Source: Hymenobacter sublimis
GTDB lineage: Bacteria > Bacteroidota > Bacteroidia > Cytophagales > Hymenobacteraceae
Assembly (NCBI RefSeq): GCF_023101345.1
Contig: NZ_CP095848.1
Location: 2,355,501-2,419,500 of the forward strand
DNA: 64,000 nucleotides
Direction of reading: 5' to 3'
Position numbers and translations under genes: made by a program. Of the stretch, positions 1-64,000 are shown one piece after another; positions within the stretch are counted from its first letter, which is position 1; each line of letters begins with the position of its first letter. The notes beneath the pieces are model-generated. The model saw only the letters and a program-made list of their open reading frames with translations, ran no database searches and was not told the origin of the DNA.

Positions 1-916
1 TGCTCTTGTCGATGCCCATGCCAAAGGCAATAGTGGCCACAATTACCTGCAAGTCGTCTTTGAGGAAGGCTTCCTGCACGGCCCCGCGCTGGTTGGGCGT
101 CATGCCGGCGTGATAGTAACCAGCCTTAATACCCTTGGCCTGGATTTTCTGGGCCAGGGTTTCGCACTGCTTGCGCGAGAGGCAGTAAATGATGCCCGCC
201 TCGCCCTGGTGGCGCTCCAGAAACTCCAGAATGCCACCTACCCGATCCTGGCCGGGGCGCACAATCAGGTTGAGGTTGGGCCGGTCGAAGGAAGAGAGAA
301 ACACCCGCGGATTACTCAGGCGCAACTGCTGCTGAATATCGCGCTGGGTGAGACGGTCGGCGGTGGCGGTAAGGGCAATGATGGGCGTGGCGGGAAACTG
401 CTCGCGCAACACCCGCAGCTGGGTGTACTCGGGCCGGAAGTCGTGGCCCCAGGAGCTGATGCAGTGGGCCTCATCAATGGCAAACATGCTGATGCGCAGG
501 CGCCGCAGGAAGGTCAGAAAGCCTTCCGAAAGGAGCTTTTCGGGCGAGACGTAGAGCAGCTTGAGGTAGCCGTTCAGGCAGTCGGCGGCAATGTTGTTCT
601 GCTCGCTCTGGCCCACGCTGCTGTTGATATAGGCGGCCGAAATACCGTTGGCTTTCAGGGCTTCCACCTGGTCCTTCATCAGGGCAATCAGGGGCGAAAC
701 GACCACGCACACGCCCTCCTGCACCACGGCCGGTACCTGAAAACAGATGCTTTTGCCGCCCCCAGTAGGCATGAGCACCACCGTATCCTGCCCGCCCATG
801 ATGTTGCCGATGATGTCTTCCTGCATGGGCCGGAAGGAGTCGTAGCCGTAGTATTTTTTTAATACCCGGCGGGCAGATTCAAGGGTAGGAGCGAGTGGTT
901 CGGCAGCAAATAACAT
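1..916 (-). CDS. recQ: ATP-dependent DNA helicase RecQ (3' end outside window)
   Basis: Only the N-terminal 305 residues are in the window; the gene runs off the left edge. Translation from the ATG at 914-916 gives a superfamily 2 helicase: Walker A MPTGGGKS at about residues 49-56, SPLIALMKDQ at about 74-83, and DEAH at about 148-151 followed by CISSWGHDFRPEY, which is characteristic of RecQ. Motifs TATAD and GIIYCLSRKQCE follow. RecQ enzymes unwind DNA 3'-5' in recombinational repair and fork restart, in the cytoplasm. The start fits the usual short N-terminus before the helicase core. The upstream gene is divergent, so the 158-bp spacer must hold both promoters. Confidence 0.95.
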   Translation of the reverse strand, partial: MLFAAEPLAPTLESARRVLKKYYGYDSFRPMQEDIIGNIMGGQDTVVLMPTGGGKSICFQVPAVVQEGVCVVVSPLIALMKDQVEALKANGISAAYINSSVGQSEQNNIAADCLNGYLKLLYVSPEKLLSEGFLTFLRRLRISMFAIDEAHCISSWGHDFRPEYTQLRVLREQFPATPIIALTATADRLTQRDIQQQLRLSNPRVFLSSFDRPNLNLIVRPGQDRVGGILEFLERHQGEAGIIYCLSRKQCETLAQKIQAKGIKAGYYHAGMTPNQRGAVQEAFLKDDLQVIVATIAFGMGIDKS

Positions 917-1074
917 GGGGTAAAGATAGGGCTAAACGCGGCGGGGTGAAAGAATGAAAATAACCAATGGTCCGCGGAAAAGGTGCACTCTGGCGGCAGA
1001 ATCGTGCACACCCGGCCCGAGCCTGCTGTCGTACAAGCAGGTAGTCTTTTTCTTTCATGTAGCTCCTCGTTGCC

Positions 1075-1419
1075 ATGCCTACCTCCCCTGCTGCCCCGGC
1101 CCAGCGTGTTGTTATTCTGGATGCCTTGAACCGTTGCGTGGCTACCTGCGAGTACTGCGCTACCGCCTGCCTGAGCGAAGAACATGTGCACATGATGGCC
1201 GCCTGCATCCGCCTCGACCGGGACTGCGCCGACATCTGCGCCCTCACGGCCCGCCTTGTTGCCCGCGACTCAGAGCACGCCAAGCATCTGATGCGGGAGT
1301 GCATGGAGGTGTGCCAAAAGTGCGCCGAAGAATGCAGCCAGCACCAAGACCAACACTGCCAAGACTGCGCCACCGCCTGCCGCGCCTGCGTGGAAGCCTG
1401 CCAACAGTACCTGGGGTAA
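1075..1419 (+). CDS. Four-helix-bundle copper-binding protein (DUF326, Csp-like)
   Basis: A 114-residue protein with 16 cysteines in helical CxxxC and CxxC spacings (for example CVATCEYCATAC near residues 21-32 and CQDCATACRACVEAC near the end) plus several His and Met. This matches the DUF326 or Csp family, four-helix bundles whose inward-facing Cys bind many Cu(I) ions for storage or detoxification. There is no signal peptide, so it is probably the cytosolic (Csp3-like) type. It stands alone after the divergent recQ; the copper ATPase gene lies 26 kb away. The family is clear; copper storage is inferred from family members. Confidence 0.88.
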   Translation: MPTSPAAPAQRVVILDALNRCVATCEYCATACLSEEHVHMMAACIRLDRDCADICALTARLVARDSEHAKHLMRECMEVCQKCAEECSQHQDQHCQDCATACRACVEACQQYLG

Positions 1420-1459
1420 CTAGGAGGTAGTACAAAACATCCATCCATTTGCTTGTCAT

Positions 1460-1536
1460 CCTGAGCAGAGTGCAGGACCTTATCACGTTAGAACGGCTGT
1501 CGTACTGACGTGATAAGGTCCTGCGCGCTGCTCAGG
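1460..1536. repeat. Palindromic intergenic repeat A
   Basis: Arms 1460-1488 and 1508-1536 (29 nt each, 2 mismatches) enclose a 19-nt loop. The left arm begins CCTGAGCAGAGTGCAGGACC. It lies downstream of the copper-protein gene and beyond the end of the convergent methyltransferase gene, so it could end transcripts from either side, but no T-run follows. It has the same layout as the elements at 3069, 43077 and 55293 (GTCAT-x-C-x-GAG start). Confidence 0.85.
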
Positions 1537-1616
1537 CTGGCAGACGTATATAAATTCCCAAAATCACCCTCCTACCCTTAAACACTCATACCCTCAAATC
1601 CGCCTACCCTCCTACC

Positions 1617-2795
1617 CTACTTTATCTTACGGGTACCCTGGTAGAGTTCATACTTGAGCAGGCGGCAGTCGATGGGGCCGTTGTAGAGGGGAATGCGGCG
1701 GGAGGCTTTCAGGCCGATGCGCTTGGCGGCCTCCAGGTTGCCAGTGAAGATGTAGGCGTCGTAGCCCTGGAAGCCGGATTTCAAGGTGTCGCCGATGGTT
1801 TTGTAGAGGGCATCCATTTCGGCTTCCTCCCCAATTCGCTCCCCGTAGGGCGGATTCATGATGACGATGCCGGGCTCTTCCTTGGCGGGCGCCTTGGCCT
1901 CACGCACGTCGCGCACGCCCAGCCGGATAAAGTCTTCCAAATCGGCGGCGGCCACGTTTTCGCGGGCCAGTTCGATGAATTCGCGGGATAAATCGGAACC
2001 GGCAAGGTAGGCCTGGGGCTCCTCCAGGCGGGCCTGGCGAGCGTCGAGCTGCACTGATTCCCAGAGGGCGGCGTCGAAATCGGCCCAGTTTTCAAAACCG
2101 AATTTGCCCTGGTGGTAAAGGCCGGGGGCAATGCGCTGGGCAATCAGGGCAGCCTCGGTGAGCAGGGTACCGGAGCCGCACATGGGGTCGATGAGGGGCT
2201 TGCGGCCGTCCCAGCCGGTGAGCAGCAGCAGGCCCGCGGCTAGGGCTTCGTTGAGCGGGGCCACGTTGGTTTGCTGGCGGTAGCCGCGCTTGTGCAACGA
2301 CTCCCCGGAGGCGTCGAGGCTCAGGGTCACCTCGTTCTCAATCATGTGCAGGTGCAGCCGGATGTCGGGGTTTTTCACGTCCACGCTGGGGCGCGAGCCG
2401 GTGCGGTTGCGGAACTGGTCCACGATGGCATCCTTGGTGAGCTGGGCCACGAACAGGGAATGCTCGAACGTGGACTTGTTCACGACGGCCGTGATGGCAA
2501 AGGTTTGGTCGGGCCGGATAAAGCGCTGCCAGTCGATGCGGCTTACTTCGCGGTAGAGGGCTTTTTCGTCGCGGGCGTAGAAACCGGCGAAGGGCCGCAG
2601 GATGCGCATGGCCGTGCGGCACCACAGGCAGGCCTCGTAGAGCAGCTGGGTGTCGCCAGTAAACTCAATGGCTCGCTGGCCTACCTTTTCAATTTTCGCC
2701 CCAAGCTGACGCAGCTCCTCGGCTAGCACTTCTTCCAGCCCAAACTGGGTAGTGGCAGTCATGTAAAATGGGGCGGAGCGGCGGTTATCGGCCAT
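1617..2795 (-). CDS. THUMP-domain class I SAM-dependent RNA methyltransferase (RlmL/RlmK N-type)
   Basis: The protein has an N-terminal THUMP/ferredoxin-like RNA-binding half (residues about 5-165) and a C-terminal Rossmann methyltransferase. SAM-binding DPMCGSGTLLTEAA starts near residue 203 and the N6/N2-amino-methylating NPPYGERIGE motif near 314-317. This is the family of 23S rRNA guanine-N2 methyltransferases (RlmL N-terminal half, YpsC). I chose the ATG at 2793-2795 (MADNRRSAPF, 392 aa); a longer in-frame start at 2873 adds 26 residues that do not look like the family. Exact target base unknown. Confidence 0.9.
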   Translation of the reverse strand: MADNRRSAPFYMTATTQFGLEEVLAEELRQLGAKIEKVGQRAIEFTGDTQLLYEACLWCRTAMRILRPFAGFYARDEKALYREVSRIDWQRFIRPDQTFAITAVVNKSTFEHSLFVAQLTKDAIVDQFRNRTGSRPSVDVKNPDIRLHLHMIENEVTLSLDASGESLHKRGYRQQTNVAPLNEALAAGLLLLTGWDGRKPLIDPMCGSGTLLTEAALIAQRIAPGLYHQGKFGFENWADFDAALWESVQLDARQARLEEPQAYLAGSDLSREFIELARENVAAADLEDFIRLGVRDVREAKAPAKEEPGIVIMNPPYGERIGEEAEMDALYKTIGDTLKSGFQGYDAYIFTGNLEAAKRIGLKASRRIPLYNGPIDCRLLKYELYQGTRKIK

Positions 2796-2943
2796 AGGAA
2801 AGCAGGTAGCAAAATTCGGGGTAAGGCTGCAAAGGTCGGGAAAGAAGCGGGTGATACGGCGCAGCAGGCGCAACTTTGCTTTCGGGCTAGTGTCTAGCTC
2901 CCGTTGCTTGGTTAGGGCGGAGTGTCAAGGCAGCCTAGCATTG

Positions 2944-3259
2944 GTTGCCTCATTCCTCGCCCCTACCCTCGCTTGCTGCGCGACATGGGGAGAGGGGAAC
3001 TAGTTATTTAGAAGCTAGGAGGAAAGATTTAGGAGGTAGAAGACAACTGAGCAAATGTTACAAAGGCCGTCATGCAGAGCGTAGCGAAGCATCTCGCTTG
3101 AATCGTTGAGGTAGTATAGTAACGTCAGCACGCGAGATGCTTCGCTGCGCTCTGCATGACAACCTTGTGAAATTGACGAGTTCTAACTATTCACACGACC
3201 TAGTTCCCCTCTCCCCATGTCGCGCAGCAAGCGAGGGTAGGGGCGAGGAATGAGGCAAC
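2944..3259. repeat. Nested palindrome: 60-bp perfect inverted repeats around an inner hairpin
   Basis: The outer arms 2944-3003 and 3200-3259 are exact reverse complements over all 60 bases. Between them sits a second palindrome, 3069-3097 with 3132-3160 (28 of 29 paired), whose core GTCATGCAGAGCG..GAAGCATCTCGC is shared with the element at 55293. No ORF of note lies inside. The spacer 2796-3342 holds nothing else I recognise. It may be a MITE-like or double-terminator element; no target duplication was found. Confidence 0.88.
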
Positions 3260-3342
3260 TAGGTACCAGTATCAACCACCTTTGCCCTGCCAAGCCGCGA
3301 AGCTTTAGCAGTAGTACTTATTAATCCGCATTTTTACCGCCT

Positions 3343-4365
3343 ATGCGGCCTTCCTTTCTCTTCAACCCCAGCAAAAGCTCGGCGTTTTACTTGGCGTTGT
3401 TTCTGGCCTTGTCGGTGCTGGGCCTCACGGCCTTTGAGGCCGTGAATGGGCACTACTCCATTGTGGGCAGCGTGGCCTCTTTCCTGGGGCTGTTTGTGGC
3501 GTTTCACAGCTGGAAGGCGGCCGATGATGCTTCGCGCAATACCGATGAAGCCCTCAGGCAGATGCAAGCCCTAGCCCACGAAACTCGGCAATTAGTGCAA
3601 AGCAGCAATGCGGTAGAGGAACAGATCAAAAACGCCGTAGTAACTATCAGCGACGCCACCCGGGAGCTGCACAAGGGCTTCGAGCCGATTATGCAGGAAG
3701 TAGCGAAGTTTCTGGCCGAAGCGGAAGGTAGTGAGTACTTGGCCATCATGACCGACTCGGCAGCCATTGGTACTTTCTACGCTCGCCATCACCATCCGGC
3801 CCTCAACCAGCGGGAGATGCGCGCCCTCACCGACCGTATTCATGACCTACTGCTGGAGCGGGCCCGCGACGCGCGCGAGTTTTACCTGGCTACGCTGGCC
3901 GCCGACGAAACACCCGATGCCCTACCACCCACCCGCGACCAGCACGGCCGGCTGCACCATTTCGTGGAGGGCGTGTGGCAGCAGTTTCACCCGGAGGCAC
4001 CCGTAGCCGACGAGCACTGGCAGGAGCACCGGGAGCAGCACTGCGCCACGCTGCGCCAGATTCAGGACACGTTTACTACCCTTGCCGAGCACCCGGAACA
4101 GCGGGCCGCCGGCGTGGAGCCGCACCAGCAGCTGCCAGTGCTGCCCTTCCAGCTCTTGCTGCGCTTCAACGCCGAAGCCAAGGAGCCTTTCCGGGCCCTA
4201 GTGATATTTCTGGGCCAGTACAACCTGGATCGGGTAGCCGAAACCCGCGCCATGCAGTCGACGGATCCGGAGCTGGTGCGCACCTTTATCAGCATGTTCG
4301 AGAGCCTCACCAGCCTCGATGACCACCCCGGCTACCAGCAGCTGCGGCGGCAGTTTCCGCTCTAA
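3343..4365 (+). CDS. Unknown membrane protein with two N-terminal TM helices and a coiled coil
   Basis: A 340-aa protein I cannot assign to a named family. Two hydrophobic helices (about residues 14-33 and 39-55) are followed by a heptad-rich helical stretch (about 60-130, many E, Q, A, L) and then a soluble, mostly helical C-terminal domain of about 200 residues. That domain contains an HHHP at about 149 and conserved-looking LPFQLLLRFNAEAKEPFRALV and MFESLTSLDDHP segments. This suggests an inner-membrane anchor with a cytoplasmic domain. It lies 69 bp before the sugar transporter gene on the same strand, so co-transcription is possible; no functional link is visible. Confidence 0.65.
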   Translation: MRPSFLFNPSKSSAFYLALFLALSVLGLTAFEAVNGHYSIVGSVASFLGLFVAFHSWKAADDASRNTDEALRQMQALAHETRQLVQSSNAVEEQIKNAVVTISDATRELHKGFEPIMQEVAKFLAEAEGSEYLAIMTDSAAIGTFYARHHHPALNQREMRALTDRIHDLLLERARDAREFYLATLAADETPDALPPTRDQHGRLHHFVEGVWQQFHPEAPVADEHWQEHREQHCATLRQIQDTFTTLAEHPEQRAAGVEPHQQLPVLPFQLLLRFNAEAKEPFRALVIFLGQYNLDRVAETRAMQSTDPELVRTFISMFESLTSLDDHPGYQQLRRQFPL

Positions 4366-4434
4366 CGGCTGGCGCCGCTGTTCTGCCCGGTATTTCTATC
4401 TTTAAGCCTCTTCACTTTCTCCCTTTCTGCCTGC

Positions 4435-5826
4435 ATGGCCGCACCCATTACCTCCTCTCCCACCGCCACTTCCGGCACCACGCGCAGCTACGCCCTGCCC
4501 ATGGCGGCCATGACGAGCCTGTTCTTTTTGTTCGGGGCCGTTACCAACTTCAACGACGTGCTCATGCCCTACCTCAAGGACGTGTGCCAGCTCACGGATT
4601 TGCAGTCGTCGTTGGTGCAGTTTGCCTTCTTTGGGGCCTATTTTCTGATGTCGCTGCCGGCGGGCTACGTGCTCAAGCGCCTGGGCTACCAGCGCGGTAT
4701 TGTGCTGGGGTTGCTGGTGATGGCGTCGGGGGCTTTACTGTTTATTCCGGCGGCCAATTCGCGCACGTTTGGAGTGTTCTTGCTGGGGCTAAGCGTGTTG
4801 GGCGCGGGCGTAACGCTGTTGCAAGTGGCCGCCAACCCCTACGTGTCTATTCTGGGGCCGGCCAACCGGGCGGCTAGTCGGGTAAGCATTGTGGGGGTAG
4901 CTAATAACTTCGGAGGCACCTTGTCGCCGCTGCTGGGCGGGATTTTGCTGTTCGGCGGCTCGGCGGCCCTGAAGGCACGGTTGGCGGCGCTACCGGTAGC
5001 CCAGCGCCTAGCCGAGGAATCTACCCTCGTAAAGGGCCCCTATATTGGACTAGCGGTGTTTTTGGTTATTCTGGCCGGCACCTTCTTCCTACTGAAACTG
5101 CCCGAACTGGAAACTTTCGCCGATGAGGAAGCGGAGGTAGTACCGGCTACGGCGGGCCGCACTTCGGCCCTGCAGTTTCCGCACCTGGCCCTGGGAGTCG
5201 TTGCCATCTTCGTATACGTGGGCGTGGAGGTAGGCCTGGGCTCCTTCCTGATCCGCTACGGTGAGGCTCAAGGCATTACGCAGCTCAGCGGCTTTACCCA
5301 GGCCTTAGTTCGGGGCTTGAACGTAGCCGTAAACTTTATTGCGGTGCTAGTAGGTCAGGCTCCGGCCCCCATTGATACCACGGCCGGCTTCACCAAAGCG
5401 GTAGGCGCGGTGCTGGTGTCGTCGTACTGGTTTGGCTCGCTGGTGGGTCGGGTAGTGGGCATCCCGCTGCTAGCCCGCATCAACGACCGTAAAGCACTGG
5501 TAGTAGTATGTGCCGCTGGCGTACTGCTGGTGCTGGCCTCCATCCTAAACGCGGGAGAAACGGCTCTGTGGCTGATTGTGCTCTGCGGCCTGATGAACTC
5601 GATTATGTGGCCGGTCATTTTTCCGCTGGCTATTAAAGGGTTAGGCGGCTTTACCAAACAGGGTTCTTCCTACCTTATTATGGCCATCGTAGGTGGGGCC
5701 ATTATTCCGCTGCTTATGGGCTGGGTAGCCACCAACGGCGGCGGGCTGCGCGTGGCCTTTATTATTCCGGCCCTGTGTTACGCGTATTTACTGTTCTACG
5801 CTCTGCGCGGCTACCGCGTGCGGTAG
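4435..5826 (+). CDS. Sugar MFS transporter, FucP/GluP type (FHS family)
   Basis: A 463-aa, 12-helix protein. The N-terminal half carries the fucose-galactose-glucose:H+ symporter signature: NFNDVLMPYLKDVCQLTDLQSSLVQFAFFG (the N-F-N-D..L..P region lining the sugar site), then LQVAANPYVSILGP and ASRVSIVGVANNFGGTLSPLLGG. These match inner-membrane proton symporters for L-fucose, glucose or galactose. The substrate cannot be told from sequence. An intrinsic terminator follows, so it ends its transcript. Confidence 0.92.
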   Translation: MAAPITSSPTATSGTTRSYALPMAAMTSLFFLFGAVTNFNDVLMPYLKDVCQLTDLQSSLVQFAFFGAYFLMSLPAGYVLKRLGYQRGIVLGLLVMASGALLFIPAANSRTFGVFLLGLSVLGAGVTLLQVAANPYVSILGPANRAASRVSIVGVANNFGGTLSPLLGGILLFGGSAALKARLAALPVAQRLAEESTLVKGPYIGLAVFLVILAGTFFLLKLPELETFADEEAEVVPATAGRTSALQFPHLALGVVAIFVYVGVEVGLGSFLIRYGEAQGITQLSGFTQALVRGLNVAVNFIAVLVGQAPAPIDTTAGFTKAVGAVLVSSYWFGSLVGRVVGIPLLARINDRKALVVVCAAGVLLVLASILNAGETALWLIVLCGLMNSIMWPVIFPLAIKGLGGFTKQGSSYLIMAIVGGAIIPLLMGWVATNGGGLRVAFIIPALCYAYLLFYALRGYRVR

Positions 5827-5849
5827 GTAGGCCAGCAACCGAACTTACG

Positions 5850-5886
5850 GCCCGTTACCCTTGGCAGGGTAGCGGGCTTTGCTTTT
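5850..5886 (+). terminator. Intrinsic terminator after the sugar transporter
   Basis: A stem GCCCGTTACCC / GGGTAGCGGGC (one G-T pair) with a 6-nt loop is followed by TTTGCTTTT. It lies 24 bp after the transporter stop and before murB. Confidence 0.8.
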
Positions 5887-5957
5887 GTAGGCCTCGGGCA
5901 CTGTCGCGCAATAGCCAAACGGCTACCTTTACCGGCGCATCATTTCCTTTTGCTTCT

Positions 5958-6986
5958 ATGGCTTCGGCTCCCGTCCTTGAACACCACGTTTCCCTGCGCC
6001 CCTACAACACCTTCGGCCTGGAGGTGAAGGCCCGGTTGTTTGCTCGCTTTACTTCGGTTGAGGAGCTGCGGGCACTGCTGGCCCTCCCTGAGGTGCAAGC
6101 GGCCACCAAGCTGGTGCTGGGCGGCGGCTCCAACCTGCTCTTCACCCAGGATTTCGATGGTGTGGTGCTGAAAAATGAAATCCGGGGCCTCGACATCATC
6201 AGCCAAGATGCTGAAACGGCCCTGGTGCGGGCCGGCGCGGGCGAGTCGTGGCACGGTTTGGTGCAGTACACGCTGGACCAGGAGTTGAGCGGCATCGAAA
6301 ATCTTTCCCTGATTCCGGGCACGGTAGGCGCGGCGCCGCTGCAGAACATTGGGGCCTACGGCTCCGAGCTGAAAGATACCTTTGAGCAACTCGAAGCTTT
6401 GGAAATCAGCACCGGGCAGGTGCGCACGTTTTCGGCCGCCGAGTGCGGCTTCGGCTACCGGGAAAGTGTGTTCAAAGGCCCCCTAAAAAACCAGTTTATC
6501 GTGACGGGCGTGGTCTTGCGCCTGCAGCGGCAGGCCCGGCCCAACCTCAGCTACGGCGCCATCAAAACCACCCTCGAAGACCTAGGCATTGGGGGCGAGC
6601 CTACCCCCCGCGAGGTCAGCGAAGCCGTCATGCACATTCGGCGCAGCAAGCTCCCCGACCCCACCCAGATTGGCAATGCCGGCTCTTTTTTCAAAAACCC
6701 CGAAGTATCTCAGCTTAAATATGACGAGCTGAAGGCCCACTTCCCCGAGCTGCCCGGCTACCCCGTGCCCGGCGGAGTAAAAGTGCCGGCCGCCTGGCTG
6801 ATTGAGCAATGCGGCTGGAAGGGCCAGCGCCGCGGCGCCCACGGCGTGCACGACAAACAGGCCTTGGTGCTGGTAAACCACGGCGGCGCGCTAGGACACG
6901 ACATCCGCGAGCTAGCCCACGACATTATTGCGTCGGTGCGGGAAAAGTTTGGTATCGAGCTGCACCCCGAGGTGAACATCCTCTGA
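5958..6986 (+). CDS. murB: UDP-N-acetylmuramate dehydrogenase MurB
   Basis: This FAD enzyme reduces UDP-GlcNAc-enolpyruvate to UDP-MurNAc in peptidoglycan precursor synthesis (cytoplasm). The ATG at 5958 gives 342 aa, the length of the E. coli type I enzyme; the reading frame stays open upstream to 5775, but that part runs through the transporter terminator. Motifs: FAD-binding LVLGGGSNLLF at about 52-62, PGTVGAAPLQNIGAYG at 120-135, YRESVF at about 167-172, and GNAGSFFKNP at 239-248 with the catalytic Ser. The C-terminal Glu (HPEVNIL) is present. A TACCTTTA -10-like box sits about 30 bp upstream. Confidence 0.96.
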   Translation: MASAPVLEHHVSLRPYNTFGLEVKARLFARFTSVEELRALLALPEVQAATKLVLGGGSNLLFTQDFDGVVLKNEIRGLDIISQDAETALVRAGAGESWHGLVQYTLDQELSGIENLSLIPGTVGAAPLQNIGAYGSELKDTFEQLEALEISTGQVRTFSAAECGFGYRESVFKGPLKNQFIVTGVVLRLQRQARPNLSYGAIKTTLEDLGIGGEPTPREVSEAVMHIRRSKLPDPTQIGNAGSFFKNPEVSQLKYDELKAHFPELPGYPVPGGVKVPAAWLIEQCGWKGQRRGAHGVHDKQALVLVNHGGALGHDIRELAHDIIASVREKFGIELHPEVNIL

Positions 6987-7002
6987 GCACTCCACTACGG
7001 AG

Positions 7003-7047
7003 CAACGAAGCCCGCCTGTTTTGCTACCAGGCGGGCTTCGTTGTTTT
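7003..7047 (+). terminator. Intrinsic terminator of murB
   Basis: A 16-bp stem, CAACGAAGCCCGCCTG with its exact complement, and a 9-nt loop are followed by TTTT, 17 bp after the murB stop. Confidence 0.92.
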
Positions 7048-7190
7048 AGGACTTTTTTACGGCAACAGGAATTTTCCTGCTCATTTTGGGAAAGAAATCG
7101 TGTAGTTTTACCCCTTCTTGCTTGCCTACGGTTCTGCTTAATTTTTGCCTGTTTACTTGCCTCTTGCGGCTTACAACCACCGCTTGCTTA

Positions 7191-8226
7191 ATGAAAACAC
7201 GTTTTCTCACCTGCCTTTTTGTTTCATTTGCCCTCCTTGCGCAGGCCCAGCAAGGCTCCCGGTCGCGGGCCGGCCAAGGCGCCGCCCGTCAGGTGCGCAG
7301 CAGCGCCCCGGCTACCCCGCCGGAGCCCACCATTGCCGCCGCCCGGCAGGCCGGCCCCGGTAGCACCGTTACGGTGCGGGGCGTGGTGGAAAACGGGCCG
7401 GAGTTGGGGCAGTTGCGCTTTATTCAGGACCGCACCCACGGCCTAGCGCTATTCTCGACTACCAATGCCGAGCTGCAAGCCCTCGTGCCCGGCGACAGTG
7501 TGCTGGCAACGGGCACGCTCAAAAATTACAACGGCCTGCTGGAAATGGACCCCGTTACGAGCGTGCAGAAGCTGGCCAGCAACCGGCGCGTAGTAGCCAC
7601 GGAAATAGCCGCCGCCGATGTGGCCAAGGCCTTTGAGGAAGGTTATGAGGGCCGCCTGCTCCGGATTACCGGGGTTACCAGCCTGACGACTTCTGCCAGC
7701 ACCCCCGCCGAAGCCCTGAAGGGCAATACGAACTACCTAATCAACGGCCAGCGCAGTACGCCCATTCGGGTGCATGTGGCCTCCACCGGCCCCGCCGGCC
7801 TGGTGGACAAAACGCCACCAACTGGGCCGTTTGACCTGATTGGGACTCTAAGCCAGTTTTCTCCGAGCGGCACTGGTGGCTACCAGTTGCTACCGCGCCT
7901 GTACGCCGATATTCTCGGTAGCTGGCGGCTTGCCTGTCATCCAGGGCGAGCCCGTACCCACGGCCATCCACCGCACCGGCTTCACGGTTACTTTCCAGAC
8001 CATCAACCCCGGCACCACCATCGTTGAGTACGGCAAAACCACGGCCCTGGGCACTACGGTTAACTTGCCCGCCGCCACTACCGCCCACAGCGTCGAACTC
8101 ACCAATCTGGAGCCAGGCACGGTGTACTACGTGCGGGTATCGGCTACCAATGCCGCGGGTACGTCGCGCTCCGCCGCCGTGCCAATGATAACGGACACGA
8201 AAAAGCGCCTGACCGCCCGGCCCTAG
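7191..8226 (+). pseudogene. Frameshifted, truncated secreted OB-fold/FN3 protein (paralogue of the next gene)
   Basis: From the ATG at 7191 the protein has a signal peptide (MKTRFLTCLFVSFALLAQAQ), a low-complexity linker and an OB-fold-like domain closely similar to residues about 25-220 of the next gene (TVTVRGVVENGPELG..RFIQD; GTLKNYNGLLEMDPV; GNTNYLINGQ; LSQFSPSGTGGYQLLPR). At about 7908-7918 the similarity jumps to the +1 frame, where an FN3 domain (VPTAIHRTGFTVTFQTINPGTTIVEYG..LEPGTVYYVRVSATN) continues to a stop at 8226. The original frame instead runs to 8027 as His/Arg/Pro-rich nonsense. One extra base explains this. PLD domains and a T9SS tail are absent, so it is a decayed tandem copy or an assembly error. 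Confidence 0.75.
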
Positions 8227-8255
8227 CCTAGCTTCCGCTACTACCTACCCCTTCT

Positions 8256-8327
8256 GCTCCGGCCGAAACGCTTGCCGTGGCTGCTTCCCGTTTGGGGGCG
8301 CCACGCGGCAAGCGCTTCGGCCGGAGC
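8256..8327 (+). terminator. Large hairpin after the frameshifted OB/FN3 gene
   Basis: GCTCCGGCCGAAACGCTTGC... pairs with ..GCAAGCGCTTCGGCCGGAGC over about 26 bp with a few mismatches. Only a short T-tract (CGTTTGTTGG) follows, so its role as a terminator is probable but not certain. It begins 30 bp after the stop at 8226. The rest of the spacer to 8507 is AT-richer and presumably holds the next promoter. Confidence 0.6.
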
Positions 8328-8507
8328 CGTTTGTTGGCAAGCTGAACCTTAGGTCGTTTCACCAATCTGTAAATCAGATATTTACCTATAATATTTCCTG
8401 GCCTTTCGACTCCGGAAATCTTCTAATCTGGGGCTTATTCTTTGGGGGAAGATGAAGATATTTGTCGCACTTTTCGCTTACCACCTCATTCCCATTCCAT
8501 TCATTTG

Positions 8508-10787
8508 ATGAAAAAATTTACTCTGTTAGCTCTGCTAGGTAGCGGGGCCGCATTGCAGCCTGTAGCGGCCCAAACGGTACAATCGGTGGCCGATGCCCGC
8601 GCCGCCGGGGTTGGCGCCGTTGTAACGGTGCGGGGCGTAGTTACCAACGGTACGGAGCTGGGCGTCATTCGCTACTTGCAGGATGGCACCGGTGGTCTGG
8701 CCGCCTATTCTACTAGCGCGGCCGGCTTTTCGGCCCTGGTACCCGGCGACAGTATCGAAATCAGCGGGACGCTGAAAAACTTTAATGGCCTGCTGGAAAT
8801 TGACCCAGTAGCCAGCGTGGCCGTGCTGGCCCAGAACCGGGTTATCCGGCCCGCAGCCACCGTAGAGGCTTCCGCCCTGACGTCGGTTTTTGCCGAGCAG
8901 TACGAGTCGCGGGTGGTGCGCATCAACAAGAACACCTCCATTACCACCAGCGCCGGCGCCGCAGTCGGCACTTTCGGGGGCAACACCAACTACCTGCTCA
9001 ACGGCACTACCGGGGCTACTGTGCGCACGGCCGCCGCGGGCAATACCGGCAACGACATTGTAGGGAAAGCCGCCCCCAGCGGTCAGTTCGACGTGCTGGG
9101 AATTATGAGCCAGTTTTCCAACAGCGGCACGGGCGGTTACCAGCTGCTTCCCCGCCGCTACCAGGATTTCGTGTTGGGTGGCACTCCCAACCTGCTCAGC
9201 TCGCCGGTGCCTACGGCCATTAGCACCACGGGCTTCACGGTGAATTTCACCACCGAAAACACGGGTACGGCCAAGCTGGAGTACGGTACTTCCCCGGCCG
9301 GTCCCTTCACTGCGGTAACCGGGCCTACCACGGCCGCCAAGCAGCACAGCATCGCCCTGACGGGTTTGCAGCCGGGCATTATTTATTACGTGAAAGCCTC
9401 GGTTACGAACAGCATTGGCACTTCGGAGTCCAGGGCCGTGCCCATGGTAACGGCCTCGCTTTCCAGCGGTAAAATGCGTTCCTACTTCACTGGCACGGTA
9501 AACACGGCTCTGGCCCTGCCCAGCAACGCGGCTACGTACCTGGCCAACGGCGCTATTGCCGACACGCTGGCTCGCTACATCAATCGGGCCACCAAAACCC
9601 TGGACATTGCCATTTATAACTGGAACAGTCCAGTTATTCTGGCGGCCGTAAATGCGGCCCACGCTCGAAATGTAGCCGTGCGCGTCATCTTCGAAAATGA
9701 TAACACCAACGCCAGCATTCCCGGCCTGAACACCAACATACCGCGCCTCGGCCGCCAGACCCAGCAGAACATCATGCACAACAAGTTTGTGGTGATTGAC
9801 GCCGAGGATGCCAACGTGAATGTGCCGTGGGTATGGTCGGGCTCCACAAACTGGACGCCAGCCCAGCTTTCCACGGACCGTAACAATGCCATTGCCATTC
9901 AGGACCAGGCCCTGGCCCGCACCTACACCCTGGAGTTCAATGAAATGTGGGGCAGCGGCACCCTGGCTACGGCCCGTTTCGGCTCGGCCAAAACCGACAA
10001 CACGCCCCACTACCTCATGATCGGGGGCAAGCAGGTGGAGTCGTGGTTCTCGCCCACGGACCAAGTGAACGGCCGCTTGATTCAGGCCATTCAGTCGGCC
10101 GACAACGACCTGCACATTGCCACCATGTTGATTACCCGCGCCGAGTTGGGCCGCGCCATCGTGGACCAGGTACGGGCCCGCAACATCGTGGGCTGCTCCG
10201 AGGTGCTGGTGAATGATACCAGCAACACCGGCACCGGCACCATTCTGCGCACCATCCGCACCGCGCTGGGCGAGCGGGCCCTAGTAAAAAATACCAGCGG
10301 CATCATGCACCACAAATACGCCATCGTGGATGCCGGCGCCTCGCAGTCGGACCCGCTGGTGTTTGTGGGTTCCCACAACTGGTCGCTCTCGGCCGATACG
10401 GAGAATGACGAAAACACGCTCATCGTGCACGATGCCCGCATCGTAAACCAGTACTACCAGGAGTTTGCCGCCCGCATTGCCGAGCAAAACCGGGGCGTAC
10501 AGCTGTGCAGCTTGGTGCTGAGCAACAAGAAAACCGTGCAGCAAAGCGCCGTGCAGGTGTACCCCAATCCCACCAGCGGCAAGTTCCAGCTGCGCGTGCA
10601 AGCCAGCGCCGCCCGCACCGCCCGCGTGGTGCTGCGCGACGCCACCGGCCGCGTAGTGCTCGACCAGACCAAAACCCTGAATGGCCAGGAAGTAAGCGTA
10701 GATGCCTCGGCCCTACGCGCCGGCCTGTACCTGGTACAGATTGAAACGGCCGAATCGACGCAGGTTAGCCGGGTAGTAGTGGAGTAA
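8508..10787 (+). CDS. Secreted OB-fold / FN3 / tandem PLD-domain protein with T9SS sorting tail
   Basis: A 759-aa protein: signal peptide (1-21), OB-fold-like domain (about 25-220), FN3 (about 232-318), and two phospholipase D superfamily domains. The first PLD has H424-x-K426..D431 and GSTN at 445-448; the second has H601-x-K603..D608 and GSHN at 621-624. The Por/T9SS C-terminal sorting domain (YPNPTSGKF from about 685, ending at 759) predicts outer-membrane export and surface attachment or release. Paired HKD motifs form one active site in nucleases of the PLD family, and OB folds often bind nucleic acid. An extracellular nuclease is therefore my favoured role, with phospholipase as the alternative. 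The start at 8508 fits the signal peptide. Confidence 0.85.
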   Translation: MKKFTLLALLGSGAALQPVAAQTVQSVADARAAGVGAVVTVRGVVTNGTELGVIRYLQDGTGGLAAYSTSAAGFSALVPGDSIEISGTLKNFNGLLEIDPVASVAVLAQNRVIRPAATVEASALTSVFAEQYESRVVRINKNTSITTSAGAAVGTFGGNTNYLLNGTTGATVRTAAAGNTGNDIVGKAAPSGQFDVLGIMSQFSNSGTGGYQLLPRRYQDFVLGGTPNLLSSPVPTAISTTGFTVNFTTENTGTAKLEYGTSPAGPFTAVTGPTTAAKQHSIALTGLQPGIIYYVKASVTNSIGTSESRAVPMVTASLSSGKMRSYFTGTVNTALALPSNAATYLANGAIADTLARYINRATKTLDIAIYNWNSPVILAAVNAAHARNVAVRVIFENDNTNASIPGLNTNIPRLGRQTQQNIMHNKFVVIDAEDANVNVPWVWSGSTNWTPAQLSTDRNNAIAIQDQALARTYTLEFNEMWGSGTLATARFGSAKTDNTPHYLMIGGKQVESWFSPTDQVNGRLIQAIQSADNDLHIATMLITRAELGRAIVDQVRARNIVGCSEVLVNDTSNTGTGTILRTIRTALGERALVKNTSGIMHHKYAIVDAGASQSDPLVFVGSHNWSLSADTENDENTLIVHDARIVNQYYQEFAARIAEQNRGVQLCSLVLSNKKTVQQSAVQVYPNPTSGKFQLRVQASAARTARVVLRDATGRVVLDQTKTLNGQEVSVDASALRAGLYLVQIETAESTQVSRVVVE

Positions 10788-10807
10788 GCCTTCTATTCTT
10801 CTGTATA

Positions 10808-10846
10808 ATAAAAAAGGCCGTTCCCGGGTGGGAACGACCTTTTTTT
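10808..10846 (+). terminator. Intrinsic terminator of the PLD gene
   Basis: AAAAAGGCCGTTCC..GGAACGACCTTTTTTT forms a stem with one G-T pair and a short loop, followed by a T-run; 20 bp after the stop. Confidence 0.9.
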
Positions 10847-10949
10847 GTCCGACTTTGCTGTAGCCCTATACGCCAGAATCATCTGGTCTGAGCCAATACA
10901 GGTGGTTATACAGATACGCTCCTATAGAACTCAACCCTCGCTATTCCTT

Positions 10950-11273
10950 TTGAGTCCACGCACTACGCTTTCCTCTTACGTCTCTTTTTTACTTGTAAAC
11001 GGAAGTTTTCTGGTAGGAATGCTCCTACTTGGAGCTGTAGCGTACGGATACCTGCCATTGGTCGAAGTGTCTGAAAAGATAGTTCCGTATGCCGTATGTG
11101 TTTGCTACCTCTTGGGCATAGCTACAAACCTGGTACTACTGGTTAGAATGCTTCTCAGTACTCGCTATTCTATGGCTATTGCCTACGGGGTAGTGGTTAT
11201 CCTTTACCTGCTCGTTGCATTGCTAGCAGTTCTTGTTGTAACAGGAAGCTACAAAGGACCTCATGCTATATAA
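10950..11273 (+). CDS. Possible small membrane protein, unknown
   Basis: An open frame rich in hydrophobic residues, with about three predicted TM helices (VSFLLVNGSFLVGMLLLGAV, VPYAVCVCYLLGIATNLVLLV, MAIAYGVVVILYLLVALLAVLVV). The frame is open from a TTG inside the preceding terminator at 10845, which is unlikely as a start. Candidates are TTG at 10950 or ATG at 11019. GC content is visibly lower than in neighbouring genes, which suggests acquired or weakly constrained DNA. No family recognised. Confidence 0.4.
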   Translation: MSPRTTLSSYVSFLLVNGSFLVGMLLLGAVAYGYLPLVEVSEKIVPYAVCVCYLLGIATNLVLLVRMLLSTRYSMAIAYGVVVILYLLVALLAVLVVTGSYKGPHAI

Positions 11274-11315
11274 TCTACCCTGGTTAAAAGCCAGTACAGC
11301 AACCCAGCCCTACCC

Positions 11316-12245
11316 TTACTTCCAGCGCCGCTCGGCCCAGGTGTGGCGCTGGGCTTCGTCCTGGAACGTCCAGGCAACTACCCGGCTAACCTTCTGGCCC
11401 TGAGACATGTCGAGCACTTTTACCTCGGTGGCGCCGTCCTGGCCCAGCAGGTAGTGGGCGCTACGCAGGGTTTCCTTTTTGGAAATAAGCGACGAAAACC
11501 AGAGCACTCGGGCAGACAGCGGCACACTTTGCGTAATCATGCGCTTCAGGAAGCCTTCTTCGCCGCCTTCGCACCACAGCTCCGTGTTTTGGCCTCCAAA
11601 GTTGAGCAGGGGCTCCGCCGACTTGGTTTTGGCATACCCCAAATTACGGCCCTTTTTGCGGCTGCCGGCCGCCGCATCGGCGGCCGAAGTATGGAACGGC
11701 GGGTTGCAGATGACCACGTCGAACTCTTCCCGCGGCTTCACAATGCCCTCGAAAATGTAGTCAGTATGGGTTTGCAAGCGTAGGTCGATGCGCCCGGCGA
11801 GGCTCGGGTTGGCCGCTACCATGCTACGGGCGGCTTTCAGCGCCACGCCGTCTATCTCCGAGCCCACGAAGCGCCACCCGTAGGCCTGCGTGCCGATGAT
11901 GGGATACACGCAATTAGCCCCTACCCCCACGTCCAGCACGTGTACTGACTTGTCCCGCGGTACTACGCCGCCGTGGTCGGCGGCCAGCAAATCGGCCACG
12001 TTGTGGATGTAGTCGGCGCGGCCCGGAATGGGCGGGCACAGGTAGCCGGCGGGTACATCCCAGTGCGCTACCCCGTAAAATTGCTTCAGCAGCGCCCGGT
12101 TCAGGGCCTTTACGGCGGCCGGATTGGCAAAGTCGATGCTGTCGTCGCCGGTAGGATTCGGGATGACGAAGGCGGCCAGCTCGGGGCTGGTGTCGGTCAG
12201 TTGGGCGAAGTCGTAGCGGGCGGCATGGGGGTTACGGGGGTGCAT
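11316..12245 (-). CDS. rlmF: 23S rRNA (adenine(1618)-N6)-methyltransferase RlmF
   Basis: A 309-aa protein recognised by MHPRNPH at the start (RlmF family MHPRNPH..YDF), IPNPTGDDSIDFANPAAVKALNRALL, the DVPAGYLCPPIPGRADYIH segment, and the amino-methylating motif VICNPPFHTS at about residues 177-186. RlmF methylates A1618 (E. coli numbering) of 23S rRNA in the cytoplasm. Length matches the family. It is the downstream gene after mutS2 on the minus strand, but a hairpin separates them. Confidence 0.95.
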   Translation of the reverse strand: MHPRNPHAARYDFAQLTDTSPELAAFVIPNPTGDDSIDFANPAAVKALNRALLKQFYGVAHWDVPAGYLCPPIPGRADYIHNVADLLAADHGGVVPRDKSVHVLDVGVGANCVYPIIGTQAYGWRFVGSEIDGVALKAARSMVAANPSLAGRIDLRLQTHTDYIFEGIVKPREEFDVVICNPPFHTSAADAAAGSRKKGRNLGYAKTKSAEPLLNFGGQNTELWCEGGEEGFLKRMITQSVPLSARVLWFSSLISKKETLRSAHYLLGQDGATEVKVLDMSQGQKVSRVVAWTFQDEAQRHTWAERRWK

Positions 12246-12272
12246 AGCGGAGCGTTGTGATGTTACTGGAAT

Positions 12273-12307
12273 AAAGAGCCCGTTACGCGGAACGCAACGG
12301 GCTCTTT
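12273..12307 (-). terminator. Intrinsic terminator between mutS2 and rlmF
   Basis: A 12-bp perfect stem (AAAGAGCCCGTT with AACGGGCTCTTT) and an 11-nt loop; on the minus strand it ends CTCTTTATT. It lies about 43 bp after the mutS2 stop and about 28 bp before the rlmF start. Confidence 0.8.
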
Positions 12308-12349
12308 GGGTGCATTAGGAATGCAAAGGTACGCTGAAAGTGCGGCCGG

Positions 12350-14767
12350 CTACTTCAGCACGGCAATGGTCACGCCGTCGCCGCCCCGGTCGGCGTGCTC
12401 GTCGGCTACGCTGGCCACTTCGCGCACCTTATGCAGGTAGTCGCGGGCAATCTGGCGCAGAATGCCGTTGCCGCGTCCGTGCAGGATTTTGATTTCCGGC
12501 ACGCCCAGCATCACGGCATCATCCACGTAGGCCATAATACGGTTGAGGGCATCCTCGGCCCGCTCCCCGCGCAAGTCCAGCGTGGTGTTGAAGCCCGACA
12601 TGCGGCCCGTAATATCCAGGGTAGCGTGCTGGGCCGGCGCCCGGCGGGCCGACTCCTTCTCCCGCTCCCGAATTTCGGAACGGGTGAGCTTTTCCAGCTG
12701 ATTCACCTTGACGATGGTTTTCATACCCCCGAAGGAAACCTCTGCCGTTTTGCCCTTCACCGCCATGATTTCGCCGTGCCCTTCCTGGCCCAGCAGCGCT
12801 ACCTTGTCGCCGGGTTTGAGGGTAGTAGCGTCGGCCATTTCGCGGGTGGCTTTGGGCTTGGGCGGCTCAATCTGCAGCTTTTCTCGCACGAAGGTATCGA
12901 GCTTGCCGCGGGCCTCCTTGGTGCGCTCCTTCTCGGCCTGACCCAGCCGGATTTCCTGAATGGTGGCCTCAATCTGCTGGTTGGTGTCGCGCAGCAGCAT
13001 TTTGGCCTTGGCCTTGGCCTCGCGCAGCACGTCCAAGGTCGTATCGTCGAGGTATTTTTTGAGGTCCTGATATTCCTGGGCGGCTTTTTTCAGGCGCCGC
13101 TCGGCTTTGGCGGCTTCGGCGGTACGCTGCTCCAGCTCGGTTTTCTCTTTTTCTAGGCCTTCCAGCAGTCGGTCGTAGCGAATTTTATCTTTGCCCACGA
13201 GCTGGGTAGCCCGCTCCACAATCTGCTTGGGCAAGCCAATTTTGCGGGCAATTTCGATGGCGAAGCTGGAGCCGGGCTTGCCGGTTTCGAGGCGGTAAAG
13301 GGGCTGCAGCTGGTCGGGGTCGTAGCGCATGGCCCCGTTGATGATGCCGGGCGTGCGCTCGGCATAGTTCTTCAGGTTGGTGTAGTGCGTCGTGATGACG
13401 CCAAACGCCCGGGCCCGATTGAGCTGCTCCAGCACGGCTTCGGCAATGGCCCCGCCCAAGCTGGGCTCCGTGCCGGTGCCAAACTCGTCAATCAGCACCA
13501 GGCTGCGCTTGTTGGCTAGGGTCACGAACTGCTTCATGCTCAGCAGGTGGGAGGAATACGTACTCAGGTCGTTTTCCAGGCTCTGCTCGTCGCCGATGTC
13601 TAGGAAAATATCATCGAATACGCCGGCCTCCGATTCTTCGCCGGCCGGAATCAACAGGCCGCACTGTAGCATGTACTGCACTAGGCCTACCGTCTTCATG
13701 CTCACCGATTTACCTCCGGCGTTGGGCCCCGAAATCAGCAGAATGCGTTGCTCCGGGGTCAGCTCAATATCCAGAGGAACCACCTCGCGCGGGTCATCTT
13801 TAGCGTGGCCTTGGAAGGTGAGGAACAGCAGCGGGTGCCGCACCCGGTGCCACCGGATCAGGGGCCGCGGGTCCAGGGCGGGCAGCGTGGCTTCCAAGCG
13901 GCGAGCCAGCTGGGCTTTGGCCCGAATAAAGTCGAGCAGGCCCAGGTACTGGTAGGCCTTACGCAGGTCCGGGATGTGGGGACGCAGCTGGCCTGTGAGC
14001 TGGGTTAGGATGCGCACCAACTCGCGCTGGTAGGCATTTTCTAAGTCCTTGATATCGTTGTTGAGCTCGAAGACGGCTTCCGGCTCAATGAACACCGTTT
14101 GGCCCGTCGCCGACTCGTCATGAATCAGGCCTTTCACCCGGCGCTTGTGCTCCACAATCACCGGCAGCACCAGCCGGCCACCCCGGATGGTAGGCTCGGC
14201 CCCTTCGGGCACCCAGCCCTCGTTGCGGGCGTGACGCAGGATGCCAGCAATCTGCTTGCGCAGCTGGCCCTGGCGGTTAATTAGCTCCTGCCGGATCTGG
14301 CGCAGCAGCGGCGAGGCATCCTCACGGACCTGACCCTCATCGTCCACTACCTTATCGAGGTTGGCTATTAGGTTGCGGTCAACCTGCACGCCAATGCCTA
14401 GCAGGCGGAGCGTAGGGTACAAGTTTTCTTCGGCCCGGGTAAAGAAGGTCAGCGCCTCCCGGATGGTGCGCAAGCTCATTTTCACGGCGAAAAAAGCCGC
14501 TACGTCCAGGTAAGAACCGGGCAGATTGGCGCGCACCAAGTGCTGGTGTACGTCGTGGTAGTGCTGGCTGGGAAAATCGGCCCCGCTGTTCAGGAGCTGG
14601 CGAAACTCGTCGGTTTGCAGCAGCAGCTTCTGGAGCTGCTCAGCATTGGTTTGAAAGGACATTTTGGCCACGAAATGCCGGCCCAACGAGCTCAGACACA
14701 ACGTATCCAACATTTCACGCAACTGCGTGAAACCTATTTTCTGCTCAAAGTTCTGAGGAAGAATCAA
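12350..14767 (-). CDS. mutS2: Endonuclease MutS2 (MutS-family ATPase with Smr domain)
   Basis: An 805-aa protein. It has a MutS core/clamp region (1-330), ATPase with Walker A GPNAGGKS at 347-354, Walker B LVLIDEFGTGTEP and the conserved ITTHYTNLKNYA. A long Glu/Lys/Gln-rich coiled coil (about 530-640) and a C-terminal Smr nuclease domain (about 728-805; LDLRGERAEDALNRI and HGRGNGILR) follow. MutS2 lacks mismatch recognition. It is reported to suppress recombination and, in Bacillus, to act in ribosome rescue on collided ribosomes. Length is usual for the family. Confidence 0.96.
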   Translation of the reverse strand: MILPQNFEQKIGFTQLREMLDTLCLSSLGRHFVAKMSFQTNAEQLQKLLLQTDEFRQLLNSGADFPSQHYHDVHQHLVRANLPGSYLDVAAFFAVKMSLRTIREALTFFTRAEENLYPTLRLLGIGVQVDRNLIANLDKVVDDEGQVREDASPLLRQIRQELINRQGQLRKQIAGILRHARNEGWVPEGAEPTIRGGRLVLPVIVEHKRRVKGLIHDESATGQTVFIEPEAVFELNNDIKDLENAYQRELVRILTQLTGQLRPHIPDLRKAYQYLGLLDFIRAKAQLARRLEATLPALDPRPLIRWHRVRHPLLFLTFQGHAKDDPREVVPLDIELTPEQRILLISGPNAGGKSVSMKTVGLVQYMLQCGLLIPAGEESEAGVFDDIFLDIGDEQSLENDLSTYSSHLLSMKQFVTLANKRSLVLIDEFGTGTEPSLGGAIAEAVLEQLNRARAFGVITTHYTNLKNYAERTPGIINGAMRYDPDQLQPLYRLETGKPGSSFAIEIARKIGLPKQIVERATQLVGKDKIRYDRLLEGLEKEKTELEQRTAEAAKAERRLKKAAQEYQDLKKYLDDTTLDVLREAKAKAKMLLRDTNQQIEATIQEIRLGQAEKERTKEARGKLDTFVREKLQIEPPKPKATREMADATTLKPGDKVALLGQEGHGEIMAVKGKTAEVSFGGMKTIVKVNQLEKLTRSEIREREKESARRAPAQHATLDITGRMSGFNTTLDLRGERAEDALNRIMAYVDDAVMLGVPEIKILHGRGNGILRQIARDYLHKVREVASVADEHADRGGDGVTIAVLK

Positions 14768-14891
14768 ATCGGGTAGGTACTTGGAGATTCAGATGAGAAT
14801 GCGAAGATAAACACTCGCTGAGGCCGGAAAGATTCACAAATGCTAATAAATGCGCCGCTTACTACCCGTCGGCAGTGGCCGGTCAGAATTT

Positions 14892-15650
14892 CTACATCTC
14901 CCCTTCCACGCCTAGCCCGAACAAGGCAAAATCGTACTTCACGGGGTCCAGCGGGTCGAAGGTGCGCAGGTGGGCCGTCAGCTCCTCGGCCGCCAGCCAA
15001 TCGACTTGCTTGCGCTCCAGCAGACCCAGGCGGCGGGCCACGCGCTCCACGTGCACGTCGCAGGGGCAGATGAGGTCGGCGGCGGGTAGGCGGCGCCAGA
15101 GGCCGAAGTCGACGCCGCGCGAATCGGGGCGGACCATCCAGCGCAGGTACATGTTCACGCGCTTGCAGGCTGAGCCCCGGGCCGGGGTAGCCACGTGCTT
15201 GCGGGTGCGTTGGGGCGCATCCTCTAGGCTAAAGAATAGGGTATGGAAGTTTTCGAGGCGCTCCTTTTGGGTGCTACCCACCAGAAAGGCATCTTCCAGG
15301 GTCTCGTGGCGGGCATAAAACCAGCGCAACCAGTGCACGAAATACAGCAGGTCAGTGTCACAAAACGTGCGGTGGCAAAAGCCCAGCAGCTTTTTCAGGT
15401 CCTCGTCGTGGTGCTGGGTAATGAACTGGTAGGGCGCATCGTCCATGCGGCGCAGCAGTTCCGTGCACTTGCTGATAATAGTGGGGCGGCGGCCCCAGGC
15501 CAGCAAGGCCGCAAACAACCCGCTAATTTCAATATCCTGCAACTGGCTGAAGCGGTGCGGAATGCTGATTGGATCGGCCAGGATGAAGGCTGGCTGGTCG
15601 TAATGCCGGTATTTTTCGTCGAGCAAGGCCCGAACCTGAGCGTGGTTCAT
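14892..15650 (-). CDS. TIGR02757 family protein (DUF2400)
   Basis: A 252-aa protein matching the Bacteroidota-rich TIGR02757 family: DPISIPHRFSQLQDIEISGLFAALLAWGRRPTIISKC at about 26-62, FCHRTFCDTDLLYF, then MYLRWMVRPDSRGVDFGLW and ICPCDVHVERVARRLGLL, which resemble the helix-hairpin-helix region of base-excision glycosylases. The biochemical function is unknown. It lies downstream of the LysM gene on the same strand, with a 125-bp inverted repeat between them. Confidence 0.9.
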   Translation of the reverse strand: MNHAQVRALLDEKYRHYDQPAFILADPISIPHRFSQLQDIEISGLFAALLAWGRRPTIISKCTELLRRMDDAPYQFITQHHDEDLKKLLGFCHRTFCDTDLLYFVHWLRWFYARHETLEDAFLVGSTQKERLENFHTLFFSLEDAPQRTRKHVATPARGSACKRVNMYLRWMVRPDSRGVDFGLWRRLPAADLICPCDVHVERVARRLGLLERKQVDWLAAEELTAHLRTFDPLDPVKYDFALFGLGVEGEM

Positions 15651-15654
15651 ACAG

Positions 15655-15773
15655 GTGAGATGGTGAAATAATGAGCTGGTGAGTTTTCCGTTCAGGCAGT
15701 CCTACCTGCCCAAGCGGCGCCTCCAGGCCAGCCGAACATAAAAACTCACCATTGCACAAATTCACCATCTCAC
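15655..15773. repeat. Inverted repeat of the GTGAGATGGTGAA type
   Basis: Arms 15655-15687 and 15741-15773 pair at 27 of 33 positions; both arms are built from GTGAGATGGTGAA and TGGTGAGTTTT. The repeat fills the gap between the LysM gene and the TIGR02757 gene and ends 5 bp before the latter's start codon. Related repeats occur at 18709-18825 and 19694-19727. Confidence 0.75.
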
Positions 15774-15775
15774 TG

Positions 15776-16804
15776 CTACGGTACGTAGCTGGTTTCTACC
15801 CGGAAGCGCTGGTCAGGGGTAGCCAAGCGCTGCACCGCTTTCTTAGACAGACGCACCAGAATATTGGTATTCTCGCCCGTGTCGGGCAGGGGACCAATTA
15901 CGCGCACGTACACCGATTGCCCGTTCATGATGTTGCGCACCTGCATAATAGTGCCTACGGGCGCGGTTTTGTGCAGGGCCAGGTATTTATCCGAGGCATC
16001 CGTCTGAATGGCAGTGGCGAGGCCGCTTTCCGATACGCGCCGCACAATTTCGCTGGCGCGGGAGGGGCCCCGGTCGGTGTCGGGAGCTTCCGTGGCCGGG
16101 CTGGCGGGCGTCACGGCAGGAGCCGTGGCGGAGTCGCGGGCTCGTTCCCGAGCCGCCCGTTCGCGCGCTTCCCGCTCCCGGGTTTCCCTGGCCTCGCGCT
16201 CGGCAGTGTCGTCGCGCTCCGGCCGGGCCGTGGGCGCCGGGCGAGTTGGAGCGGCTGCCACTGGGGCTGCGGCCGGGCGGGCAGCGCTTGGTGCGCTACC
16301 CGTACCAGCGGCCACAATCACGGTTTCTCCCACGCGCACGTTGTAGTTGGCCGGAAAGCCATTCAGCCGAGACAGCTCGGCGGGGGTAGTCTGGAAGCGG
16401 CGGGCAATGGCAAACAGCGTGACGCCCGGCTCAACTCGGTAAATGCGGTTGCCACGGCTGTCGGTAGGCAGCGTGCGGGCCGGGGCCGAGGTGGTAGCGG
16501 CCGTAGCGCGGGGTGTAGCGGGCTGGTTCAACACTACCCGGTTGCGGGGCACCAGCACAATTTGCCCGGTTACCAGGGCACCTTTCTGACCCGAGTTGGC
16601 CTCCACAATCTGCTCCACGGGTACTTTATAGCGCCGAGCCAGCCCGTAAAGGGTTTCGCCGGGTCCTACCCGGTGCTTAATTAGCATCATGTTGTTGCGG
16701 TACTCAACCCCAATGGAATCGGGCGGCGCTACCGGCCGGGGGGCGGCCGCAGCCGTAAAACCAGTCAGGGCAAGCGCAGTGGTCAGCAACGAAAATCGGA
16801 ACAT
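15776..16804 (-). CDS. LysM-repeat cell-wall protein with RlpA-like C-terminal domain
   Basis: A 342-aa exported protein. It has a signal peptide (1-20), LysM 1 at about 42-87 (HRVGPGETLYGLARRYKVPVEQIVEAN), and LysM 2 at about 120-165 (YRVEPGVTLFAIARRFQTTPAELSRLN). A low-complexity Ala/Pro/Arg/Glu linker (about 166-250) follows, then a C-terminal domain like the double-psi barrel of RlpA (GTIMQVRNIMNGQSVYVRVIGPLPDTG..ILVRLSKKA). LysM binds peptidoglycan, and RlpA-like domains act on or bind glycan strands; whether this one is catalytic is unknown. The ATG at 16804 fits the signal peptide better than the in-frame one 5 codons upstream. Confidence 0.9.
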   Translation of the reverse strand: MFRFSLLTTALALTGFTAAAAPRPVAPPDSIGVEYRNNMMLIKHRVGPGETLYGLARRYKVPVEQIVEANSGQKGALVTGQIVLVPRNRVVLNQPATPRATAATTSAPARTLPTDSRGNRIYRVEPGVTLFAIARRFQTTPAELSRLNGFPANYNVRVGETVIVAAGTGSAPSAARPAAAPVAAAPTRPAPTARPERDDTAEREARETREREARERAARERARDSATAPAVTPASPATEAPDTDRGPSRASEIVRRVSESGLATAIQTDASDKYLALHKTAPVGTIMQVRNIMNGQSVYVRVIGPLPDTGENTNILVRLSKKAVQRLATPDQRFRVETSYVP

Positions 16805-17111
16805 ACAACGGGGTGGCAAAAAGCAAGTAGCAGGCCCCTCAAGGCGAAGAATGACCCTCTTGCATAAAGTTTGCCGAAAGTTACGGATTCAAGCCGAAGC
16901 ATCCGCTACAATATGACAGCAGGGGTTTTTTGTTGGTTGATTTCGGGACGCCAACATCCCGAGCCCCGCGTCTTCTCGGCACCAGAAGTTGCCCCCTATT
17001 TCCGGGTCAGTTCGATAAAAAGTGTACGCTGATGTTCTTGCTTTAAGGCGGGGTAGGAAACCGTGGCGGTTTTTGCCGTTTTTTGTGGCTCGCTCATCAT
17101 CCTGCTCCTAT

Positions 17112-17858
17112 ATGCACGCCATTGGTATTATTCCCGCCCGCTACGCCTCCACCCGCCTACCCGGCAAGCCTCTTGTAGACCTGGGCGGCCAATCCATGAT
17201 TCAGCGGGTGGTGGCGCAGGCCCGGCAGGCTGGCCTGCGCCGGGTAGTGGTAGCCACCGACGACGAGCGGATTCTAAAGCATGTGCGCGAGTTTGGGGGC
17301 GAGGCCGTCCTGACGTCCGCCGAGCACCCCAGCGGCACCGACCGGATCTGGGATGCTTACCAACAGCTAGGCATTACCGCCGACTGCATCATCAACATCC
17401 AGGGCGACGAGCCCTTTATTCACCCCGCGCAAATTGATGCGTTGGTGAAGCTGTTTGCCCGACCCGAGCCGCCCCAACTGGCTACCCTAGTTAAGCCGGT
17501 GGTGAGTGAGGAGGAGCTTTTCAGTCCTCACCTGCCCAAAGTAGTGCTTGACGCGGCCGGGCATGCCCTCTATTTCAGCCGCCACCCCCTGCCCTACCAA
17601 CGCCAGCACGCCCCGGCCGATTGGCTCCGGCACCACCGCTACCTGCGCCACATTGGCCTGTACGCCTACCGCCCCGATGTGCTAGCCGAAATCACCCGCC
17701 TCCCTCCCTCTGCCCTGGAGCTGGCCGAAAGCCTGGAACAGTTACGCTGGCTGGAAAACGGCTACCGCATCCTGACGGCCGAAACGACGCTGGAAACCAT
17801 CGGCATTGACACGCCGGAGGATGTGGAGCGCGCCCGGGCCTACTTGACTCGCCGGTAA
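17112..17858 (+). CDS. kdsB: 3-deoxy-manno-octulosonate cytidylyltransferase KdsB
   Basis: A 248-aa enzyme that makes CMP-Kdo from CTP and Kdo for lipopolysaccharide core synthesis. Signature: N-terminal IGIIPARYASTRLPGKPL (nucleotide-binding loop), VATDDERI, EHPSGTDRIWD and INIQGDEPFIHP. The ATG at 17112 starts exactly at the family N-terminus (MHAIGIIPARY). It is convergent with the DUF1622 gene, 12 bp from its end. The 16805-17111 spacer holds no other gene. Confidence 0.97.
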   Translation: MHAIGIIPARYASTRLPGKPLVDLGGQSMIQRVVAQARQAGLRRVVVATDDERILKHVREFGGEAVLTSAEHPSGTDRIWDAYQQLGITADCIINIQGDEPFIHPAQIDALVKLFARPEPPQLATLVKPVVSEEELFSPHLPKVVLDAAGHALYFSRHPLPYQRQHAPADWLRHHRYLRHIGLYAYRPDVLAEITRLPPSALELAESLEQLRWLENGYRILTAETTLETIGIDTPEDVERARAYLTRR

Positions 17859-17870
17859 GGCAACCACCCT

Positions 17871-18272
17871 CTATTCAGTGGCCCTTTTGGTGATGTGATG
17901 TTCGGCGGCACTCCGATGCTCGTCCTTCATTTCCTTGGAAAGGAAGAAGTTGAGCGTAGTCCGAATGACAGCAATGGCCCCCAGCTTGCCGATCTGCTCC
18001 CAGCTGGGGGCAATAGCGGTGGAAAGAATATCAGCGCCCAGTTGAAACTCCAGGGCCAGGGCCAGGTAGCGGGCTAAGGTCAGGCGAATGGCCGTAAAAT
18101 CGGCTGTTTGACGCGTCAGCAGGGCCTTCAAAAACAGGCCACCAGCTACGATAATACCCAGCGCAATAATAAAGGCCCCCACGGTTTCTACCCCCAGCTT
18201 CAGCCACTGTACAGCTTCAATAACCCAGTTTTCAGCCAGGGAATGCACAGTAGCAACTTCGGGAGCAGGCAT
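17871..18272 (-). CDS. DUF1622 membrane protein
   Basis: A 133-aa protein with the DUF1622 layout: a hydrophobic helix GVETVGAFIIALGIIVAGGLFLKAL (about 27-51), then RLTLARYLALALEFQLGADILSTAIAPSWEQIGKLGAIAVIRTTLNFFLSKEM typical of the family, ending in a charged tail. Integral inner-membrane protein of unknown function. It is downstream of the SUI1 gene on the same strand (84-bp gap). Confidence 0.88.
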   Translation of the reverse strand: MPAPEVATVHSLAENWVIEAVQWLKLGVETVGAFIIALGIIVAGGLFLKALLTRQTADFTAIRLTLARYLALALEFQLGADILSTAIAPSWEQIGKLGAIAVIRTTLNFFLSKEMKDEHRSAAEHHITKRATE

Positions 18273-18356
18273 AGTGAAGGGAATACGGTGAAGGGCAAGC
18301 GGCCGAGCGCTGGGAGTTATTTACGGGGGTAGAAGACAGGCAGAAAACGACTTCCG

Positions 18357-18701
18357 TTAGCCGCCAGCCTTTTTGACCTTATAGCCTTTTTCAAGGAGCA
18401 CGGCCAGTACTTTGTCGCGGAAGTCGCCCTGAATGATGATTTCACCGTCTTTGGCGTTGCCGCCGACAGCACATTTGGTTTTCAGCAGCTTACCCAGGGT
18501 TTGCAGGTCGGCATCCTGGCCCACGAAGCCAGTGACGAGGGTAACCTGCTTGCCGCCCCGGGCTTTTTTGTCGAGCTGCACCCGCAGGTTTTGCTGCTGG
18601 GGCGGCAGCGTGGCGGCCTGCTCGTCGCCGGTTTGCTGGTACTCAAAATCGGGGTTAGTCGAGTATACGACTCCCTCCCGGCGGTTTTTATCGGCTTTCA
18701 T
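18357..18701 (-). CDS. yciH: SUI1/eIF1-like translation initiation factor (YciH type)
   Basis: A 114-aa protein. The C-terminal eIF1 fold is clear: [60 protein letters not shown], ending in [10 protein letters not shown]. Bacterial YciH binds the 30S subunit and affects start-site fidelity. The ATG at 18701 ([10 protein letters not shown]) is preferred; the longer frame begins inside GTGAAAT repeats. Confidence 0.92.
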
Positions 18702-18708
18702 GAATGCA

Positions 18709-18825
18709 AGTTGTGAAATTGTGAAACGCAAAATTGTGAAATGCGTGCTTTGCCTACCGAATAAGTCCCGCTAGATTATTATTCGCCTTCATTTCGCCTT
18801 TTCACCATTTCATAACTTCACTCTG
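18709..18825. repeat. GTGAAAT-type repeats in opposite orientations
   Basis: At 18709-18741 there are three copies of TTGTGAAAT/TTGTGAAAC. At 18795-18825 the reverse-complement form occurs (TTCACCATTTCATAACTTCAC). Together they make a degenerate inverted repeat between the lipid kinase and SUI1 genes. Same family as 15655-15773. Confidence 0.6.
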
Positions 18826-18826
18826 G

Positions 18827-19693
18827 TTACACGGCTACTTCCAGGGCCAAATGTTCCAGGGCTACCTCAAATTCCGCGGCGTCGGCCACGTAGTCGCCAT
18901 CCACGTGAAAACCTAGGGTGTGCTCGGTCCGGACGCGGATGTGGTGACTGGTGTGATAAACGGCGGCCCCGGAGGTTGCCAGCGTACCCAGGGCCAGCCC
19001 CACCCCCACCCGCACGGCGCGGGTAAGCGGCAGGGCATCAATTAGGCACACGTCGAGCAGGCCATCCTGAATATCGGCCCGGGGCGCGATGTAGGCGTTG
19101 TTGCCGTACTGGGCGGCGTTGGCAAAGGCCAGCACGTAGCAGTTAGTTGCCAGCACCTGGTTATTCAGCTCAAGTTGCACCGGTACGGGCTGGTAGCGGC
19201 GGTATTCGCGCAACGATACCTTGATATAGGTACTCAGCCCGCGGGTGCCGGCCCGCGCAAACATTTTGCTCACGTGGGCATCAAAGCCCAGACCTGCGGT
19301 GCAGAAAAACGGGCGGCCGTTAATACGCCCCACATCAATGCGCTGGAAGGTGGGCCGGCACACTCGCTGCACGGCTCCCGGCAAATCTAACGGGAGGCGC
19401 AGGTGGCGGGCCAAGCCGTTGCCGGAGCCCCGGGGGATGATGCCCAGAGCCGCTGCGGTGCCGAGCAGGCCGCGCGCTACCTCATTTACGGTGCCGTCGC
19501 CGCCGACCGCTACTACCACCCGGCAACCTTGCCGTGCCGCCCGCCTGGCCAGCTCCTCGGCGTGACCTGCGTACTGGGTGGCCTGCACCTCGAAGTCGGC
19601 GCCGGCAGCCGTGGCGTAGCGCGTGAGCAGCGCTGGCACGTCTTGGGTGCGGTTAGTGCCAGAAGTCGGGTTCAGAATAAAGCAGATGCGCAC
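18827..19693 (-). CDS. Lipid kinase, diacylglycerol kinase family (YegS/BmrU-like)
   Basis: The catalytic domain shows FILNPTSGTNRT (N-terminal phosphate loop), VVVAVGGDGTVNEVARGLLG (GGDGT nucleotide motif) and LGIIPRGSGNGLARHLRLP. The C-terminal half has the beta-rich domain ending LEHLALEVAV. Family members phosphorylate diacylglycerol, sphingosine-type lipids or phosphatidylglycerol at the membrane. I prefer the GTG at 19693 (288 aa, starting VRICFILNPTSG); the ATG at 19768 adds 25 residues encoded by repeat DNA. Confidence 0.9.
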   Translation of the reverse strand: MRICFILNPTSGTNRTQDVPALLTRYATAAGADFEVQATQYAGHAEELARRAARQGCRVVVAVGGDGTVNEVARGLLGTAAALGIIPRGSGNGLARHLRLPLDLPGAVQRVCRPTFQRIDVGRINGRPFFCTAGLGFDAHVSKMFARAGTRGLSTYIKVSLREYRRYQPVPVQLELNNQVLATNCYVLAFANAAQYGNNAYIAPRADIQDGLLDVCLIDALPLTRAVRVGVGLALGTLATSGAAVYHTSHHIRVRTEHTLGFHVDGDYVADAAEFEVALEHLALEVAV

Positions 19694-19727
19694 AGGTGGT
19701 GAGATGGTGAAATCGTGAAATGGTAAG
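19694..19727. repeat. GTGAGAT/GTGAAAT short direct repeats
   Basis: Three tandem-like copies (GGTGAGAT, GGTGAAAT, CGTGAAAT) next to the lipid kinase start; related to repeats at 15655 and 18709. Confidence 0.5.
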
Positions 19728-19905
19728 TTAAAGATAGAGCCAGCCGGCAGAGCGGCATCACTAGACAATACGATGAAGTGACATCACTGCGGCCGCCCAC
19801 GTGATGTCGAGGAAATAGAAACCTACCGACTTCAGCTGGATGCATTGTTTCCGGCCGTGTGGGTACTGGTTCTTTCAGGCACCATCTACCCCAACGCGTA
19901 AAGAA

Positions 19906-19939
19906 AAGCCGCCTGCCCGGTTTCCCGAACAGGCGGCTT
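19906..19939 (-). terminator. Intrinsic terminator of gap
   Basis: Perfect 10-bp stem AAGCCGCCTG / CAGGCGGCTT with a T-rich stretch (TTTTCTTT) on the minus-strand 3' side, about 25 bp after the gap stop. Confidence 0.88.
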
Positions 19940-19963
19940 CTTACGTCAGCAAAACCCGGAGGC

Positions 19964-21058
<1,095 letters not shown>

Positions 21059-21201
21059 TCAAACCGCAATACGGTGGTAGGGGCCGCCAGGATGCCTCTG
21101 TACAGCGCAAACCGGGGGCTGCTAAACCGTTTACTTGAAAAATTTCGGCTTGAAAATCAGTCTATTCATAGTACTGCCCGACTTTTTTTCAAATGCAGCT
21201 A

Positions 21202-21231
21202 TTGCGCTGAAAGCTGCGTTACCTATCTTTG
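21202..21231 (+). promoter_or_regulatory. Promoter of first tRNA-Glu (TTG-N19-TATCTTTG)
   Basis: TTG at 21202-21204 and TATCTTTG at 21224-21231, with 19-nt spacing: the Bacteroidota consensus. The second tRNA-Glu gene has the same pair with the same spacing. Confidence 0.85.
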
Positions 21232-21263
21232 CATCACCAAAACGGAACAAGGCCGCGTTACCT

Positions 21264-21335
21264 GGTCCGTTCGTCTAGGGGTTAGGACAGTAGATTTTCA
21301 TTCTACCAACAGGGGTTCGATTCCCCTACGGACTA
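21264..21335 (+). tRNA. tRNA-Glu (anticodon TTC), copy 1
   Basis: 72 nt. Acceptor GGTCCGT / ACGGACT (first pair G-U), D arm GTCT..GGAC, anticodon stem GTAGA/TCTAC with loop TTTTCAT (anticodon TTC), and T arm AGGGGTTCGATTCCCCT. No CCA is encoded. The sequence is identical to copy 2. Confidence 0.97.
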
Positions 21336-21362
21336 CTCGCCTACCGTTTTGGCTCTCTTCCT

Positions 21363-21400
21363 AAAAGCCCGCTTGCCTTCCCGGTAAGCGGGCTTTTCTT
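21363..21400 (+). terminator. Terminator after tRNA-Glu copy 1
   Basis: AAAAGCCCGCTT / AAGCGGGCTTTT stem followed by CTTTT. The rest of 21401-21718 shows no gene. Confidence 0.88.
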
Positions 21401-21718
21401 TTGCTTATACCCCAGAGCCCGCCGCTACCTTCGCCCGCAGCAACCGGCACCGCTCCTACTCACTCCGGCGGGCCTGCCTAGGCTCAGGGAAGGAAAACTA
21501 CTGCTCCAGCACATGCTTTTCCTGCGCCCGCGGTGGCGGGCTACTGCACGCTGATGCTAACTACCTGATTCTGCTGTTTTAAGCCTTTCTGAGGCCTTTT
21601 TTCTACCGTTCAGGCAAGCTCGGCACTAAGCGCGCCGTAAGGATAAGCAGGTGAAAAAATAATGGCTACCCCCGGTTTTCTCCCGTAAGCAGGGGTATTC
21701 ATCATTTTGTCACGGCGT

Positions 21719-23893
21719 ATGTCCCGCACAATTATCGTCTCCAACCGACTGCCTACAAAAGTCCAGCGCACTGCCGAGAGCCTCACGTTTCAGCCCAGCG
21801 AAGGCGGGCTGGCCACGGGTTTGGGCTCCATTTACCGGCAGGAAGGTAACGTGTGGGTGGGCTGGCCTGGGCTCTTTGTAGAGGATGAGGCGGAAGAGCA
21901 GCACATTGAGCAGGAGCTTAGTGCCGACAGCATGGCTCCGGTGTTTCTCACGGAGGCGGAAATTCGCGACTTCTACGAAGGATTCAGCAACTCCACGCTC
22001 TGGCCTACCTTTCACTACTTCCCCCAGTACGCCACCTACGAGCAGGCCCACTGGGATGCCTACGTGGCCGTAAACGAGAAATTCTGCCGGGCCGTGCTGG
22101 AGCTGGCCGGCCCGGAGGACACCATTTGGGTGCACGACTACCAATTGCTGCTGTTGCCGGAAATGCTGCGCAATGCCCGCCCGGAGTGCACTATTGGCTT
22201 TTTCCTGCACATTCCTTTTCCTTCCTATGAGCTGATCCGGGCCCTGCCCTGGCGTTCGGAGCTGCTGCGCGGCATGCTGGGCGCCGACCTGATTGGCTTC
22301 CACACCTTTGGGTATATGCGTCATTTCCTGAGTGCTACCTCGCAGTTGCTGGGACACTCCTCACAGAATGGGCAAATTGAAACCCCGAACCGGACTGTTC
22401 TCGTGGATGCCTTTCCCATGGGCATTGACTATGGGCGCTTTGTGGCCGCCGCCGCCTCGGAGCAGGCCCAGCAGCACGAGGCCGAGTACCGCGAGGCCCT
22501 ACGCGATACCCGCATCATTCTTTCCATTGATAGGCTAGATTACTCCAAAGGCATTGCCGAGCGACTTCGCGCCTTTGAGGTCCTGATTCAGCGCTACCCC
22601 GAGTGGCGCGAGCAAGTCAGCCTGATTATGGTGGTGGTGCCCTCCCGCGACCAGGTGGCGCAGTACGCGGCCCTGAAGGAGGAAATCGACGAAATAGTGG
22701 GCCGCATCAACGCCCAGTACCGCACCATCAGCTGGACGCCCATTCATTACTTCTACCGCTCCTTCCCGCTAGAAGAGTTGGCCTCCCTCTACCGCCTGGC
22801 CGAGGTAGCGCTGGTTACGCCCATGCGCGACGGGATGAACTTGGTAGCCAAGGAGTTTGTAGCCAGCAAGGCCGATGGTAAAGGGGTACTAATCTTGAGC
22901 GAGCGGGCCGGTGCCGCCCGGGAGCTGTCCGATGCCCTCATCATCAACCCTACCGATACGGCTCAGCTGGCCGAGGCCATGCACGATGCCCTAGTGATGC
23001 CCGAGGAAGAACAGGTGCACCGTATGACGGCCATGCAGGCGCTGGTCCGGCAGTACGACGTGTTTGCCTGGACCAAGCTGTTCATGGACCGGCTAGCGTA
23101 CAGCAAAATCAAGCAGCTGACCTTGGCCACGGAAATGCTGACTACCGATGCTACCGCGCAGCTGCTCAATGACTTTACTACCGCCGAACAGCGCCTGCTC
23201 CTGCTCGACTACGACGGTACCCTGGCCCCGTTCCACAACCTACCCCAGCGTGCTAAGCCCGACCAGGAGCTGCTGCTGCTGCTGCAAGCGCTAACGGCCG
23301 ATCCGCGCAACCACGTGGTCATCATCAGTGGCCGCGACCGGACGACGCTGCAGAGCTGGCTGGGGCAGTTGCCGCTTGATTTCATTGCCGAACATGGCGT
23401 GTGGCTGCGGCCGGCTAGCGAGGACTGGCAGCTGTTTCAGCCCCTGAATAACAGCTGGAAGCAGGACATCCGCCCCATTATGGAAATGTACGTGACCCGA
23501 ACGGCTGGTTCTTTCATTGAAGACAAGGACTACTCCCTGGTGTGGCACTACCGCCGCGCCGACGTGGAGTTGGGCGAGGTGCGCGCCCGGGAGTTGCTGA
23601 ACCATCTATCCTTTATGACCTCAAACACAGAGCTGCAAGTGATGGAAGGCAATAAGGTCATTGAAGTGAAAACCTCGGGCATTAACAAAGGAACGGCGGC
23701 CGCCCGCTGGCTGGCAGCCTACAACCCGCAGTTTATCCTCGCCATCGGCGACGACCGCACGGATGAGGACACGTTCCGGGCCCTACCGGAAGATGCCTAC
23801 ACCATCAAAGTTGGCACCGGAACTCGCTCCCTAGCCCGCTTTCACCTCAGCTCCACCACCGACGTCCGCAATCTGCTGCGCACGCTGCTGTAA
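21719..23893 (+). CDS. Bifunctional trehalose-6-phosphate synthase / phosphatase (OtsA-OtsB fusion)
   Basis: A 724-aa fusion. The GT20 synthase (about 1-470) shows IIVSNRLP at the N-terminus, WVHDYQL near 138-142, [10 protein letters not shown] and DRLDYSKGI, and [11 protein letters not shown]. The HAD-type phosphatase (about 490-724) has nucleophile LLDYDGTL near 496-501, IISGRD, and the acidic [10 protein letters not shown]. Together they make trehalose from UDP-glucose and glucose-6-phosphate, an osmo- and desiccation protectant. Fused enzymes are usual in Bacteroidota. The ATG at 21719 matches the OtsA N-terminus. It is convergent with a GH15 gene. Confidence 0.96.
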
Positions 23894-23934
23894 GTTGTAG
23901 TCTTGGTGTATGTTCTGCCTGATGTCAGATTACA

Positions 23935-23967
23935 AAAAAGCCTCGCCAGTACATGGCGAGGCTTTTT
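23935..23967. terminator. Bidirectional terminator between otsAB fusion and GH15
   Basis: AAAAAGCCTCGCCA / TGGCGAGGCTTTTT stem with A-run and T-run on either side, located between two convergent genes. Confidence 0.9.
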
Positions 23968-24013
23968 GATGTATATATCCAAGACCCTAAGTTCCTAATA
24001 CCCCACGACCCAA

Positions 24014-25804
24014 TCAAATGAAGTTGGGTTTGGCTAGCTTCTGGGCAATGCGGTAGGCGGCGTTTACCAGCCCAACGTGGCTGTAGGCCTGGGGAAAATT
24101 GCCCCATTGCGAGCCGGTTTTGGCGTCTACGTCCTCGGAAAGCAGGCCCAGGTGGTTGGTATAGGTAGTTAGCTTTTCGAACTCGGTCATGGCTTCCTCT
24201 ACCCGGCCCACGGCGGCCAGGGCCTCTACGTACCAGAAGGAGCAGATGAGGAAGGTGGTTTCGGGAGTTCCGAAGTCGTCGGCATGGCGGTAGCGGTAGA
24301 ACAGACCTTCGGGCGTCATCAGCTCCTTTTCCAAGGCGGCTAGGTGGGTGCGGGCCCGCTCCGAGGCGGGGTCCAGGTAACCCATCAGAATGAGCTGCAT
24401 GGCGCTAGCATCGAGGTGGGGCGAGCCGATGGCGTTGGTGTAGGCCCCCAACTCAGGGCTGTAGCACTGCTCAATGTGGTCGGCGGCGGCCTGCATCAGT
24501 CGCTCAGCCCGAGCTTCCATTTCCTTGTTGCCCAGGGAGCGGGCCACCTTGCGCGCGGCGTGGCTGCCAGCCCAATGAAACAAGTAGGTGTAGCAATGAT
24601 ACTGCGCCAGGTTACGGAACTCCCAGAGGCCAGCATCAGGCTGATCCATGGTGGCTTCAATCAGATTCAAGGCCTCGAACACCAGCTGCGAGGGGTTGGG
24701 CCATTCGGGGTCGATGAAGCGGCAGTCCACATAGAGCGGCAGCAGAGCCACCAGCACCTGCCCGTACACGTCGTTCTGAATGTGGGTGTAGGCATCGTTA
24801 CCGATGCGCACGGGCTGGTTGCCGAGGTAGCCGGCTAGGGGCAATTCCTGCTCCACCAACTCCGATTTGCCGCTGATGCCATACAAGGGCTGGTAGCGGC
24901 CTTTTATCTTGGTTGAGATGTTGGCAATGTAGTGGAAGTAGCGCTCCATCTCCTCAAAATGGCCAATGTTATTGAAGGCCGTGAGGATGTAGTAGGTGTC
25001 GCGCATCCAGCAGTAGCGGTAGTCCCAGTTGCGGGTGCTGCCGGGGGCCTCGGGCAGAGAGGTGGTGCTGGCCGCAATGATGGCCCCGGTGTCTTCGTAC
25101 TGGTGAATCTTGAGGGCCAGGGCCGAGCGGATTACCTGATCCTGGCGGAAGTTGCTGATGCTGGTGCTCTTGACCCAGGTGCGCCAGTAGTCGATGGTAG
25201 CGCGCAGAAACCGCTCGGCCGTGCTTTCCAACGGAGCCTCTAGCGGGGCCCCATAGGTGAGCACTAGGTATTTGGTTTCGTTGAGCACGAAGTCCTCCTC
25301 ATCCAGCACGTAGGTTAGCGAGATGTTGGTAGTGAGCCGGATTTCTTCTTCCAGCCCTAGAAAGGCAATGTGGTTGGAGCTGCGGCGGCGCTTTAGCTCT
25401 AATTCCCCGTACTGGCCCACCGGCCGGCAGGCTACCCGCACCCGGGGTGTCCCTTCCAGCGGCTCCACCTTTCGGATAAACATCAGGGGCTTGTAGTAGC
25501 GCTCATACTGCAGGAAGCGGGGGGCAAAATCCGTGACGCGGTAGCTGCTGCCGTCGTCAGTGGTGATTTCCGTGCAGAGCACGTTGGTATTGGTGCGGTA
25601 GTACTGGCGAGCAGTAACGGTAGTGCCCGGCTCCGCGGGCCGAATGCTGTACTCGCCGCCCTTGTTGTCATCGAGCAGGGAGCCAAACACGAAGCTGCTG
25701 TCGAAGCGGGGCCAGCAGAGCCAGCGCACGGCGGTATCGGTACCAATCAGGCCCAGAAAGGCGCAGTTGCCAACCAGACCGAGGTCATAGGTATGTTTTG
25801 TCAT
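24014..25804 (-). CDS. Glycoside hydrolase family 15 protein (glucoamylase/trehalase type)
   Basis: A 596-aa cytoplasmic protein. The N-terminal beta-domain has LGLVGNCAFLGLIGTDTAVRWLCWPRFDSSFVFG, and the (alpha/alpha)6 barrel has GSTRNWDYRYCWMRDTYYILTAF (substrate-binding RNWDYRYxWxRD) and ISGKSELVEQELPLAGYLGN. No signal peptide from the ATG at 25804; the upstream extension lacks family similarity. GH15 members hydrolyse alpha-1,4-glucans or trehalose. Sitting tail-to-tail with the trehalose synthase gene makes a trehalose role likely, but glucan hydrolysis cannot be excluded. Confidence 0.9.
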   Translation of the reverse strand: MTKHTYDLGLVGNCAFLGLIGTDTAVRWLCWPRFDSSFVFGSLLDDNKGGEYSIRPAEPGTTVTARQYYRTNTNVLCTEITTDDGSSYRVTDFAPRFLQYERYYKPLMFIRKVEPLEGTPRVRVACRPVGQYGELELKRRRSSNHIAFLGLEEEIRLTTNISLTYVLDEEDFVLNETKYLVLTYGAPLEAPLESTAERFLRATIDYWRTWVKSTSISNFRQDQVIRSALALKIHQYEDTGAIIAASTTSLPEAPGSTRNWDYRYCWMRDTYYILTAFNNIGHFEEMERYFHYIANISTKIKGRYQPLYGISGKSELVEQELPLAGYLGNQPVRIGNDAYTHIQNDVYGQVLVALLPLYVDCRFIDPEWPNPSQLVFEALNLIEATMDQPDAGLWEFRNLAQYHCYTYLFHWAGSHAARKVARSLGNKEMEARAERLMQAAADHIEQCYSPELGAYTNAIGSPHLDASAMQLILMGYLDPASERARTHLAALEKELMTPEGLFYRYRHADDFGTPETTFLICSFWYVEALAAVGRVEEAMTEFEKLTTYTNHLGLLSEDVDAKTGSQWGNFPQAYSHVGLVNAAYRIAQKLAKPNFI

Positions 25805-25967
25805 CGGGAGAGAGTTTGCCGGTCCGCAGCCAACGAGCGGCCGGATGGCGGTTTCTATGGGTAGTACCGCTCTGGTGCCGCTGGGGTTGCCGCAGCTTTT
25901 TGGGCGCGGCCTGCGTACGTACCCGTTCTGCCCCCGGGAAAACTCCCGCACTCTACCTTGTCTGCCC

Positions 25968-26693
25968 GTGCCACCTACCACTGCTTCCACTGCCGCCGCG
26001 CCGGCCAAACGCGCTAATCACACTCCCCTATACGTTACGCTGGCCGTGCTGCTGGGCCTACTGGGCTGCTGGTTTTTTTGGCCCGATTTCCAGACCACCG
26101 CCCGCGAAGGCTGGACGGTGCTGCGCAGCGGCGAGCAGCCCCGCATTGCCGCCTGGATGCAGCAATTCGGCTACTGGGGCCCGGTGGTAATTGTGGCCGC
26201 TATGGTGGCGCAAATGTTTCTTTTTGTTGTCAACGTGGTGCTGCTCATACTGGTAGCTATCCTGGCCTACGGACCGTGGTGGGGCTCGGCCCTGGCCTTG
26301 GGTGGCATTCTGGTGGCCTCCTCTGTGGGCTACGGCCTGGGCCGGGCCATGGGCGAGTCGTTCGTGACGCGGGTGCTGGGCCAGAAAAACGAGCAGAAAG
26401 TGTTGGAAGTAGTGGACCGCTACGGCGTGTGGGCTGTTATCATCGCCCGCCTCTCCCCTGCCCTCTCCGATGATGCCATCAGCTTCGTAGCGGGCCTGGC
26501 GCGCATGGGTTACCTGAAGTTTATGGCTGCCACTACCGCTGGGGTAGTACCTCTGATTGCGTTGCTGGCGTATTTAGGCGAAAACAGCGACCGGCTGAAA
26601 TCGGGCCTGCTGTGGGTAACGGGCGTAAGTGTGGTGCTGTTTGGGGCGTATATTTGGTGGGACCGGAACCGAATGCACAAAAAAACCTCCTGA
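25968..26693 (+). CDS. TVP38/TMEM64-family (VTT/DedA-like) membrane protein
   Basis: About 241 aa with several TM helices and the VTT core: FGYWGPVVIVAAMVAQMFLFVVNVVLLILVAILAYGPWWGSALALGGILVASSVGYGLGRAMG, then RLSPALSDDAISFVAGLARMGYLKFMAATTAG. Family members are linked to lipid scrambling or flipping and membrane maintenance. The start is uncertain: GTG at 25968 (VPPTTASTAA) gives a sensible N-terminus, while ATG at 25845 would add 41 residues of unlikely sequence. It is divergent from the GH15 gene. Confidence 0.85.
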   Translation: MPPTTASTAAAPAKRANHTPLYVTLAVLLGLLGCWFFWPDFQTTAREGWTVLRSGEQPRIAAWMQQFGYWGPVVIVAAMVAQMFLFVVNVVLLILVAILAYGPWWGSALALGGILVASSVGYGLGRAMGESFVTRVLGQKNEQKVLEVVDRYGVWAVIIARLSPALSDDAISFVAGLARMGYLKFMAATTAGVVPLIALLAYLGENSDRLKSGLLWVTGVSVVLFGAYIWWDRNRMHKKTS

Positions 26694-26740
26694 TTCTCTC
26701 CGATTTACGACCCAATCAGAAAAATTTTCAGCGCAGACTA

Positions 26741-26770
26741 TTGCAGTGCTTAAAGCGCCTCTTATCTTTG
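26741..26770 (+). promoter_or_regulatory. Promoter of second tRNA-Glu (TTG-N19-TATCTTTG)
   Basis: TTG 26741-26743 and TATCTTTG 26763-26770 with 19-nt spacing. The following CACCAAAACGGAA is shared with copy 1. Confidence 0.85.
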
Positions 26771-26805
26771 CACCACCAAAACGGAAAACACTCCGCTGGT
26801 AACCT

Positions 26806-26877
26806 GGTCCGTTCGTCTAGGGGTTAGGACAGTAGATTTTCATTCTACCAACAGGGGTTCGATTCCCCTACGGACTA
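26806..26877 (+). tRNA. tRNA-Glu (anticodon TTC), copy 2
   Basis: 72 nt, identical in every base to the tRNA at 21264-21335, with the same promoter elements about 35 bp upstream. Confidence 0.97.
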
Positions 26878-26887
26878 CAGCTCATCT

Positions 26888-26925
26888 AAAACCTCCCAGT
26901 AAGCCTTAGCTTGCTGGGAGGTTTT
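26888..26925 (+). terminator. Terminator after tRNA-Glu copy 2
   Basis: AAAACCTCCCAG / CTGGGAGGTTTT stem followed by GCTTTT; 26926-27131 contains nothing else I can identify. Confidence 0.88.
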
Positions 26926-27131
26926 GCTTTTACGCTGGTGCTAGTATCAAACGCCGCTGCTGTTCGCACTTCCCACCCGCGCAACTAATCCCCTGCTCGT
27001 CACTAGAATTAGCCGGAGCTTACCTCAATTACTCGCGCACGGGTACCGGCCGCGGGGCGGCAAGAAGCAGAGAGCGTAGAATGGGTGCGAAGGCCGGCCT
27101 GGGTACGAACGGCGACCTGACTGCCTTTTCC

Positions 27132-29408
27132 TCACAGCTCATTCTTCATCGAGAACCGGCGGAGGCGCAAGGAATTCATCAGCACCGACACGGAGCTTAG
27201 GGCCATGGCGGCGGCGGCCAGCATGGGGGAAAGCAACACGCCGAACACGGGGTACAACAGCCCGGCGGCCACGGGAATACCCAGCGTATTGTAAACGAAA
27301 GCGAAAAACAAGTTCTGCCGGATGGTGCGGATGGTCTGGCGGGATAGTTCAAGGGCGGTTACTACCCCCAGCAAATCCGAGCGCATGAGCGTGATGCCGG
27401 CGGCTTCCATAGCGACATCCGTGCCCCCACCCATGGCCACACCAATATCGGCCTGGGCCAAGGCTGGCGCGTCGTTAATTCCGTCGCCGACCATAGCCAC
27501 GGTGCGGCCCTCCTGCTGCAACTCCTTTACCTTGGCGGCTTTGTCCTGGGGTAGTACCTCGGCAAAGTACCGCCCAATACCCACTTGGCTGGCCACCTGC
27601 GCCGCTGTTTGGGGGTTGTCGCCGGTCATCATAACCACTTCCAGGCCCAGGCGCTGCAGGCGCTTTATGGCGGCGGCCGACGTATCGCGCACGGTGTCAG
27701 CTACCCCCACCAACCCGGCCGCCTGCCCCGCTACGGCCACGTAGAGCACCGTTTTGGCCTGGGCAAGTAGGGCAGCGGCGTGTTCGTGCAAGGCGGGCGG
27801 CAGGCTGATGCCGGCGGCTTCCAACAGGGGCAAGTTGCCAATGAGCACCGCCTGCCCCCTAACCGTGGCCGTGGCGCCCCTACCCTCCAGCGCCCGGAAA
27901 GCAGTGGCCGGCAGCACGGCCGCTTGCTGGGCTTGCGCATAGCGAACCACTGCCTCGGCCAGCGGGTGCTCTGACTGGCGCTCCACGGCCGCAACCACTG
28001 CCAGCAGCTCCGCAGCATTCGGCCCCGGAACCGGCACAAAATCGGTGACGGTGGGCTGGCCCCGGGTGATGGTACCGGTTTTATCCAGGAGCACGGTGTC
28101 TACTTGATAAGCTTTTTCCAGCGCCTCAGCGTTACGAATCAGAATGCCGTGCTCCGCGCCTTTGCCAGTGCCTACCATGATGGCCGTGGGCGTAGCCAGG
28201 CCCAGGGCGCAGGGACAGGCAATGATAAGCACGGCCACAAAGTTGACCAGGGCCAGCGGCAGGCGGCTTTCCGTTGGCGCCAGGGCAAACCAGACCCCGA
28301 ACGTCAGGAGGGCAATGCCAATAACCGCGGGCACGAAGATGGCGCTGACTTTGTCGGCTAGCCGCTGGATGGGGGCGCGGCTGCCTTGCGCATCTTCTAC
28401 CAGCTTAACGATCTGGGCGAGCATGGTTTCGGCGCCTACTTTCGTTACCCGGAAGCGAAAGGAGCCGGTTTTGTTTAGGGTGGCCCCGAACACCAAGTCG
28501 CCTACCCTTTTCTCTACCGGCAAACTTTCCCCCGTGAGCATGGCCTCATCCACGGCGGAGTGGCCTTCTTCCAGAATTCCATCGGTGGCAATTTTCTCGC
28601 CGGGGCGCACCACCACCACGTCGCCGGGCAGCACCTGCTCCAGGGGCACGTCAACTTCCTGGCCGCCGGGGCGCACCACCCGGGCCGTTTTCGCCTGCAG
28701 CCCCATTAGGGCTTTAAGGGCGGCCGAAGTCTGCGTTTTGGCGCGCAGCTCCAACACCTTACCCAGCAGAATCAGGGCAATGATGGTAGCTGTGGTGTCA
28801 TAATACACTTCGGGCACGATGCCCTGGCTTGTAAACCAGCCCGGGGCCACGGTAGCAGCCAGACTGTACAGAAAAGCAGCGCCCGTACCTACCGCAATCA
28901 GAGTGTCCATGGTGGCGGTCCGGTGCCGAAAGCTGCTCCAGGCCGAGGTATAGAACTCGCGCCCACTATAAAGCAGCACGGGTAGGGTGAGCACCAGCAG
29001 GCCGTAGTTAAGCCACTGCATGTCAACGTGCTGCATCATGGCGGGCCAGAGCATGAGCATGCTCAGGGGCATAATAAGCGCGGCCAACCCGGCGGCCACC
29101 CAAAAGCGGCGCTTGAGCTTGTCATAGGCCAGGGCTTTTTGCTGGTCGATTGCGGCCTGCTGGTCGGCGACGCTGGTAGCGGGGGCCTGCTCGGTTACGC
29201 CGTAACCTGCCTGTAAAACGGCCGCTTTCAGGCTGGCCGGGCTGGCCTGAGTTGGTACATACTCGATGGTCGCTTTTTCGGTGGCGAAATTCACCACCGC
29301 CCGCTGCACGCCCGGCGTACGACTAAGCGACTTTTCCACAAAGGACGCGCACGAGGCGCACGTCATGCCTTCTATAGCAAGGGTTTCGGTTTTAGTAGCT
29401 GATTCCAT
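27132..29408 (-). CDS. copA: Cu(+)-exporting P1B-type ATPase CopA
   Basis: A 758-aa inner-membrane pump. It has one N-terminal heavy-metal-binding domain with GMTCASC (Cys17, Cys20), then TM helices, the actuator TGES, the copper-channel motif [10 protein letters not shown] (about 398-400), the phosphorylation site DKTGT (about 442-446), HP (SEHPLAEA) and [19 protein letters not shown] plus the HMA domain indicates Cu(I) export. I chose the ATG at 29408 (MESATK); one 5 codons upstream is possible. It appears monocistronic; two short palindromes and a hairpin lie in the upstream region. Confidence 0.95.
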
Positions 29409-29427
29409 AGTAGTAAGCAACATGGCC

Positions 29428-29473
29428 CGGCTAGGCAGGCTGCTCGCGAGTAAAACGGCAGCCTGCCCAGCCG
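29428..29473 (-). promoter_or_regulatory. Hairpin in the copA 5' leader region
   Basis: CGGCTAGGCAGGCTGC (29428-29443) pairs with GCAGCCTGCCCAGCCG (29458-29473), 15 of 16 bases, ending 20 bp before the copA start codon. No T-run. Two short palindromes lie further upstream: CGGAATTCTTCCG at 29510-29522 and AAATCTTGCATGATTT at 29524-29539. Regulatory meaning is a guess. Confidence 0.35.
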
Positions 29474-29626
29474 ATACAAAGAAACAGCCCGACCAAGCCG
29501 GAGTTCGTACGGAATTCTTCCGAAATCTTGCATGATTTGCACGCGGCGGTAGCGCCGAAGCAAACGACTCAGCCTATTGCAACAACTTCGAGGAAACGCT
29601 AGGCGCGCAGGTGGGCCGGCCAGCAG

Positions 29627-32116
29627 CTATTTCGCGGCTGTTTTGGCAGTTTGCAGCTGAATTATGCCGTCTTTCAGGCCTTTGCTAGTGGCTTTCAACT
29701 GCACGGCGCCGGCCTGGTTGGTGGTTTGCACCAGAGCCACTAGCTGGCCCTGGAAGGCTTTCATGCGGGGTTGGTGGAACAGCTCCAGGTTGGTAGCGTC
29801 GCCGTTGGCCACGGCCCGGAAGCGGCCCGCGCCGCCCACGCGGAACTGCAGCTGGTTGGTGGCTTCGGGACAGAGGTTGCCCTGGGCGTCTTCCACCCGG
29901 GCCGTCACGTAGGCTAGGTCCTGCCCGTCGGCGGTGAGGCTGGTGCGGTCGGCAACGAGCTTGATGTGGTGGGGCTGGCCGGCGGTGCGCACCTCTTCCT
30001 CGGCTACGGCCTTGCCCTGGGCGTCGTAGGCTATTACCTTGATGGCGCCGGGCTCATACTTCACCTCGTTCCACATCAGGCGGTAGCGGGCTTGGGGCAT
30101 GCCGGTGGTGGTTTTGGTTTGGCGGCCCTGGCTTTTACCGTTCACGAACAGCTCGGCGGAGGGGTAGCTGGTGTAGCAGAACACGGGCGTGGTCTGGCCT
30201 TCGCGGCCGGGCCAAGTCCAGTGGGGTAGCAGGTGCAGGGTGGGCGCGGTGGTGTTCCAGCGGGCGCGGTAGAGGTAGAACCGGTCTTTGGGCAGGCCAG
30301 CCAGGTCCAAGATGCCAAAGTAGGAACTGTGCGAAGGCCACCGCTCGTCGTACGGGGTTGGCTCGCCGAGGTAGTCGAAGCCGGTCCACACGAACTCGCC
30401 TAGGGTGTAGGGCAATTCGTCTTGGGCCACAAACTCATCATCCGGCACCTGCGACCAGCTGCAGGCCTCCAGGTCGTAGGAGGACGACTGGTTGTCGGGG
30501 TAGCGCTGTTCCTTGGCTTGCACCACCGGAAACTTATACACGCCGCGGGAGCTGACCGTGGAGGCCGTTTCGGAACCCAGCAGGAAGCCCTGGGGCAGCT
30601 TGGCGTAGGCCTCGGGGTAGCGGTGGGGCTTGTAGTTGAAGCCGGGCACATCGAGCACCGAGGCAAAGTTATTCTTGATGTCATCGTCGAACCGGTCCAT
30701 GCCCATGGTGACGGGCCGGCTGGGGTCCTCGCGGTGCACGATGTCCTGGAGGCGCTTGGCGATTTTACCGCCGCCGGCCGTGCTCTGGTCGGGCACCTCG
30801 TTGCCGATGCTCCACATAATGACGCTGGGGTGGTTTCGGTCGCGGTGCACCATGTTCACCAGGTCCTTTTCGGCCCACTCATCGAAGTACTGGCTGTAGC
30901 CGTTCTTAACCTTGGGTGCCTTCCACTCATCAAAGGACTCTACCATTAGCATAAAGCCCATTTCGTCGCAGAGTTCCACCAGTTCCGGCGTGGGCATGTT
31001 GTGGGAGGTGCGAATGGCGTCGCAGCCCATGTCCTTGAGCAGCGTCAGCTGCCGGCGCAGGGCGGCCATATTGATGGCCGCGCCCAGGGGCCCCAGGTCG
31101 TGGTGGTTGCAGACGCCCTTGAACTTGCGCGGCCGCCCGTTCAGGGAAAAGCCCTTATCGGCCTCGAACGTAAAGGAGCGAATGCCAAAGCGCGTTTCGT
31201 ACTCATCCTGGAGCTGGTCGCCGGCGAAGAGCTTGGAGGAAGCTGTGTAGAGCACCGGCGTTTCCGGCGACCATAGCCGCGGTTTGGGCACCACCAGGTT
31301 TTGCTCAAACGTGTGCCCATCGGTAGTAGCCAGCGGCGTGGTGAGGGTAGCCACTACCCGCCCGGCCGCGTCCCGGATTTCGGTTTGCAGGCGTAGCGCC
31401 GGGGCCGCTCCGGCGGGCATTTCTACCTGGGTGCGCAGCTTTACCTTGGCGTAGTCGGCGTTGATTTCGGGGGTAGTGAGGTAGGTGCCCCACACCGGAA
31501 TGTGCACGTCGTTGGTGACGATGAGGTGCACGTTGCGGTAGAGGCCGGCCCCGGGGTACCAGCGCGAGGCCTCGGGCTGGTTGTGCAAGCGCACGGCCAG
31601 CGTATTCGGGCCAGAGGCCTGAAGGGCAGCCGTCACATCCACGAAAAACGAGTTGTAGCCGTAGGGCCACACCACTACCTGCTGCCCGTTCACGAAGACG
31701 TGGGCGTCGCTCATGGCTCCATCAAAGAGGAGTACGGCCCGCTTGCCCGGCCCGAAACCCGGCACCGTCAGCTGCCGCCGGTACCAGCCCGTCCCGATGA
31801 AGGGCAGCCCGCCGGTGCGGCCGGCTTTGGTGGTAGCCTGCTTCTCATTGTTCTGCTCGATTTTAACCTTTTGCAGGTCGTTGGTGCTGCTGAACGGACC
31901 GTAAATGGCCCAGTCGTGGGGCACGCTGACAGTCTGCCACTTGGCGTCCTTGAAGTTAGGCTGCTGGGCGGCGGGCTGGTCGCCTTTGGCAAATTTCCAG
32001 TCAGAAGTCAGCAGGTATTCCTGGCGGGCCTGGGCCGCGGCCATGAGGGAAGGCGCTAAGAGCAAGCCGGTTACCACGCCTCGCAGGAGGCCGCTCCGCA
32101 CTAAAATATCTTTCAT
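29627..32116 (-). CDS. Glycoside hydrolase family 2 beta-galactosidase-like enzyme
   Basis: An 829-aa exported enzyme (signal peptide within residues 1-30). Domains: N-terminal jelly roll (VPHDWAIYGPF; GTGWYRR), Ig-like, TIM barrel with MWSIGNEVPDQ (acid/base Glu440) and FLLGSETASTVSSRG (probable nucleophile Glu516, 76 residues later as in LacZ), then a C-terminal Ig-like/DUF4982 region (WTWPGREGQTTPV). The GH2 family is clear; beta-galactosidase is the best guess, with beta-glucuronidase or mannosidase less likely. The start at 32116 fits the signal peptide. It lies downstream of an arabinofuranosidase gene. Confidence 0.92.
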   Translation of the reverse strand: MKDILVRSGLLRGVVTGLLLAPSLMAAAQARQEYLLTSDWKFAKGDQPAAQQPNFKDAKWQTVSVPHDWAIYGPFSSTNDLQKVKIEQNNEKQATTKAGRTGGLPFIGTGWYRRQLTVPGFGPGKRAVLLFDGAMSDAHVFVNGQQVVVWPYGYNSFFVDVTAALQASGPNTLAVRLHNQPEASRWYPGAGLYRNVHLIVTNDVHIPVWGTYLTTPEINADYAKVKLRTQVEMPAGAAPALRLQTEIRDAAGRVVATLTTPLATTDGHTFEQNLVVPKPRLWSPETPVLYTASSKLFAGDQLQDEYETRFGIRSFTFEADKGFSLNGRPRKFKGVCNHHDLGPLGAAINMAALRRQLTLLKDMGCDAIRTSHNMPTPELVELCDEMGFMLMVESFDEWKAPKVKNGYSQYFDEWAEKDLVNMVHRDRNHPSVIMWSIGNEVPDQSTAGGGKIAKRLQDIVHREDPSRPVTMGMDRFDDDIKNNFASVLDVPGFNYKPHRYPEAYAKLPQGFLLGSETASTVSSRGVYKFPVVQAKEQRYPDNQSSSYDLEACSWSQVPDDEFVAQDELPYTLGEFVWTGFDYLGEPTPYDERWPSHSSYFGILDLAGLPKDRFYLYRARWNTTAPTLHLLPHWTWPGREGQTTPVFCYTSYPSAELFVNGKSQGRQTKTTTGMPQARYRLMWNEVKYEPGAIKVIAYDAQGKAVAEEEVRTAGQPHHIKLVADRTSLTADGQDLAYVTARVEDAQGNLCPEATNQLQFRVGGAGRFRAVANGDATNLELFHQPRMKAFQGQLVALVQTTNQAGAVQLKATSKGLKDGIIQLQTAKTAAK

Positions 32117-32221
32117 ATGTAAACGGTAAGCAGGAAGCCCACAGGCTTTTACTGGAAGGAAATTAGTAGAGCTAAAGAAGCGTAGGAAAACCGACAACCC
32201 GCAGGATAAAACAAGCGCCAG

Positions 32222-32285
32222 ACCTCGTATTCGGCACTCAGCCCATGCTTTTCAAAAAATACGGGTGGGCCGGTAAATACGAGGT
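32222..32285. repeat. 10-bp perfect inverted repeat between GH51 and GH2 genes
   Basis: ACCTCGTATT (32222-32231) and AATACGAGGT (32276-32285) enclose a 44-nt region with GCCC..GGGC pairing, directly after the GH51 stop. It may be a weak terminator or a processing site in a GH51-GH2 transcript. Confidence 0.5.
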
Positions 32286-32287
32286 TC

Positions 32288-33862
32288 CTACTTCAGCTCC
32301 AGCACCAGCACCGACTGGGGTGGCACTTCCACGCTCAGCTTGTCGCCGCGCTTGCGGGCCCCGTTGAAGCTAGCCAGCTGCACGGTATTGGGCTTGTCGA
32401 AGGTGTTGTAGTCGCTCACGTTGCGCGAGGTCAGGATGCGGCCCGACACGGTTTTCCAGCTGACGCCGAGCAGCGCGGTTTCCAGCTTCTGGGTCTTTTT
32501 GGTATCGAGGTTGACCAGGGAAATGTGCACCGTACCGTTGGCTGCCCGCGAGGCCGAGGCGTTCAGAGCCGGGATTTTCTCACTGCCCATCACGTAGTCG
32601 GGGCTCTGGAACTGCAGGGGTAGCAACTGGGCATCTTGGTGTACCTGGTAGAGGTCGAACACGTGGTAGGTGGGCGTGAGCAGCATCCGCTCCTTGTCAG
32701 TCAGCACCAGGGCTTGGAGCACGTTTACGGCCTGGGCCAGGTTGGCCCCGCGTACCCGGTCCGCGTGGTTGTTGAAGATGTTGAGGGTAGTGCCAGCTAC
32801 CAGGGCGTCGCGCAGGGAGTTTTGCTGGTACAGAAAGCCCGGGTTGGTGCCGGGTTCCACGTCGGTCCACACGCCCCACTCGTCCACCAGCAGGGCCACC
32901 TTCTTGTCCTTGTCGTACTTGTCCATGATGGCCGCGTGCTTAGTTACTACGGCGTCCATTTTCAGGCAGTTGCGCAGGGTATTGAAGTATTCCTGCTCCG
33001 TGAAACCGGTGGCCTTGCCCTTGCTGCCGGTCCAGCTACCCGTGGGCAAGGTGTACTGGTGCAGGGTCAGGCCCCACATCTGGTTGAGCGGAATGTTCTT
33101 CATGCACGTTTCCGTCCAGTGGGCATCGTCGCCGTTGGCCCCGCTCACAATTTTCTTGAGCGGTGGGGAGGCCGGGTAGTTGTGGGCGAAGGTGGCGTAG
33201 CGTTTGTACACGTCGGTGTAGTACTCGGCCGTCATGTTGCCCCCGCAGCCCCAGCTTTCGTTGCCAATGCCCCACCAGCTTACTTTATACGGCTCGGGAT
33301 GGCCGTTTTTGCGCCGCTCCAGCACCAGCGGGGTGTCGTCGTTGGAGTTGAGGTACTCCATCCAGCCGGCCATTTCCTGCACCGTGCCACTGCCCACGTT
33401 GGCCGCTAGGTAGGGCTCCGTATTCAGCAGCTTGCACAACTCCAGAAACTCGTGGGTACCGAAGGAGTTGTCTTCTAGGTTATTGCCCCACCACATGTTG
33501 AGCATTTTAGGGCGCTGAGCCGTGGGTCCTACCCCGTCGCGCCAGTGGTAGGTATCGGCGAAGCAGCCGCCGGGCCAGCGCAGGTTGGGCACCTTAATCT
33601 TGCGTAGGGCCTCCACAATGTCCATCCGGATGCGGCCCTGCTTGGGCACGTTCAGCTTCTCGTCCACCCAAAATCCGTCGTAGATGCAGCGGCCCAAGTG
33701 CTCGGCAAAGTGTCCGTAGATGTGCTTGCTAATCATCACTTTCGGGTCGCCGGGTTGCACGGTTACGGTGGTAGTGCCCTGGGCCGTAGCAGCCAGCGGA
33801 GAAGCCAAGGCCACTGCCAAAGCTAGCTGGCACAAACGATTGTGTAGATTTTCTGTCGTCAT
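32288..33862 (-). CDS. Alpha-L-arabinofuranosidase, glycoside hydrolase family 51
   Basis: A 524-aa exported protein (signal peptide to about residue 28, ..AATAQ). GH51 features: ISKHIYGHFAEHLGRCIYDGFWV at 44-66, LRWPGGCFADTYHWRDGVGP, acid/base WWGIGNESWGCGG (Glu202), nucleophile VALLVDEWGVW (Glu328) and a C-terminal beta-sandwich ending VPPQSVLVLELK. It releases arabinose from arabinan or arabinoxylan side chains, probably in the periplasm. It probably works with the downstream GH2 enzyme on arabinogalactan-like material (inference). Confidence 0.95.
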   Translation of the reverse strand: MTTENLHNRLCQLALAVALASPLAATAQGTTTVTVQPGDPKVMISKHIYGHFAEHLGRCIYDGFWVDEKLNVPKQGRIRMDIVEALRKIKVPNLRWPGGCFADTYHWRDGVGPTAQRPKMLNMWWGNNLEDNSFGTHEFLELCKLLNTEPYLAANVGSGTVQEMAGWMEYLNSNDDTPLVLERRKNGHPEPYKVSWWGIGNESWGCGGNMTAEYYTDVYKRYATFAHNYPASPPLKKIVSGANGDDAHWTETCMKNIPLNQMWGLTLHQYTLPTGSWTGSKGKATGFTEQEYFNTLRNCLKMDAVVTKHAAIMDKYDKDKKVALLVDEWGVWTDVEPGTNPGFLYQQNSLRDALVAGTTLNIFNNHADRVRGANLAQAVNVLQALVLTDKERMLLTPTYHVFDLYQVHQDAQLLPLQFQSPDYVMGSEKIPALNASASRAANGTVHISLVNLDTKKTQKLETALLGVSWKTVSGRILTSRNVSDYNTFDKPNTVQLASFNGARKRGDKLSVEVPPQSVLVLELK

Positions 33863-34239
33863 TGGTTGAAAGGTGGGGAAGGATACGTGGGTTGGTGTGC
33901 CCGGCTAGCAGAAGCTGAGCTAGGCTGGAAAAGAAACGTGCGTGCAACGTACGCTGTTTTCCAGAGAGGAAGGCAACTTCCGCCCAGAAAAAAGGCCGAG
34001 GTGGCTGCCGCCAGGCTGGCTTGCGCTAACCTGCAGGAGTTCAGGTGCCCAACGGTGGGCAGTCAACCGCTTCCGTAAACCTAGTCAGCTGCTCCCACCC
34101 GCGCCAGGTTGTTCTCGTTGAAACCAGGAAACGTCTCGGCAGAACAATTTTGGTACGGCTCTCAGTTAAGAATAAACTGCTGGCAAGCTGGCACCGGCCA
34201 CCAGGCTGCCTATCCCGCAAACCCTCTCATCTCTCTCCC

Positions 34240-34995
34240 ATGAAAAATTCCCCTATTTATCTTACCGCTCTCCTTGTGGCTACCCTGCTGCTAAGCAGCT
34301 GCACCAACGACCACACCGCCGATTCAGCGGCTACCACTGCTGGGGCGGACGCCAATGCCTCCACTACCCACGATATGGCTGGCGCAACCCACTCGGCTAT
34401 GGACCACGCGGCCATGGGGCACGCGGCCATGGGGCACGGAGCAGCCGGCGCCAGTGAGCCTTCGCCCCAGCTGACGGCCATGAACGAGATGATGCAGCAG
34501 ATGCACGCCACCACACCCACCGGAAACACCGACTACGACTTTGCCCGCCACATGCTGGAACACCACAAGGGCGCCGTGGTAATGGCCGATATTGAGCTGC
34601 GCGACGGCCAGGACGCTACCATGCGCCGCATGGCGGAGCAAATTAAGGCCGATCAGCAACAGGAAATCCGTGAGCTGACTGCCGCTGCCGCCCGCTTGAA
34701 AAGTGCCCCGGCCAACTACCAGCCCGAGAACCCCGCCGACCCGTTCAGCAGCAAAATGAAGGCCTCAATGGACGGCATGATGCAGGACCTGCCCCAGCCA
34801 GCTACCGACCCAGACCTGAGCTTCAACCAACTCATGACGGTGCACCACCAAAGCGCCGTGGATATGGCCCAGGCTCAGCTTGCGCACGGCCGTGACCCCC
34901 AGCTCAAGAAAATGGCCCAGCAAATGATTACGGCCCAGCAGCAGGAGATTCAGCAGTTCAAAGCCTGGCACGCCGCCAACGCCAACAAGCAGTAG
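34240..34995 (+). CDS. DUF305 lipoprotein
   Basis: A 251-aa lipoprotein (lipobox LLLSSC near residue 20) with a Ser/Thr/Ala/His-rich linker containing MDHAAMGHAAMGHGA. Two DUF305 half-repeats follow: DYDFARHMLEHHKGAVVMADIELRDGQDATMRRMAEQIKADQQQEI and LSFNQLMTVHHQSAVDMAQAQLAHGRDPQLKKMAQQMITAQQQEI. The ferritin-like fold with HH and MA pairs, plus the Met/His-rich linker, suggests metal (copper?) binding, but the function is not established. The ATG at 34240 is chosen for the lipoprotein signal. The 33863-34239 spacer shows no other gene. Confidence 0.9.
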   Translation: MKNSPIYLTALLVATLLLSSCTNDHTADSAATTAGADANASTTHDMAGATHSAMDHAAMGHAAMGHGAAGASEPSPQLTAMNEMMQQMHATTPTGNTDYDFARHMLEHHKGAVVMADIELRDGQDATMRRMAEQIKADQQQEIRELTAAAARLKSAPANYQPENPADPFSSKMKASMDGMMQDLPQPATDPDLSFNQLMTVHHQSAVDMAQAQLAHGRDPQLKKMAQQMITAQQQEIQQFKAWHAANANKQ

Positions 34996-35094
34996 CCCAT
35001 CTTCCCTACCCTTTCGCGCCCTTCCGAGCCGCGGCCCGGGCCGCCCGGCCGGTCCTGCTGCGGCACCCTGGGCCCGGTGAAATCTGCTAATACC

Positions 35095-35160
35095 ACGGCT
35101 GGTTCAGCGGCCGAGCGGCGGCAGCGTGTTGCGCTTTTACGGGAGCGGCCAGCCGTTTTT
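35095..35160 (+). terminator. Probable terminator after the DUF305 gene
   Basis: ACGGCTGG (35095-35102) pairs with CCAGCCGT (35149-35156), followed by TTTTT; the loop is long and GC-rich with internal pairing. Confidence 0.5.
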
Positions 35161-35240
35161 GTTTTCACAGGCAGCAGTACCTCACTTCCTTCCTGCTGAA
35201 AAAAAGGCCCGCAGTAGTGCAACTGGCCTACCCGGCGTCC

Positions 35241-35248
35241 TACCTTTG
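35241..35248 (+). promoter_or_regulatory. -10 element TACCTTTG
   Basis: TACCTTTG at 35241-35248, 12 bp before the GTG used as start of the next gene; no good -33 TTG. If real, the mRNA leader is only a few bases, or the start is a downstream codon. Confidence 0.5.
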
Positions 35249-35259
35249 CGCGGCGCCCG

Positions 35260-37461
35260 GTGGGTCGGGGGCTACTTTTCCTTTTGATTGCCGTGTTGAA
35301 CTTCTCCGGGTTCCGCAGGCTGCCGGGCGCCTGGGGCCTGGCCCTGCTGCTGCTCCTCTGTGGCCTGACTGCTCAGGCCCAGCAATTTCCCCTGGTGCGC
35401 GACCTGAGTGTGCGCACCGACACCACCCGCTACAGCCTAAGCCGCAACACCGTAGCGGTGCAGGGCGAGCCTCACCTCTACTTCACCTACCGCCAAGACG
35501 ACGAAACTGCGGAGCTGCTGGTGTACCCTGAGGCTGCTCCCCGGCCGGGCGCGCCGCTTCGCCTGCAGCGCTCCGCCGATTTTGTGTTGCTGGATTCGCT
35601 GACGGCCGTGGAGGGCGGGCAGTACTACCGGGCCAAGGTGCGCTTCCGCGACCTGACTGGCACCCGCTACCTGCGCCTGACCTTTCAGCAAAGCGCCGAT
35701 ACGGTGGGCCGGCCGGTACGAACCCAAACCATCAATCTGCTGCCTACCACCCGCACCACCCTGGAGTTTCGGCCCGCCGATACGGAGCTGTTCGTGGGCG
35801 AGGAAAAGGTATTTGACCTGATCAGCAACAACCCCAAGAACATTCGGGTGAGCCCGGAGTGGACGCGCGGCCAGGATATTGACTACCGGGTGGAGCAGGA
35901 AAAAGGCGTGTTACGCCTGCACGTGCTGCCCAATGCCCTGGGCACCCGCCAGCTGACCCTGCGCCCCCAAACCGAGCGGCCCTTCCTGACCGACAACAAC
36001 CGCCGCGTGACCTACAGCCTGCCGCCGGTGCGTCAGGAGTTTACCGTAAAGGCCTCGCGCCTGCGCTTTCTCAGCGTCGATAAAAAGGAAATTACCCTCG
36101 ATGATGCCTCCCGCCGCCGCGGCGTAGAGCTGATTCTGGACAACGGCCGCACCTTTGATCTGAAGCGCACCTACCGCATTGAGGACCAGGAAGAAGCCGG
36201 CGGCACCCTGATTGCCGAGCTGTTTACGCGCCAGTATCTGACCAACGACCGGGTGCTGTGCTGGCTGCGCGTGTACAATACCCACCGCCAGACGGAAAGC
36301 TACCTCTACATCAAAGAAAACGACCAGGCCAAGTACGTCACCAACTTCAACATCTCACCCAAGACCGCCATCAGCGCCGTGAGCGTGCGCCACCGCGGCG
36401 GCGACTGGACCACCAACACCAACGTGAACCCCGGCGAAACCGTGGACGTGCGCCTAGAGGGCGAATCTCTCTCCCGGGCCCGGTTTCACTTCGAGGACGT
36501 GCAGGTGATTCCCTCCGACTCCAGCATCCGCTCCGATGCGGCCGTGGTGTACCGGGTGCAGGTGCCGGTTACGATCGACAAGAAGCGCATTACCATTTTC
36601 AACTCTGGGCAGCCTACCGGCTACGGCCTTTCGGTGCGGGAGTTCCAGCGGCCCCACCCCCTGGATTTTGTGGGCGTTACGTTTGGGGAGGCCCCGCGGC
36701 CCCTTACCCGCCTCAACGGGCCCGTGCTCTACAACCGCACCATCAGCGACGTGGTGTTCAGCTTTAATGCCGGAGCCATCGACTCAGAGCGGCAGCTCTA
36801 CGGCAAGCAGTACCTGACCTTCGACATCCGGACCCAAAACGCCAAGGGCGAGCTGATTGAGATGCGCACCATCGACAACGTAGTAGTCTGCCCCGATGGC
36901 AATTCCGTGCGCGCCTCCTTCTACCAGGACAAGCAGTGCCAGGTAGGCAACATCAGCCTAAACAGCCTGCTGAGCTACCGCAAAACCTACGACCTCGACG
37001 ACTGGAGCACGATTATCATCACCATCCGGCACACCCAAAGCCAGTACCAGGAGCCTGGCTTTTCCCAGAAGCTGGAGCTGGTGTTGCAGCGCCGCGTCAA
37101 GTTCGACATTGATATCAGCTTTCCGGGCGGCCTGCTAACCAAGTACAAGGGCGAGTCGAGCTTTACCTCATTCGGGGGCATTTCACTGGCCACGCTGGCT
37201 CAGCTCAGCTTCTACCACCCCACCAAAATCAATAAGCTGCGGCCTTATAAGGTAGGCGCCGGTTTTGTAGCTCTAAATGCCTTTAACCTCAGCCAGGAAT
37301 CCAACGTGAACCGTGACCTGGGCATTGTGGTGCTGGGCTCGGTGTATCCTACCCGCTCCGATGCCAAACTAACGTTTCCGCTGTATTTGGGCGGGGGCTA
37401 CTTAATGAACAAACGCTCCTTGTTTTTCCTATTCGGGCCGGGCATCGGGATTCGGCTCTAG
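35260..37461 (+). CDS. Large exported protein of unknown function, Bacteroidota type
   Basis: A 733-aa protein. A hydrophobic N-terminus ends ..LLLLLCGLTAQAQQFPLV, a signal peptide with probable cleavage after AQA near residue 40. The remainder is beta-rich with no motif I recognise: sections around 45-160, 170-280 (TLEFRPADTELFVGEEKVFDL) and 300-480, and a C-terminal part (about 620-733; FDISFPGGLLTKYKGE..FGPGIGIRL) that ends in an aromatic-poor L like a small outer-membrane-type tail. GTG at 35260, TTG at 35284 and GTG at 35290 are possible starts. No operon partner. A strong terminator follows. Confidence 0.75.
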   Translation: MGRGLLFLLIAVLNFSGFRRLPGAWGLALLLLLCGLTAQAQQFPLVRDLSVRTDTTRYSLSRNTVAVQGEPHLYFTYRQDDETAELLVYPEAAPRPGAPLRLQRSADFVLLDSLTAVEGGQYYRAKVRFRDLTGTRYLRLTFQQSADTVGRPVRTQTINLLPTTRTTLEFRPADTELFVGEEKVFDLISNNPKNIRVSPEWTRGQDIDYRVEQEKGVLRLHVLPNALGTRQLTLRPQTERPFLTDNNRRVTYSLPPVRQEFTVKASRLRFLSVDKKEITLDDASRRRGVELILDNGRTFDLKRTYRIEDQEEAGGTLIAELFTRQYLTNDRVLCWLRVYNTHRQTESYLYIKENDQAKYVTNFNISPKTAISAVSVRHRGGDWTTNTNVNPGETVDVRLEGESLSRARFHFEDVQVIPSDSSIRSDAAVVYRVQVPVTIDKKRITIFNSGQPTGYGLSVREFQRPHPLDFVGVTFGEAPRPLTRLNGPVLYNRTISDVVFSFNAGAIDSERQLYGKQYLTFDIRTQNAKGELIEMRTIDNVVVCPDGNSVRASFYQDKQCQVGNISLNSLLSYRKTYDLDDWSTIIITIRHTQSQYQEPGFSQKLELVLQRRVKFDIDISFPGGLLTKYKGESSFTSFGGISLATLAQLSFYHPTKINKLRPYKVGAGFVALNAFNLSQESNVNRDLGIVVLGSVYPTRSDAKLTFPLYLGGGYLMNKRSLFFLFGPGIGIRL

Positions 37462-37509
37462 CGCCCACGGCAAGCGCACTGGCGCCACCTGTCCCCTACT
37501 ACCGCATTT

Positions 37510-37545
37510 GCCCAAGGCCCGGAACTGTCGTTCCGGGCCTTGGGC
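37510..37545 (+). terminator. Strong hairpin terminator
   Basis: GCCCAAGGCCCGGAA with exact complement (15 bp) and a 6-nt loop, 48 bp after the stop at 37461; weak T-tract. The remaining spacer to 37990 has no gene. Confidence 0.75.
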
Positions 37546-37990
37546 GTATTAGAAAAAGCGGCGGCCTCAGATAGGTTTTCACTACGTGTATATCCTGCGG
37601 AGAATTACCGGGTAAAGCTAGCCCCCGCGCCCTGCTGAAGCCACTACCCAGTAGCCTGACGGATAGCAGCTACTGGAAAGCGCCTGGCCTATTTCCTTGC
37701 ATCAACTGGCAAAGCGGCTTGACCACGTGGGGAGTGGCCTGTCCTCTAGCTCTAGGAGGCCTTTTGGCATGTGAAAACTACCCTACCAGCGCAAAGCACG
37801 GACGGGTTTTTACTGTTCGGGTAGGAAGCGCCGCGGTAAATACGGATTAGCACAATTGGTAGTTTATCTGGACTTATTTCTGGTTTTAGTCCGCGACCTT
37901 TGAGTCTCCTTACCACCTTTATCCAACCAGCGGCCAGGCGCCTTTCACGCCTCTCCCCCGCCGGTCCTCCTGTTTACTGCTCTGCCCGGT

Positions 37991-38425
37991 ATGCTTCTTT
38001 CCCAAGCCACCACCTTCCACCGCTTTGCGCTCCGTCAGTCCTTGGCCGCTGATGGGTTGCAACACCTGGCCCTATTCAGCCCAGAGGGGCTGGTAGCGCA
38101 CTGGTTGCTGGTGCCCACGCCCGCCTGCCACGGGGAAGCGCCCCAGCCCCACCTGCTGCTCACGGAGGCCCCCGCCGGCCTGGCCCTGCCTACCACCGAG
38201 CTCGACGCCGGTAGTTGCCGGGCCGTGGTTCCCGTGGCCGAGCACTGGCCGCTCCACTACCTGTGCTTGCACATTGGGGGGGCGCACTTACGGGGCCAGT
38301 TTGCGGTAGTGCGCCTACAGCCCGGTAGTGCTACCTGGCTGTTCGGGCCCGTGCCCCAGGCGCCTGCCCAGCGCCGGCCGGGCCGAACAATAGCTTCCTC
38401 TCGCTCGGCGGCGCGGCGCGTGTAG
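37991..38425 (+). CDS. Small protein of unknown function
   Basis: A 144-aa open frame with codon use like its neighbours, rich in Ala, Leu, Pro and His, ending in an Arg/Ser-rich basic tail (RRPGRTIASSRSAARRV). No family, signal peptide or TM helix recognised. It is first of three same-strand small genes (gaps 53 and 48 bp) with a STAS and a KGG protein, which suggests a stress-related transcript. A GACCTTTG element lies about 90 bp upstream. Confidence 0.55.
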   Translation: MLLSQATTFHRFALRQSLAADGLQHLALFSPEGLVAHWLLVPTPACHGEAPQPHLLLTEAPAGLALPTTELDAGSCRAVVPVAEHWPLHYLCLHIGGAHLRGQFAVVRLQPGSATWLFGPVPQAPAQRRPGRTIASSRSAARRV

Positions 38426-38478
38426 CCTGCCCGCCGGCTACTTCTGTTTTCGGTATTCTCTTTATCGTCTGCCTTAGT

Positions 38479-38811
38479 ATGTTGCGCGCTTCAAATAAAC
38501 CTGCCTCCTCGTTGATTTTGTATAACGTCGACTTGAACACAACCGACCCCGTGGCCCTGGCCCGCCGCCTGGTTCGTACGCTGCCCGGCTCCCAGCCCCG
38601 GCTGCGCATCGACTGCAGCCGGCTTAAGTGCCTACACACGCTGGGCGTCAGCTACCTGGCGTCGCAGCTGCTGCTCACGCGCCAGGCCGGCGCTACTGTT
38701 GTGCTTTATAACGTGGGCCCGGTGCTGGAACACTCCCTGCGCCTGCTCCGCCTCGACCAGCTGTTTGAGCTGCGAGCCGCGGAGGCCGGCAACAAGGCCC
38801 GGCCCGCTTAA
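38479..38811 (+). CDS. STAS-domain protein (anti-sigma-factor antagonist-like)
   Basis: A 110-aa single-domain protein with the STAS pattern: LRIDCSRLKCLHTLGVSYLASQLLLTRQAGATVVLYNVGPVLEHSLRLLRLDQLFEL, that is, a beta strand, a short loop normally holding the phosphorylated Ser, a helix, then VVLYNV and the C-terminal helix. In SpoIIAA-type proteins the loop reads D-S-S/T-G; here it is C-L-H-T-L-G, so Thr is the only hydroxyl in the loop. Role inferred: partner-switch or regulatory protein. No kinase is nearby. Confidence 0.75.
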   Translation: MLRASNKPASSLILYNVDLNTTDPVALARRLVRTLPGSQPRLRIDCSRLKCLHTLGVSYLASQLLLTRQAGATVVLYNVGPVLEHSLRLLRLDQLFELRAAEAGNKARPA

Positions 38812-38859
38812 CATGTTCCTCGACCTTTTTTCACTTCTTTTCCAACCTTCTCTTACGCT

Positions 38860-39087
38860 ATGAAAAACGACCAAAATCAGTCTCGACCGAACCCAAACTC
38901 CGACAAAGCCAAGCGCCCCCGGGGCTTCGCCGCCATGGACCCCGCCACCCAGCGCCGCATTGCCAGTGAGGGCGGCAAAGCCTCGCACGAAAGCGGCCGG
39001 GGCCACCGCTTCACCTCGGAAGAGGCCCGAGCGGCCGGCCGCAAAGGGGGGCAAGCCAGCCGCACTACCCGCACTAGCGCCGCGTAA
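38860..39087 (+). CDS. KGG-motif stress-associated small protein
   Basis: A 75-aa hydrophilic protein with two KGG/con-10 repeats: RGFAAMDPATQRRIASEGGKASHESGRGHRFTSEEARAAGRKGGQASR. Such proteins (E. coli YciG type) accompany general stress or stationary-phase responses, but their biochemical role is unknown. It follows the STAS gene by 48 bp and is followed by a clear terminator. Confidence 0.88.
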   Translation: MKNDQNQSRPNPNSDKAKRPRGFAAMDPATQRRIASEGGKASHESGRGHRFTSEEARAAGRKGGQASRTTRTSAA

Positions 39088-39128
39088 CTGCAGCTAGCCC
39101 GGGCAGCAACTGCCCACCTTTCTCACCT

Positions 39129-39163
39129 CACAAAGCCCCGAAGCGCACCTTCGGGGCTTTGTG
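39129..39163 (+). terminator. Terminator of the STAS-KGG group
   Basis: CACAAAGCCCCGAAG with perfect complement CTTCGGGGCTTTGTG and a 5-nt loop, 41 bp after the KGG stop. Confidence 0.85.
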
Positions 39164-39290
39164 GCGCTTTGGGGTAGCCCGGTCTTCGGCCCTAATGAGG
39201 GGGTAGTCCGGGCACTAGCCGCGGCCAGCCCGCAGGTTCCTGCGTACAAGCAAGCGGTTTTGCTCCTTTGTCTTCGCCGCTTTGCCTCGC

Positions 39291-40991
39291 ATGTCTGCTC
39301 CCATCACGGCTCCGGCCGCTTCGCCCGCTTCCTCCACATCCCCGTTCACGCCCCTGCGGATTCCGTTTTTTCGGATGCTGTGGATTGCCTCCTTTGTGTC
39401 GAACATTGGCACTTGGATGCAGAACGTGGGGGCCGTGGGGCTGATGACGGAGCTGACGACCTCGCCGGTGCTGGTGGCCCTGCTCCAGACCGCCTCGGCC
39501 CTGCCCGTGTTCCTGCTGAGTTTGCCCGCTGGTGCCCTCGCCGACTTGGTGGACCGCCGCAAGATGCTGCTGCTCACCCAAACCTGGATGGCCACGGTGG
39601 CCCTGCTGCTGGCCGCCGTAACGCTGCTGGGCTTTACTACCCCGTGGCTGCTGCTTACGCTCACGTTTCTGCTGGGCCTGGGCGGGGCCCTGAACAACCC
39701 CGTGTGGCAAACCGTGACGCCGGAGCTGGTGCCCCGCCCGGAGCTTCCCCAGGCCATTGCCCTGAACAGCGTCAGCTTTAACCTGGCCCGCGCCTTTGGG
39801 CCCGCTTTGGGCGGACTGGTTATCGGGTACTTCTCGGCGGGCGCGGCATTTCTGCTAAATGGGCTGTCGTTTCTGGCTACTATTTACATGGTGTATAGCT
39901 GGAAACGGGAACCCCAGGCCACGTCTACGCTGGCTACGGAGCGGGTAGTGGCCGCCATCCGGGGCGGCATCCGCTACGCCCGGTTTGCCCCGCCGGTTCA
40001 GCATATTCTGCTGCGGGGCGTGTGCTTTACCTTCGGGGCCAGCGCCTTGTTTGCCCTGATGCCCGCCGTGGTAGCCCGCCGCCTGCACGAACCGACCTCG
40101 TTTTACTCCCTGCTGCTTTCCTGCATGGGCCTGGGTGCGGTGCTGGCGGCTTTCCTGCTGCCCCGCCTCAACCAACGCCTGAGCATTGACTGGCGCGTGA
40201 CCCTGGCTACGGCGGCTTTTGCCGTGAGCTTGCTGGGCCTGGGCTACGCCGACAGTCACTGGCTGCTGTATGCCCTGCTGACGTTGGTGGGCATGGCCTG
40301 GATGCTGGTACTGAACTCGTTTAGCGTGGGCGTGCAAACGGTGGTGCCGCGCTGGGTACAAGCCCGCACTATCAGCCTCTATTTGCTTACCATTCAGGGC
40401 GGTATGGCCCTGGGCAGTGTGGTGTGGGGTACCGTAGCTGAGCGGGCGGGCCTACCCCTGGCACTGACCGGAGCTGCCATCTGGCTGGGCCTGACTACCC
40501 TGCTAGCCCTGCGCTTTTCCCTGCGCACCTCCCCCGAAACCCTGGACCACACCCCCGCCCGCCCCCGCCCCGAACCAGTGCTGGCCGAGGCGCCCGACCC
40601 CGAGGATGGCCCGGTTATTATCACGACTACCTACCGGGTAGCCCCCACCGACCGCCCCACGTTCACCTACCTCATGGAGCAGCTGGCGCGCATTCGGCGC
40701 CGCGAGGGCGCCATCGGCTGGGGTCTTTATGCCGACCTGGCTGACCCCACCCGGCTGGTGGAATACTTCATGACCGAGTCGTGGGAGGAGCACGCCCAGC
40801 AACACGACCGGGGCGTCAGTCGCGACGAGGCGGAGCTGAAAAACCAGATCCGGGCCCTGCACCAGGGCCCCGAGCCGCCCGCCGTGAGCCACCTGCTAGC
40901 CCAGCACTACAACGCTACCGCCCCGCCGCCCCCAATGGTACCCGGCAGCACCCGCCTAGTAGCCAGCACCGCCGGCGAGGCCACGGCGTAG
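39291..40991 (+). CDS. MFS exporter with C-terminal ferredoxin-like (ABM-type) domain
   Basis: A 566-aa protein. Residues about 15-420 form a 12-helix MFS exporter of the EntS/transmembrane secretion effector type (PFRIPFFRMLWIASFVSNIGTWMQNVGA; DRRKMLL; NPVWQTVTPELVPR). After a Pro-rich linker, residues about 440-545 (VIITTTYRVAPTDRPTFTYLMEQLARIRRREGAIGWGLYADLADPTRLVEYFMTESWEEHAQQHDR) resemble an antibiotic-biosynthesis-monooxygenase fold, seen in some members of this family. Substrate unknown; small-molecule or siderophore export is plausible. The ATG at 39291 is preferred over TTG at 39282. Confidence 0.88.
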   Translation: MSAPITAPAASPASSTSPFTPLRIPFFRMLWIASFVSNIGTWMQNVGAVGLMTELTTSPVLVALLQTASALPVFLLSLPAGALADLVDRRKMLLLTQTWMATVALLLAAVTLLGFTTPWLLLTLTFLLGLGGALNNPVWQTVTPELVPRPELPQAIALNSVSFNLARAFGPALGGLVIGYFSAGAAFLLNGLSFLATIYMVYSWKREPQATSTLATERVVAAIRGGIRYARFAPPVQHILLRGVCFTFGASALFALMPAVVARRLHEPTSFYSLLLSCMGLGAVLAAFLLPRLNQRLSIDWRVTLATAAFAVSLLGLGYADSHWLLYALLTLVGMAWMLVLNSFSVGVQTVVPRWVQARTISLYLLTIQGGMALGSVVWGTVAERAGLPLALTGAAIWLGLTTLLALRFSLRTSPETLDHTPARPRPEPVLAEAPDPEDGPVIITTTYRVAPTDRPTFTYLMEQLARIRRREGAIGWGLYADLADPTRLVEYFMTESWEEHAQQHDRGVSRDEAELKNQIRALHQGPEPPAVSHLLAQHYNATAPPPPMVPGSTRLVASTAGEATA

Positions 40992-41152
40992 GTTTTCAGG
41001 GCAGGAGGGTGTGAGGTTAAGAGTTGATGAGGGGCAGCTCTGTACTTTAGTGCTTGAAGAAAACTCTCTCTGGTCTGAGCAAAACCTCTACGACTTGACT
41101 AACGGAGCATTCGGGACTGGATAACTCAAGAATAATGAATTTCCTCCCCCTT

Positions 41153-41190
41153 AACTCCTACCCGCCTACCCGCCTACCCGCTTACCCTAA
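41153..41190 (+). repeat. Short CCTACCCG tandem repeats
   Basis: Four degenerate copies of (CC)TACCCGCC upstream of the ABC transporter gene. A looser run of CTACCCT/CCTACCC is at 1565-1617. The rest of 40992-41242 contains nothing recognised. Confidence 0.4.
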
Positions 41191-41242
41191 TAAAACTTTC
41201 GAGCGCCTGTTCGGCTTACTATAGCTCCCCTCTTTCTCCTCA

Positions 41243-43039
41243 ATGAAACTCCTCTACAGTTACTTACGCAACTACTGGGGCCTGCTGGCCCTGGCTTTGT
41301 TGCTGGCGGCCATCAACCAGGTTTTCTCCCTGCTAGATCCCTACATTCTGCGGCAGATAATTGACCGCTACGTTACGCCTTCCCTGGACAGTGCCCAGCG
41401 TCCCACCTTCTGGGTTTTCCTAACTGGAGGTGCAGGCCTGCTGATTCTTAAGGCCCTAGGTGTGGCCATGGTGTCGCGCATTGCCAAAAACTTCCAGGAC
41501 TACTACACCAACGTGATTACCCAGCGGCTGGGGGCCCAGCTCTACTCCGATGGGCTGCGGCACTCCCTGGAGCTACCCTACCAAGTGTTCGAGGATCAGC
41601 GCTCCGGCGAAACCCTGGGCAAGCTCCAGAAGGTGCGCACCGACGTGGAAAAGCTGATTCAAAGCTTTGTCAACGTGCTGTTTATTTCCTTGGTAGCCAT
41701 CCTGTTTGTGACCTGGTACGCCATCAGCGTGTACTGGCCCATTGCGGTAGTCTACTTCCTTACTATTCCGCTGCTGGCCACGCTGAGCCTGTTTTTGAGC
41801 AAGCGCATCAAGGTGATTCAGAAAACCATTGTGGCCGAAACCACGGCCCTGGCCGGCTCTACTACGGAAAGCCTGCGCAACATTGAACTAGTGAAAAGTC
41901 TGGGGCTGGCCCAGCAGGAAACCCAGCGGCTGAACGCTACCACCGATAAAATTCTGAAGCTGGAGCTGAAAAAGGTGCGCTACCTGCGCTCCTTGTCCTT
42001 TGTGCAGGGCACCTTCGTGAACCTGATGCGTAACGTGATTCTGCTGATGCTGCTGTTTCTGGTGGTGCAGAAGGTTATTTCCGTGGGCGAGTTTTTCTCC
42101 TTCTTTATTTACTCCTTCGCCATCTTCGGGCCCTTGCAGGAAATGGGCACCATTATCAACGTATACCGCGAAACGGAGGCCTCCCTGGCCAACTACCAGC
42201 AGATTCTCGACACGCCCAAGGAGGTGAAGCCCGCCCATCCTAAGGTGATTGAGAAAATCGAGACGCTGGCCTTCAACGACGTGCACTTCCAGCACCTAAC
42301 CGCCAGCACGGCGGCATTGTCGGGCATTTCATTTACTACCAAATTAGGCGAAACCATTGCTTTCGTGGGGCCTTCGGGCTCGGGCAAAACTACCTTGGTT
42401 AAGCTGCTGGTAGGCCTCTACCCTCCGGCCGAGGGCCAGATTCTTTATAACGGCATTCCTGGTCCCGAGCTAGATTTGGACGCCTTGCGGGAGCAAATTG
42501 GCTTCGTGACCCAGGATGCTCAGCTCTTTGCCGGCACCATCCGGGAAAATCTGCGCTTTGTGGCGCCCCAGGCCACCGACGAGCAGTGCCTGCGCGCCCT
42601 GCACCAAGCCGCTGCCGACTCATTGCTGGCCCGCGCCCCCCTGGGCCTGGATACGGTGATTGGCGAGGGCGGCGTGAAGGTTTCGGGTGGAGAAAAGCAG
42701 CGCCTGAGCATTGCCCGGGCCCTGCTGCGCCACCCTACCCTGCTGGTGTTCGATGAGGCTACCTCGGCCCTGGACTCGCTCACGGAAGAGGAAATCAGCC
42801 AAACGGTGCGGGAGCTTTCGGGCTCGCGCCAGCACATCACCATCCTCATTGCCCACCGCCTGAGCACCATTCTGCACGCCGACCGCATCTTCGTGCTGGA
42901 GCGCGGCCACGTTGCCGAAGCCGGCCGCCACGATGAATTGCTGGCCCAGCGCGGCCTTTACTACGCCATGTGGCGCCAGCAAATCGGCGAGCGGCCCCAA
43001 GCAGCCATCCAGCCCGGCCGCCAGCGCGCCGCCGTGTAG
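41243..43039 (+). CDS. ABC transporter, fused permease-ATPase (exporter type)
   Basis: A 598-aa half transporter. The six-helix type I exporter domain (about 1-325) is followed by an ATPase with Walker A GPSGSGKT at 376-383, Q-loop FVTQDAQLFAGT, signature VSGGEKQRLS, Walker B LLVFDEATS and H-loop AHRLS. It would act as a homodimer in the inner membrane and probably exports a lipid, peptide or drug. No partner half-transporter is next to it. Substrate unknown. Confidence 0.94.
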   Translation: MKLLYSYLRNYWGLLALALLLAAINQVFSLLDPYILRQIIDRYVTPSLDSAQRPTFWVFLTGGAGLLILKALGVAMVSRIAKNFQDYYTNVITQRLGAQLYSDGLRHSLELPYQVFEDQRSGETLGKLQKVRTDVEKLIQSFVNVLFISLVAILFVTWYAISVYWPIAVVYFLTIPLLATLSLFLSKRIKVIQKTIVAETTALAGSTTESLRNIELVKSLGLAQQETQRLNATTDKILKLELKKVRYLRSLSFVQGTFVNLMRNVILLMLLFLVVQKVISVGEFFSFFIYSFAIFGPLQEMGTIINVYRETEASLANYQQILDTPKEVKPAHPKVIEKIETLAFNDVHFQHLTASTAALSGISFTTKLGETIAFVGPSGSGKTTLVKLLVGLYPPAEGQILYNGIPGPELDLDALREQIGFVTQDAQLFAGTIRENLRFVAPQATDEQCLRALHQAAADSLLARAPLGLDTVIGEGGVKVSGGEKQRLSIARALLRHPTLLVFDEATSALDSLTEEEISQTVRELSGSRQHITILIAHRLSTILHADRIFVLERGHVAEAGRHDELLAQRGLYYAMWRQQIGERPQAAIQPGRQRAAV

Positions 43040-43076
43040 CCCGGTCAAACTGTCTCCGATTAGAAACTCGCTTAAG

Positions 43077-43157
43077 CTGTCATTCCGAGCGAAGGGAGGA
43101 ATCTAGGGTAGCCTTTTACAGTCTGACCCAGATTCCTCCCTTCACTCGGAATGACAG
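43077..43157. repeat. Palindromic intergenic repeat C between convergent genes
   Basis: Arms 43077-43104 and 43130-43157 pair at 27 of 28 positions (left arm starts CTGTCATTCCGAGCGAAGGG). It lies between the ABC transporter and the convergent protease gene, a position where terminators are expected. Related in layout to 1460, 3069 and 55293. Confidence 0.85.
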
Positions 43158-43204
43158 TTTTGGAAGGATTTCTACACCTAGTTACTAGTTGGCTATAGGC
43201 TAAC

Positions 43205-45298
43205 TTACTGTTTCACCAACCGGGTGCGCTGCACCTGGTTACCACTGCGCCACTCTAACAAGTACACACCAGGGCGCAAATCGGGCGGGGTAAGGGTCAG
43301 AAAGGTTTGGGCGGCGGGCACAGGCGCGGAGTACACGCTGCGGCCCGTGAGGTCGAGTAGGCGCAGGATAGCCGCCGGCGCGGCTGGTAGCTGCACCTGT
43401 AACTCCGTGGTAAAGGGGTTGGGGTAGGCGGTTAGGGTGGCGCTGGCGCCGGGCGCTACCGTTACCACGGCCGAATACTGCACGGTTCCGTCCAGATCCT
43501 GCTGACGCAAGCGGTAGTAACGTAGGCCCGATAGGGGCTGGGAATCCAGGTAGGCATAGTCGCGAGGTGTGGTGCTGGTACCAGCGGCCGGCAGCTGGGT
43601 AAGCTCGGTCCAACTGCTGGCCGCTGGGTCGTCGGCAGCTTCCACGGCAAAGTAGCGGCTGTTCAACTCCACCGACGTGCGCCACCGTAGCTGTACGCCG
43701 GCTGGGCCCGCTTCCGCCCCGAAACTTACCAGCGTGACGGGCAGCGGCGCCGGGGCCTGGCGCGCGTACGTGGCGTAGTTACAGCTTACCGCGGAGAGGC
43801 TAAAATTGGTTTCGGCCGTGCCCCCGGCTATGTCGCTGGCCGCGCTGAGTACACGGTTTTTGGTGTTGGGAGCAATGGCGTAGTGCATAACCGCTCCTGG
43901 CCTGATGATGTGTCCAAGCTGGATGCCGTGGCCCTGCTCGTGCAGGGCTACCGTTTCAAAGTCGAACTGTCCGTTGGTGGGGTTGGCGGAGGTGAATTGC
44001 CAGTTGCGCTCCTCGTCATAGAGGTAGTCGGTTTCGGCCAACACCCAGTTGATACTCCCCCCGTTCGTGCTACAGCCAGCGTAGTAGGAATAAGTGACGC
44101 CCAGCACCCCGGCTGCTAGCTCCCCGGCATCATCAAAGCTGACAATGTTCACATTGTCCCGGGCATTGGCATTGGTAGTAGTAGTGGTGGTAGCCATGCG
44201 GCGGTTGGCCCCTACCCCGTTGCGCCAGGTCAGCAAGGCCCGCTCGAAAGCTTCTTTGGCAGCGGTGTTGGCCGCGAAACGCTCGTTGTAGTGCAAGGTG
44301 TAGCCGCCCTGCCCGTCGCGGCCAACCAGGGCTACACGGTAGGGGCTCAGGGGCGCCGTAGCGCTGGTCTGGTAGCTCAGGTTAGTCAGGGCGTAATCAA
44401 TCGTCACGTTATCAACGCTAAGGGCGCTTTCTGCGGTGCCATTGGTTACCAGCACGGCCCCGGAGCCGGCTGTGCCTGCGTCGCCGATGGTAGTGGAAGG
44501 CACCCGCACCTTAATTTCCGTGTCCGACCAGCTCACGTAGTCAGCAGCCAGCGGGGAAACGAAGGACTGCCCGCCGTTGTCGGAGTTCCGAAAGCCCACG
44601 GTACCCGTGCCCTGGGTGGCCCCGAACCCCGAGCCAGTGATGGTGAGCACGCTGGTGGTGCCGGCCGTAATGGTGCTGGGGCTCAGCCCACTGATGAGCG
44701 GCGCGGCGTCAGGCCGAGCCGCCCGTTTCAGGCGGGCCAGCAGCGGAGCATTGGGTTGCACGGGGCGAAAAGCCTGGCCGGTCTGCGCTTCGAGGGCCGG
44801 ATACAGGTCGTTTTCAATGGAAGCGTAGCGGGCAAAGGGCTCCGCGGCGGCGGCCGTGTTCAGGTCGTAGCTGATAAGCCCCTGGGGCCCGGCGTAGAGG
44901 CGGAAGCGCCCCGGCTGCTGCGGATCGGGCTCCAGCAAAAACACGGCCTGCCGACCTACAGCTAGTTGAGGTGAGTTAGTTACTTCTTCCCGCCGTAGCC
45001 CTACCGTGCCGCCAGCCGTTACCACCGTTAACTTTCCGGCTGGCAGCGTGCCGCGGAATACTTTATATACCTCGAGTTCGTTAAGAGTTACGATGTGCGG
45101 CCCTTCGTCTTGGCTGCGGGTAGCAGCTACGCGGGCTTCCACAATTACGGTGGCGGCGGCAATGCGCTGGCGCAAAGATACGGGCTCCAGCAGGCAGGCA
45201 TCCTGGGCTACAGATGAGCCGGCGCTGACAGCCAGTAGTCCTAGTACAGTAGCACCCACCCGGATGAACCTATTCCACCTCAATTGTGTTTTTTCCAT
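43205..45298 (-). CDS. T9SS-secreted matrixin-like zinc metalloprotease with IPT/TIG domain
   Basis: A 697-aa protein. It has a signal peptide (to about residue 34, ..SSVAQ), an N-terminal region (about 35-190), an IPT/TIG domain (about 200-300; PLISGLSPSTITAGTTSVLTITGSGFG), and a metzincin catalytic domain with HEQGHGIQLGH near 454-464 (HExxHxxxxxH zinc site) and a later Met-turn candidate VMHYAI. The C-terminal T9SS sorting domain has YPNPFTTELQV and ends VYLLEWRSGNQVQRTRLVKQ. It is predicted to be surface-attached or released. Substrate unknown. The ATG at 45298 fits the signal peptide better than the one 10 codons upstream. Confidence 0.88.
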   Translation of the reverse strand: MEKTQLRWNRFIRVGATVLGLLAVSAGSSVAQDACLLEPVSLRQRIAAATVIVEARVAATRSQDEGPHIVTLNELEVYKVFRGTLPAGKLTVVTAGGTVGLRREEVTNSPQLAVGRQAVFLLEPDPQQPGRFRLYAGPQGLISYDLNTAAAAEPFARYASIENDLYPALEAQTGQAFRPVQPNAPLLARLKRAARPDAAPLISGLSPSTITAGTTSVLTITGSGFGATQGTGTVGFRNSDNGGQSFVSPLAADYVSWSDTEIKVRVPSTTIGDAGTAGSGAVLVTNGTAESALSVDNVTIDYALTNLSYQTSATAPLSPYRVALVGRDGQGGYTLHYNERFAANTAAKEAFERALLTWRNGVGANRRMATTTTTTNANARDNVNIVSFDDAGELAAGVLGVTYSYYAGCSTNGGSINWVLAETDYLYDEERNWQFTSANPTNGQFDFETVALHEQGHGIQLGHIIRPGAVMHYAIAPNTKNRVLSAASDIAGGTAETNFSLSAVSCNYATYARQAPAPLPVTLVSFGAEAGPAGVQLRWRTSVELNSRYFAVEAADDPAASSWTELTQLPAAGTSTTPRDYAYLDSQPLSGLRYYRLRQQDLDGTVQYSAVVTVAPGASATLTAYPNPFTTELQVQLPAAPAAILRLLDLTGRSVYSAPVPAAQTFLTLTPPDLRPGVYLLEWRSGNQVQRTRLVKQ

Positions 45299-45486
45299 GT
45301 AGCTCAGTATCAATTCTGTAGTTTTCACCCGCTTTTCAGCTCCGCATCGCGCGGTTTTAATTAGCGGTGCTCACAGATAAATATGGGCTTCAAACTTTAC
45401 TTGCCCACTTTTAGTTCCTTGCCCTGGGCCGATAATTTTCGGCAAGGTTCTTGTTCTTAAACCATTACACTTAACTGGATTTTTTC

Positions 45487-46371
45487 ATGAACCACCCTCG
45501 CTTCTTCCGCCGCTTCGCAGGCTTGGTGCTTGCCGGGTGGCTCCTACTTACCGGCTCGCTGCAAGCGCAATCCACTACCGGGCAGCGCGACGTTCTGCGC
45601 GAAATCACGGATGTAGTGGGCCTCAAGCCCCGCTTTGAGCTGCGGGCAACTACCGAAGTACAAAACGCCGCCGCCGTAGTATATGGTGGCAAACGCTACC
45701 TCCTATATAACCCGCAGTTTGTGGCCGCCGTGAACCGCGCTGGTCGCACTGACTGGGCTGGCATCAGCATTCTGGCCCACGAAATGGGTCACCACCTCAA
45801 CGGGCACACCCTGCGTGCTGGCGGCTCCAACCCCGCCGACGAGCTGGAAGCCGACGAGTTTTCGGGCTTTGTTCTGCGCAAGATGGGCGCTAGCTTAGCG
45901 CAGGCCCAGGCCGGTATGGCCGTTGTTTCCGACGATGAGGCGTCGCCTACCCACCCGGGCCGCCGCACCCGCCTCACCTCCATTGGGGAAGGCTGGCAGC
46001 GAGCCAACCAGCAGATTGTAGCCAGCACCCGCGTGGCCGCTCCTTCCGCTGCGCCCGCCGTACTAGCCGACCGCGCTACGGCCCCGGTGCGCACGGTAGC
46101 CACCGCGGCTAGTCCGGTGAGCGTGCTGGGCAAAATTACCTTCCGCGACAATCCCGACCAGTTCTTCTACCTCACCAACCGCCTGAGCGTGGTCCGCGTA
46201 GACCCCGATGACCGTACGGCGCAGGTAGTGGGCCGCCTAACCCGCTCGGAAAGCACCAACTACCCCTACGTGCTAGTTGATGGGCAGCAGCGCCGACTTT
46301 ACATCAGCCGCAGCGGCGGTATTTTTGATACCACCGGCCGGCAGGTAGCCATGCTCTCCGATCCTTCGTAA
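45487..46371 (+). CDS. Exported M48-like zinc metalloprotease
   Basis: A 294-aa protein with a signal peptide (to about 28, ..GSLQAQ). A gluzincin-type site is seen in WAGISILAHEMGHHLNGHTLRAGGSNPADELEADEFSGFVLRKMG (HEMGHH with downstream ExxxDEF third-ligand pattern E-A-D-E-F). The C-terminal part after about 180 is variable, with FYLTNRLSVVRVD..VVGRLTRSESTNYPYVLVDGQQ resembling a small beta domain. It lacks TM helices, so it is probably periplasmic or outer-membrane associated. Divergent from the matrixin-like gene. Confidence 0.85.
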   Translation: MNHPRFFRRFAGLVLAGWLLLTGSLQAQSTTGQRDVLREITDVVGLKPRFELRATTEVQNAAAVVYGGKRYLLYNPQFVAAVNRAGRTDWAGISILAHEMGHHLNGHTLRAGGSNPADELEADEFSGFVLRKMGASLAQAQAGMAVVSDDEASPTHPGRRTRLTSIGEGWQRANQQIVASTRVAAPSAAPAVLADRATAPVRTVATAASPVSVLGKITFRDNPDQFFYLTNRLSVVRVDPDDRTAQVVGRLTRSESTNYPYVLVDGQQRRLYISRSGGIFDTTGRQVAMLSDPS

Positions 46372-46396
46372 CGCACTTGTGCACGCACGCTTGTGA

Positions 46397-46439
46397 TAAA
46401 AGCAAAGGCCAGCTTCCGCGGAAGCTGGCCTTTGCTTTT
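46397..46439 (+). terminator. Terminator of the M48-like gene
   Basis: Perfect 19-bp stem from AAAAGCAAAGGCCAGCTTC with a CGCG loop, then TTG; 25 bp after the stop. Confidence 0.9.
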
Positions 46440-46565
46440 GTTGCTCCTACTATAGGAGTACTGAACAGTGCTCCAGCGTACATAGAGCGCCTACCTATCG
46501 TAACAGCAGGAACTGCGCTGTGCTCAGGTACGCTGGTAACTAGGCCAGGCTTTGCGCGTGTCGGC

Positions 46566-46573
46566 TACCTTTG
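46566..46573 (+). promoter_or_regulatory. -10 element TACCTTTG of phzF-like gene
   Basis: TACCTTTG at 46566-46573, 22 bp before the ATG; no TTG at the ideal -33 spacing. Confidence 0.55.
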
Positions 46574-46595
46574 GCCTCACACCTACTCTTTTGCA

Positions 46596-47498
46596 ATGCC
46601 TTCCTATCCTTTTCTGCTGGTAGACGCCTTCACCCAAACGGCCCTGGGCGGCAACCCCTGTGCCGTCGTGCTTGATGCCGATGATTTGACCGATCAGCAG
46701 ATGCAGCGCTTGGCCCAGGAGTTTAATCAGTCCGAAACGGCCTTTGTGCGCTCCTCACGCGTGGCGGCTTTTGGCGTCCGCTACTTTACTCCCAGTGAGG
46801 AAATTCCTCTGGCTGGCCACCCCACTATTGCTACTATCACGGCGCTGCTGCACACGGGGCGGCTAGCGCGACCTACTACCGAGCCACTGGCTCTGGAGTT
46901 GGAACTGCTGCACGGCCCCATTGCCATTTCGGTGCTGCCTCCCGCGGCTTCTGCTGCGCCGGCCCAGGTACTCATGACCCAGCGCCGGCCCGTCTTTGGG
47001 CAGGTGCATGAGCCAGCTCAGGTGCTGGCTCTTTTTGGCCTTGAGCCCGAGGACTTAGTGCCGGGCTCGGTTATTCAAACGGTGAGTACGGGCACGCCCC
47101 AGCTGATGGTGTTCTTGCGCGATGCCGCTACCCTCCGGCGGGCGCACTTACCCAACCCCGCTGCCCTGGAAGCATACCGCCGCCGCACTGATTTCTTCAG
47201 TTCCCACCTGTTTTGTCTGGAAGGTGCTACCCCCGCTGGCACCACCTTCGCCCGTCACCTCTGCACCCCTCCCGATGTGCTGGAAGACCCCGTTACGGGC
47301 TCCGCTACCGGCGGCATGGCGGCCTACCTCTGGCACTACGGCTACCTGGCCTCCCCCGATTTTATAGCCGAGCAGGGGCATTGGCTGGGCCGACCGGGCA
47401 CGGTGCAGGTACGCGTGCTGGGACCCCGTCAAGCCATTGACGCCGTGCAGATTGGCGGCACCGGCGTAGTTGTAGTAGAAGGCCAACTGCAACTCTGA
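46596..47498 (+). CDS. PhzF-family isomerase/epimerase-like protein
   Basis: A 300-aa protein of the diaminopimelate epimerase fold. N-terminal DAFTQTALGGNPCAVVLDADDL, LAQEFNQSETAFV with the catalytic Glu47, RYFTPSEEIPLAGHPTIATITAL, and C-terminal DVLEDPVTGSATGGMAAYLWHYG all match PhzF. True PhzF isomerises DHHA in phenazine synthesis; no other phenazine genes are present, so the substrate is unknown. The ATG at 46596 is at the family N-terminus; the frame is open 73 codons further upstream through the terminator. Confidence 0.93.
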   Translation: MPSYPFLLVDAFTQTALGGNPCAVVLDADDLTDQQMQRLAQEFNQSETAFVRSSRVAAFGVRYFTPSEEIPLAGHPTIATITALLHTGRLARPTTEPLALELELLHGPIAISVLPPAASAAPAQVLMTQRRPVFGQVHEPAQVLALFGLEPEDLVPGSVIQTVSTGTPQLMVFLRDAATLRRAHLPNPAALEAYRRRTDFFSSHLFCLEGATPAGTTFARHLCTPPDVLEDPVTGSATGGMAAYLWHYGYLASPDFIAEQGHWLGRPGTVQVRVLGPRQAIDAVQIGGTGVVVVEGQLQL

Positions 47499-47642
47499 AA
47501 GCAATGAAACGGCCAAGGGCCCGTTAGAGCTTAGCCGCTGGGTTGGGAACGAAGGCTAGTGTGGAGCTTGTTTTCTACTAGTTGCCGCCACTTTAAGGCC
47601 GCAGCCCTTCTTTCCTGAACCCTACCCTGACCCTACAGCCAG

Positions 47643-48464
47643 ATGCCCGAATTACCAGAGGTTGAAACGTACCGCCGTTTTCTGGAAGAGATGATGCTGC
47701 AGCAGCCCATTGTGGCCGTTGAAGTGCAAGACCCGCACGTACTGGCAGTTGACGAAGACACGTTGCGCCAGGCGCTGGTGGGCCGTACGGTTAGTGGTAC
47801 GAGTCGACTCGGCAAAAACTGTTTTCTGCTGCTAGACAGCGGCCCGGCCCTGGTGCTACACTTCGGCATGACTGGCGACGTGGGTGCCTACCGCGACGAA
47901 ACCGACGCGCCCCGCTTCACCCGCGTCGCCTTCCACTTAGCTTCCGGCCTGCGGGTTGCTTTCATTGACCCGCGTAAGTTTGGACGCATCCGGCTGGCAG
48001 AGAGCGTGGCTCATTACCAGCAGGCCAAAAAGCTGGGGCCCGATGCCCTTGCTATTACCGTGGAGGAATTGGAGCACAAGCTGCAGCGCCGCAAAACCAT
48101 CCTAAAACCGCTGCTGCTAGACCAAAGCATCACGGCCGGCCTTGGCAATTGGATTGTAGATGAAGTGCTGTTTCAGGCCCGGATTCATCCCGAGCGTACG
48201 GCCTACACGCTGTCGACTGCAGAATTTAAAGATCTGCACCAAGCCATTCAGCTGGTATTACGCACCGCAATCGGGCACGAGGCTACCTACCGGGATTTTC
48301 CGGCTGGTTTTCTCATCCATGCCCGGGAATGGGATGATTCCGCGACGCCAGGTACCGACAAGCACTTGTACTGCCCTCGTCACCCCGAGACTAAAATAGA
48401 AAAATTTTATGTTAGTGGGCGAGCTACGTACGTATGCCCACAGTGCCAGCCGGCGACTAGTTAA
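47643..48464 (+). CDS. mutM: Formamidopyrimidine-DNA glycosylase (Fpg/Nei family)
   Basis: A 273-aa base-excision repair enzyme. N-terminal PELPEVETYRR puts the catalytic Pro2 and Glu3 in place; Lys58 corresponds to the beta-hairpin lysine. The H2TH region (LLLDQSITAGLGNWIVDEVLFQARIHPER) is intact. The C-terminal zinc finger reads C-P-R-H..C-P-Q-C: the second ligand is His instead of Cys, with the usual R in GRATYVC. It removes oxidised purines. Fpg versus Nei specificity is not certain. Confidence 0.92.
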   Translation: MPELPEVETYRRFLEEMMLQQPIVAVEVQDPHVLAVDEDTLRQALVGRTVSGTSRLGKNCFLLLDSGPALVLHFGMTGDVGAYRDETDAPRFTRVAFHLASGLRVAFIDPRKFGRIRLAESVAHYQQAKKLGPDALAITVEELEHKLQRRKTILKPLLLDQSITAGLGNWIVDEVLFQARIHPERTAYTLSTAEFKDLHQAIQLVLRTAIGHEATYRDFPAGFLIHAREWDDSATPGTDKHLYCPRHPETKIEKFYVSGRATYVCPQCQPATS

Positions 48465-48647
48465 CCCATAAAATACTATTGCACCTATATATTAGCCAGC
48501 TACTACCCAGCTGGCTATTTTCATTTTTAAAGGATAATGATATGAACCTGCTAATAAAATGCACTATATATTGTACCAGATGAGGAGAACGTGGTACAAA
48601 TCTGCCAAAATAGATAACTACCTGAACCAGCATTAATTATAATTACT

Positions 48648-48655
48648 TAGCTTTG
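48648..48655 (+). promoter_or_regulatory. -10 element TAGCTTTG of the lipoprotein gene
   Basis: TAGCTTTG at 48648-48655 in an AT-rich spacer (48465-48776), about 120 bp before the ATG at 48777; it implies a long leader. No other gene in the spacer. Confidence 0.5.
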
Positions 48656-48776
48656 CATCAACGGTATCCACCAGGGAGCCGAGTAGTAGAGAAGTTGGAC
48701 GTAAAAAGTCAGGCATATGTCGCAGATATACTACGCCTCGAAGCGTGTTGTTGCACAATCACCAAAACCCGTTTTC

Positions 48777-49277
48777 ATGAAGAAACTGCCCGTGTTCCTG
48801 AGCCTGCTGGCTAGCACCCTCGTGTTTGCCTCCTGTGAGAAAGAGATTGAGGAGATTAAAGACCCCGCCCAGGAAGTGGCAGACGCCGCTACTACCGTCC
48901 AATCGAAACCGGCACTGTTGGCCGCTGGTCCCTGGCACCTAACCAGCCTGACGCTGGCTACGGTCGCTCCGGGTGCTACAGCTGCCCCCGCCGTGGACAT
49001 TTTCCCCCGCATGAAACCCGCCCAGCGCGACAATCTGCACAGCTTTGCTACCAGCGGCGCTTACACCCTGGATGAGGCAGCCGTAAAAGCCTACCCCGAG
49101 GCTCCTCAGCAAAGCACCGGCACCTGGAAACTGACCGGCGATTCGCTGACTATTTCCCAGCCTGACGTGACCCGTCACTTCGCCGTGGAGGAACTCACCA
49201 GCACCACCCTCCGCATCAAGCTGACTCAAACCAGCGAGCAGGGAACCAACACCTACACCTCCGTATTCGCACGCTAA
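48777..49277 (+). CDS. Lipocalin-like lipoprotein, unknown function
   Basis: A 166-aa lipoprotein: MKKLPVFLSLLASTLVFASC has a lipobox (VFASC) at about 16-20. It is followed by a charged linker (EKEIEEIKDP) and a small beta-rich domain (GPWHLTSLTL..SGAYTLDEAAV..GTWKLTGDSLTI..STTLRIKLTQ) that resembles the lipocalin-like domains common in Bacteroidota. No ligand motif. Probably outer-membrane attached. Confidence 0.8.
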   Translation: MKKLPVFLSLLASTLVFASCEKEIEEIKDPAQEVADAATTVQSKPALLAAGPWHLTSLTLATVAPGATAAPAVDIFPRMKPAQRDNLHSFATSGAYTLDEAAVKAYPEAPQQSTGTWKLTGDSLTISQPDVTRHFAVEELTSTTLRIKLTQTSEQGTNTYTSVFAR

Positions 49278-49295
49278 GCGCAGCGCTTTACTACA

Positions 49296-49354
49296 GCCCG
49301 CACCAAGCAAAAGCGCCCGGTCATGATGACCGGGCGCTTTTGCTTGGTGCGGGC
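49296..49354 (+). terminator. Long perfect terminator palindrome
   Basis: Two 29-nt arms around a single central G are exactly complementary (left arm starts GCCCGCACCAAGCAAAAGCG). It lies 18 bp after the lipoprotein stop and serves both convergent genes. Confidence 0.88.
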
Positions 49355-49419
49355 TTAAGCTCTTTTCAATGGCGAATAGTACGGCTCCCTCGTGAGGGCT
49401 AGAAGAAGCGTAAGGGGGC

Positions 49420-50445
49420 TTACCGTTCGTTGTTTTGCTTTTCGGCTTTGCGGGTGAGGGTAGTAAGCCAGGAGCGGCTCAGTTCCGACTCACTTTCGTA
49501 ACCCCGGCGCCGCTCGTCGCCGAGGGGGCCGCCGGACTTGGGCAAGCTGCGGTTCACCCAGCTTAGCACATCGGCAGTAGTACCCGGAAACAGGCCGTGC
49601 AGGGTAGAAAGCACTTTGGCCGGCACGCTCAGGATTACCTCGGCGTCGCCGCGGCGGCAGGCATTCCAGATTTGCCGTCCGGCCGCATCCGCATTCATTG
49701 AGAGCATGGGCAGGGAGTCGGCAATGATGAAAGCGGCGTACTCCTTTTTATGCTGGCCCTTCACGATGGCGTGGCGGGCGCTGCCGGTGCGCAGCAACCC
49801 GGGACACACGGTCGTGACCTGAACGCCATATTGCAGCAACTCAGCACGGTAGCTTTCCGAAAGACCCACCAAGGCAAACTTGCTGGCGCAGTAGGGCGCC
49901 AGATGCGGCACTGGTACTTTACCGCCTACGGAGGCTATGTTCACAATGCGTCCCTCGCCGCGGCGGCGCATGCTGGGTAGCACGGCCTGCATGGCGTGGA
50001 GCGGGGCCCAGAAGTGGGTGTCCATGGAATCTTGGTAGTCGCGCAGCTCAATGTTATCGAGGGGGCCAGCCGTGATGATGCCGGCGTTATTGACCAGCAC
50101 ATCAATAGGGCCGAGTTGGTGCTGCACCTCCGCCACCAGGGTCTGCACTTCCTCGGCGTTGGTGAGGTCCCGGACCAGGGCCAGCACTTCGGCTCCGCTC
50201 TGGGTTAGCTCCTGGCGGGCGCGCTCCAGTTCCTCGGCGTCGCGGGCACAGATGGCTACTTTGGCGCCTTCGGCCACGGCTTGGCGGGCCAGAATCAGGC
50301 CTAGCCCGCGCGAGCCGCCGGTAATAAGCACCACCCGACCAGCCAGCTCGTAGCTGCCCCGACGATTGGAGTAAAGGGTAGCGGCCAGTAGGCCCACAGC
50401 GCCAGCCGCGGCGGCCAGCAGAGTATTTCGGGTATCAGGTTTCAT
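49420..50445 (-). CDS. SDR-family oxidoreductase with N-terminal TM anchor
   Basis: A 341-aa protein. One N-terminal helix (about 8-24) precedes a classical short-chain dehydrogenase: cofactor motif TGGSRGLG at 42-49, NNAG at 119-122, and catalytic Ser172, Tyr185, Lys189 (YCASK). An extended C-terminus after about 250 contains NAC..DAEVILSVPAKVLSTLHGLFP. ARD at about 68-70 suggests NADP(H). Substrate unknown. The ATG at 50445 is preferred; an alternative lies 12 codons upstream. Confidence 0.9.
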   Translation of the reverse strand: MKPDTRNTLLAAAAGAVGLLAATLYSNRRGSYELAGRVVLITGGSRGLGLILARQAVAEGAKVAICARDAEELERARQELTQSGAEVLALVRDLTNAEEVQTLVAEVQHQLGPIDVLVNNAGIITAGPLDNIELRDYQDSMDTHFWAPLHAMQAVLPSMRRRGEGRIVNIASVGGKVPVPHLAPYCASKFALVGLSESYRAELLQYGVQVTTVCPGLLRTGSARHAIVKGQHKKEYAAFIIADSLPMLSMNADAAGRQIWNACRRGDAEVILSVPAKVLSTLHGLFPGTTADVLSWVNRSLPKSGGPLGDERRRGYESESELSRSWLTTLTRKAEKQNNER

Positions 50446-50673
50446 AGGCTTGGGCAAAGTGGTGCCGCCGGGCAGCAGCATAATCTGTGTATGGAAACCC
50501 CGGGGAAAGGTTGCGCGCCGGCCCGTCCAGATTTTGTTCTTGCCGTGGAATACAACCAGCCGTTTGTGCGTTGTGAGTGGCAGATTACACTTCTGGCATC
50601 ATCTTTACAGGTGGAAAGCGCAGGTAGCAGTTCTCGTCTGTTTCGCTGCCCCGACTTTTCGCTACTTCCCCGC

Positions 50674-51135
50674 ATGAAAACTACCCTGCTCGCTTCGCTG
50701 CTGCTGTTCAGCGCCCCCGCTACCCTGCTGGCCCAAACCGCCACCAAGCCCAAACCGAAACCCGCAGCTTCGGCCGCTACCCAGCCCGCCGCGCCCAACC
50801 CGGCCCAAGTGGAGGCCCGCGCCAATGCTCTCACCGACAACATGCAGAAGGCTCTGGCCTTGACCCCGCAGCAGGTAGAGAAGGTGCGGCAGATCAACCT
50901 AATCAGCGTACGAGGCGTGGAATCCGCCCGCCAGAAGTACGGCCGCGACGTGCGCAAAATGGCCGGCGTAGTTGACGATATTGGCCAGGCCCGCCTAGCC
51001 ATGCTCAAGGAGACACTTTCTCCCCAGCAGTTCGACAAATACCAGCGCAAGCGCGAGGAGAAAATGGGAGTTCCCAGCAGCCAGGGCGTCCAGGGCAACG
51101 CTGCCCCCGGCCTCCCCAGCCGCTACGAGGAGTAA
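50674..51135 (+). CDS. Exported Spy/CpxP-like helical protein
   Basis: A 153-aa protein with a signal peptide (MKTTLLASLLLFSAPATLLAQ), a Lys/Pro/Ala linker, and a helical region NALTDNMQKALALTPQQVEKVRQINL..LAMLKETLSPQQFDKYQRKREEKM. The LTxxQ-type repeats (LTPQQ, LSPQQ) resemble CpxP/Spy periplasmic stress proteins and DUF4890-type proteins in Bacteroidota. Chaperone role inferred. Divergent from the SDR gene. Confidence 0.75.
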   Translation: MKTTLLASLLLFSAPATLLAQTATKPKPKPAASAATQPAAPNPAQVEARANALTDNMQKALALTPQQVEKVRQINLISVRGVESARQKYGRDVRKMAGVVDDIGQARLAMLKETLSPQQFDKYQRKREEKMGVPSSQGVQGNAAPGLPSRYEE

Positions 51136-51144
51136 CCGGAAAAT

Positions 51145-51338
51145 GAGTACCTGAGTGAAGTACTGTCATGGCGAGGGCACTGAAGCTATCCGTCCTGACT
51201 GCGTGCTACTCTTCTAAAATGTGACAAGCCCATACCGCCGCGCTGGCAGTAAGGGCTTGTCAGTTTATTCGCCTTGTCGCAGAAGAGAAAACAGACGGCG
51301 CCACCTACTCGCCATGACAGTACTTCACTCAGGTGCTC
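51145..51338. repeat. MITE-like element with 31-bp terminal inverted repeats
   Basis: Arms 51145-51175 and 51308-51338 pair at 30 of 31 positions. Inside is a second hairpin TGACAAGCCC (51222-51231) / GGGCTTGTCA (51253-51262). It fills the spacer between the Spy-like gene and the convergent TauE gene. No ORF. No clear target duplication found. Confidence 0.8.
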
Positions 51339-51356
51339 AGGTGCTCATTCCCTGTT

Positions 51357-52136
51357 TCACCACAAGCTCACTTCGAACACTTGTAGGCTGAGCTTGAGGA
51401 TGAAGGCACTGACTACTACCAGGAATAAAATACGGACAAAGCCGGTGCCGTGGCGCAGGGCCAGGTGGGCGCCCAGGGTGGAGCCGATGATGTTGCTAAT
51501 GGCCATGGGCACGGCCACGGCCCACAGAATCTGGCCGGTGTAGGCGAAGTAGGCCAGAGCCGCCAGGTTGGTAGCCACGTTGACCAGCTTGGCCGAAGCA
51601 GAGGCCGTAATGAAGTCGTAGCCAAACAGGCCCACGAAGGCAAACAACAGGAAAGAGCCGGTGCCGGGACCAAAAAACCCATCATAGAATCCGATAACCA
51701 GGCCAATCAGCGCCCCGTAGAGCGGCTCCCGATTTTCGGGCAGGCGTGGGGCGTGAATCGAGCCGAAATCTTTGCGCCAGAAGGTGTAAATGGCAATAAC
51801 CACCAGCAGGCCCAGCACCAACGGAGGCAGTAGCTCCTGGGGCAACATGCTCACCACCCGCGCCCCCAGAAACGAGAAGATGCCCGCTACACCAGCCGCC
51901 ACGCCCACCGCCCGCCACCGGATGGGTACCTGCCCGGCGTAGCGCCGCAGGGCCGCTGCCGTGCCCATAAGGGAGGAAACTTTGCCCGTCCCGAAAATGG
52001 TAGGCACCGGCGTGCCTTTGAGCAATACCAGCATGGCGGGCAGCTGAATCAGGCCGCCGCCACCCACAACGGCGTCAACCAATCCAGCCAAAAAGGCAAA
52101 CGTGCACAGCAGAGCGAGGGTAAGCGTAGGTATCAT
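51357..52136 (-). CDS. TauE/SafE (TSUP) family anion exporter
   Basis: A 259-aa polytopic membrane protein with two homologous halves. It has FLAGLVDAVVGGGGLIQLPAMLVLLKGTPVPTIFGTGKVSSLMGTAAALRRYAG at the start and LIGLVIGFYDGFFGPGTGSFLLFAFVGLFGYDFITASASAKLVNVATNLAALAYF in the second half, both typical of TSUP. These export sulfite, sulfoacetate or related anions. Substrate unknown. Confidence 0.93.
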   Translation of the reverse strand: MIPTLTLALLCTFAFLAGLVDAVVGGGGLIQLPAMLVLLKGTPVPTIFGTGKVSSLMGTAAALRRYAGQVPIRWRAVGVAAGVAGIFSFLGARVVSMLPQELLPPLVLGLLVVIAIYTFWRKDFGSIHAPRLPENREPLYGALIGLVIGFYDGFFGPGTGSFLLFAFVGLFGYDFITASASAKLVNVATNLAALAYFAYTGQILWAVAVPMAISNIIGSTLGAHLALRHGTGFVRILFLVVVSAFILKLSLQVFEVSLW

Positions 52137-52327
52137 GTGGCCGCGAAGGTACAGCCCGGTACACCGAAGTTGCTAGCGTTGCAGGGTACTGTTTCCGGGG
52201 CCTCGCGGGAAGCCGAATAACGGTAGTGCCGCTGTGCTATGCTGGTTAACTAAGAGGCCCTGAAAACCTGTGCCGAAGCATCTTCGGGCGGCGGGGGCCG
52301 TAGAGGCAGGTTCATTCCTTCGCCTCC

Positions 52328-53896
52328 ATGACCGAAAACCTGACCCACCGGCAGAAGATGCTCACGTTTGCGGGCGTACTGCTGGCCATGTTCCTGGGCT
52401 CCCTCGACCAAACCATTGTCAGCACGGCCCTGCCCCGCATTGCGGCCGATTTGCACGGGCTGGACCGCTTTACTTGGGTGGCTACCGCGTACCTGGTGGC
52501 CAGCACGGCGCTGGTGCCCCTCTACGGCAAGCTAGCCGACACCTACTCGCGGCGCAAAATTGAAATTGGGGCCGTGAGCATATTTCTGGTGGGTTCCATG
52601 CTGTGCGGTCTGGCTGGGGAATTTGGTCCCCTACCCCTGCTCGGTGATGGGATGAACCAGCTCGTGGTTTTTCGGGCCGTGCAGGGCTTTGGGGGTGCGG
52701 GGCTGTTTGCCATGGCTTTCATCATTATTGCCGACCTGTTTCCGCCCGCCGAGCGGGGCCGCTACCAGGGCTATACGGGGGCCGTGTTTGGCACTTCCTC
52801 GGTGCTGGGGCCTTTCCTGGGCGGCTTCCTGACCGACCAGGGCTCCGACCTGATTCCGGGGGTAGCGGGCTGGCGGCTGGTGTTCTACGTGAATCTGCCG
52901 CTGGGTTTGCTGGCCCTTTGGTTTATCCTGACCCAGATGCCCGCCCTCCGCCCCGCCGGCAAACCCAGGCCCATTGACTACTTGGCCGCCCTGCTCCTGC
53001 TAACCGGGCTGGTGCCGCTGGTAGTAGCCTTGCAACTCAACCGGGCGGAGTACGGCTGGACATCCCCGGTTACGCTCGGGCTTTTTGCGGTGGCAGTGGC
53101 CTCTCTGACTCTGTTTGTGAGGCGCAGCCTGCGGCACGACAACCCAATTCTGGACTTCGGGCTGTTTCGTAACCACGTTTTCCGGACGGCCAACGCGGCC
53201 TTGTTTCTGCTAGGCGGCGCGTTTCTGGGCATCATCATTTTCGAGCCCTTGTTTATGGTGAACGTGCTGGGTGTGTCGGCTACCCGGGCGGGCGTTAGCC
53301 TGATTCCGCTGTCGATGGGAGTGGTGCTGGGCTCCTTGCTGGCCGGGCAGATGGTCTCTCGCTTCGGCCACTACAAGCGCTGGATGCTGGGGGGCTTGGT
53401 AGTGCTGCTCGGGGGGTTGTCCTTGTTGGCCACCATGCCCGTCACGGTCAGCTACCGGCAGGTGCTGGGCTACCTGTTGCTGTGTGGCATCGGGCTGGGG
53501 CCTACCATGCCCCTGTACACACTAGCCATTCAGAACGCCATTGAGCCCCAGCTGATGGGCCAGGCCACGTCGGCCAGCCAGTTTTTTCGGCAGATTGGCG
53601 GGGCCATTACGGCCTCGGTGCTGGGGGCCATTCTCACCTTTACGCTCACGCATAGCCTGCCCGCTACGGGGGCACCGGCGCCGCCGGTGGTAGCGGTTTC
53701 GGAAGGGCCAGTAGTGCCGGGGCCGGGAGCGGCGCAGGTATCACCGGCGCTGAAGGCAGCCTTCTCCCAGGCTATTTCGCGGGTGTACCTGTTCAACATT
53801 TTCCTGGTAGCTGGCGGCCTGCTGATGACGTTGTTCGTGCCGGAGCTACCCCTGCGCAAAAGCAACGACAGCGCCCCGCCCGTCCCGGCTGAGTAG
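52328..53896 (+). CDS. MFS exporter, DHA2 family (EmrB/QacA type)
   Basis: A 522-aa, probably 14-helix exporter. Motif LGSLDQTIVSTALPRIAADL (helix 1, motif D1 of DHA2), WVATAYLVASTALVPLYGKLADTYSRRK (motif A), GFGGAGLFAMAFIIIADLFPPAERGRYQGYTGAVFGTSSVLGPFLGG (motif C region). Exports drugs or other small molecules by proton antiport. No EmrA-type adaptor or TetR regulator is adjacent. Confidence 0.93.
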   Translation: MTENLTHRQKMLTFAGVLLAMFLGSLDQTIVSTALPRIAADLHGLDRFTWVATAYLVASTALVPLYGKLADTYSRRKIEIGAVSIFLVGSMLCGLAGEFGPLPLLGDGMNQLVVFRAVQGFGGAGLFAMAFIIIADLFPPAERGRYQGYTGAVFGTSSVLGPFLGGFLTDQGSDLIPGVAGWRLVFYVNLPLGLLALWFILTQMPALRPAGKPRPIDYLAALLLLTGLVPLVVALQLNRAEYGWTSPVTLGLFAVAVASLTLFVRRSLRHDNPILDFGLFRNHVFRTANAALFLLGGAFLGIIIFEPLFMVNVLGVSATRAGVSLIPLSMGVVLGSLLAGQMVSRFGHYKRWMLGGLVVLLGGLSLLATMPVTVSYRQVLGYLLLCGIGLGPTMPLYTLAIQNAIEPQLMGQATSASQFFRQIGGAITASVLGAILTFTLTHSLPATGAPAPPVVAVSEGPVVPGPGAAQVSPALKAAFSQAISRVYLFNIFLVAGGLLMTLFVPELPLRKSNDSAPPVPAE

Positions 53897-54041
53897 CGCC
53901 TGCGTTGGCCGGCTCCCCTACCGCCCCTACCCCAGCGGTGGCTATCCATTAGCATATAACTTGGCTTCGGCACAAGAAGAGAGGTGCTGCGCAAACTTCT
54001 GGGGTGGCGCGGCGGTTATTCGGGTTGATCATTGTTCTGCC

Positions 54042-55100
54042 ATGGAAACGCCTTTCTCCCTTCACCTGAGCGTGCTGGACCAGTCGCCGGTGCCGGTGGG
54101 CCGCACCCCGCGCGAGGCCCTGCACCATACCCTGGAGCTGGCTCGCCTCACCGACCGGCTCGGCTTCCGCCGCTTCTGGGTGTCGGAGCACCACAACACC
54201 AACACCCTGGCCGGCTCGGCCCCGGAGGTGCTGCTGGCCCGGCTGGGGGCCGAAACCTCCCGCATCCGCCTGGGCTCGGGCGGGGTGATGCTACCCCACT
54301 ACTCTTCCCTGAAAGTAGCCGAGAACTTCCGCCTGCTCGAAACCCTGTACCCCGGCCGCATTGACCTGGGCATCGGCCGCGCCCCCGGCTCCGACCGGAT
54401 TACGGCCCACGCCCTCAACCCCCACAACACCTTCAGCGACGAGGATTTCGCCGAGCAGCTCATGGATTTGCGTGCCTACCTGCGCGACGAGGTAGTGCCC
54501 GACACCATACATGCTCGGGTGAAAGCCTCACCTTTTACGGACACTATCCCGGAACTGTGGCTGCTGAGCTCCAGCGGGCAAAGCGGCCTGTTCGCGGCCG
54601 AAGCGGGTGCGGCCTTCTCGTTTGCCCACTTCATCAATCCCAACAGCGGCCCCAAGCTCATGAAGCTGTATCGGGACCGGTTTAAGCCTTCCCCGGAGTT
54701 GGCTGCGCCCCAGGCCAACGTGGCCATTTTCGTGGTGTGCGCCGATACCGCCGGCCATGCCCAGGCCCTGGCCGACAACCTGGCCCTGCAAATGCTCAAG
54801 CTCGAAACTGGCCAATATTCCCCCATCGATGCCGTCGAGAAAGCCAACGTGGCGGGCCTGTCGGCTGATTTGCGCCACCGCCTGGCCTACCATCACCAGC
54901 GCATTATTAGCGGCACCCCCGATAAGGTGAAAGCCGACTTGCAGGAACTGGCCGCCGCTTACCAGGTCGATGAAGTCGTGGCCGTCACCATCACCCATGA
55001 TTTCGACGACCGGCTCCGCTCCTACGAATTGCTGGCCTATGCTTTCGCCTTGCCTGCTACGGGTGCTACCGCCCACACCCAGGCCGCTGTGTTGCACTGA
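54042..55100 (+). CDS. LLM-class flavin-dependent oxidoreductase (luciferase-like)
   Basis: A 352-aa TIM-barrel protein: LSVLDQSPVPVGRTPREALHHTLELARLTDRLGFRRFWVSEHHNTNTLAGSAPEVLLARLGAETSRIRLGSGGVMLPHYSSLKVAENFRLLETLYPGRIDLGIGRAPGSD is the classical start of this family (the group that includes MsnO8-like proteins). It uses reduced FMN or F420; Bacteroidota lack F420, so FMN is likely. Substrate unknown. The ATG at 54042 is at the family N-terminus. Confidence 0.93.
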   Translation: METPFSLHLSVLDQSPVPVGRTPREALHHTLELARLTDRLGFRRFWVSEHHNTNTLAGSAPEVLLARLGAETSRIRLGSGGVMLPHYSSLKVAENFRLLETLYPGRIDLGIGRAPGSDRITAHALNPHNTFSDEDFAEQLMDLRAYLRDEVVPDTIHARVKASPFTDTIPELWLLSSSGQSGLFAAEAGAAFSFAHFINPNSGPKLMKLYRDRFKPSPELAAPQANVAIFVVCADTAGHAQALADNLALQMLKLETGQYSPIDAVEKANVAGLSADLRHRLAYHHQRIISGTPDKVKADLQELAAAYQVDEVVAVTITHDFDDRLRSYELLAYAFALPATGATAHTQAAVLH

Positions 55101-55292
55101 GAAGTGAGGTGAATCAGCCAATAACCCAGTAGAATAAGATAGAGGCGCAATACTTGGAGACTCGTCATTGAACGACTAAATCAAAACGATGTGGTTATTA
55201 CAATGTCCGCAACGACGAGACGCAAAATATGCACCTCCACAATGCGTAAAACATTAGCGGCTGACTTAGAGCATATTTGAATGAATCTAGAA

Positions 55293-55392
55293 CGTCATGC
55301 AGAGGCGCAGCCGAAGCATCTGGCGTGCAGTCGGCTGGTTTATTACCCCAACGTCAGCCCGCCAGATGCTTCGGCTGCGCCTCTGCATGACG
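55293..55392. repeat. Palindromic intergenic repeat D, perfect 33-bp arms
   Basis: Arms 55293-55325 and 55360-55392 are exact reverse complements (33 of 33), with a 34-nt loop. The core GTCATGCAGAGGCGCAGCCG..GAAGCATCT matches the inner palindrome at 3069-3160. Confidence 0.9.
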
Positions 55393-55439
55393 CACGACTT
55401 AAGCTAACTGATAACAGTTGCTACTCACACCTACCTAAC

Positions 55440-55478
55440 AACTAAAAAAGCCCGGCCTATGGTCGGGCTTTTTTAGTT
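55440..55478 (+). terminator. Intrinsic terminator
   Basis: AACTAAAAAAGCCCG / CGGGCTTTTTTAGTT, 15-bp perfect stem with T-run. It is 340 bp after the nearest upstream stop and may end read-through from the oxidoreductase gene. No gene lies in 55101-55651. Confidence 0.85.
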
Positions 55479-55570
55479 ATCCATCCTGGACTTGGGCTAG
55501 CTGACAACAGGCAACCTTATTGATATTCAAGGACATTCTTGTAAGTATAGAATTTTTCTAAAGAACTGTT

Positions 55571-55600
55571 TTGAATCTATCTAAATAGACCTGAGCTTTG
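55571..55600 (+). promoter_or_regulatory. Promoter and candidate operator of the TonB receptor gene
   Basis: TTG at 55571-55573 and GAGCTTTG at 55593-55600 (one mismatch to TAnnTTTG), spaced 19 nt. Between them lies TCTATCTAAATAGA (55576-55589), a 5+5 palindrome where a repressor would block RNA polymerase. An iron-responsive site is plausible but unproven. Confidence 0.5.
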
Positions 55601-55651
55601 CATTGTTTTAAATCAGTCTAAACAAGCTGCCCGCCGTTGGCTGCCTTCCAT

Positions 55652-58222
55652 ATGTCCCGACCTCTCCCTCTGCTCCTGCTTCTTTCTCTGCCGCTGTCTG
55701 GTGTTGCCGCCCCCCTACTGAACGGTCCGGATGCTCCGGTTGCTTCTGTAAAGCACGGTGAGGACGATACAGCGCAGCGGGGCCGCTTGGCGGGGGTAGT
55801 GAAGGACGAGAAAGGGCAGCCCGTAGAAGGCGTGACGGTGGCCCTGAAAGGCACCTCTTTTGGCACGACCACCGGCACCGATGGCAGCTACCGCCTCTCG
55901 GCCCCAGCTGGCTCCTACCAGCTAGTAGTAAGCAGCCTGGGGTACACCTCCCAGGAGCTGACGGTTACCATTACGGCTGGCGAAACCAACACGCTGCCGG
56001 CCTTTTCCCTGGCTCAGAGCAACCAGCAGCTGAGCGAAGTAACCGTAACCGGCAACCGCAGCCTGAATGAGCGCCCCACCAGCATCAGCAAGCTGCCGGT
56101 AGCCTCCCTAGACCTGCCCCAGAGCGCCGTAACCGTGGAACGCCAGGTGCTGGAGCAGCAGCAGGTGCTGCGCCTCTCCGACGCACTGGTCAACGTGAGC
56201 GGCCTCTACGTAACCAGCACCACCGGCGGTACCCAAGAAGAACTGGGTAGCCGCGGCTTTGCCTACGGTTCCAACAACACCTTTAAGAACGGGGTGCGCT
56301 TTAATAACGGGGTGATGCCCGAGGCTAGCTCCCTGGAGCGCATGGAAGTGCTGAAGGGCAGCGCCGCCATCCTGTACGGCAACGTGGCCGCGGGTGGGGT
56401 GCTGAACCTGGTAACCAAGAAGCCCCAGTTCGAGCGCGGCGGCTCGGTAGGTCTGCGCGTGGGCAGCTTCGGGTTCTGGAAGCCGCTGGTAGATGTGTAC
56501 GGGGCCGTGGGCAAGAGCGAGAAAGTGGCCTTCCGCCTCAACGGGACCTACGAGCAGGGCAACAGCTACCGCGACGAGGTGAAATCAAACCGGGTGTATG
56601 TGAACCCCTCCCTGCTGTTTGAGCTGAGCCCCAAGACTACCCTGGTACTGGAGGGCGACTACCTGCGCGACAACCGCACGCCCGACTACGGCGTCGGTGC
56701 CATCGACTACAACATTTTGGAGTCGCGCAGCCGCTTTTTGAACACGCCGGGCGCCAAAAACTCGACCCAGCAGACCAGCACCACCGCTACCCTCACCAGC
56801 CGCCTGAGCGACAAGTGGCAGATTCGGAGCGTAGCTGGCTTCCAGCGCTACGACAACGAGCTGCGCACTGGTAACCGTCCGGTGGGCATTAATGCGGGCA
56901 TTATGCCAGAAGTGCGGCGCGGCACTACCGTGGTTGCCAAAGCCCACCCCAAAGCCAGCCTCTACGGCGACTGGCAGCGGACTGTGGCGCGCACGGAAAA
57001 CACGGAGAACTACTACCTGGCTCAGCTAGATCTGACGGGCCAGTTTCGGACCGGCTTCCTGGGCCATACCGTGCTTATCGGGGCCGACGCCGACCAGTAC
57101 CAGACCAACACCCTGACTTACGCGGCTCAGCCCTACGACTCCATCAACGTGCTCGACCGGAGTAAGGTGCTGAACCTACCTGCCAACCGCGTTAGCGGCT
57201 ACAACGACCTCACGCGCAGCGCCCGTACCCTGGGCAACACCCGCCGGGCCGGCTTCTATGTGCAGGACCTGCTCAGCCTCAGCGAGAAAGTGAAAGTGTT
57301 GGCCGGTGTGCGCTGGAGCTACCAGGAAACCCCCACTACTACCTACGCCTACGCCAAACCCGACGCAAAGGGTCAGCAGGTAATTACTGCTACTGAGAAC
57401 CCCACCCGCTACGACGATGCCTTCTCGCCCCGCCTGGGCTTGGTGTATCAGCCCATCAAAACGATGTCGCTGTTTGCCTCTTATGCAAACTCGTTTGTAC
57501 CGAACACGGGCGTTAATGCCCTGGATGTAAGCGGCAAGCCGCTAGCCCCTTCCATTATAGACCAGTACGAGGTGGGCATCAAGAACGAGCTGTTCAAGGG
57601 GGCCCTGTCGGCGAACGTAACGGCTTACCGGATTGTGAATAGCAACTTGGTCCAAACCATCCTGCCTACCGCTGCCAACTTCAACCCCGACCGCCCTACA
57701 GCTCAGGAAATGGCCGGGGAGGTAACCAGCAAAGGCGTGGAAGTAGATATCCAGAGCCGGCCGGTGTATGGTTTCTCCTTTATTGCCGGGTATAGCTACA
57801 ACAACACCGCTTATACCAAGAGCAACATCTATAAGGAAGGCAGCCGCCTGCGCTATAACCCCGCCCACACCGCCAACCTGAGCTTGTTCTACAACTTCAG
57901 CAGCGCGTTTGGCAGCAACACGTTCCTGCGCGGCCTGAGTGCCGGCATTACGAGCTACTACGTGGGCGATAAGCTGGCTGGCCGTAACCCACGCGACACT
58001 GGCAGCGACGGAAAGCCCCTCAACACGGACTCCAACAAGTTTATTTCCATCCCGAACTATCTGCTGTTCGACGCCTCCCTGGGCTACACCTACAACCGGT
58101 TCTCGGTGCGCGTGAAGGTGGCCAACATCCTAGACGAGCTGAGCTACAACCTCCACGACGACAACAGCGTGAACCCCATTGCCCCGCGCAACTTCGCGGC
58201 TACTCTCGGCTACCGCCTGTAG
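55652..58222 (+). CDS. TonB-dependent siderophore receptor
   Basis: An 856-aa outer-membrane receptor. It has a signal peptide (about 1-20), a carboxypeptidase-D-like regulatory-fold domain (about 45-130; LAGVVKDEKGQPVEGVTVALKGT), a plug domain (about 135-260; LPQSAVTVERQVLEQQQVLRLSDALVNVSGLYV, LERMEVLKGSAAILYGNVAAGGVLNLVTKKP), and a 22-strand barrel ending ..NFAATLGYRL. The plug phrases are typical of FhuA/FecA-like ferric-siderophore receptors. The ATG at 55652 is preferred over an upstream TTG. The following PepSY gene supports a role in iron uptake. Confidence 0.94.
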   Translation: MSRPLPLLLLLSLPLSGVAAPLLNGPDAPVASVKHGEDDTAQRGRLAGVVKDEKGQPVEGVTVALKGTSFGTTTGTDGSYRLSAPAGSYQLVVSSLGYTSQELTVTITAGETNTLPAFSLAQSNQQLSEVTVTGNRSLNERPTSISKLPVASLDLPQSAVTVERQVLEQQQVLRLSDALVNVSGLYVTSTTGGTQEELGSRGFAYGSNNTFKNGVRFNNGVMPEASSLERMEVLKGSAAILYGNVAAGGVLNLVTKKPQFERGGSVGLRVGSFGFWKPLVDVYGAVGKSEKVAFRLNGTYEQGNSYRDEVKSNRVYVNPSLLFELSPKTTLVLEGDYLRDNRTPDYGVGAIDYNILESRSRFLNTPGAKNSTQQTSTTATLTSRLSDKWQIRSVAGFQRYDNELRTGNRPVGINAGIMPEVRRGTTVVAKAHPKASLYGDWQRTVARTENTENYYLAQLDLTGQFRTGFLGHTVLIGADADQYQTNTLTYAAQPYDSINVLDRSKVLNLPANRVSGYNDLTRSARTLGNTRRAGFYVQDLLSLSEKVKVLAGVRWSYQETPTTTYAYAKPDAKGQQVITATENPTRYDDAFSPRLGLVYQPIKTMSLFASYANSFVPNTGVNALDVSGKPLAPSIIDQYEVGIKNELFKGALSANVTAYRIVNSNLVQTILPTAANFNPDRPTAQEMAGEVTSKGVEVDIQSRPVYGFSFIAGYSYNNTAYTKSNIYKEGSRLRYNPAHTANLSLFYNFSSAFGSNTFLRGLSAGITSYYVGDKLAGRNPRDTGSDGKPLNTDSNKFISIPNYLLFDASLGYTYNRFSVRVKVANILDELSYNLHDDNSVNPIAPRNFAATLGYRL

Positions 58223-58276
58223 CGCGCACAGCAGCCGAAGGCTAGTTCGCTAGCTGGCACAGAAAAGTAAGTGAAT

Positions 58277-58323
58277 GAAAACCCGGGAGGTGCTAGCTGC
58301 AACTAGCCACCTTTCGGGTTTTC
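58277..58323 (+). terminator. Terminator after the TonB receptor gene
   Basis: GAAAACCCG..AGGTG-CTAG / CTAG-CACCT..CGGGTTTTC stem-loop, 54 bp after the stop and 31 bp before the PepSY start. Some uncoupling of the two genes is likely. Confidence 0.75.
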
Positions 58324-58353
58324 GCCCGACGTTCCGCCTTGTATTTTAGCCCC

Positions 58354-59757
58354 ATGAAAACCTTCTTCCGCAACATTCACCTCTACCTCAGCCTGGTTTC
58401 GGGGCTGATTATTGCCGTGGTCTGCCTGACCGGCGGCATCCTCGTCTTCGAGAAAGAGCTGGAGCAGGCCTGGCACCCGGAGCGCTACTTTGTGGCGCCG
58501 GTTGCTACCCCTGCCCTGCCCCTAGAGCGCCTCACGGCCGCCGTAAAAGCCTACAAAGCCGACGCTAAAATCACGGGCATGAAGGTGTACGCTGACCCCG
58601 CGCGCACCGTGGAGTTCAACTTGGCCGGCGCGCCCGGTGGCCCTGGCGGTGAGCACAAAGGGGAAGGCAAGGAGCAGAAAGCAGAAGGCCGCCAAGGCCA
58701 TGAGGGCCGCGCCGAAGCCGGAAAAGGCCCGCAAGCGGCAGGCCAGCGCGCCGAGGGCGGCCGCGGGGAAGACCAGGGCGGCAAAGGCGGCGCGGAAGGC
58801 AAAGGTGGCAAAGGCGGAGGCGGCGAAGGTGGCCGCGGCCCGGTGGTGTTCGTGAATCCCTACACGGCTACTGTAACCGGCGAGTTGAATTACCGCGAAA
58901 CGTTCTTTTTCACGATGATGGCCCTGCACCGCGGTATGGTGGGCGGCCCCATCGGCAAGCTGATTGTGGGCGTGAGCACCGTGATGTTCCTGTTCATCAT
59001 CCTGACCGGCCTGGTGCTTTGGTGGCCCGCTACCCGCAAGGCTGTAAAGCAGCGCCTGCAAGTGAAATGGACTGGCGGCTGGAAGCGCCTCAACCACGAT
59101 TTGCACATTGTGCTCGGGTTTTACTCGGCGCTGTTCCTGTTTGTGTTTGCCTTTACGGGGCTGGCCTGGTCATTTGAGTGGTTTAACAAAGGCATCTACG
59201 CCGTGACGAACTCGCCCATGCAACGCCCCGAGCCGCCAACTTCGGTAGTGCCGGGTGCTGCTACGGCTACCCCTGCTGTAACCCCAGAAGCTGGCGCCAC
59301 CCCGGCTCCGGCAGTGCCCGGCCTCACGGCAGATGCGGCCCTAGCCCGGGCTCGGGAGCTGGCTCCTTCATCGGTGTATTACTCGTTGCAACTACCGAAG
59401 GACCCTACCGGCAGCATTCGGGTAGCTACGCTGCGGCCTAACGCTACCTACGAAAACGCCACCGACGAAGCCTACCTCGACCAGTACTCGGGCCAGGTGC
59501 TAAGCCAGCAGACTTACGAGCAGCGCAACCTGGGGCAGCGCGTTCGGGGCATGTTTAAGCCCGTGCACACGGGTTCTATTTGGGGCTGGCCCTCTAAAAT
59601 TATCAGCCTGGTGGTGTGCGTGCTGGGCTTCACCTTCCCCATCACGGGCACTATCCTGTGGTTGAACCGCCTGCGCAAACAGCGGCGCAAGCAGGCCAAG
59701 CTAGAGTGTGTGGACAGCAAGGATAGTATTTTTACGCCATGCGCCGTCATGAACTAA
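58354..59757 (+). CDS. PepSY-associated TM protein, C-terminus altered by an IS
   Basis: A 467-aa PepSY/iron-uptake membrane protein. TM1 is near residues 12-32 (LYLSLVSGLIIAVVCLTGGILVFEKELEQAW); ALHRGMVGGPIGKLIVGVSTVMFLFIILTGLVLWWP and NHDLHIVLGFYSALFLFVFAFTGLAWSF are the classic His-containing helices; the last helix is near 415-440. An inserted tract (about 96-165) is almost entirely Gly, Lys, Glu, Arg, Ala and Gln. Residues 451-467 are encoded by the inserted IS. Before insertion the gene would have ended ..KLVAA-stop at 60510-60512. Members are thought to act in ferric-siderophore reduction or uptake. Confidence 0.88.
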   Translation: MKTFFRNIHLYLSLVSGLIIAVVCLTGGILVFEKELEQAWHPERYFVAPVATPALPLERLTAAVKAYKADAKITGMKVYADPARTVEFNLAGAPGGPGGEHKGEGKEQKAEGRQGHEGRAEAGKGPQAAGQRAEGGRGEDQGGKGGAEGKGGKGGGGEGGRGPVVFVNPYTATVTGELNYRETFFFTMMALHRGMVGGPIGKLIVGVSTVMFLFIILTGLVLWWPATRKAVKQRLQVKWTGGWKRLNHDLHIVLGFYSALFLFVFAFTGLAWSFEWFNKGIYAVTNSPMQRPEPPTSVVPGAATATPAVTPEAGATPAPAVPGLTADAALARARELAPSSVYYSLQLPKDPTGSIRVATLRPNATYENATDEAYLDQYSGQVLSQQTYEQRNLGQRVRGMFKPVHTGSIWGWPSKIISLVVCVLGFTFPITGTILWLNRLRKQRRKQAKLECVDSKDSIFTPCAVMN

Positions 59758-60501
59758 CCGAACGCGAATGGAAAATGGTCGAACCACACGCCCTCGGCCG
59801 GCTGGGCACGGGGCGCGACAACCGCTTGTTTGTCAACGCCGTGCTCTACCGGGTGCGCACAGGCGTGGCCTGGCGCGACTTGCCCGAGCGGTTTGGCCCG
59901 TGGAATACGGTGGCGCGGCGTTTCCGCCGCTGGGCACAAGCGGGCGTGTGGGAAGCGCTGTTTCAGGCCGTGCAGGAACCGGACTATGCCTGGGTGCTGG
60001 TCGACTCGACTACGGCCAAGGCCCACAAAGCGGCGGCCGGGCAAAAAAAAGCACGCCCGCAGCCGAAGCTCTAGGCCGCTCGCGCGGCGGTTTCTGCACC
60101 AAAGTGCATGCCGTCGTGGACGCGTTGGGCAACTGCCTGCACGTGGCTCTAACGCCGGGCGAAGCAGCCGACAGCCCGCAATTGCCCGGTTTGCTGGCGG
60201 CCTTGTCAGAACAACCCGGCGCAGTAGTCGCCGACAAGGCATATGACACGAACCACGTACTCAGTACGTTGGCCCAAGACGAAGTCGAAGCCGTCATCCC
60301 GCCCAAAGCCAACCGCCTCGACCAGCGCGACTACGATGAAAACCTGTATGCCGACCGCAACAAGGTGGAGCGCTTCTTCGGCCGTCTCAAAGAGGCCCGT
60401 GGCTTTGCGACCCGATACGAGAAAACTGCTACCTCCTTTTTAGCCGTGGCCCACCTGCTCGCTGCCCTCGATTGGATGCGCTAGCTGTCCACACAGCCTA
60501 G
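59701..60501 (+). mobile_element. IS5-family (IS427-like) insertion sequence, 793 bp, with CTAG duplication
   Basis: The element occupies 59705-60497, flanked by CTAG at 59701-59704 and 60498-60501. Terminal inverted repeats include TGTGTGGACAGC (59707-59718) and its complement (60484-60495). CTAG duplication, size, a two-frame DDE transposase and an A8G slip site are all as known for the IS427 group. It lies in the last codons of the PepSY gene, in the same orientation. Family assigned from these features, not from a database match. Confidence 0.9.
59739..60484 (+). CDS. IS5-family transposase, made by -1 frameshift
   Basis: The upstream frame (59739-60074) has MRRHELTEREWKMVEPH, LFVNAVLYRVRTGVAWRDLPERFGPWNTVARRFRRW and the first catalytic Asp in VLVDSTTAKAHKAA. 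The downstream frame carries VVADKAYDT (second Asp) and VERFFGRLKEARGFATRYEKTA (Glu of the DDE triad in the Y-2-R-3-E-6-K pattern). The frames join at A8G (60043-60051), a slippery run for -1 frameshifting. The fused protein is 248 aa. It looks intact. The PepSY stop codon (59755-59757) overlaps the start of this gene. Confidence 0.9.
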
Positions 60502-60551
60502 TAGCCGCGTAGCGGCCGGCGAATAACCCCGGCGCGTTGCGCGCGTATTTT

Positions 60552-60586
60552 TAAAAGCGTCGGGCTACTTCAGCCTGACGCTTTTA
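60552..60586 (+). terminator. Original terminator of the PepSY gene
   Basis: TAAAAGCGTCGGGCT / AGCCTGACGCTTTTA stem (one G-T pair) with a 5-nt loop and TTTT, 39 bp after the pre-insertion PepSY stop. The IS now separates it from the gene body. Confidence 0.85.
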
Positions 60587-60598
60587 TTTTACCGCTCC

Positions 60599-61648
60599 AT
60601 GAGTCAGCCAACTTCCCCTCCTACCCTACCTGCTCCCACTGAAAACCGCTTTGTGGCCCTGCTCCGGCGGGCGGGCCTACTCGATTGGTTTTTGCTGGGC
60701 TTGATGGGGGCGGTAGTGCTGGCTTACCTAATTCCGGGGGTAGGTAGCAAGGCTAGCCCCATTCCGTGGAAAGCTATTACCACGGCGGGCGTGGCGCTCA
60801 TCTTCTTCTTTTACGGCCTGCGCTTGAGCCTAGACAAGCTGAAGGCTGGCCTGCGCAACTGGCGCCTACACGTGGTAGTGCAACTAATTACATTCGTAGC
60901 ATTTCCGGTGCTGGCCCTGGTGGTGCGGCCGCTGTTTGCGGGGTTAAAGGGTGAGCAGCTCTGGCAAAGCATTTTCTTTCTGTGCACCCTGCCTAGCACG
61001 GTTTCCACTTCCGTGGTGATGGTGAGTATTGCGCGGGGCAACCTACCGGCGGCCATCTTCAACGCCAGCATCAGCAGCCTGCTCGGCATCCTGCTTACCC
61101 CACTCTGGACCAGCTTGTTCCTGCACACCTCTGCCGATGGCGGCCACCTCTGGGGGCTGGCTACCAGCCTCATATGGCAGGTGATTCTGCCCGTAGTGGC
61201 GGGCGTGCTGCTCAACCGCCGCTTCGGCGCGTTTGCCGAACAGCACAAGGGCACCTTACGCATTTCGGATCAAGTAGTAATCCTACTGATTGTATTCACA
61301 GCTTTTTGCGAGTCGTTTGCCGAAGGCGTTTTCCGCAGCTTCGCGGCCCGCGACATTGTGCTGCTGGGCTTGGGCATGGTGGGACTGTACCTGGCTATTT
61401 TCGGGCTGGTGTGGGGGCTGAGCCGCCTGCTGGGCTTCTCCCGCGAGGACCGGATTACGGCCCTGTTCTGCGGCTCCAAAAAGTCTCTGGTACACGGCAG
61501 CGTCATGGCCAGCCTGCTGTTTCCGGCCACTGCCGCCACGGGCCTGCTCCTGCTGCCACTCATGCTCTACCATGCCCTGCAAATCATGCTGGCCAGCATG
61601 ATGGCCCAGCGCATGGGCCGGGAAGCAGCTGTTTCTGTTGCGGTTTAG
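60599..61648 (+). CDS. Bile acid:sodium symporter-like (SBF-like) transporter
   Basis: A 349-aa, about 10-helix membrane protein: LLRRAGLLDWFLLGLMGAVVLAYLIPGVG, then ALIFFFYGLRLSLDKLKAGLRNWRLHVVVQLITFVAFPVLALVVRPLF, LCTLPSTVSTSVVMVSIARGNLPAAIFNASISSLLGILLTPLW and FCGSKKSLVHGSVMASLLFP. These match the SBF-like (YfeH/PF13593) group rather than ArsB/ACR3. Substrate unknown. It starts 13 bp after the terminator at 60586. Confidence 0.9.
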   Translation: MSQPTSPPTLPAPTENRFVALLRRAGLLDWFLLGLMGAVVLAYLIPGVGSKASPIPWKAITTAGVALIFFFYGLRLSLDKLKAGLRNWRLHVVVQLITFVAFPVLALVVRPLFAGLKGEQLWQSIFFLCTLPSTVSTSVVMVSIARGNLPAAIFNASISSLLGILLTPLWTSLFLHTSADGGHLWGLATSLIWQVILPVVAGVLLNRRFGAFAEQHKGTLRISDQVVILLIVFTAFCESFAEGVFRSFAARDIVLLGLGMVGLYLAIFGLVWGLSRLLGFSREDRITALFCGSKKSLVHGSVMASLLFPATAATGLLLLPLMLYHALQIMLASMMAQRMGREAAVSVAV

Positions 61649-61723
61649 CCCTTGATTGGTGCAAAGTGTAGCCTAAAAGAAAAGATTCGACTAGCTAACT
61701 TACGCCGATACGTCTTGGAAAAA

Positions 61724-61774
61724 GAGGTGCAAAGAATTGTCATTCAAGAAAGACCTGACAATTCTCTGCACCTC
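61724..61774. repeat. Hairpin with 19-bp arms upstream of the serine hydrolase
   Basis: GAGGTGCAAAGAATTGTCA (61724-61742) pairs with 61756-61774 at 18 of 19 positions; 13-nt loop. It lies between the symporter stop and the AT-richer serine hydrolase gene, without a T-run. Either a terminator or a small mobile remnant. Confidence 0.7.
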
Positions 61775-61826
61775 TGTATGGTACCTTTAAACCAAGTATT
61801 CTATTTACCCTATATTATTACTCGGT

Positions 61827-62885
61827 ATGGCACGTTACCTGTTGCTCATTTTCTTACTGCTGACTACGAGCACTTTCGCACAAAACAGCTTTTCTACTCT
61901 TGTTACGACAGAGCACGAAGCTGGTCGTTTCAACGGTGCGCTATTGGTTGTAAAAGACGGCCAGATTATCTCCCAGATAAATAAGGGGTATGCAAATTTC
62001 CAATTTGCCGTTCCTATCACCAGTACGACCCGGTTTCCCATTGCCTCCATGACCAAGCTTTTTACGGCAATTCTAATCCTTCAACTTGTCGAAAAATCAT
62101 TGCTGAAGCTGGACGATAAAGCGTCTCTCTACCTTCCTGATCTACCTGCGGCTTGTCAAACCATTACACTCGCTGAGCTATTAACGCATTGCTCTGGCCT
62201 ACAGAACGAACCCTCGACGCAGGTATATCAAACTAGGTATTCTACTGCGGAGTTTGTGAAGAAATTCATCGTTAAGAACGAAAGCAGAAAAGCGCCGGCT
62301 TTCAATTACAACAACCTTGATTACATCCTGCTGACGCGTATTCTGGAGGTTGTGTCAAAGCAATCGTTTCCTAATTTGGTACGTCACAATATTCTTATCC
62401 CGCTACGCATGCATGATACTGGGGTAGTGCAGGAGTCGCGGATAATCCCCAACCTAGCGTATGGATACCATAACTATACGTTTGGAGCTGGTAGCAGCAA
62501 GGATACTCTGCGCAACGATGCCCCTAAATACCTATCGAACTATGCTGGGGCCGGGGCAATGTACTCTACCGTTACCGACCTCTACAAGCTGCTGCTAGCT
62601 CTGCAAACCAATACTCTATTGACAGCCAAAACTACCGCAAAGCTACTGCTCAAGCCTCAACAGGCCGTTTTCGTAGACCAAGCCCGCGGCTACCCTACCG
62701 CGGGATTTTATTACAACGACCAAACCTTTACGAAACCCGTTCTGGAACGCCGAGGCAGTATTGATGGATTCAATTCTGTTTTGCTGACAGACCCAGCATT
62801 CCGCAAGGCAGTACTTATTTTGAGCAATACCGACACAGGAGATTTAGAACAACTAGCCGATAAACTTTACACCGAAATCCACTGA
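61827..62885 (+). CDS. Exported serine hydrolase (beta-lactamase/D-Ala-D-Ala carboxypeptidase-like, class C fold)
   Basis: A 352-aa protein with a signal peptide (to about residue 19, ..STFAQ). Catalytic SxxK is Ser74-Met-Thr-Lys77, YxN is Tyr161-Asn-Asn163, and the late motif region is LERRGSIDGFNSVLL, with GSIDGF in place of HTG. These are esterase/peptidase-type serine hydrolases; beta-lactamase activity cannot be assumed. AT content is clearly higher than in neighbouring genes (many AAA, AAT, TTT codons), suggesting recent gain from a lower-GC relative. Confidence 0.9.
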   Translation: MARYLLLIFLLLTTSTFAQNSFSTLVTTEHEAGRFNGALLVVKDGQIISQINKGYANFQFAVPITSTTRFPIASMTKLFTAILILQLVEKSLLKLDDKASLYLPDLPAACQTITLAELLTHCSGLQNEPSTQVYQTRYSTAEFVKKFIVKNESRKAPAFNYNNLDYILLTRILEVVSKQSFPNLVRHNILIPLRMHDTGVVQESRIIPNLAYGYHNYTFGAGSSKDTLRNDAPKYLSNYAGAGAMYSTVTDLYKLLLALQTNTLLTAKTTAKLLLKPQQAVFVDQARGYPTAGFYYNDQTFTKPVLERRGSIDGFNSVLLTDPAFRKAVLILSNTDTGDLEQLADKLYTEIH

Positions 62886-62974
62886 CCCCGGCCACCTGCA
62901 GCCACTGAATAGCTTACAGCCGCCAAGCTCGTCCGTGGGCACTAGGCTTGGCAGTTGACAAAACACCAAAGTGC

Positions 62975-64000
62975 TTAAGCCGTTTGCAGCTTCCGGGGTT
63001 TCTTGGCCTTGTTGCGGCGGCCCCACCAGATGATGGTGCCCGTGACGGGTAGGCTGGCCGAAATCAGACTGGCCAGGAAGGCCACGATTTTACCACCCAA
63101 ACCCAGAATCTGGCCGGTATGGATGTCGTAGTTCATGTCGGTGAGTTGGGTGCCGGCGCTTTTGGTAGCGTGAAAGCTGGCCTGCAACTCCTGGCCCGAC
63201 ACGGGGTGAAAGGCGTAGTCGTCGCGGTTATAGTAATGCAGCGCCTTGCGGTAGGCCCAGCAGTAGGCGGGCTCTTTGCCATTACCCGCGGGCCCCAGCA
63301 GAATCATTTCCGCCTGGGGTGAGCGGCGGCGCACCGCTTGGTACACCACGTCGGAGAGCGGCGCTGGGGCAGCGGCTACGGGGCGCAGGGTATCTACTTT
63401 GGCCGTTATTAGGTCCTGGGGGTAGGTTCGTCCGCCGTTGGTTACGTACGCAATGGCGGTGAGCACCGAGGGGAAAATCATGAACAAGCCCGTCAGGGCC
63501 AGCACCAGCCCGATGCTGGCGGCGTAGAAGCCCAGCACGTTGTGCAAATCGTAGTTGATGCGGCGCCAGCGGGCACCCCACTTAATGGTAAAGCGCTGCT
63601 TGCGCTCTTGCCGGCGCTTGGGCCACCACAGCACCAGGCCGGTCAGCAGCATTACCACAAAAATCAGCACCGCGCCGCCTACCACCCATTTCGCTACCGC
63701 CTCCGGCAGCAGCAAGGTCATGTGAATTTCCTGCACAATGCTGAAAAAGTAGGTGCGCAGGTTCTGCTCGCGCAAGACCTGGCCGGTGTACGGATTCAGG
63801 TAGACCTGAATGGGGTTGCCGGCTTTGTCGGTGAAAAAGACCGTGGCCGAGCGCTCGGCGCCGAAGTAGGTCACCCACGTGGTAGAGGCCGCAATGCCCG
63901 GGTGCGAAGCCAGCGCGGCGGCCTGGAGCCGGGAAGGCAACACCGGCGCCGTGGCCTGTACCGGCACCTTGCGCCACGGCTCCGTAAGGTCCCGAATTTC
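62975..64000 (-). CDS. PepSY-associated TM protein (5' end outside window)
   Basis: The open frame continues past the right edge (EIRDLTEPWRKVPVQ at the border), so only the C-terminal 341 residues are present. PepSY features: VYLNPYTGQVLREQNLRTYFFSIVQEIHMTLLL, then KWVVGGAVLIFVVMLLTGLVLWWP, INYDLHNVLGFYAASIGLVLALTGLFMIFP and a C-terminal helix near ASLISASLPVTGTIIWWG. It is related to the interrupted PepSY gene at 58354 but lacks the Gly/Lys/Glu-rich insert in the part seen. Such genes usually sit beside TonB receptors for iron. Confidence 0.9.
   Translation of the reverse strand, partial: EIRDLTEPWRKVPVQATAPVLPSRLQAAALASHPGIAASTTWVTYFGAERSATVFFTDKAGNPIQVYLNPYTGQVLREQNLRTYFFSIVQEIHMTLLLPEAVAKWVVGGAVLIFVVMLLTGLVLWWPKRRQERKQRFTIKWGARWRRINYDLHNVLGFYAASIGLVLALTGLFMIFPSVLTAIAYVTNGGRTYPQDLITAKVDTLRPVAAAPAPLSDVVYQAVRRRSPQAEMILLGPAGNGKEPAYCWAYRKALHYYNRDDYAFHPVSGQELQASFHATKSAGTQLTDMNYDIHTGQILGLGGKIVAFLASLISASLPVTGTIIWWGRRNKAKKPRKLQTA

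Follow-up and report, generated by a model that had tools for sequence, protein, structure and literature searches.

The 316-nt palindrome at positions 2944 to 3259 of the window, the whole 64,000-nucleotide stretch of Hymenobacter sublimis DNA analysed here, is made of two nested dimers of short repeats. Outside is a dimer built from REP-like units of one family, designated E; inside is a second dimer, built from CGTC-tagged REPs of another family, designated A. The nested insertion is real, is lacking in the nearest relative examined, and is made of known kinds of element. We consider it probable that the A-dimer represents the core of an IS5-type miniature transposon (MITE) lying inside an E-dimer, with the outer arms kept alike by templating or by copying as a unit.

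Two nested layers and an empty site

The left outer arm (2944-3003, minus strand) and the right outer arm (3200-3259, plus strand) are E-family units, each with the tip module ATGTCGCGCAGCAAGCGAG, found at 2968-2986 on the minus strand and at 3217-3235 on the plus strand. The sequence-only reading had taken these arms to be exact complements, and they do pair at 60 of 60 positions (100%) across 196 nt. Its observation of a second, near-perfect palindrome inside also holds, with inner arms of 38 nt (3063-3100 and 3129-3166) that are 89% complementary and lie 28 nt apart. The inner palindrome, 3063-3166, is the A-dimer. It is preceded by the left part of the E-dimer spacer (3004-3062) and followed, 26 nt from the REP arm, by the right terminal inverted repeat of the A unit (3187-3199, plus strand), which abuts a CTAG at 3200-3203. 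Folded as single-stranded DNA, the 316 nt reach -128.8 kcal/mol, against a mean of -42.7 for shuffled sequences (z -23), and none of 100 shuffles equals it.

The outer arms are the longest perfect pair among 16 inverted repeats listed for the 64-kb window (at least 22 nt, arms at most 600 nt apart). Elsewhere in the window are a 30-bp perfect inverted repeat with a 1-nt gap (49295-49355) and a 32-nt inverted repeat, 97% complementary, with copies 132 nt apart (51144-51339). A C-type REP dimer occurs at 1454-1542, where H. glacieicola has about 2.2 kb of other DNA, and a B-type dimer at 43074-43160, where H. glacieicola likewise has a B-type dimer. Perfect 60-nt arms are rare in Hymenobacter, yet there is another example, in H. 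rubripertinctus (locus L159, 7163-7331). In 805 kb of Hymenobacter sequence, 47 gap-free palindromes have arms of at least 40 nt, and the arms are perfect in 7 of them; this is a non-random sample, as most of its loci were chosen for holding the 18-mer of the tip module.

Members of family A begin CGTCATGC and form predominantly head-to-head dimers, with about 70 nt between a forward arm and its reverse partner. Their tag, CGTC or TGTC, leads into a stem that starts with AT, as in CCGTCATGCAGAG from position 3068. For CGTC REPs, the available part of PMC3733652 tabulates loops of 4-5 bp, with exceptions noted; the tips of family A are longer and variable. A search of the H. sublimis genome with the inner palindrome returns 93 matches, on both strands, in 40 distinct places. 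An arm pattern built for longer tips, which misses the shorter-tip arms of the window itself, finds 78 arms in H. sublimis and 79 in H. glacieicola at up to 3 mismatches, and its reversed control finds none. On plasmids, four records, all from Hymenobacter, match the palindrome, each through its inner part alone; a search of phage sequences with the palindrome gave no match.

Relatives of the outer arm occur in 20 of 120 genus genomes (E at most 0.01), and diverged relatives of the family are present elsewhere in the H. sublimis genome. Among them are E units without the tip module that form dimers with A+T-rich spacers and have no A-dimer nested in them. The left part of the window spacer aligns with the spacer of an E-dimer (L278) at a score of 22.5, where the maximum for shuffles is 17. 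The earlier suggestion of a possible insertion of one family into the other is supported by the 40 genome places of the inner family, by the A-free copies of the outer family in the same genome, and by the alignment of the left spacer with one such copy. No E-dimer without an A-dimer is known at the site of the palindrome, so the order of the two insertions is something we infer. Nesting was counted in 6 of 53 outer dimers and in 0 of 103 neighbouring windows, an enrichment not taken as proof because the required spacer of at least 75 nt favours nested cases. By eye, an A-dimer also lies within a B palindrome with arms paired at 36 of 36 positions (L034), and an E unit lies within an F dimer in H. 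glacieicola (L284, L286).

The palindrome lies between the starts of two diverging genes, both of which begin toward it. The left gene, on the minus strand, encodes THUMP and RlmL-like domains; the right gene, on the plus strand, encodes a protein of 340 aa that has no Pfam family. H. glacieicola lacks the entire insert at the corresponding site, where window positions 2924 and 3273 correspond to 6110 and 6145 of the compared stretch; these boundaries come from BLAST, the MAFFT alignment being poor there. In 23 of 29 loci from relatives, the neighbour gene lies within 1.5 kb, at intervals of 137-1270 nt that do not always make the two genes immediate neighbours, and none of these 23 intervals holds a perfect inverted repeat longer than 11 nt; the other 6 loci have no neighbour gene within 1.5 kb. 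No clear target duplication was seen at the outer ends. A single copy and no empty site had been named in advance as grounds against a mobile element. The exact 60-nt arm indeed has no copy in the genome beyond the two in the window, yet an empty site exists. The proposal of a new non-autonomous mobile element therefore survives in part: the empty site in H. glacieicola and the lack of any such repeat in the 23 intervals speak for it. Yet the two layers belong to a known class, that of REP-type dimers, and PMC3733652 already describes such dimers nested in longer palindromes.

A shared tip module and the identity of the outer arms

The 18-mer TGTCGCGCANCAAGCGAG of the tip module is found in 33 of 120 genus genomes, and its reversed control in none. 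The loci examined contain 145 distinct 18-mer sites, of which Hymenobacter accounts for 111 and other taxa for 34; about 30 chance matches are estimated for a collection of that size. Two sites near locus ends and repeated contexts were dropped from the count. The base that precedes the 18-mer is A in 108 of the 111 Hymenobacter sites, compared to 6 of the 34 sites in other taxa. By a pattern rule, the Hymenobacter sites fall into families E (48, under a loose class rule that also took 4 of the 34 sites from other taxa), C (34), F (12), G (11) and A (1). The 5 left unclassified resemble, by eye, degenerate E, C or G arms. A freer module pattern matches 73 of 120 genus genomes, with 497 sites summed. 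Beyond the genus, 0 of 9 family genomes and 3 of 212 order genomes match, the latter with one poorly paired place each, while 12 of 20 genus genomes match in the same comparison.

The module appears between varied stems (ATTC, ATCC, ATGC, ATGT, ATTT and others) and also in arms of the CCCC type. Positions 5 and 17 form a Watson-Crick pair in 146 among 150 places listed, where shuffling of partners gives 93 and at most 107, although related module copies are not independent in this count. Counted by hand among the same 150 places, the pair is G-C in 114, C-G in 22 and T-A in 10, and all three forms coexist within single genomes, for example G002, G005 and G017. The module is a 19-nt mini-hairpin, common to REP families with unrelated stems and found with three covarying pair types. 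A stabilising effect of the module on single-arm hairpins was considered and dropped: in family F, the arm lacking the module folds well (z -3.66), whereas the arm carrying it does not (z 0.15). The second arm of one C dimer (L173) reads GAGCGAGGACGAAGG, which looks like the outcome of slippage between short repeats that removed the module.

A partner arm was found by alignment for 58 of the 111 module sites, a count in which dimers with two modules enter twice. Among these partners, 33 hold the module or a recognisable part of it, 23 have another tip, and 2 align outside the tip only. Tips also agree within C-dimers: among the matches listed, 23 of 38 dimers in genome G012 (8.6 expected; one overlapping double match was dropped) and 11 of 17 in genome G022 (3.0 expected) have the same tip in both arms. 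The variable base of the module is T in 108 of 111 sites and C in one; it is G in the two arms of the window only. Shared tips and the private G both fit copying from arm to arm, or copying of whole dimers, and arm-to-arm copying is favoured for the window because no other copy with G was found. The perfect 60 bp would fit such copying, and template switching is described in the available part of PMC8604942 as homogenising the arms of inverted repeats.

Sharing of private bases is also what would be seen if the 316-bp palindrome had formed in place without nested insertion, its outer arms being built about an existing A-dimer by inverted duplication or template switching. The exact arm, being single in the genome apart from its partner, is consistent with such an origin, as is an A-dimer in L013 (1473-1620) whose arms extend 28 nt into the flanking sequence to reach 57 nt, of which 55 are paired. 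However, the genome has other dimers of the arm family, and one of them has a spacer similar to the left spacer here. We regard formation in place as unlikely, and favour insertion of an A-dimer into an E-dimer.

Terminal repeats of A-dimers and a proposed history

In several A copies the terminal repeat CTATCCACACAGCC, or a near match to it, flanks the REP arms at a distance of 14 nt at one end and 26 nt at the other. The offset test used 61 distinct A-dimers, 40 from H. sublimis and 21 from H. glacieicola, among which orthologous copies of the two species are not independent, and a query repeat taken from L019, itself one of the 61. From the 69 A loci, 8 were dropped, 5 without a dimer pair, 2 duplicates and 1 with a short flank. 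At 9 or more of 14 matching positions, the repeat occurs at offset 26 in 14 of 122 flanks and at offset 14 in 8 of 122, with at most 2 of 122 at any offset outside 13-15 and 25-27. Shuffled repeats (500 shuffles) give at most 8 at any offset, with a mean of 2.7; the signal at offset 26 therefore exceeds the shuffles, and that at offset 14 only equals their maximum. The 13-nt terminal inverted repeat is present on both sides at the expected offsets, at 8 or more of 14, in 11 of 61 A-dimers, compared to 0-1 of 61 for eight shifted pairs of offsets; the remaining 50 do not show both ends. One-ended repeats (21 of 61) were set aside as evidence, since shifted controls give 6-20 of 61.

C and D dimers show no peak of the terminal repeat. 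The B set has 3 matches at offset 26, which may be A variants admitted by the loose B pattern, and D-type REP dimers on plasmids of H. volaticus and H. monticola (L379, L380) have no such repeat by eye. The target of the IS5 family is YTAR. Equal flanks of this type occur in L022 (CTAA on both sides) and L279 (CTAG on both sides), and flanks are unequal in the other two-ended copies listed. The A copy in the window shows its right end only, at 3187-3199; its left terminal repeat is not recognisable and a left CTAG is absent.

As a family, A-dimers have terminal repeats that match those of an insertion sequence resident in the window. This IS5-family element (59705-60497, plus strand) has A-like terminal repeats, CTAG on both sides, and a length of 793 bp with two open reading frames in different frames. 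Both pieces score above cut-off for NF033580 (NCBIfam, IS5 family), and Pfam domains PF13340 and PF01609 are recognised. It is absent in H. glacieicola, where the empty site reads CTGG, and it is a candidate source of transposase for A-dimers. It was inserted at the end of an open reading frame, PepSY-like by eye, that at 58339-59757 now reads into the element. With IS5-like repeats on both sides at fixed distances in 11 of 61 cases, A-dimers resemble the central part of a miniature transposon of IS5 type.

On this evidence, the history of the palindrome would begin with an E-family dimer that carried the mini-hairpin module at both tips. An A-dimer, as the core of an IS5-type MITE and perhaps moved by an IS5 transposase, would then have entered the E spacer next to the CTAG on the inner side of the right arm. 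The insert between the start regions of the diverging genes would be younger than the split from H. glacieicola. The outer arms may have become identical through mutual templating at replication, by hairpin template switching or conversion, or the pair may have been copied as a unit. A broader reading is tentative, and we think it possible rather than probable: that the 19-nt hairpin, with its conserved loop GNATCAA, is an exchangeable recognition cassette passing across Hymenobacter among the tips of REP families whose stems are unrelated, and that at least one family of CGTC-tagged REPs spreads inside an IS5-type MITE, as its core.

Were both layers ordinary REPINs, they would have been moved by a RAYT, a Y1 tyrosine transposase that was present earlier or acts from elsewhere. 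In being intergenic dimers that fold as hairpins, they match REPINs as these are described in the available portion of PMC3116915, and Y1_Tnp is present in 83 of 120 genus genomes. But PF01797 was not found in the genome of H. sublimis, in a search that was positive in 5 of 14 control genomes, or in that of H. glacieicola, and the GTAG tag is absent from families A and E. Around 30 RAYT loci, CGTC-type units occur in 1, E in 1 and F in 0, compared to 5, 1 and 0 for 29 control loci. Two or more module copies occur in 34 of 83 genomes with RAYT and in 23 of 37 without (p 0.047), a difference opposite in direction to the one expected from RAYT-driven movement. We regard this explanation as quite unlikely. 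RAYT genes in other Hymenobacter (L134, L136, L144, L150) are flanked by repeats of their own, CCCAGGGCTTCAGCCCTGGG; GGCCGCGTAGCGG, which do not belong to the families studied here.

A transcription terminator or structured RNA under selection is very improbable, for although the fold is very stable and the inner palindrome has Rfam matches, none of which reaches its gathering score and the best of which has E 3.2e-8, the palindrome lies between the starts of diverging genes, has 0 terminator-like sites, and is absent in relatives with the same neighbours. A known RNA was rejected, the best Rfam match reaching 42.3 bits against a gathering score of 97 and being read as a match to a hairpin. 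The combination of GC stem, T tract and position downstream of a gene that marks an intrinsic terminator is not found here.

Relation to known repeat systems

Searches of the open-licence literature found no report of IS5-like ends on CGTC-tagged REP dimers, of unrelated REP families that have a covarying tip hairpin in common, or of tips shared within dimers together with a private base such as that in the window, and no account there of Hymenobacter REPINs or of the arm sequences. Judged by title, no paper there on IS5-family MITEs dealt with REPs, and none on palindromes in Hymenobacter was relevant. If the broader reading of an exchangeable cassette and a MITE-borne REP family is true, CGTC REPs, described as transposase-free, gain a vehicle, and a hairpin-handling enzyme gains a defined substrate. 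The presence of REP dimers bounded by terminal inverted repeats beside an IS5-family element with like ends makes mobility testable, and the covarying hairpin common to the tips offers a defined bait for a hairpin-handling protein. Tips shared within dimers suggest a way in which long perfect palindromes can persist without selection on their sequence.

Families A, B and C resemble the CGTC-tagged REPs of Bacteroidetes presented in the available text of PMC3733652: their units start with CGTC or TGTC followed by AT, and form head-to-head dimers. That text, by Di Nocera, De Gregorio and Rocco (2013, PMC3733652), also describes dimers whose two loops differ, and REP dimers enclosed by long palindromes. 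In Hymenobacter, unlike the CGTC REPs in that portion of the paper, the loops are longer and one loop module is found across unrelated stems. The same portion reports no association with a transposase, whereas here a subset of A-dimers has IS5-like ends.

REPINs with RAYT or TnpA-REP, as described in the available parts of PMC3116915 and PMC8266576, share with the Hymenobacter elements their inverted REP doublets, hairpins and intergenic location. Here, in contrast, no RAYT was found in the genome, and the families are not associated with RAYT loci.

Arm homogenisation by template switching has reportedly been shown in yeast, in RNA hairpins and in mutation of E. coli (PMC8604942, PMC8794818, PMC7202029). 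The likeness is that two arms of an inverted repeat turn identical; here we infer it from shared tips and a private base. IS5-family MITEs are alike in their IS-like terminal repeats, their YTAR-like flanks, and their short, non-coding nature. The A-dimers of Hymenobacter differ in that the core is a CGTC REP dimer and in that most copies have decayed ends or none.
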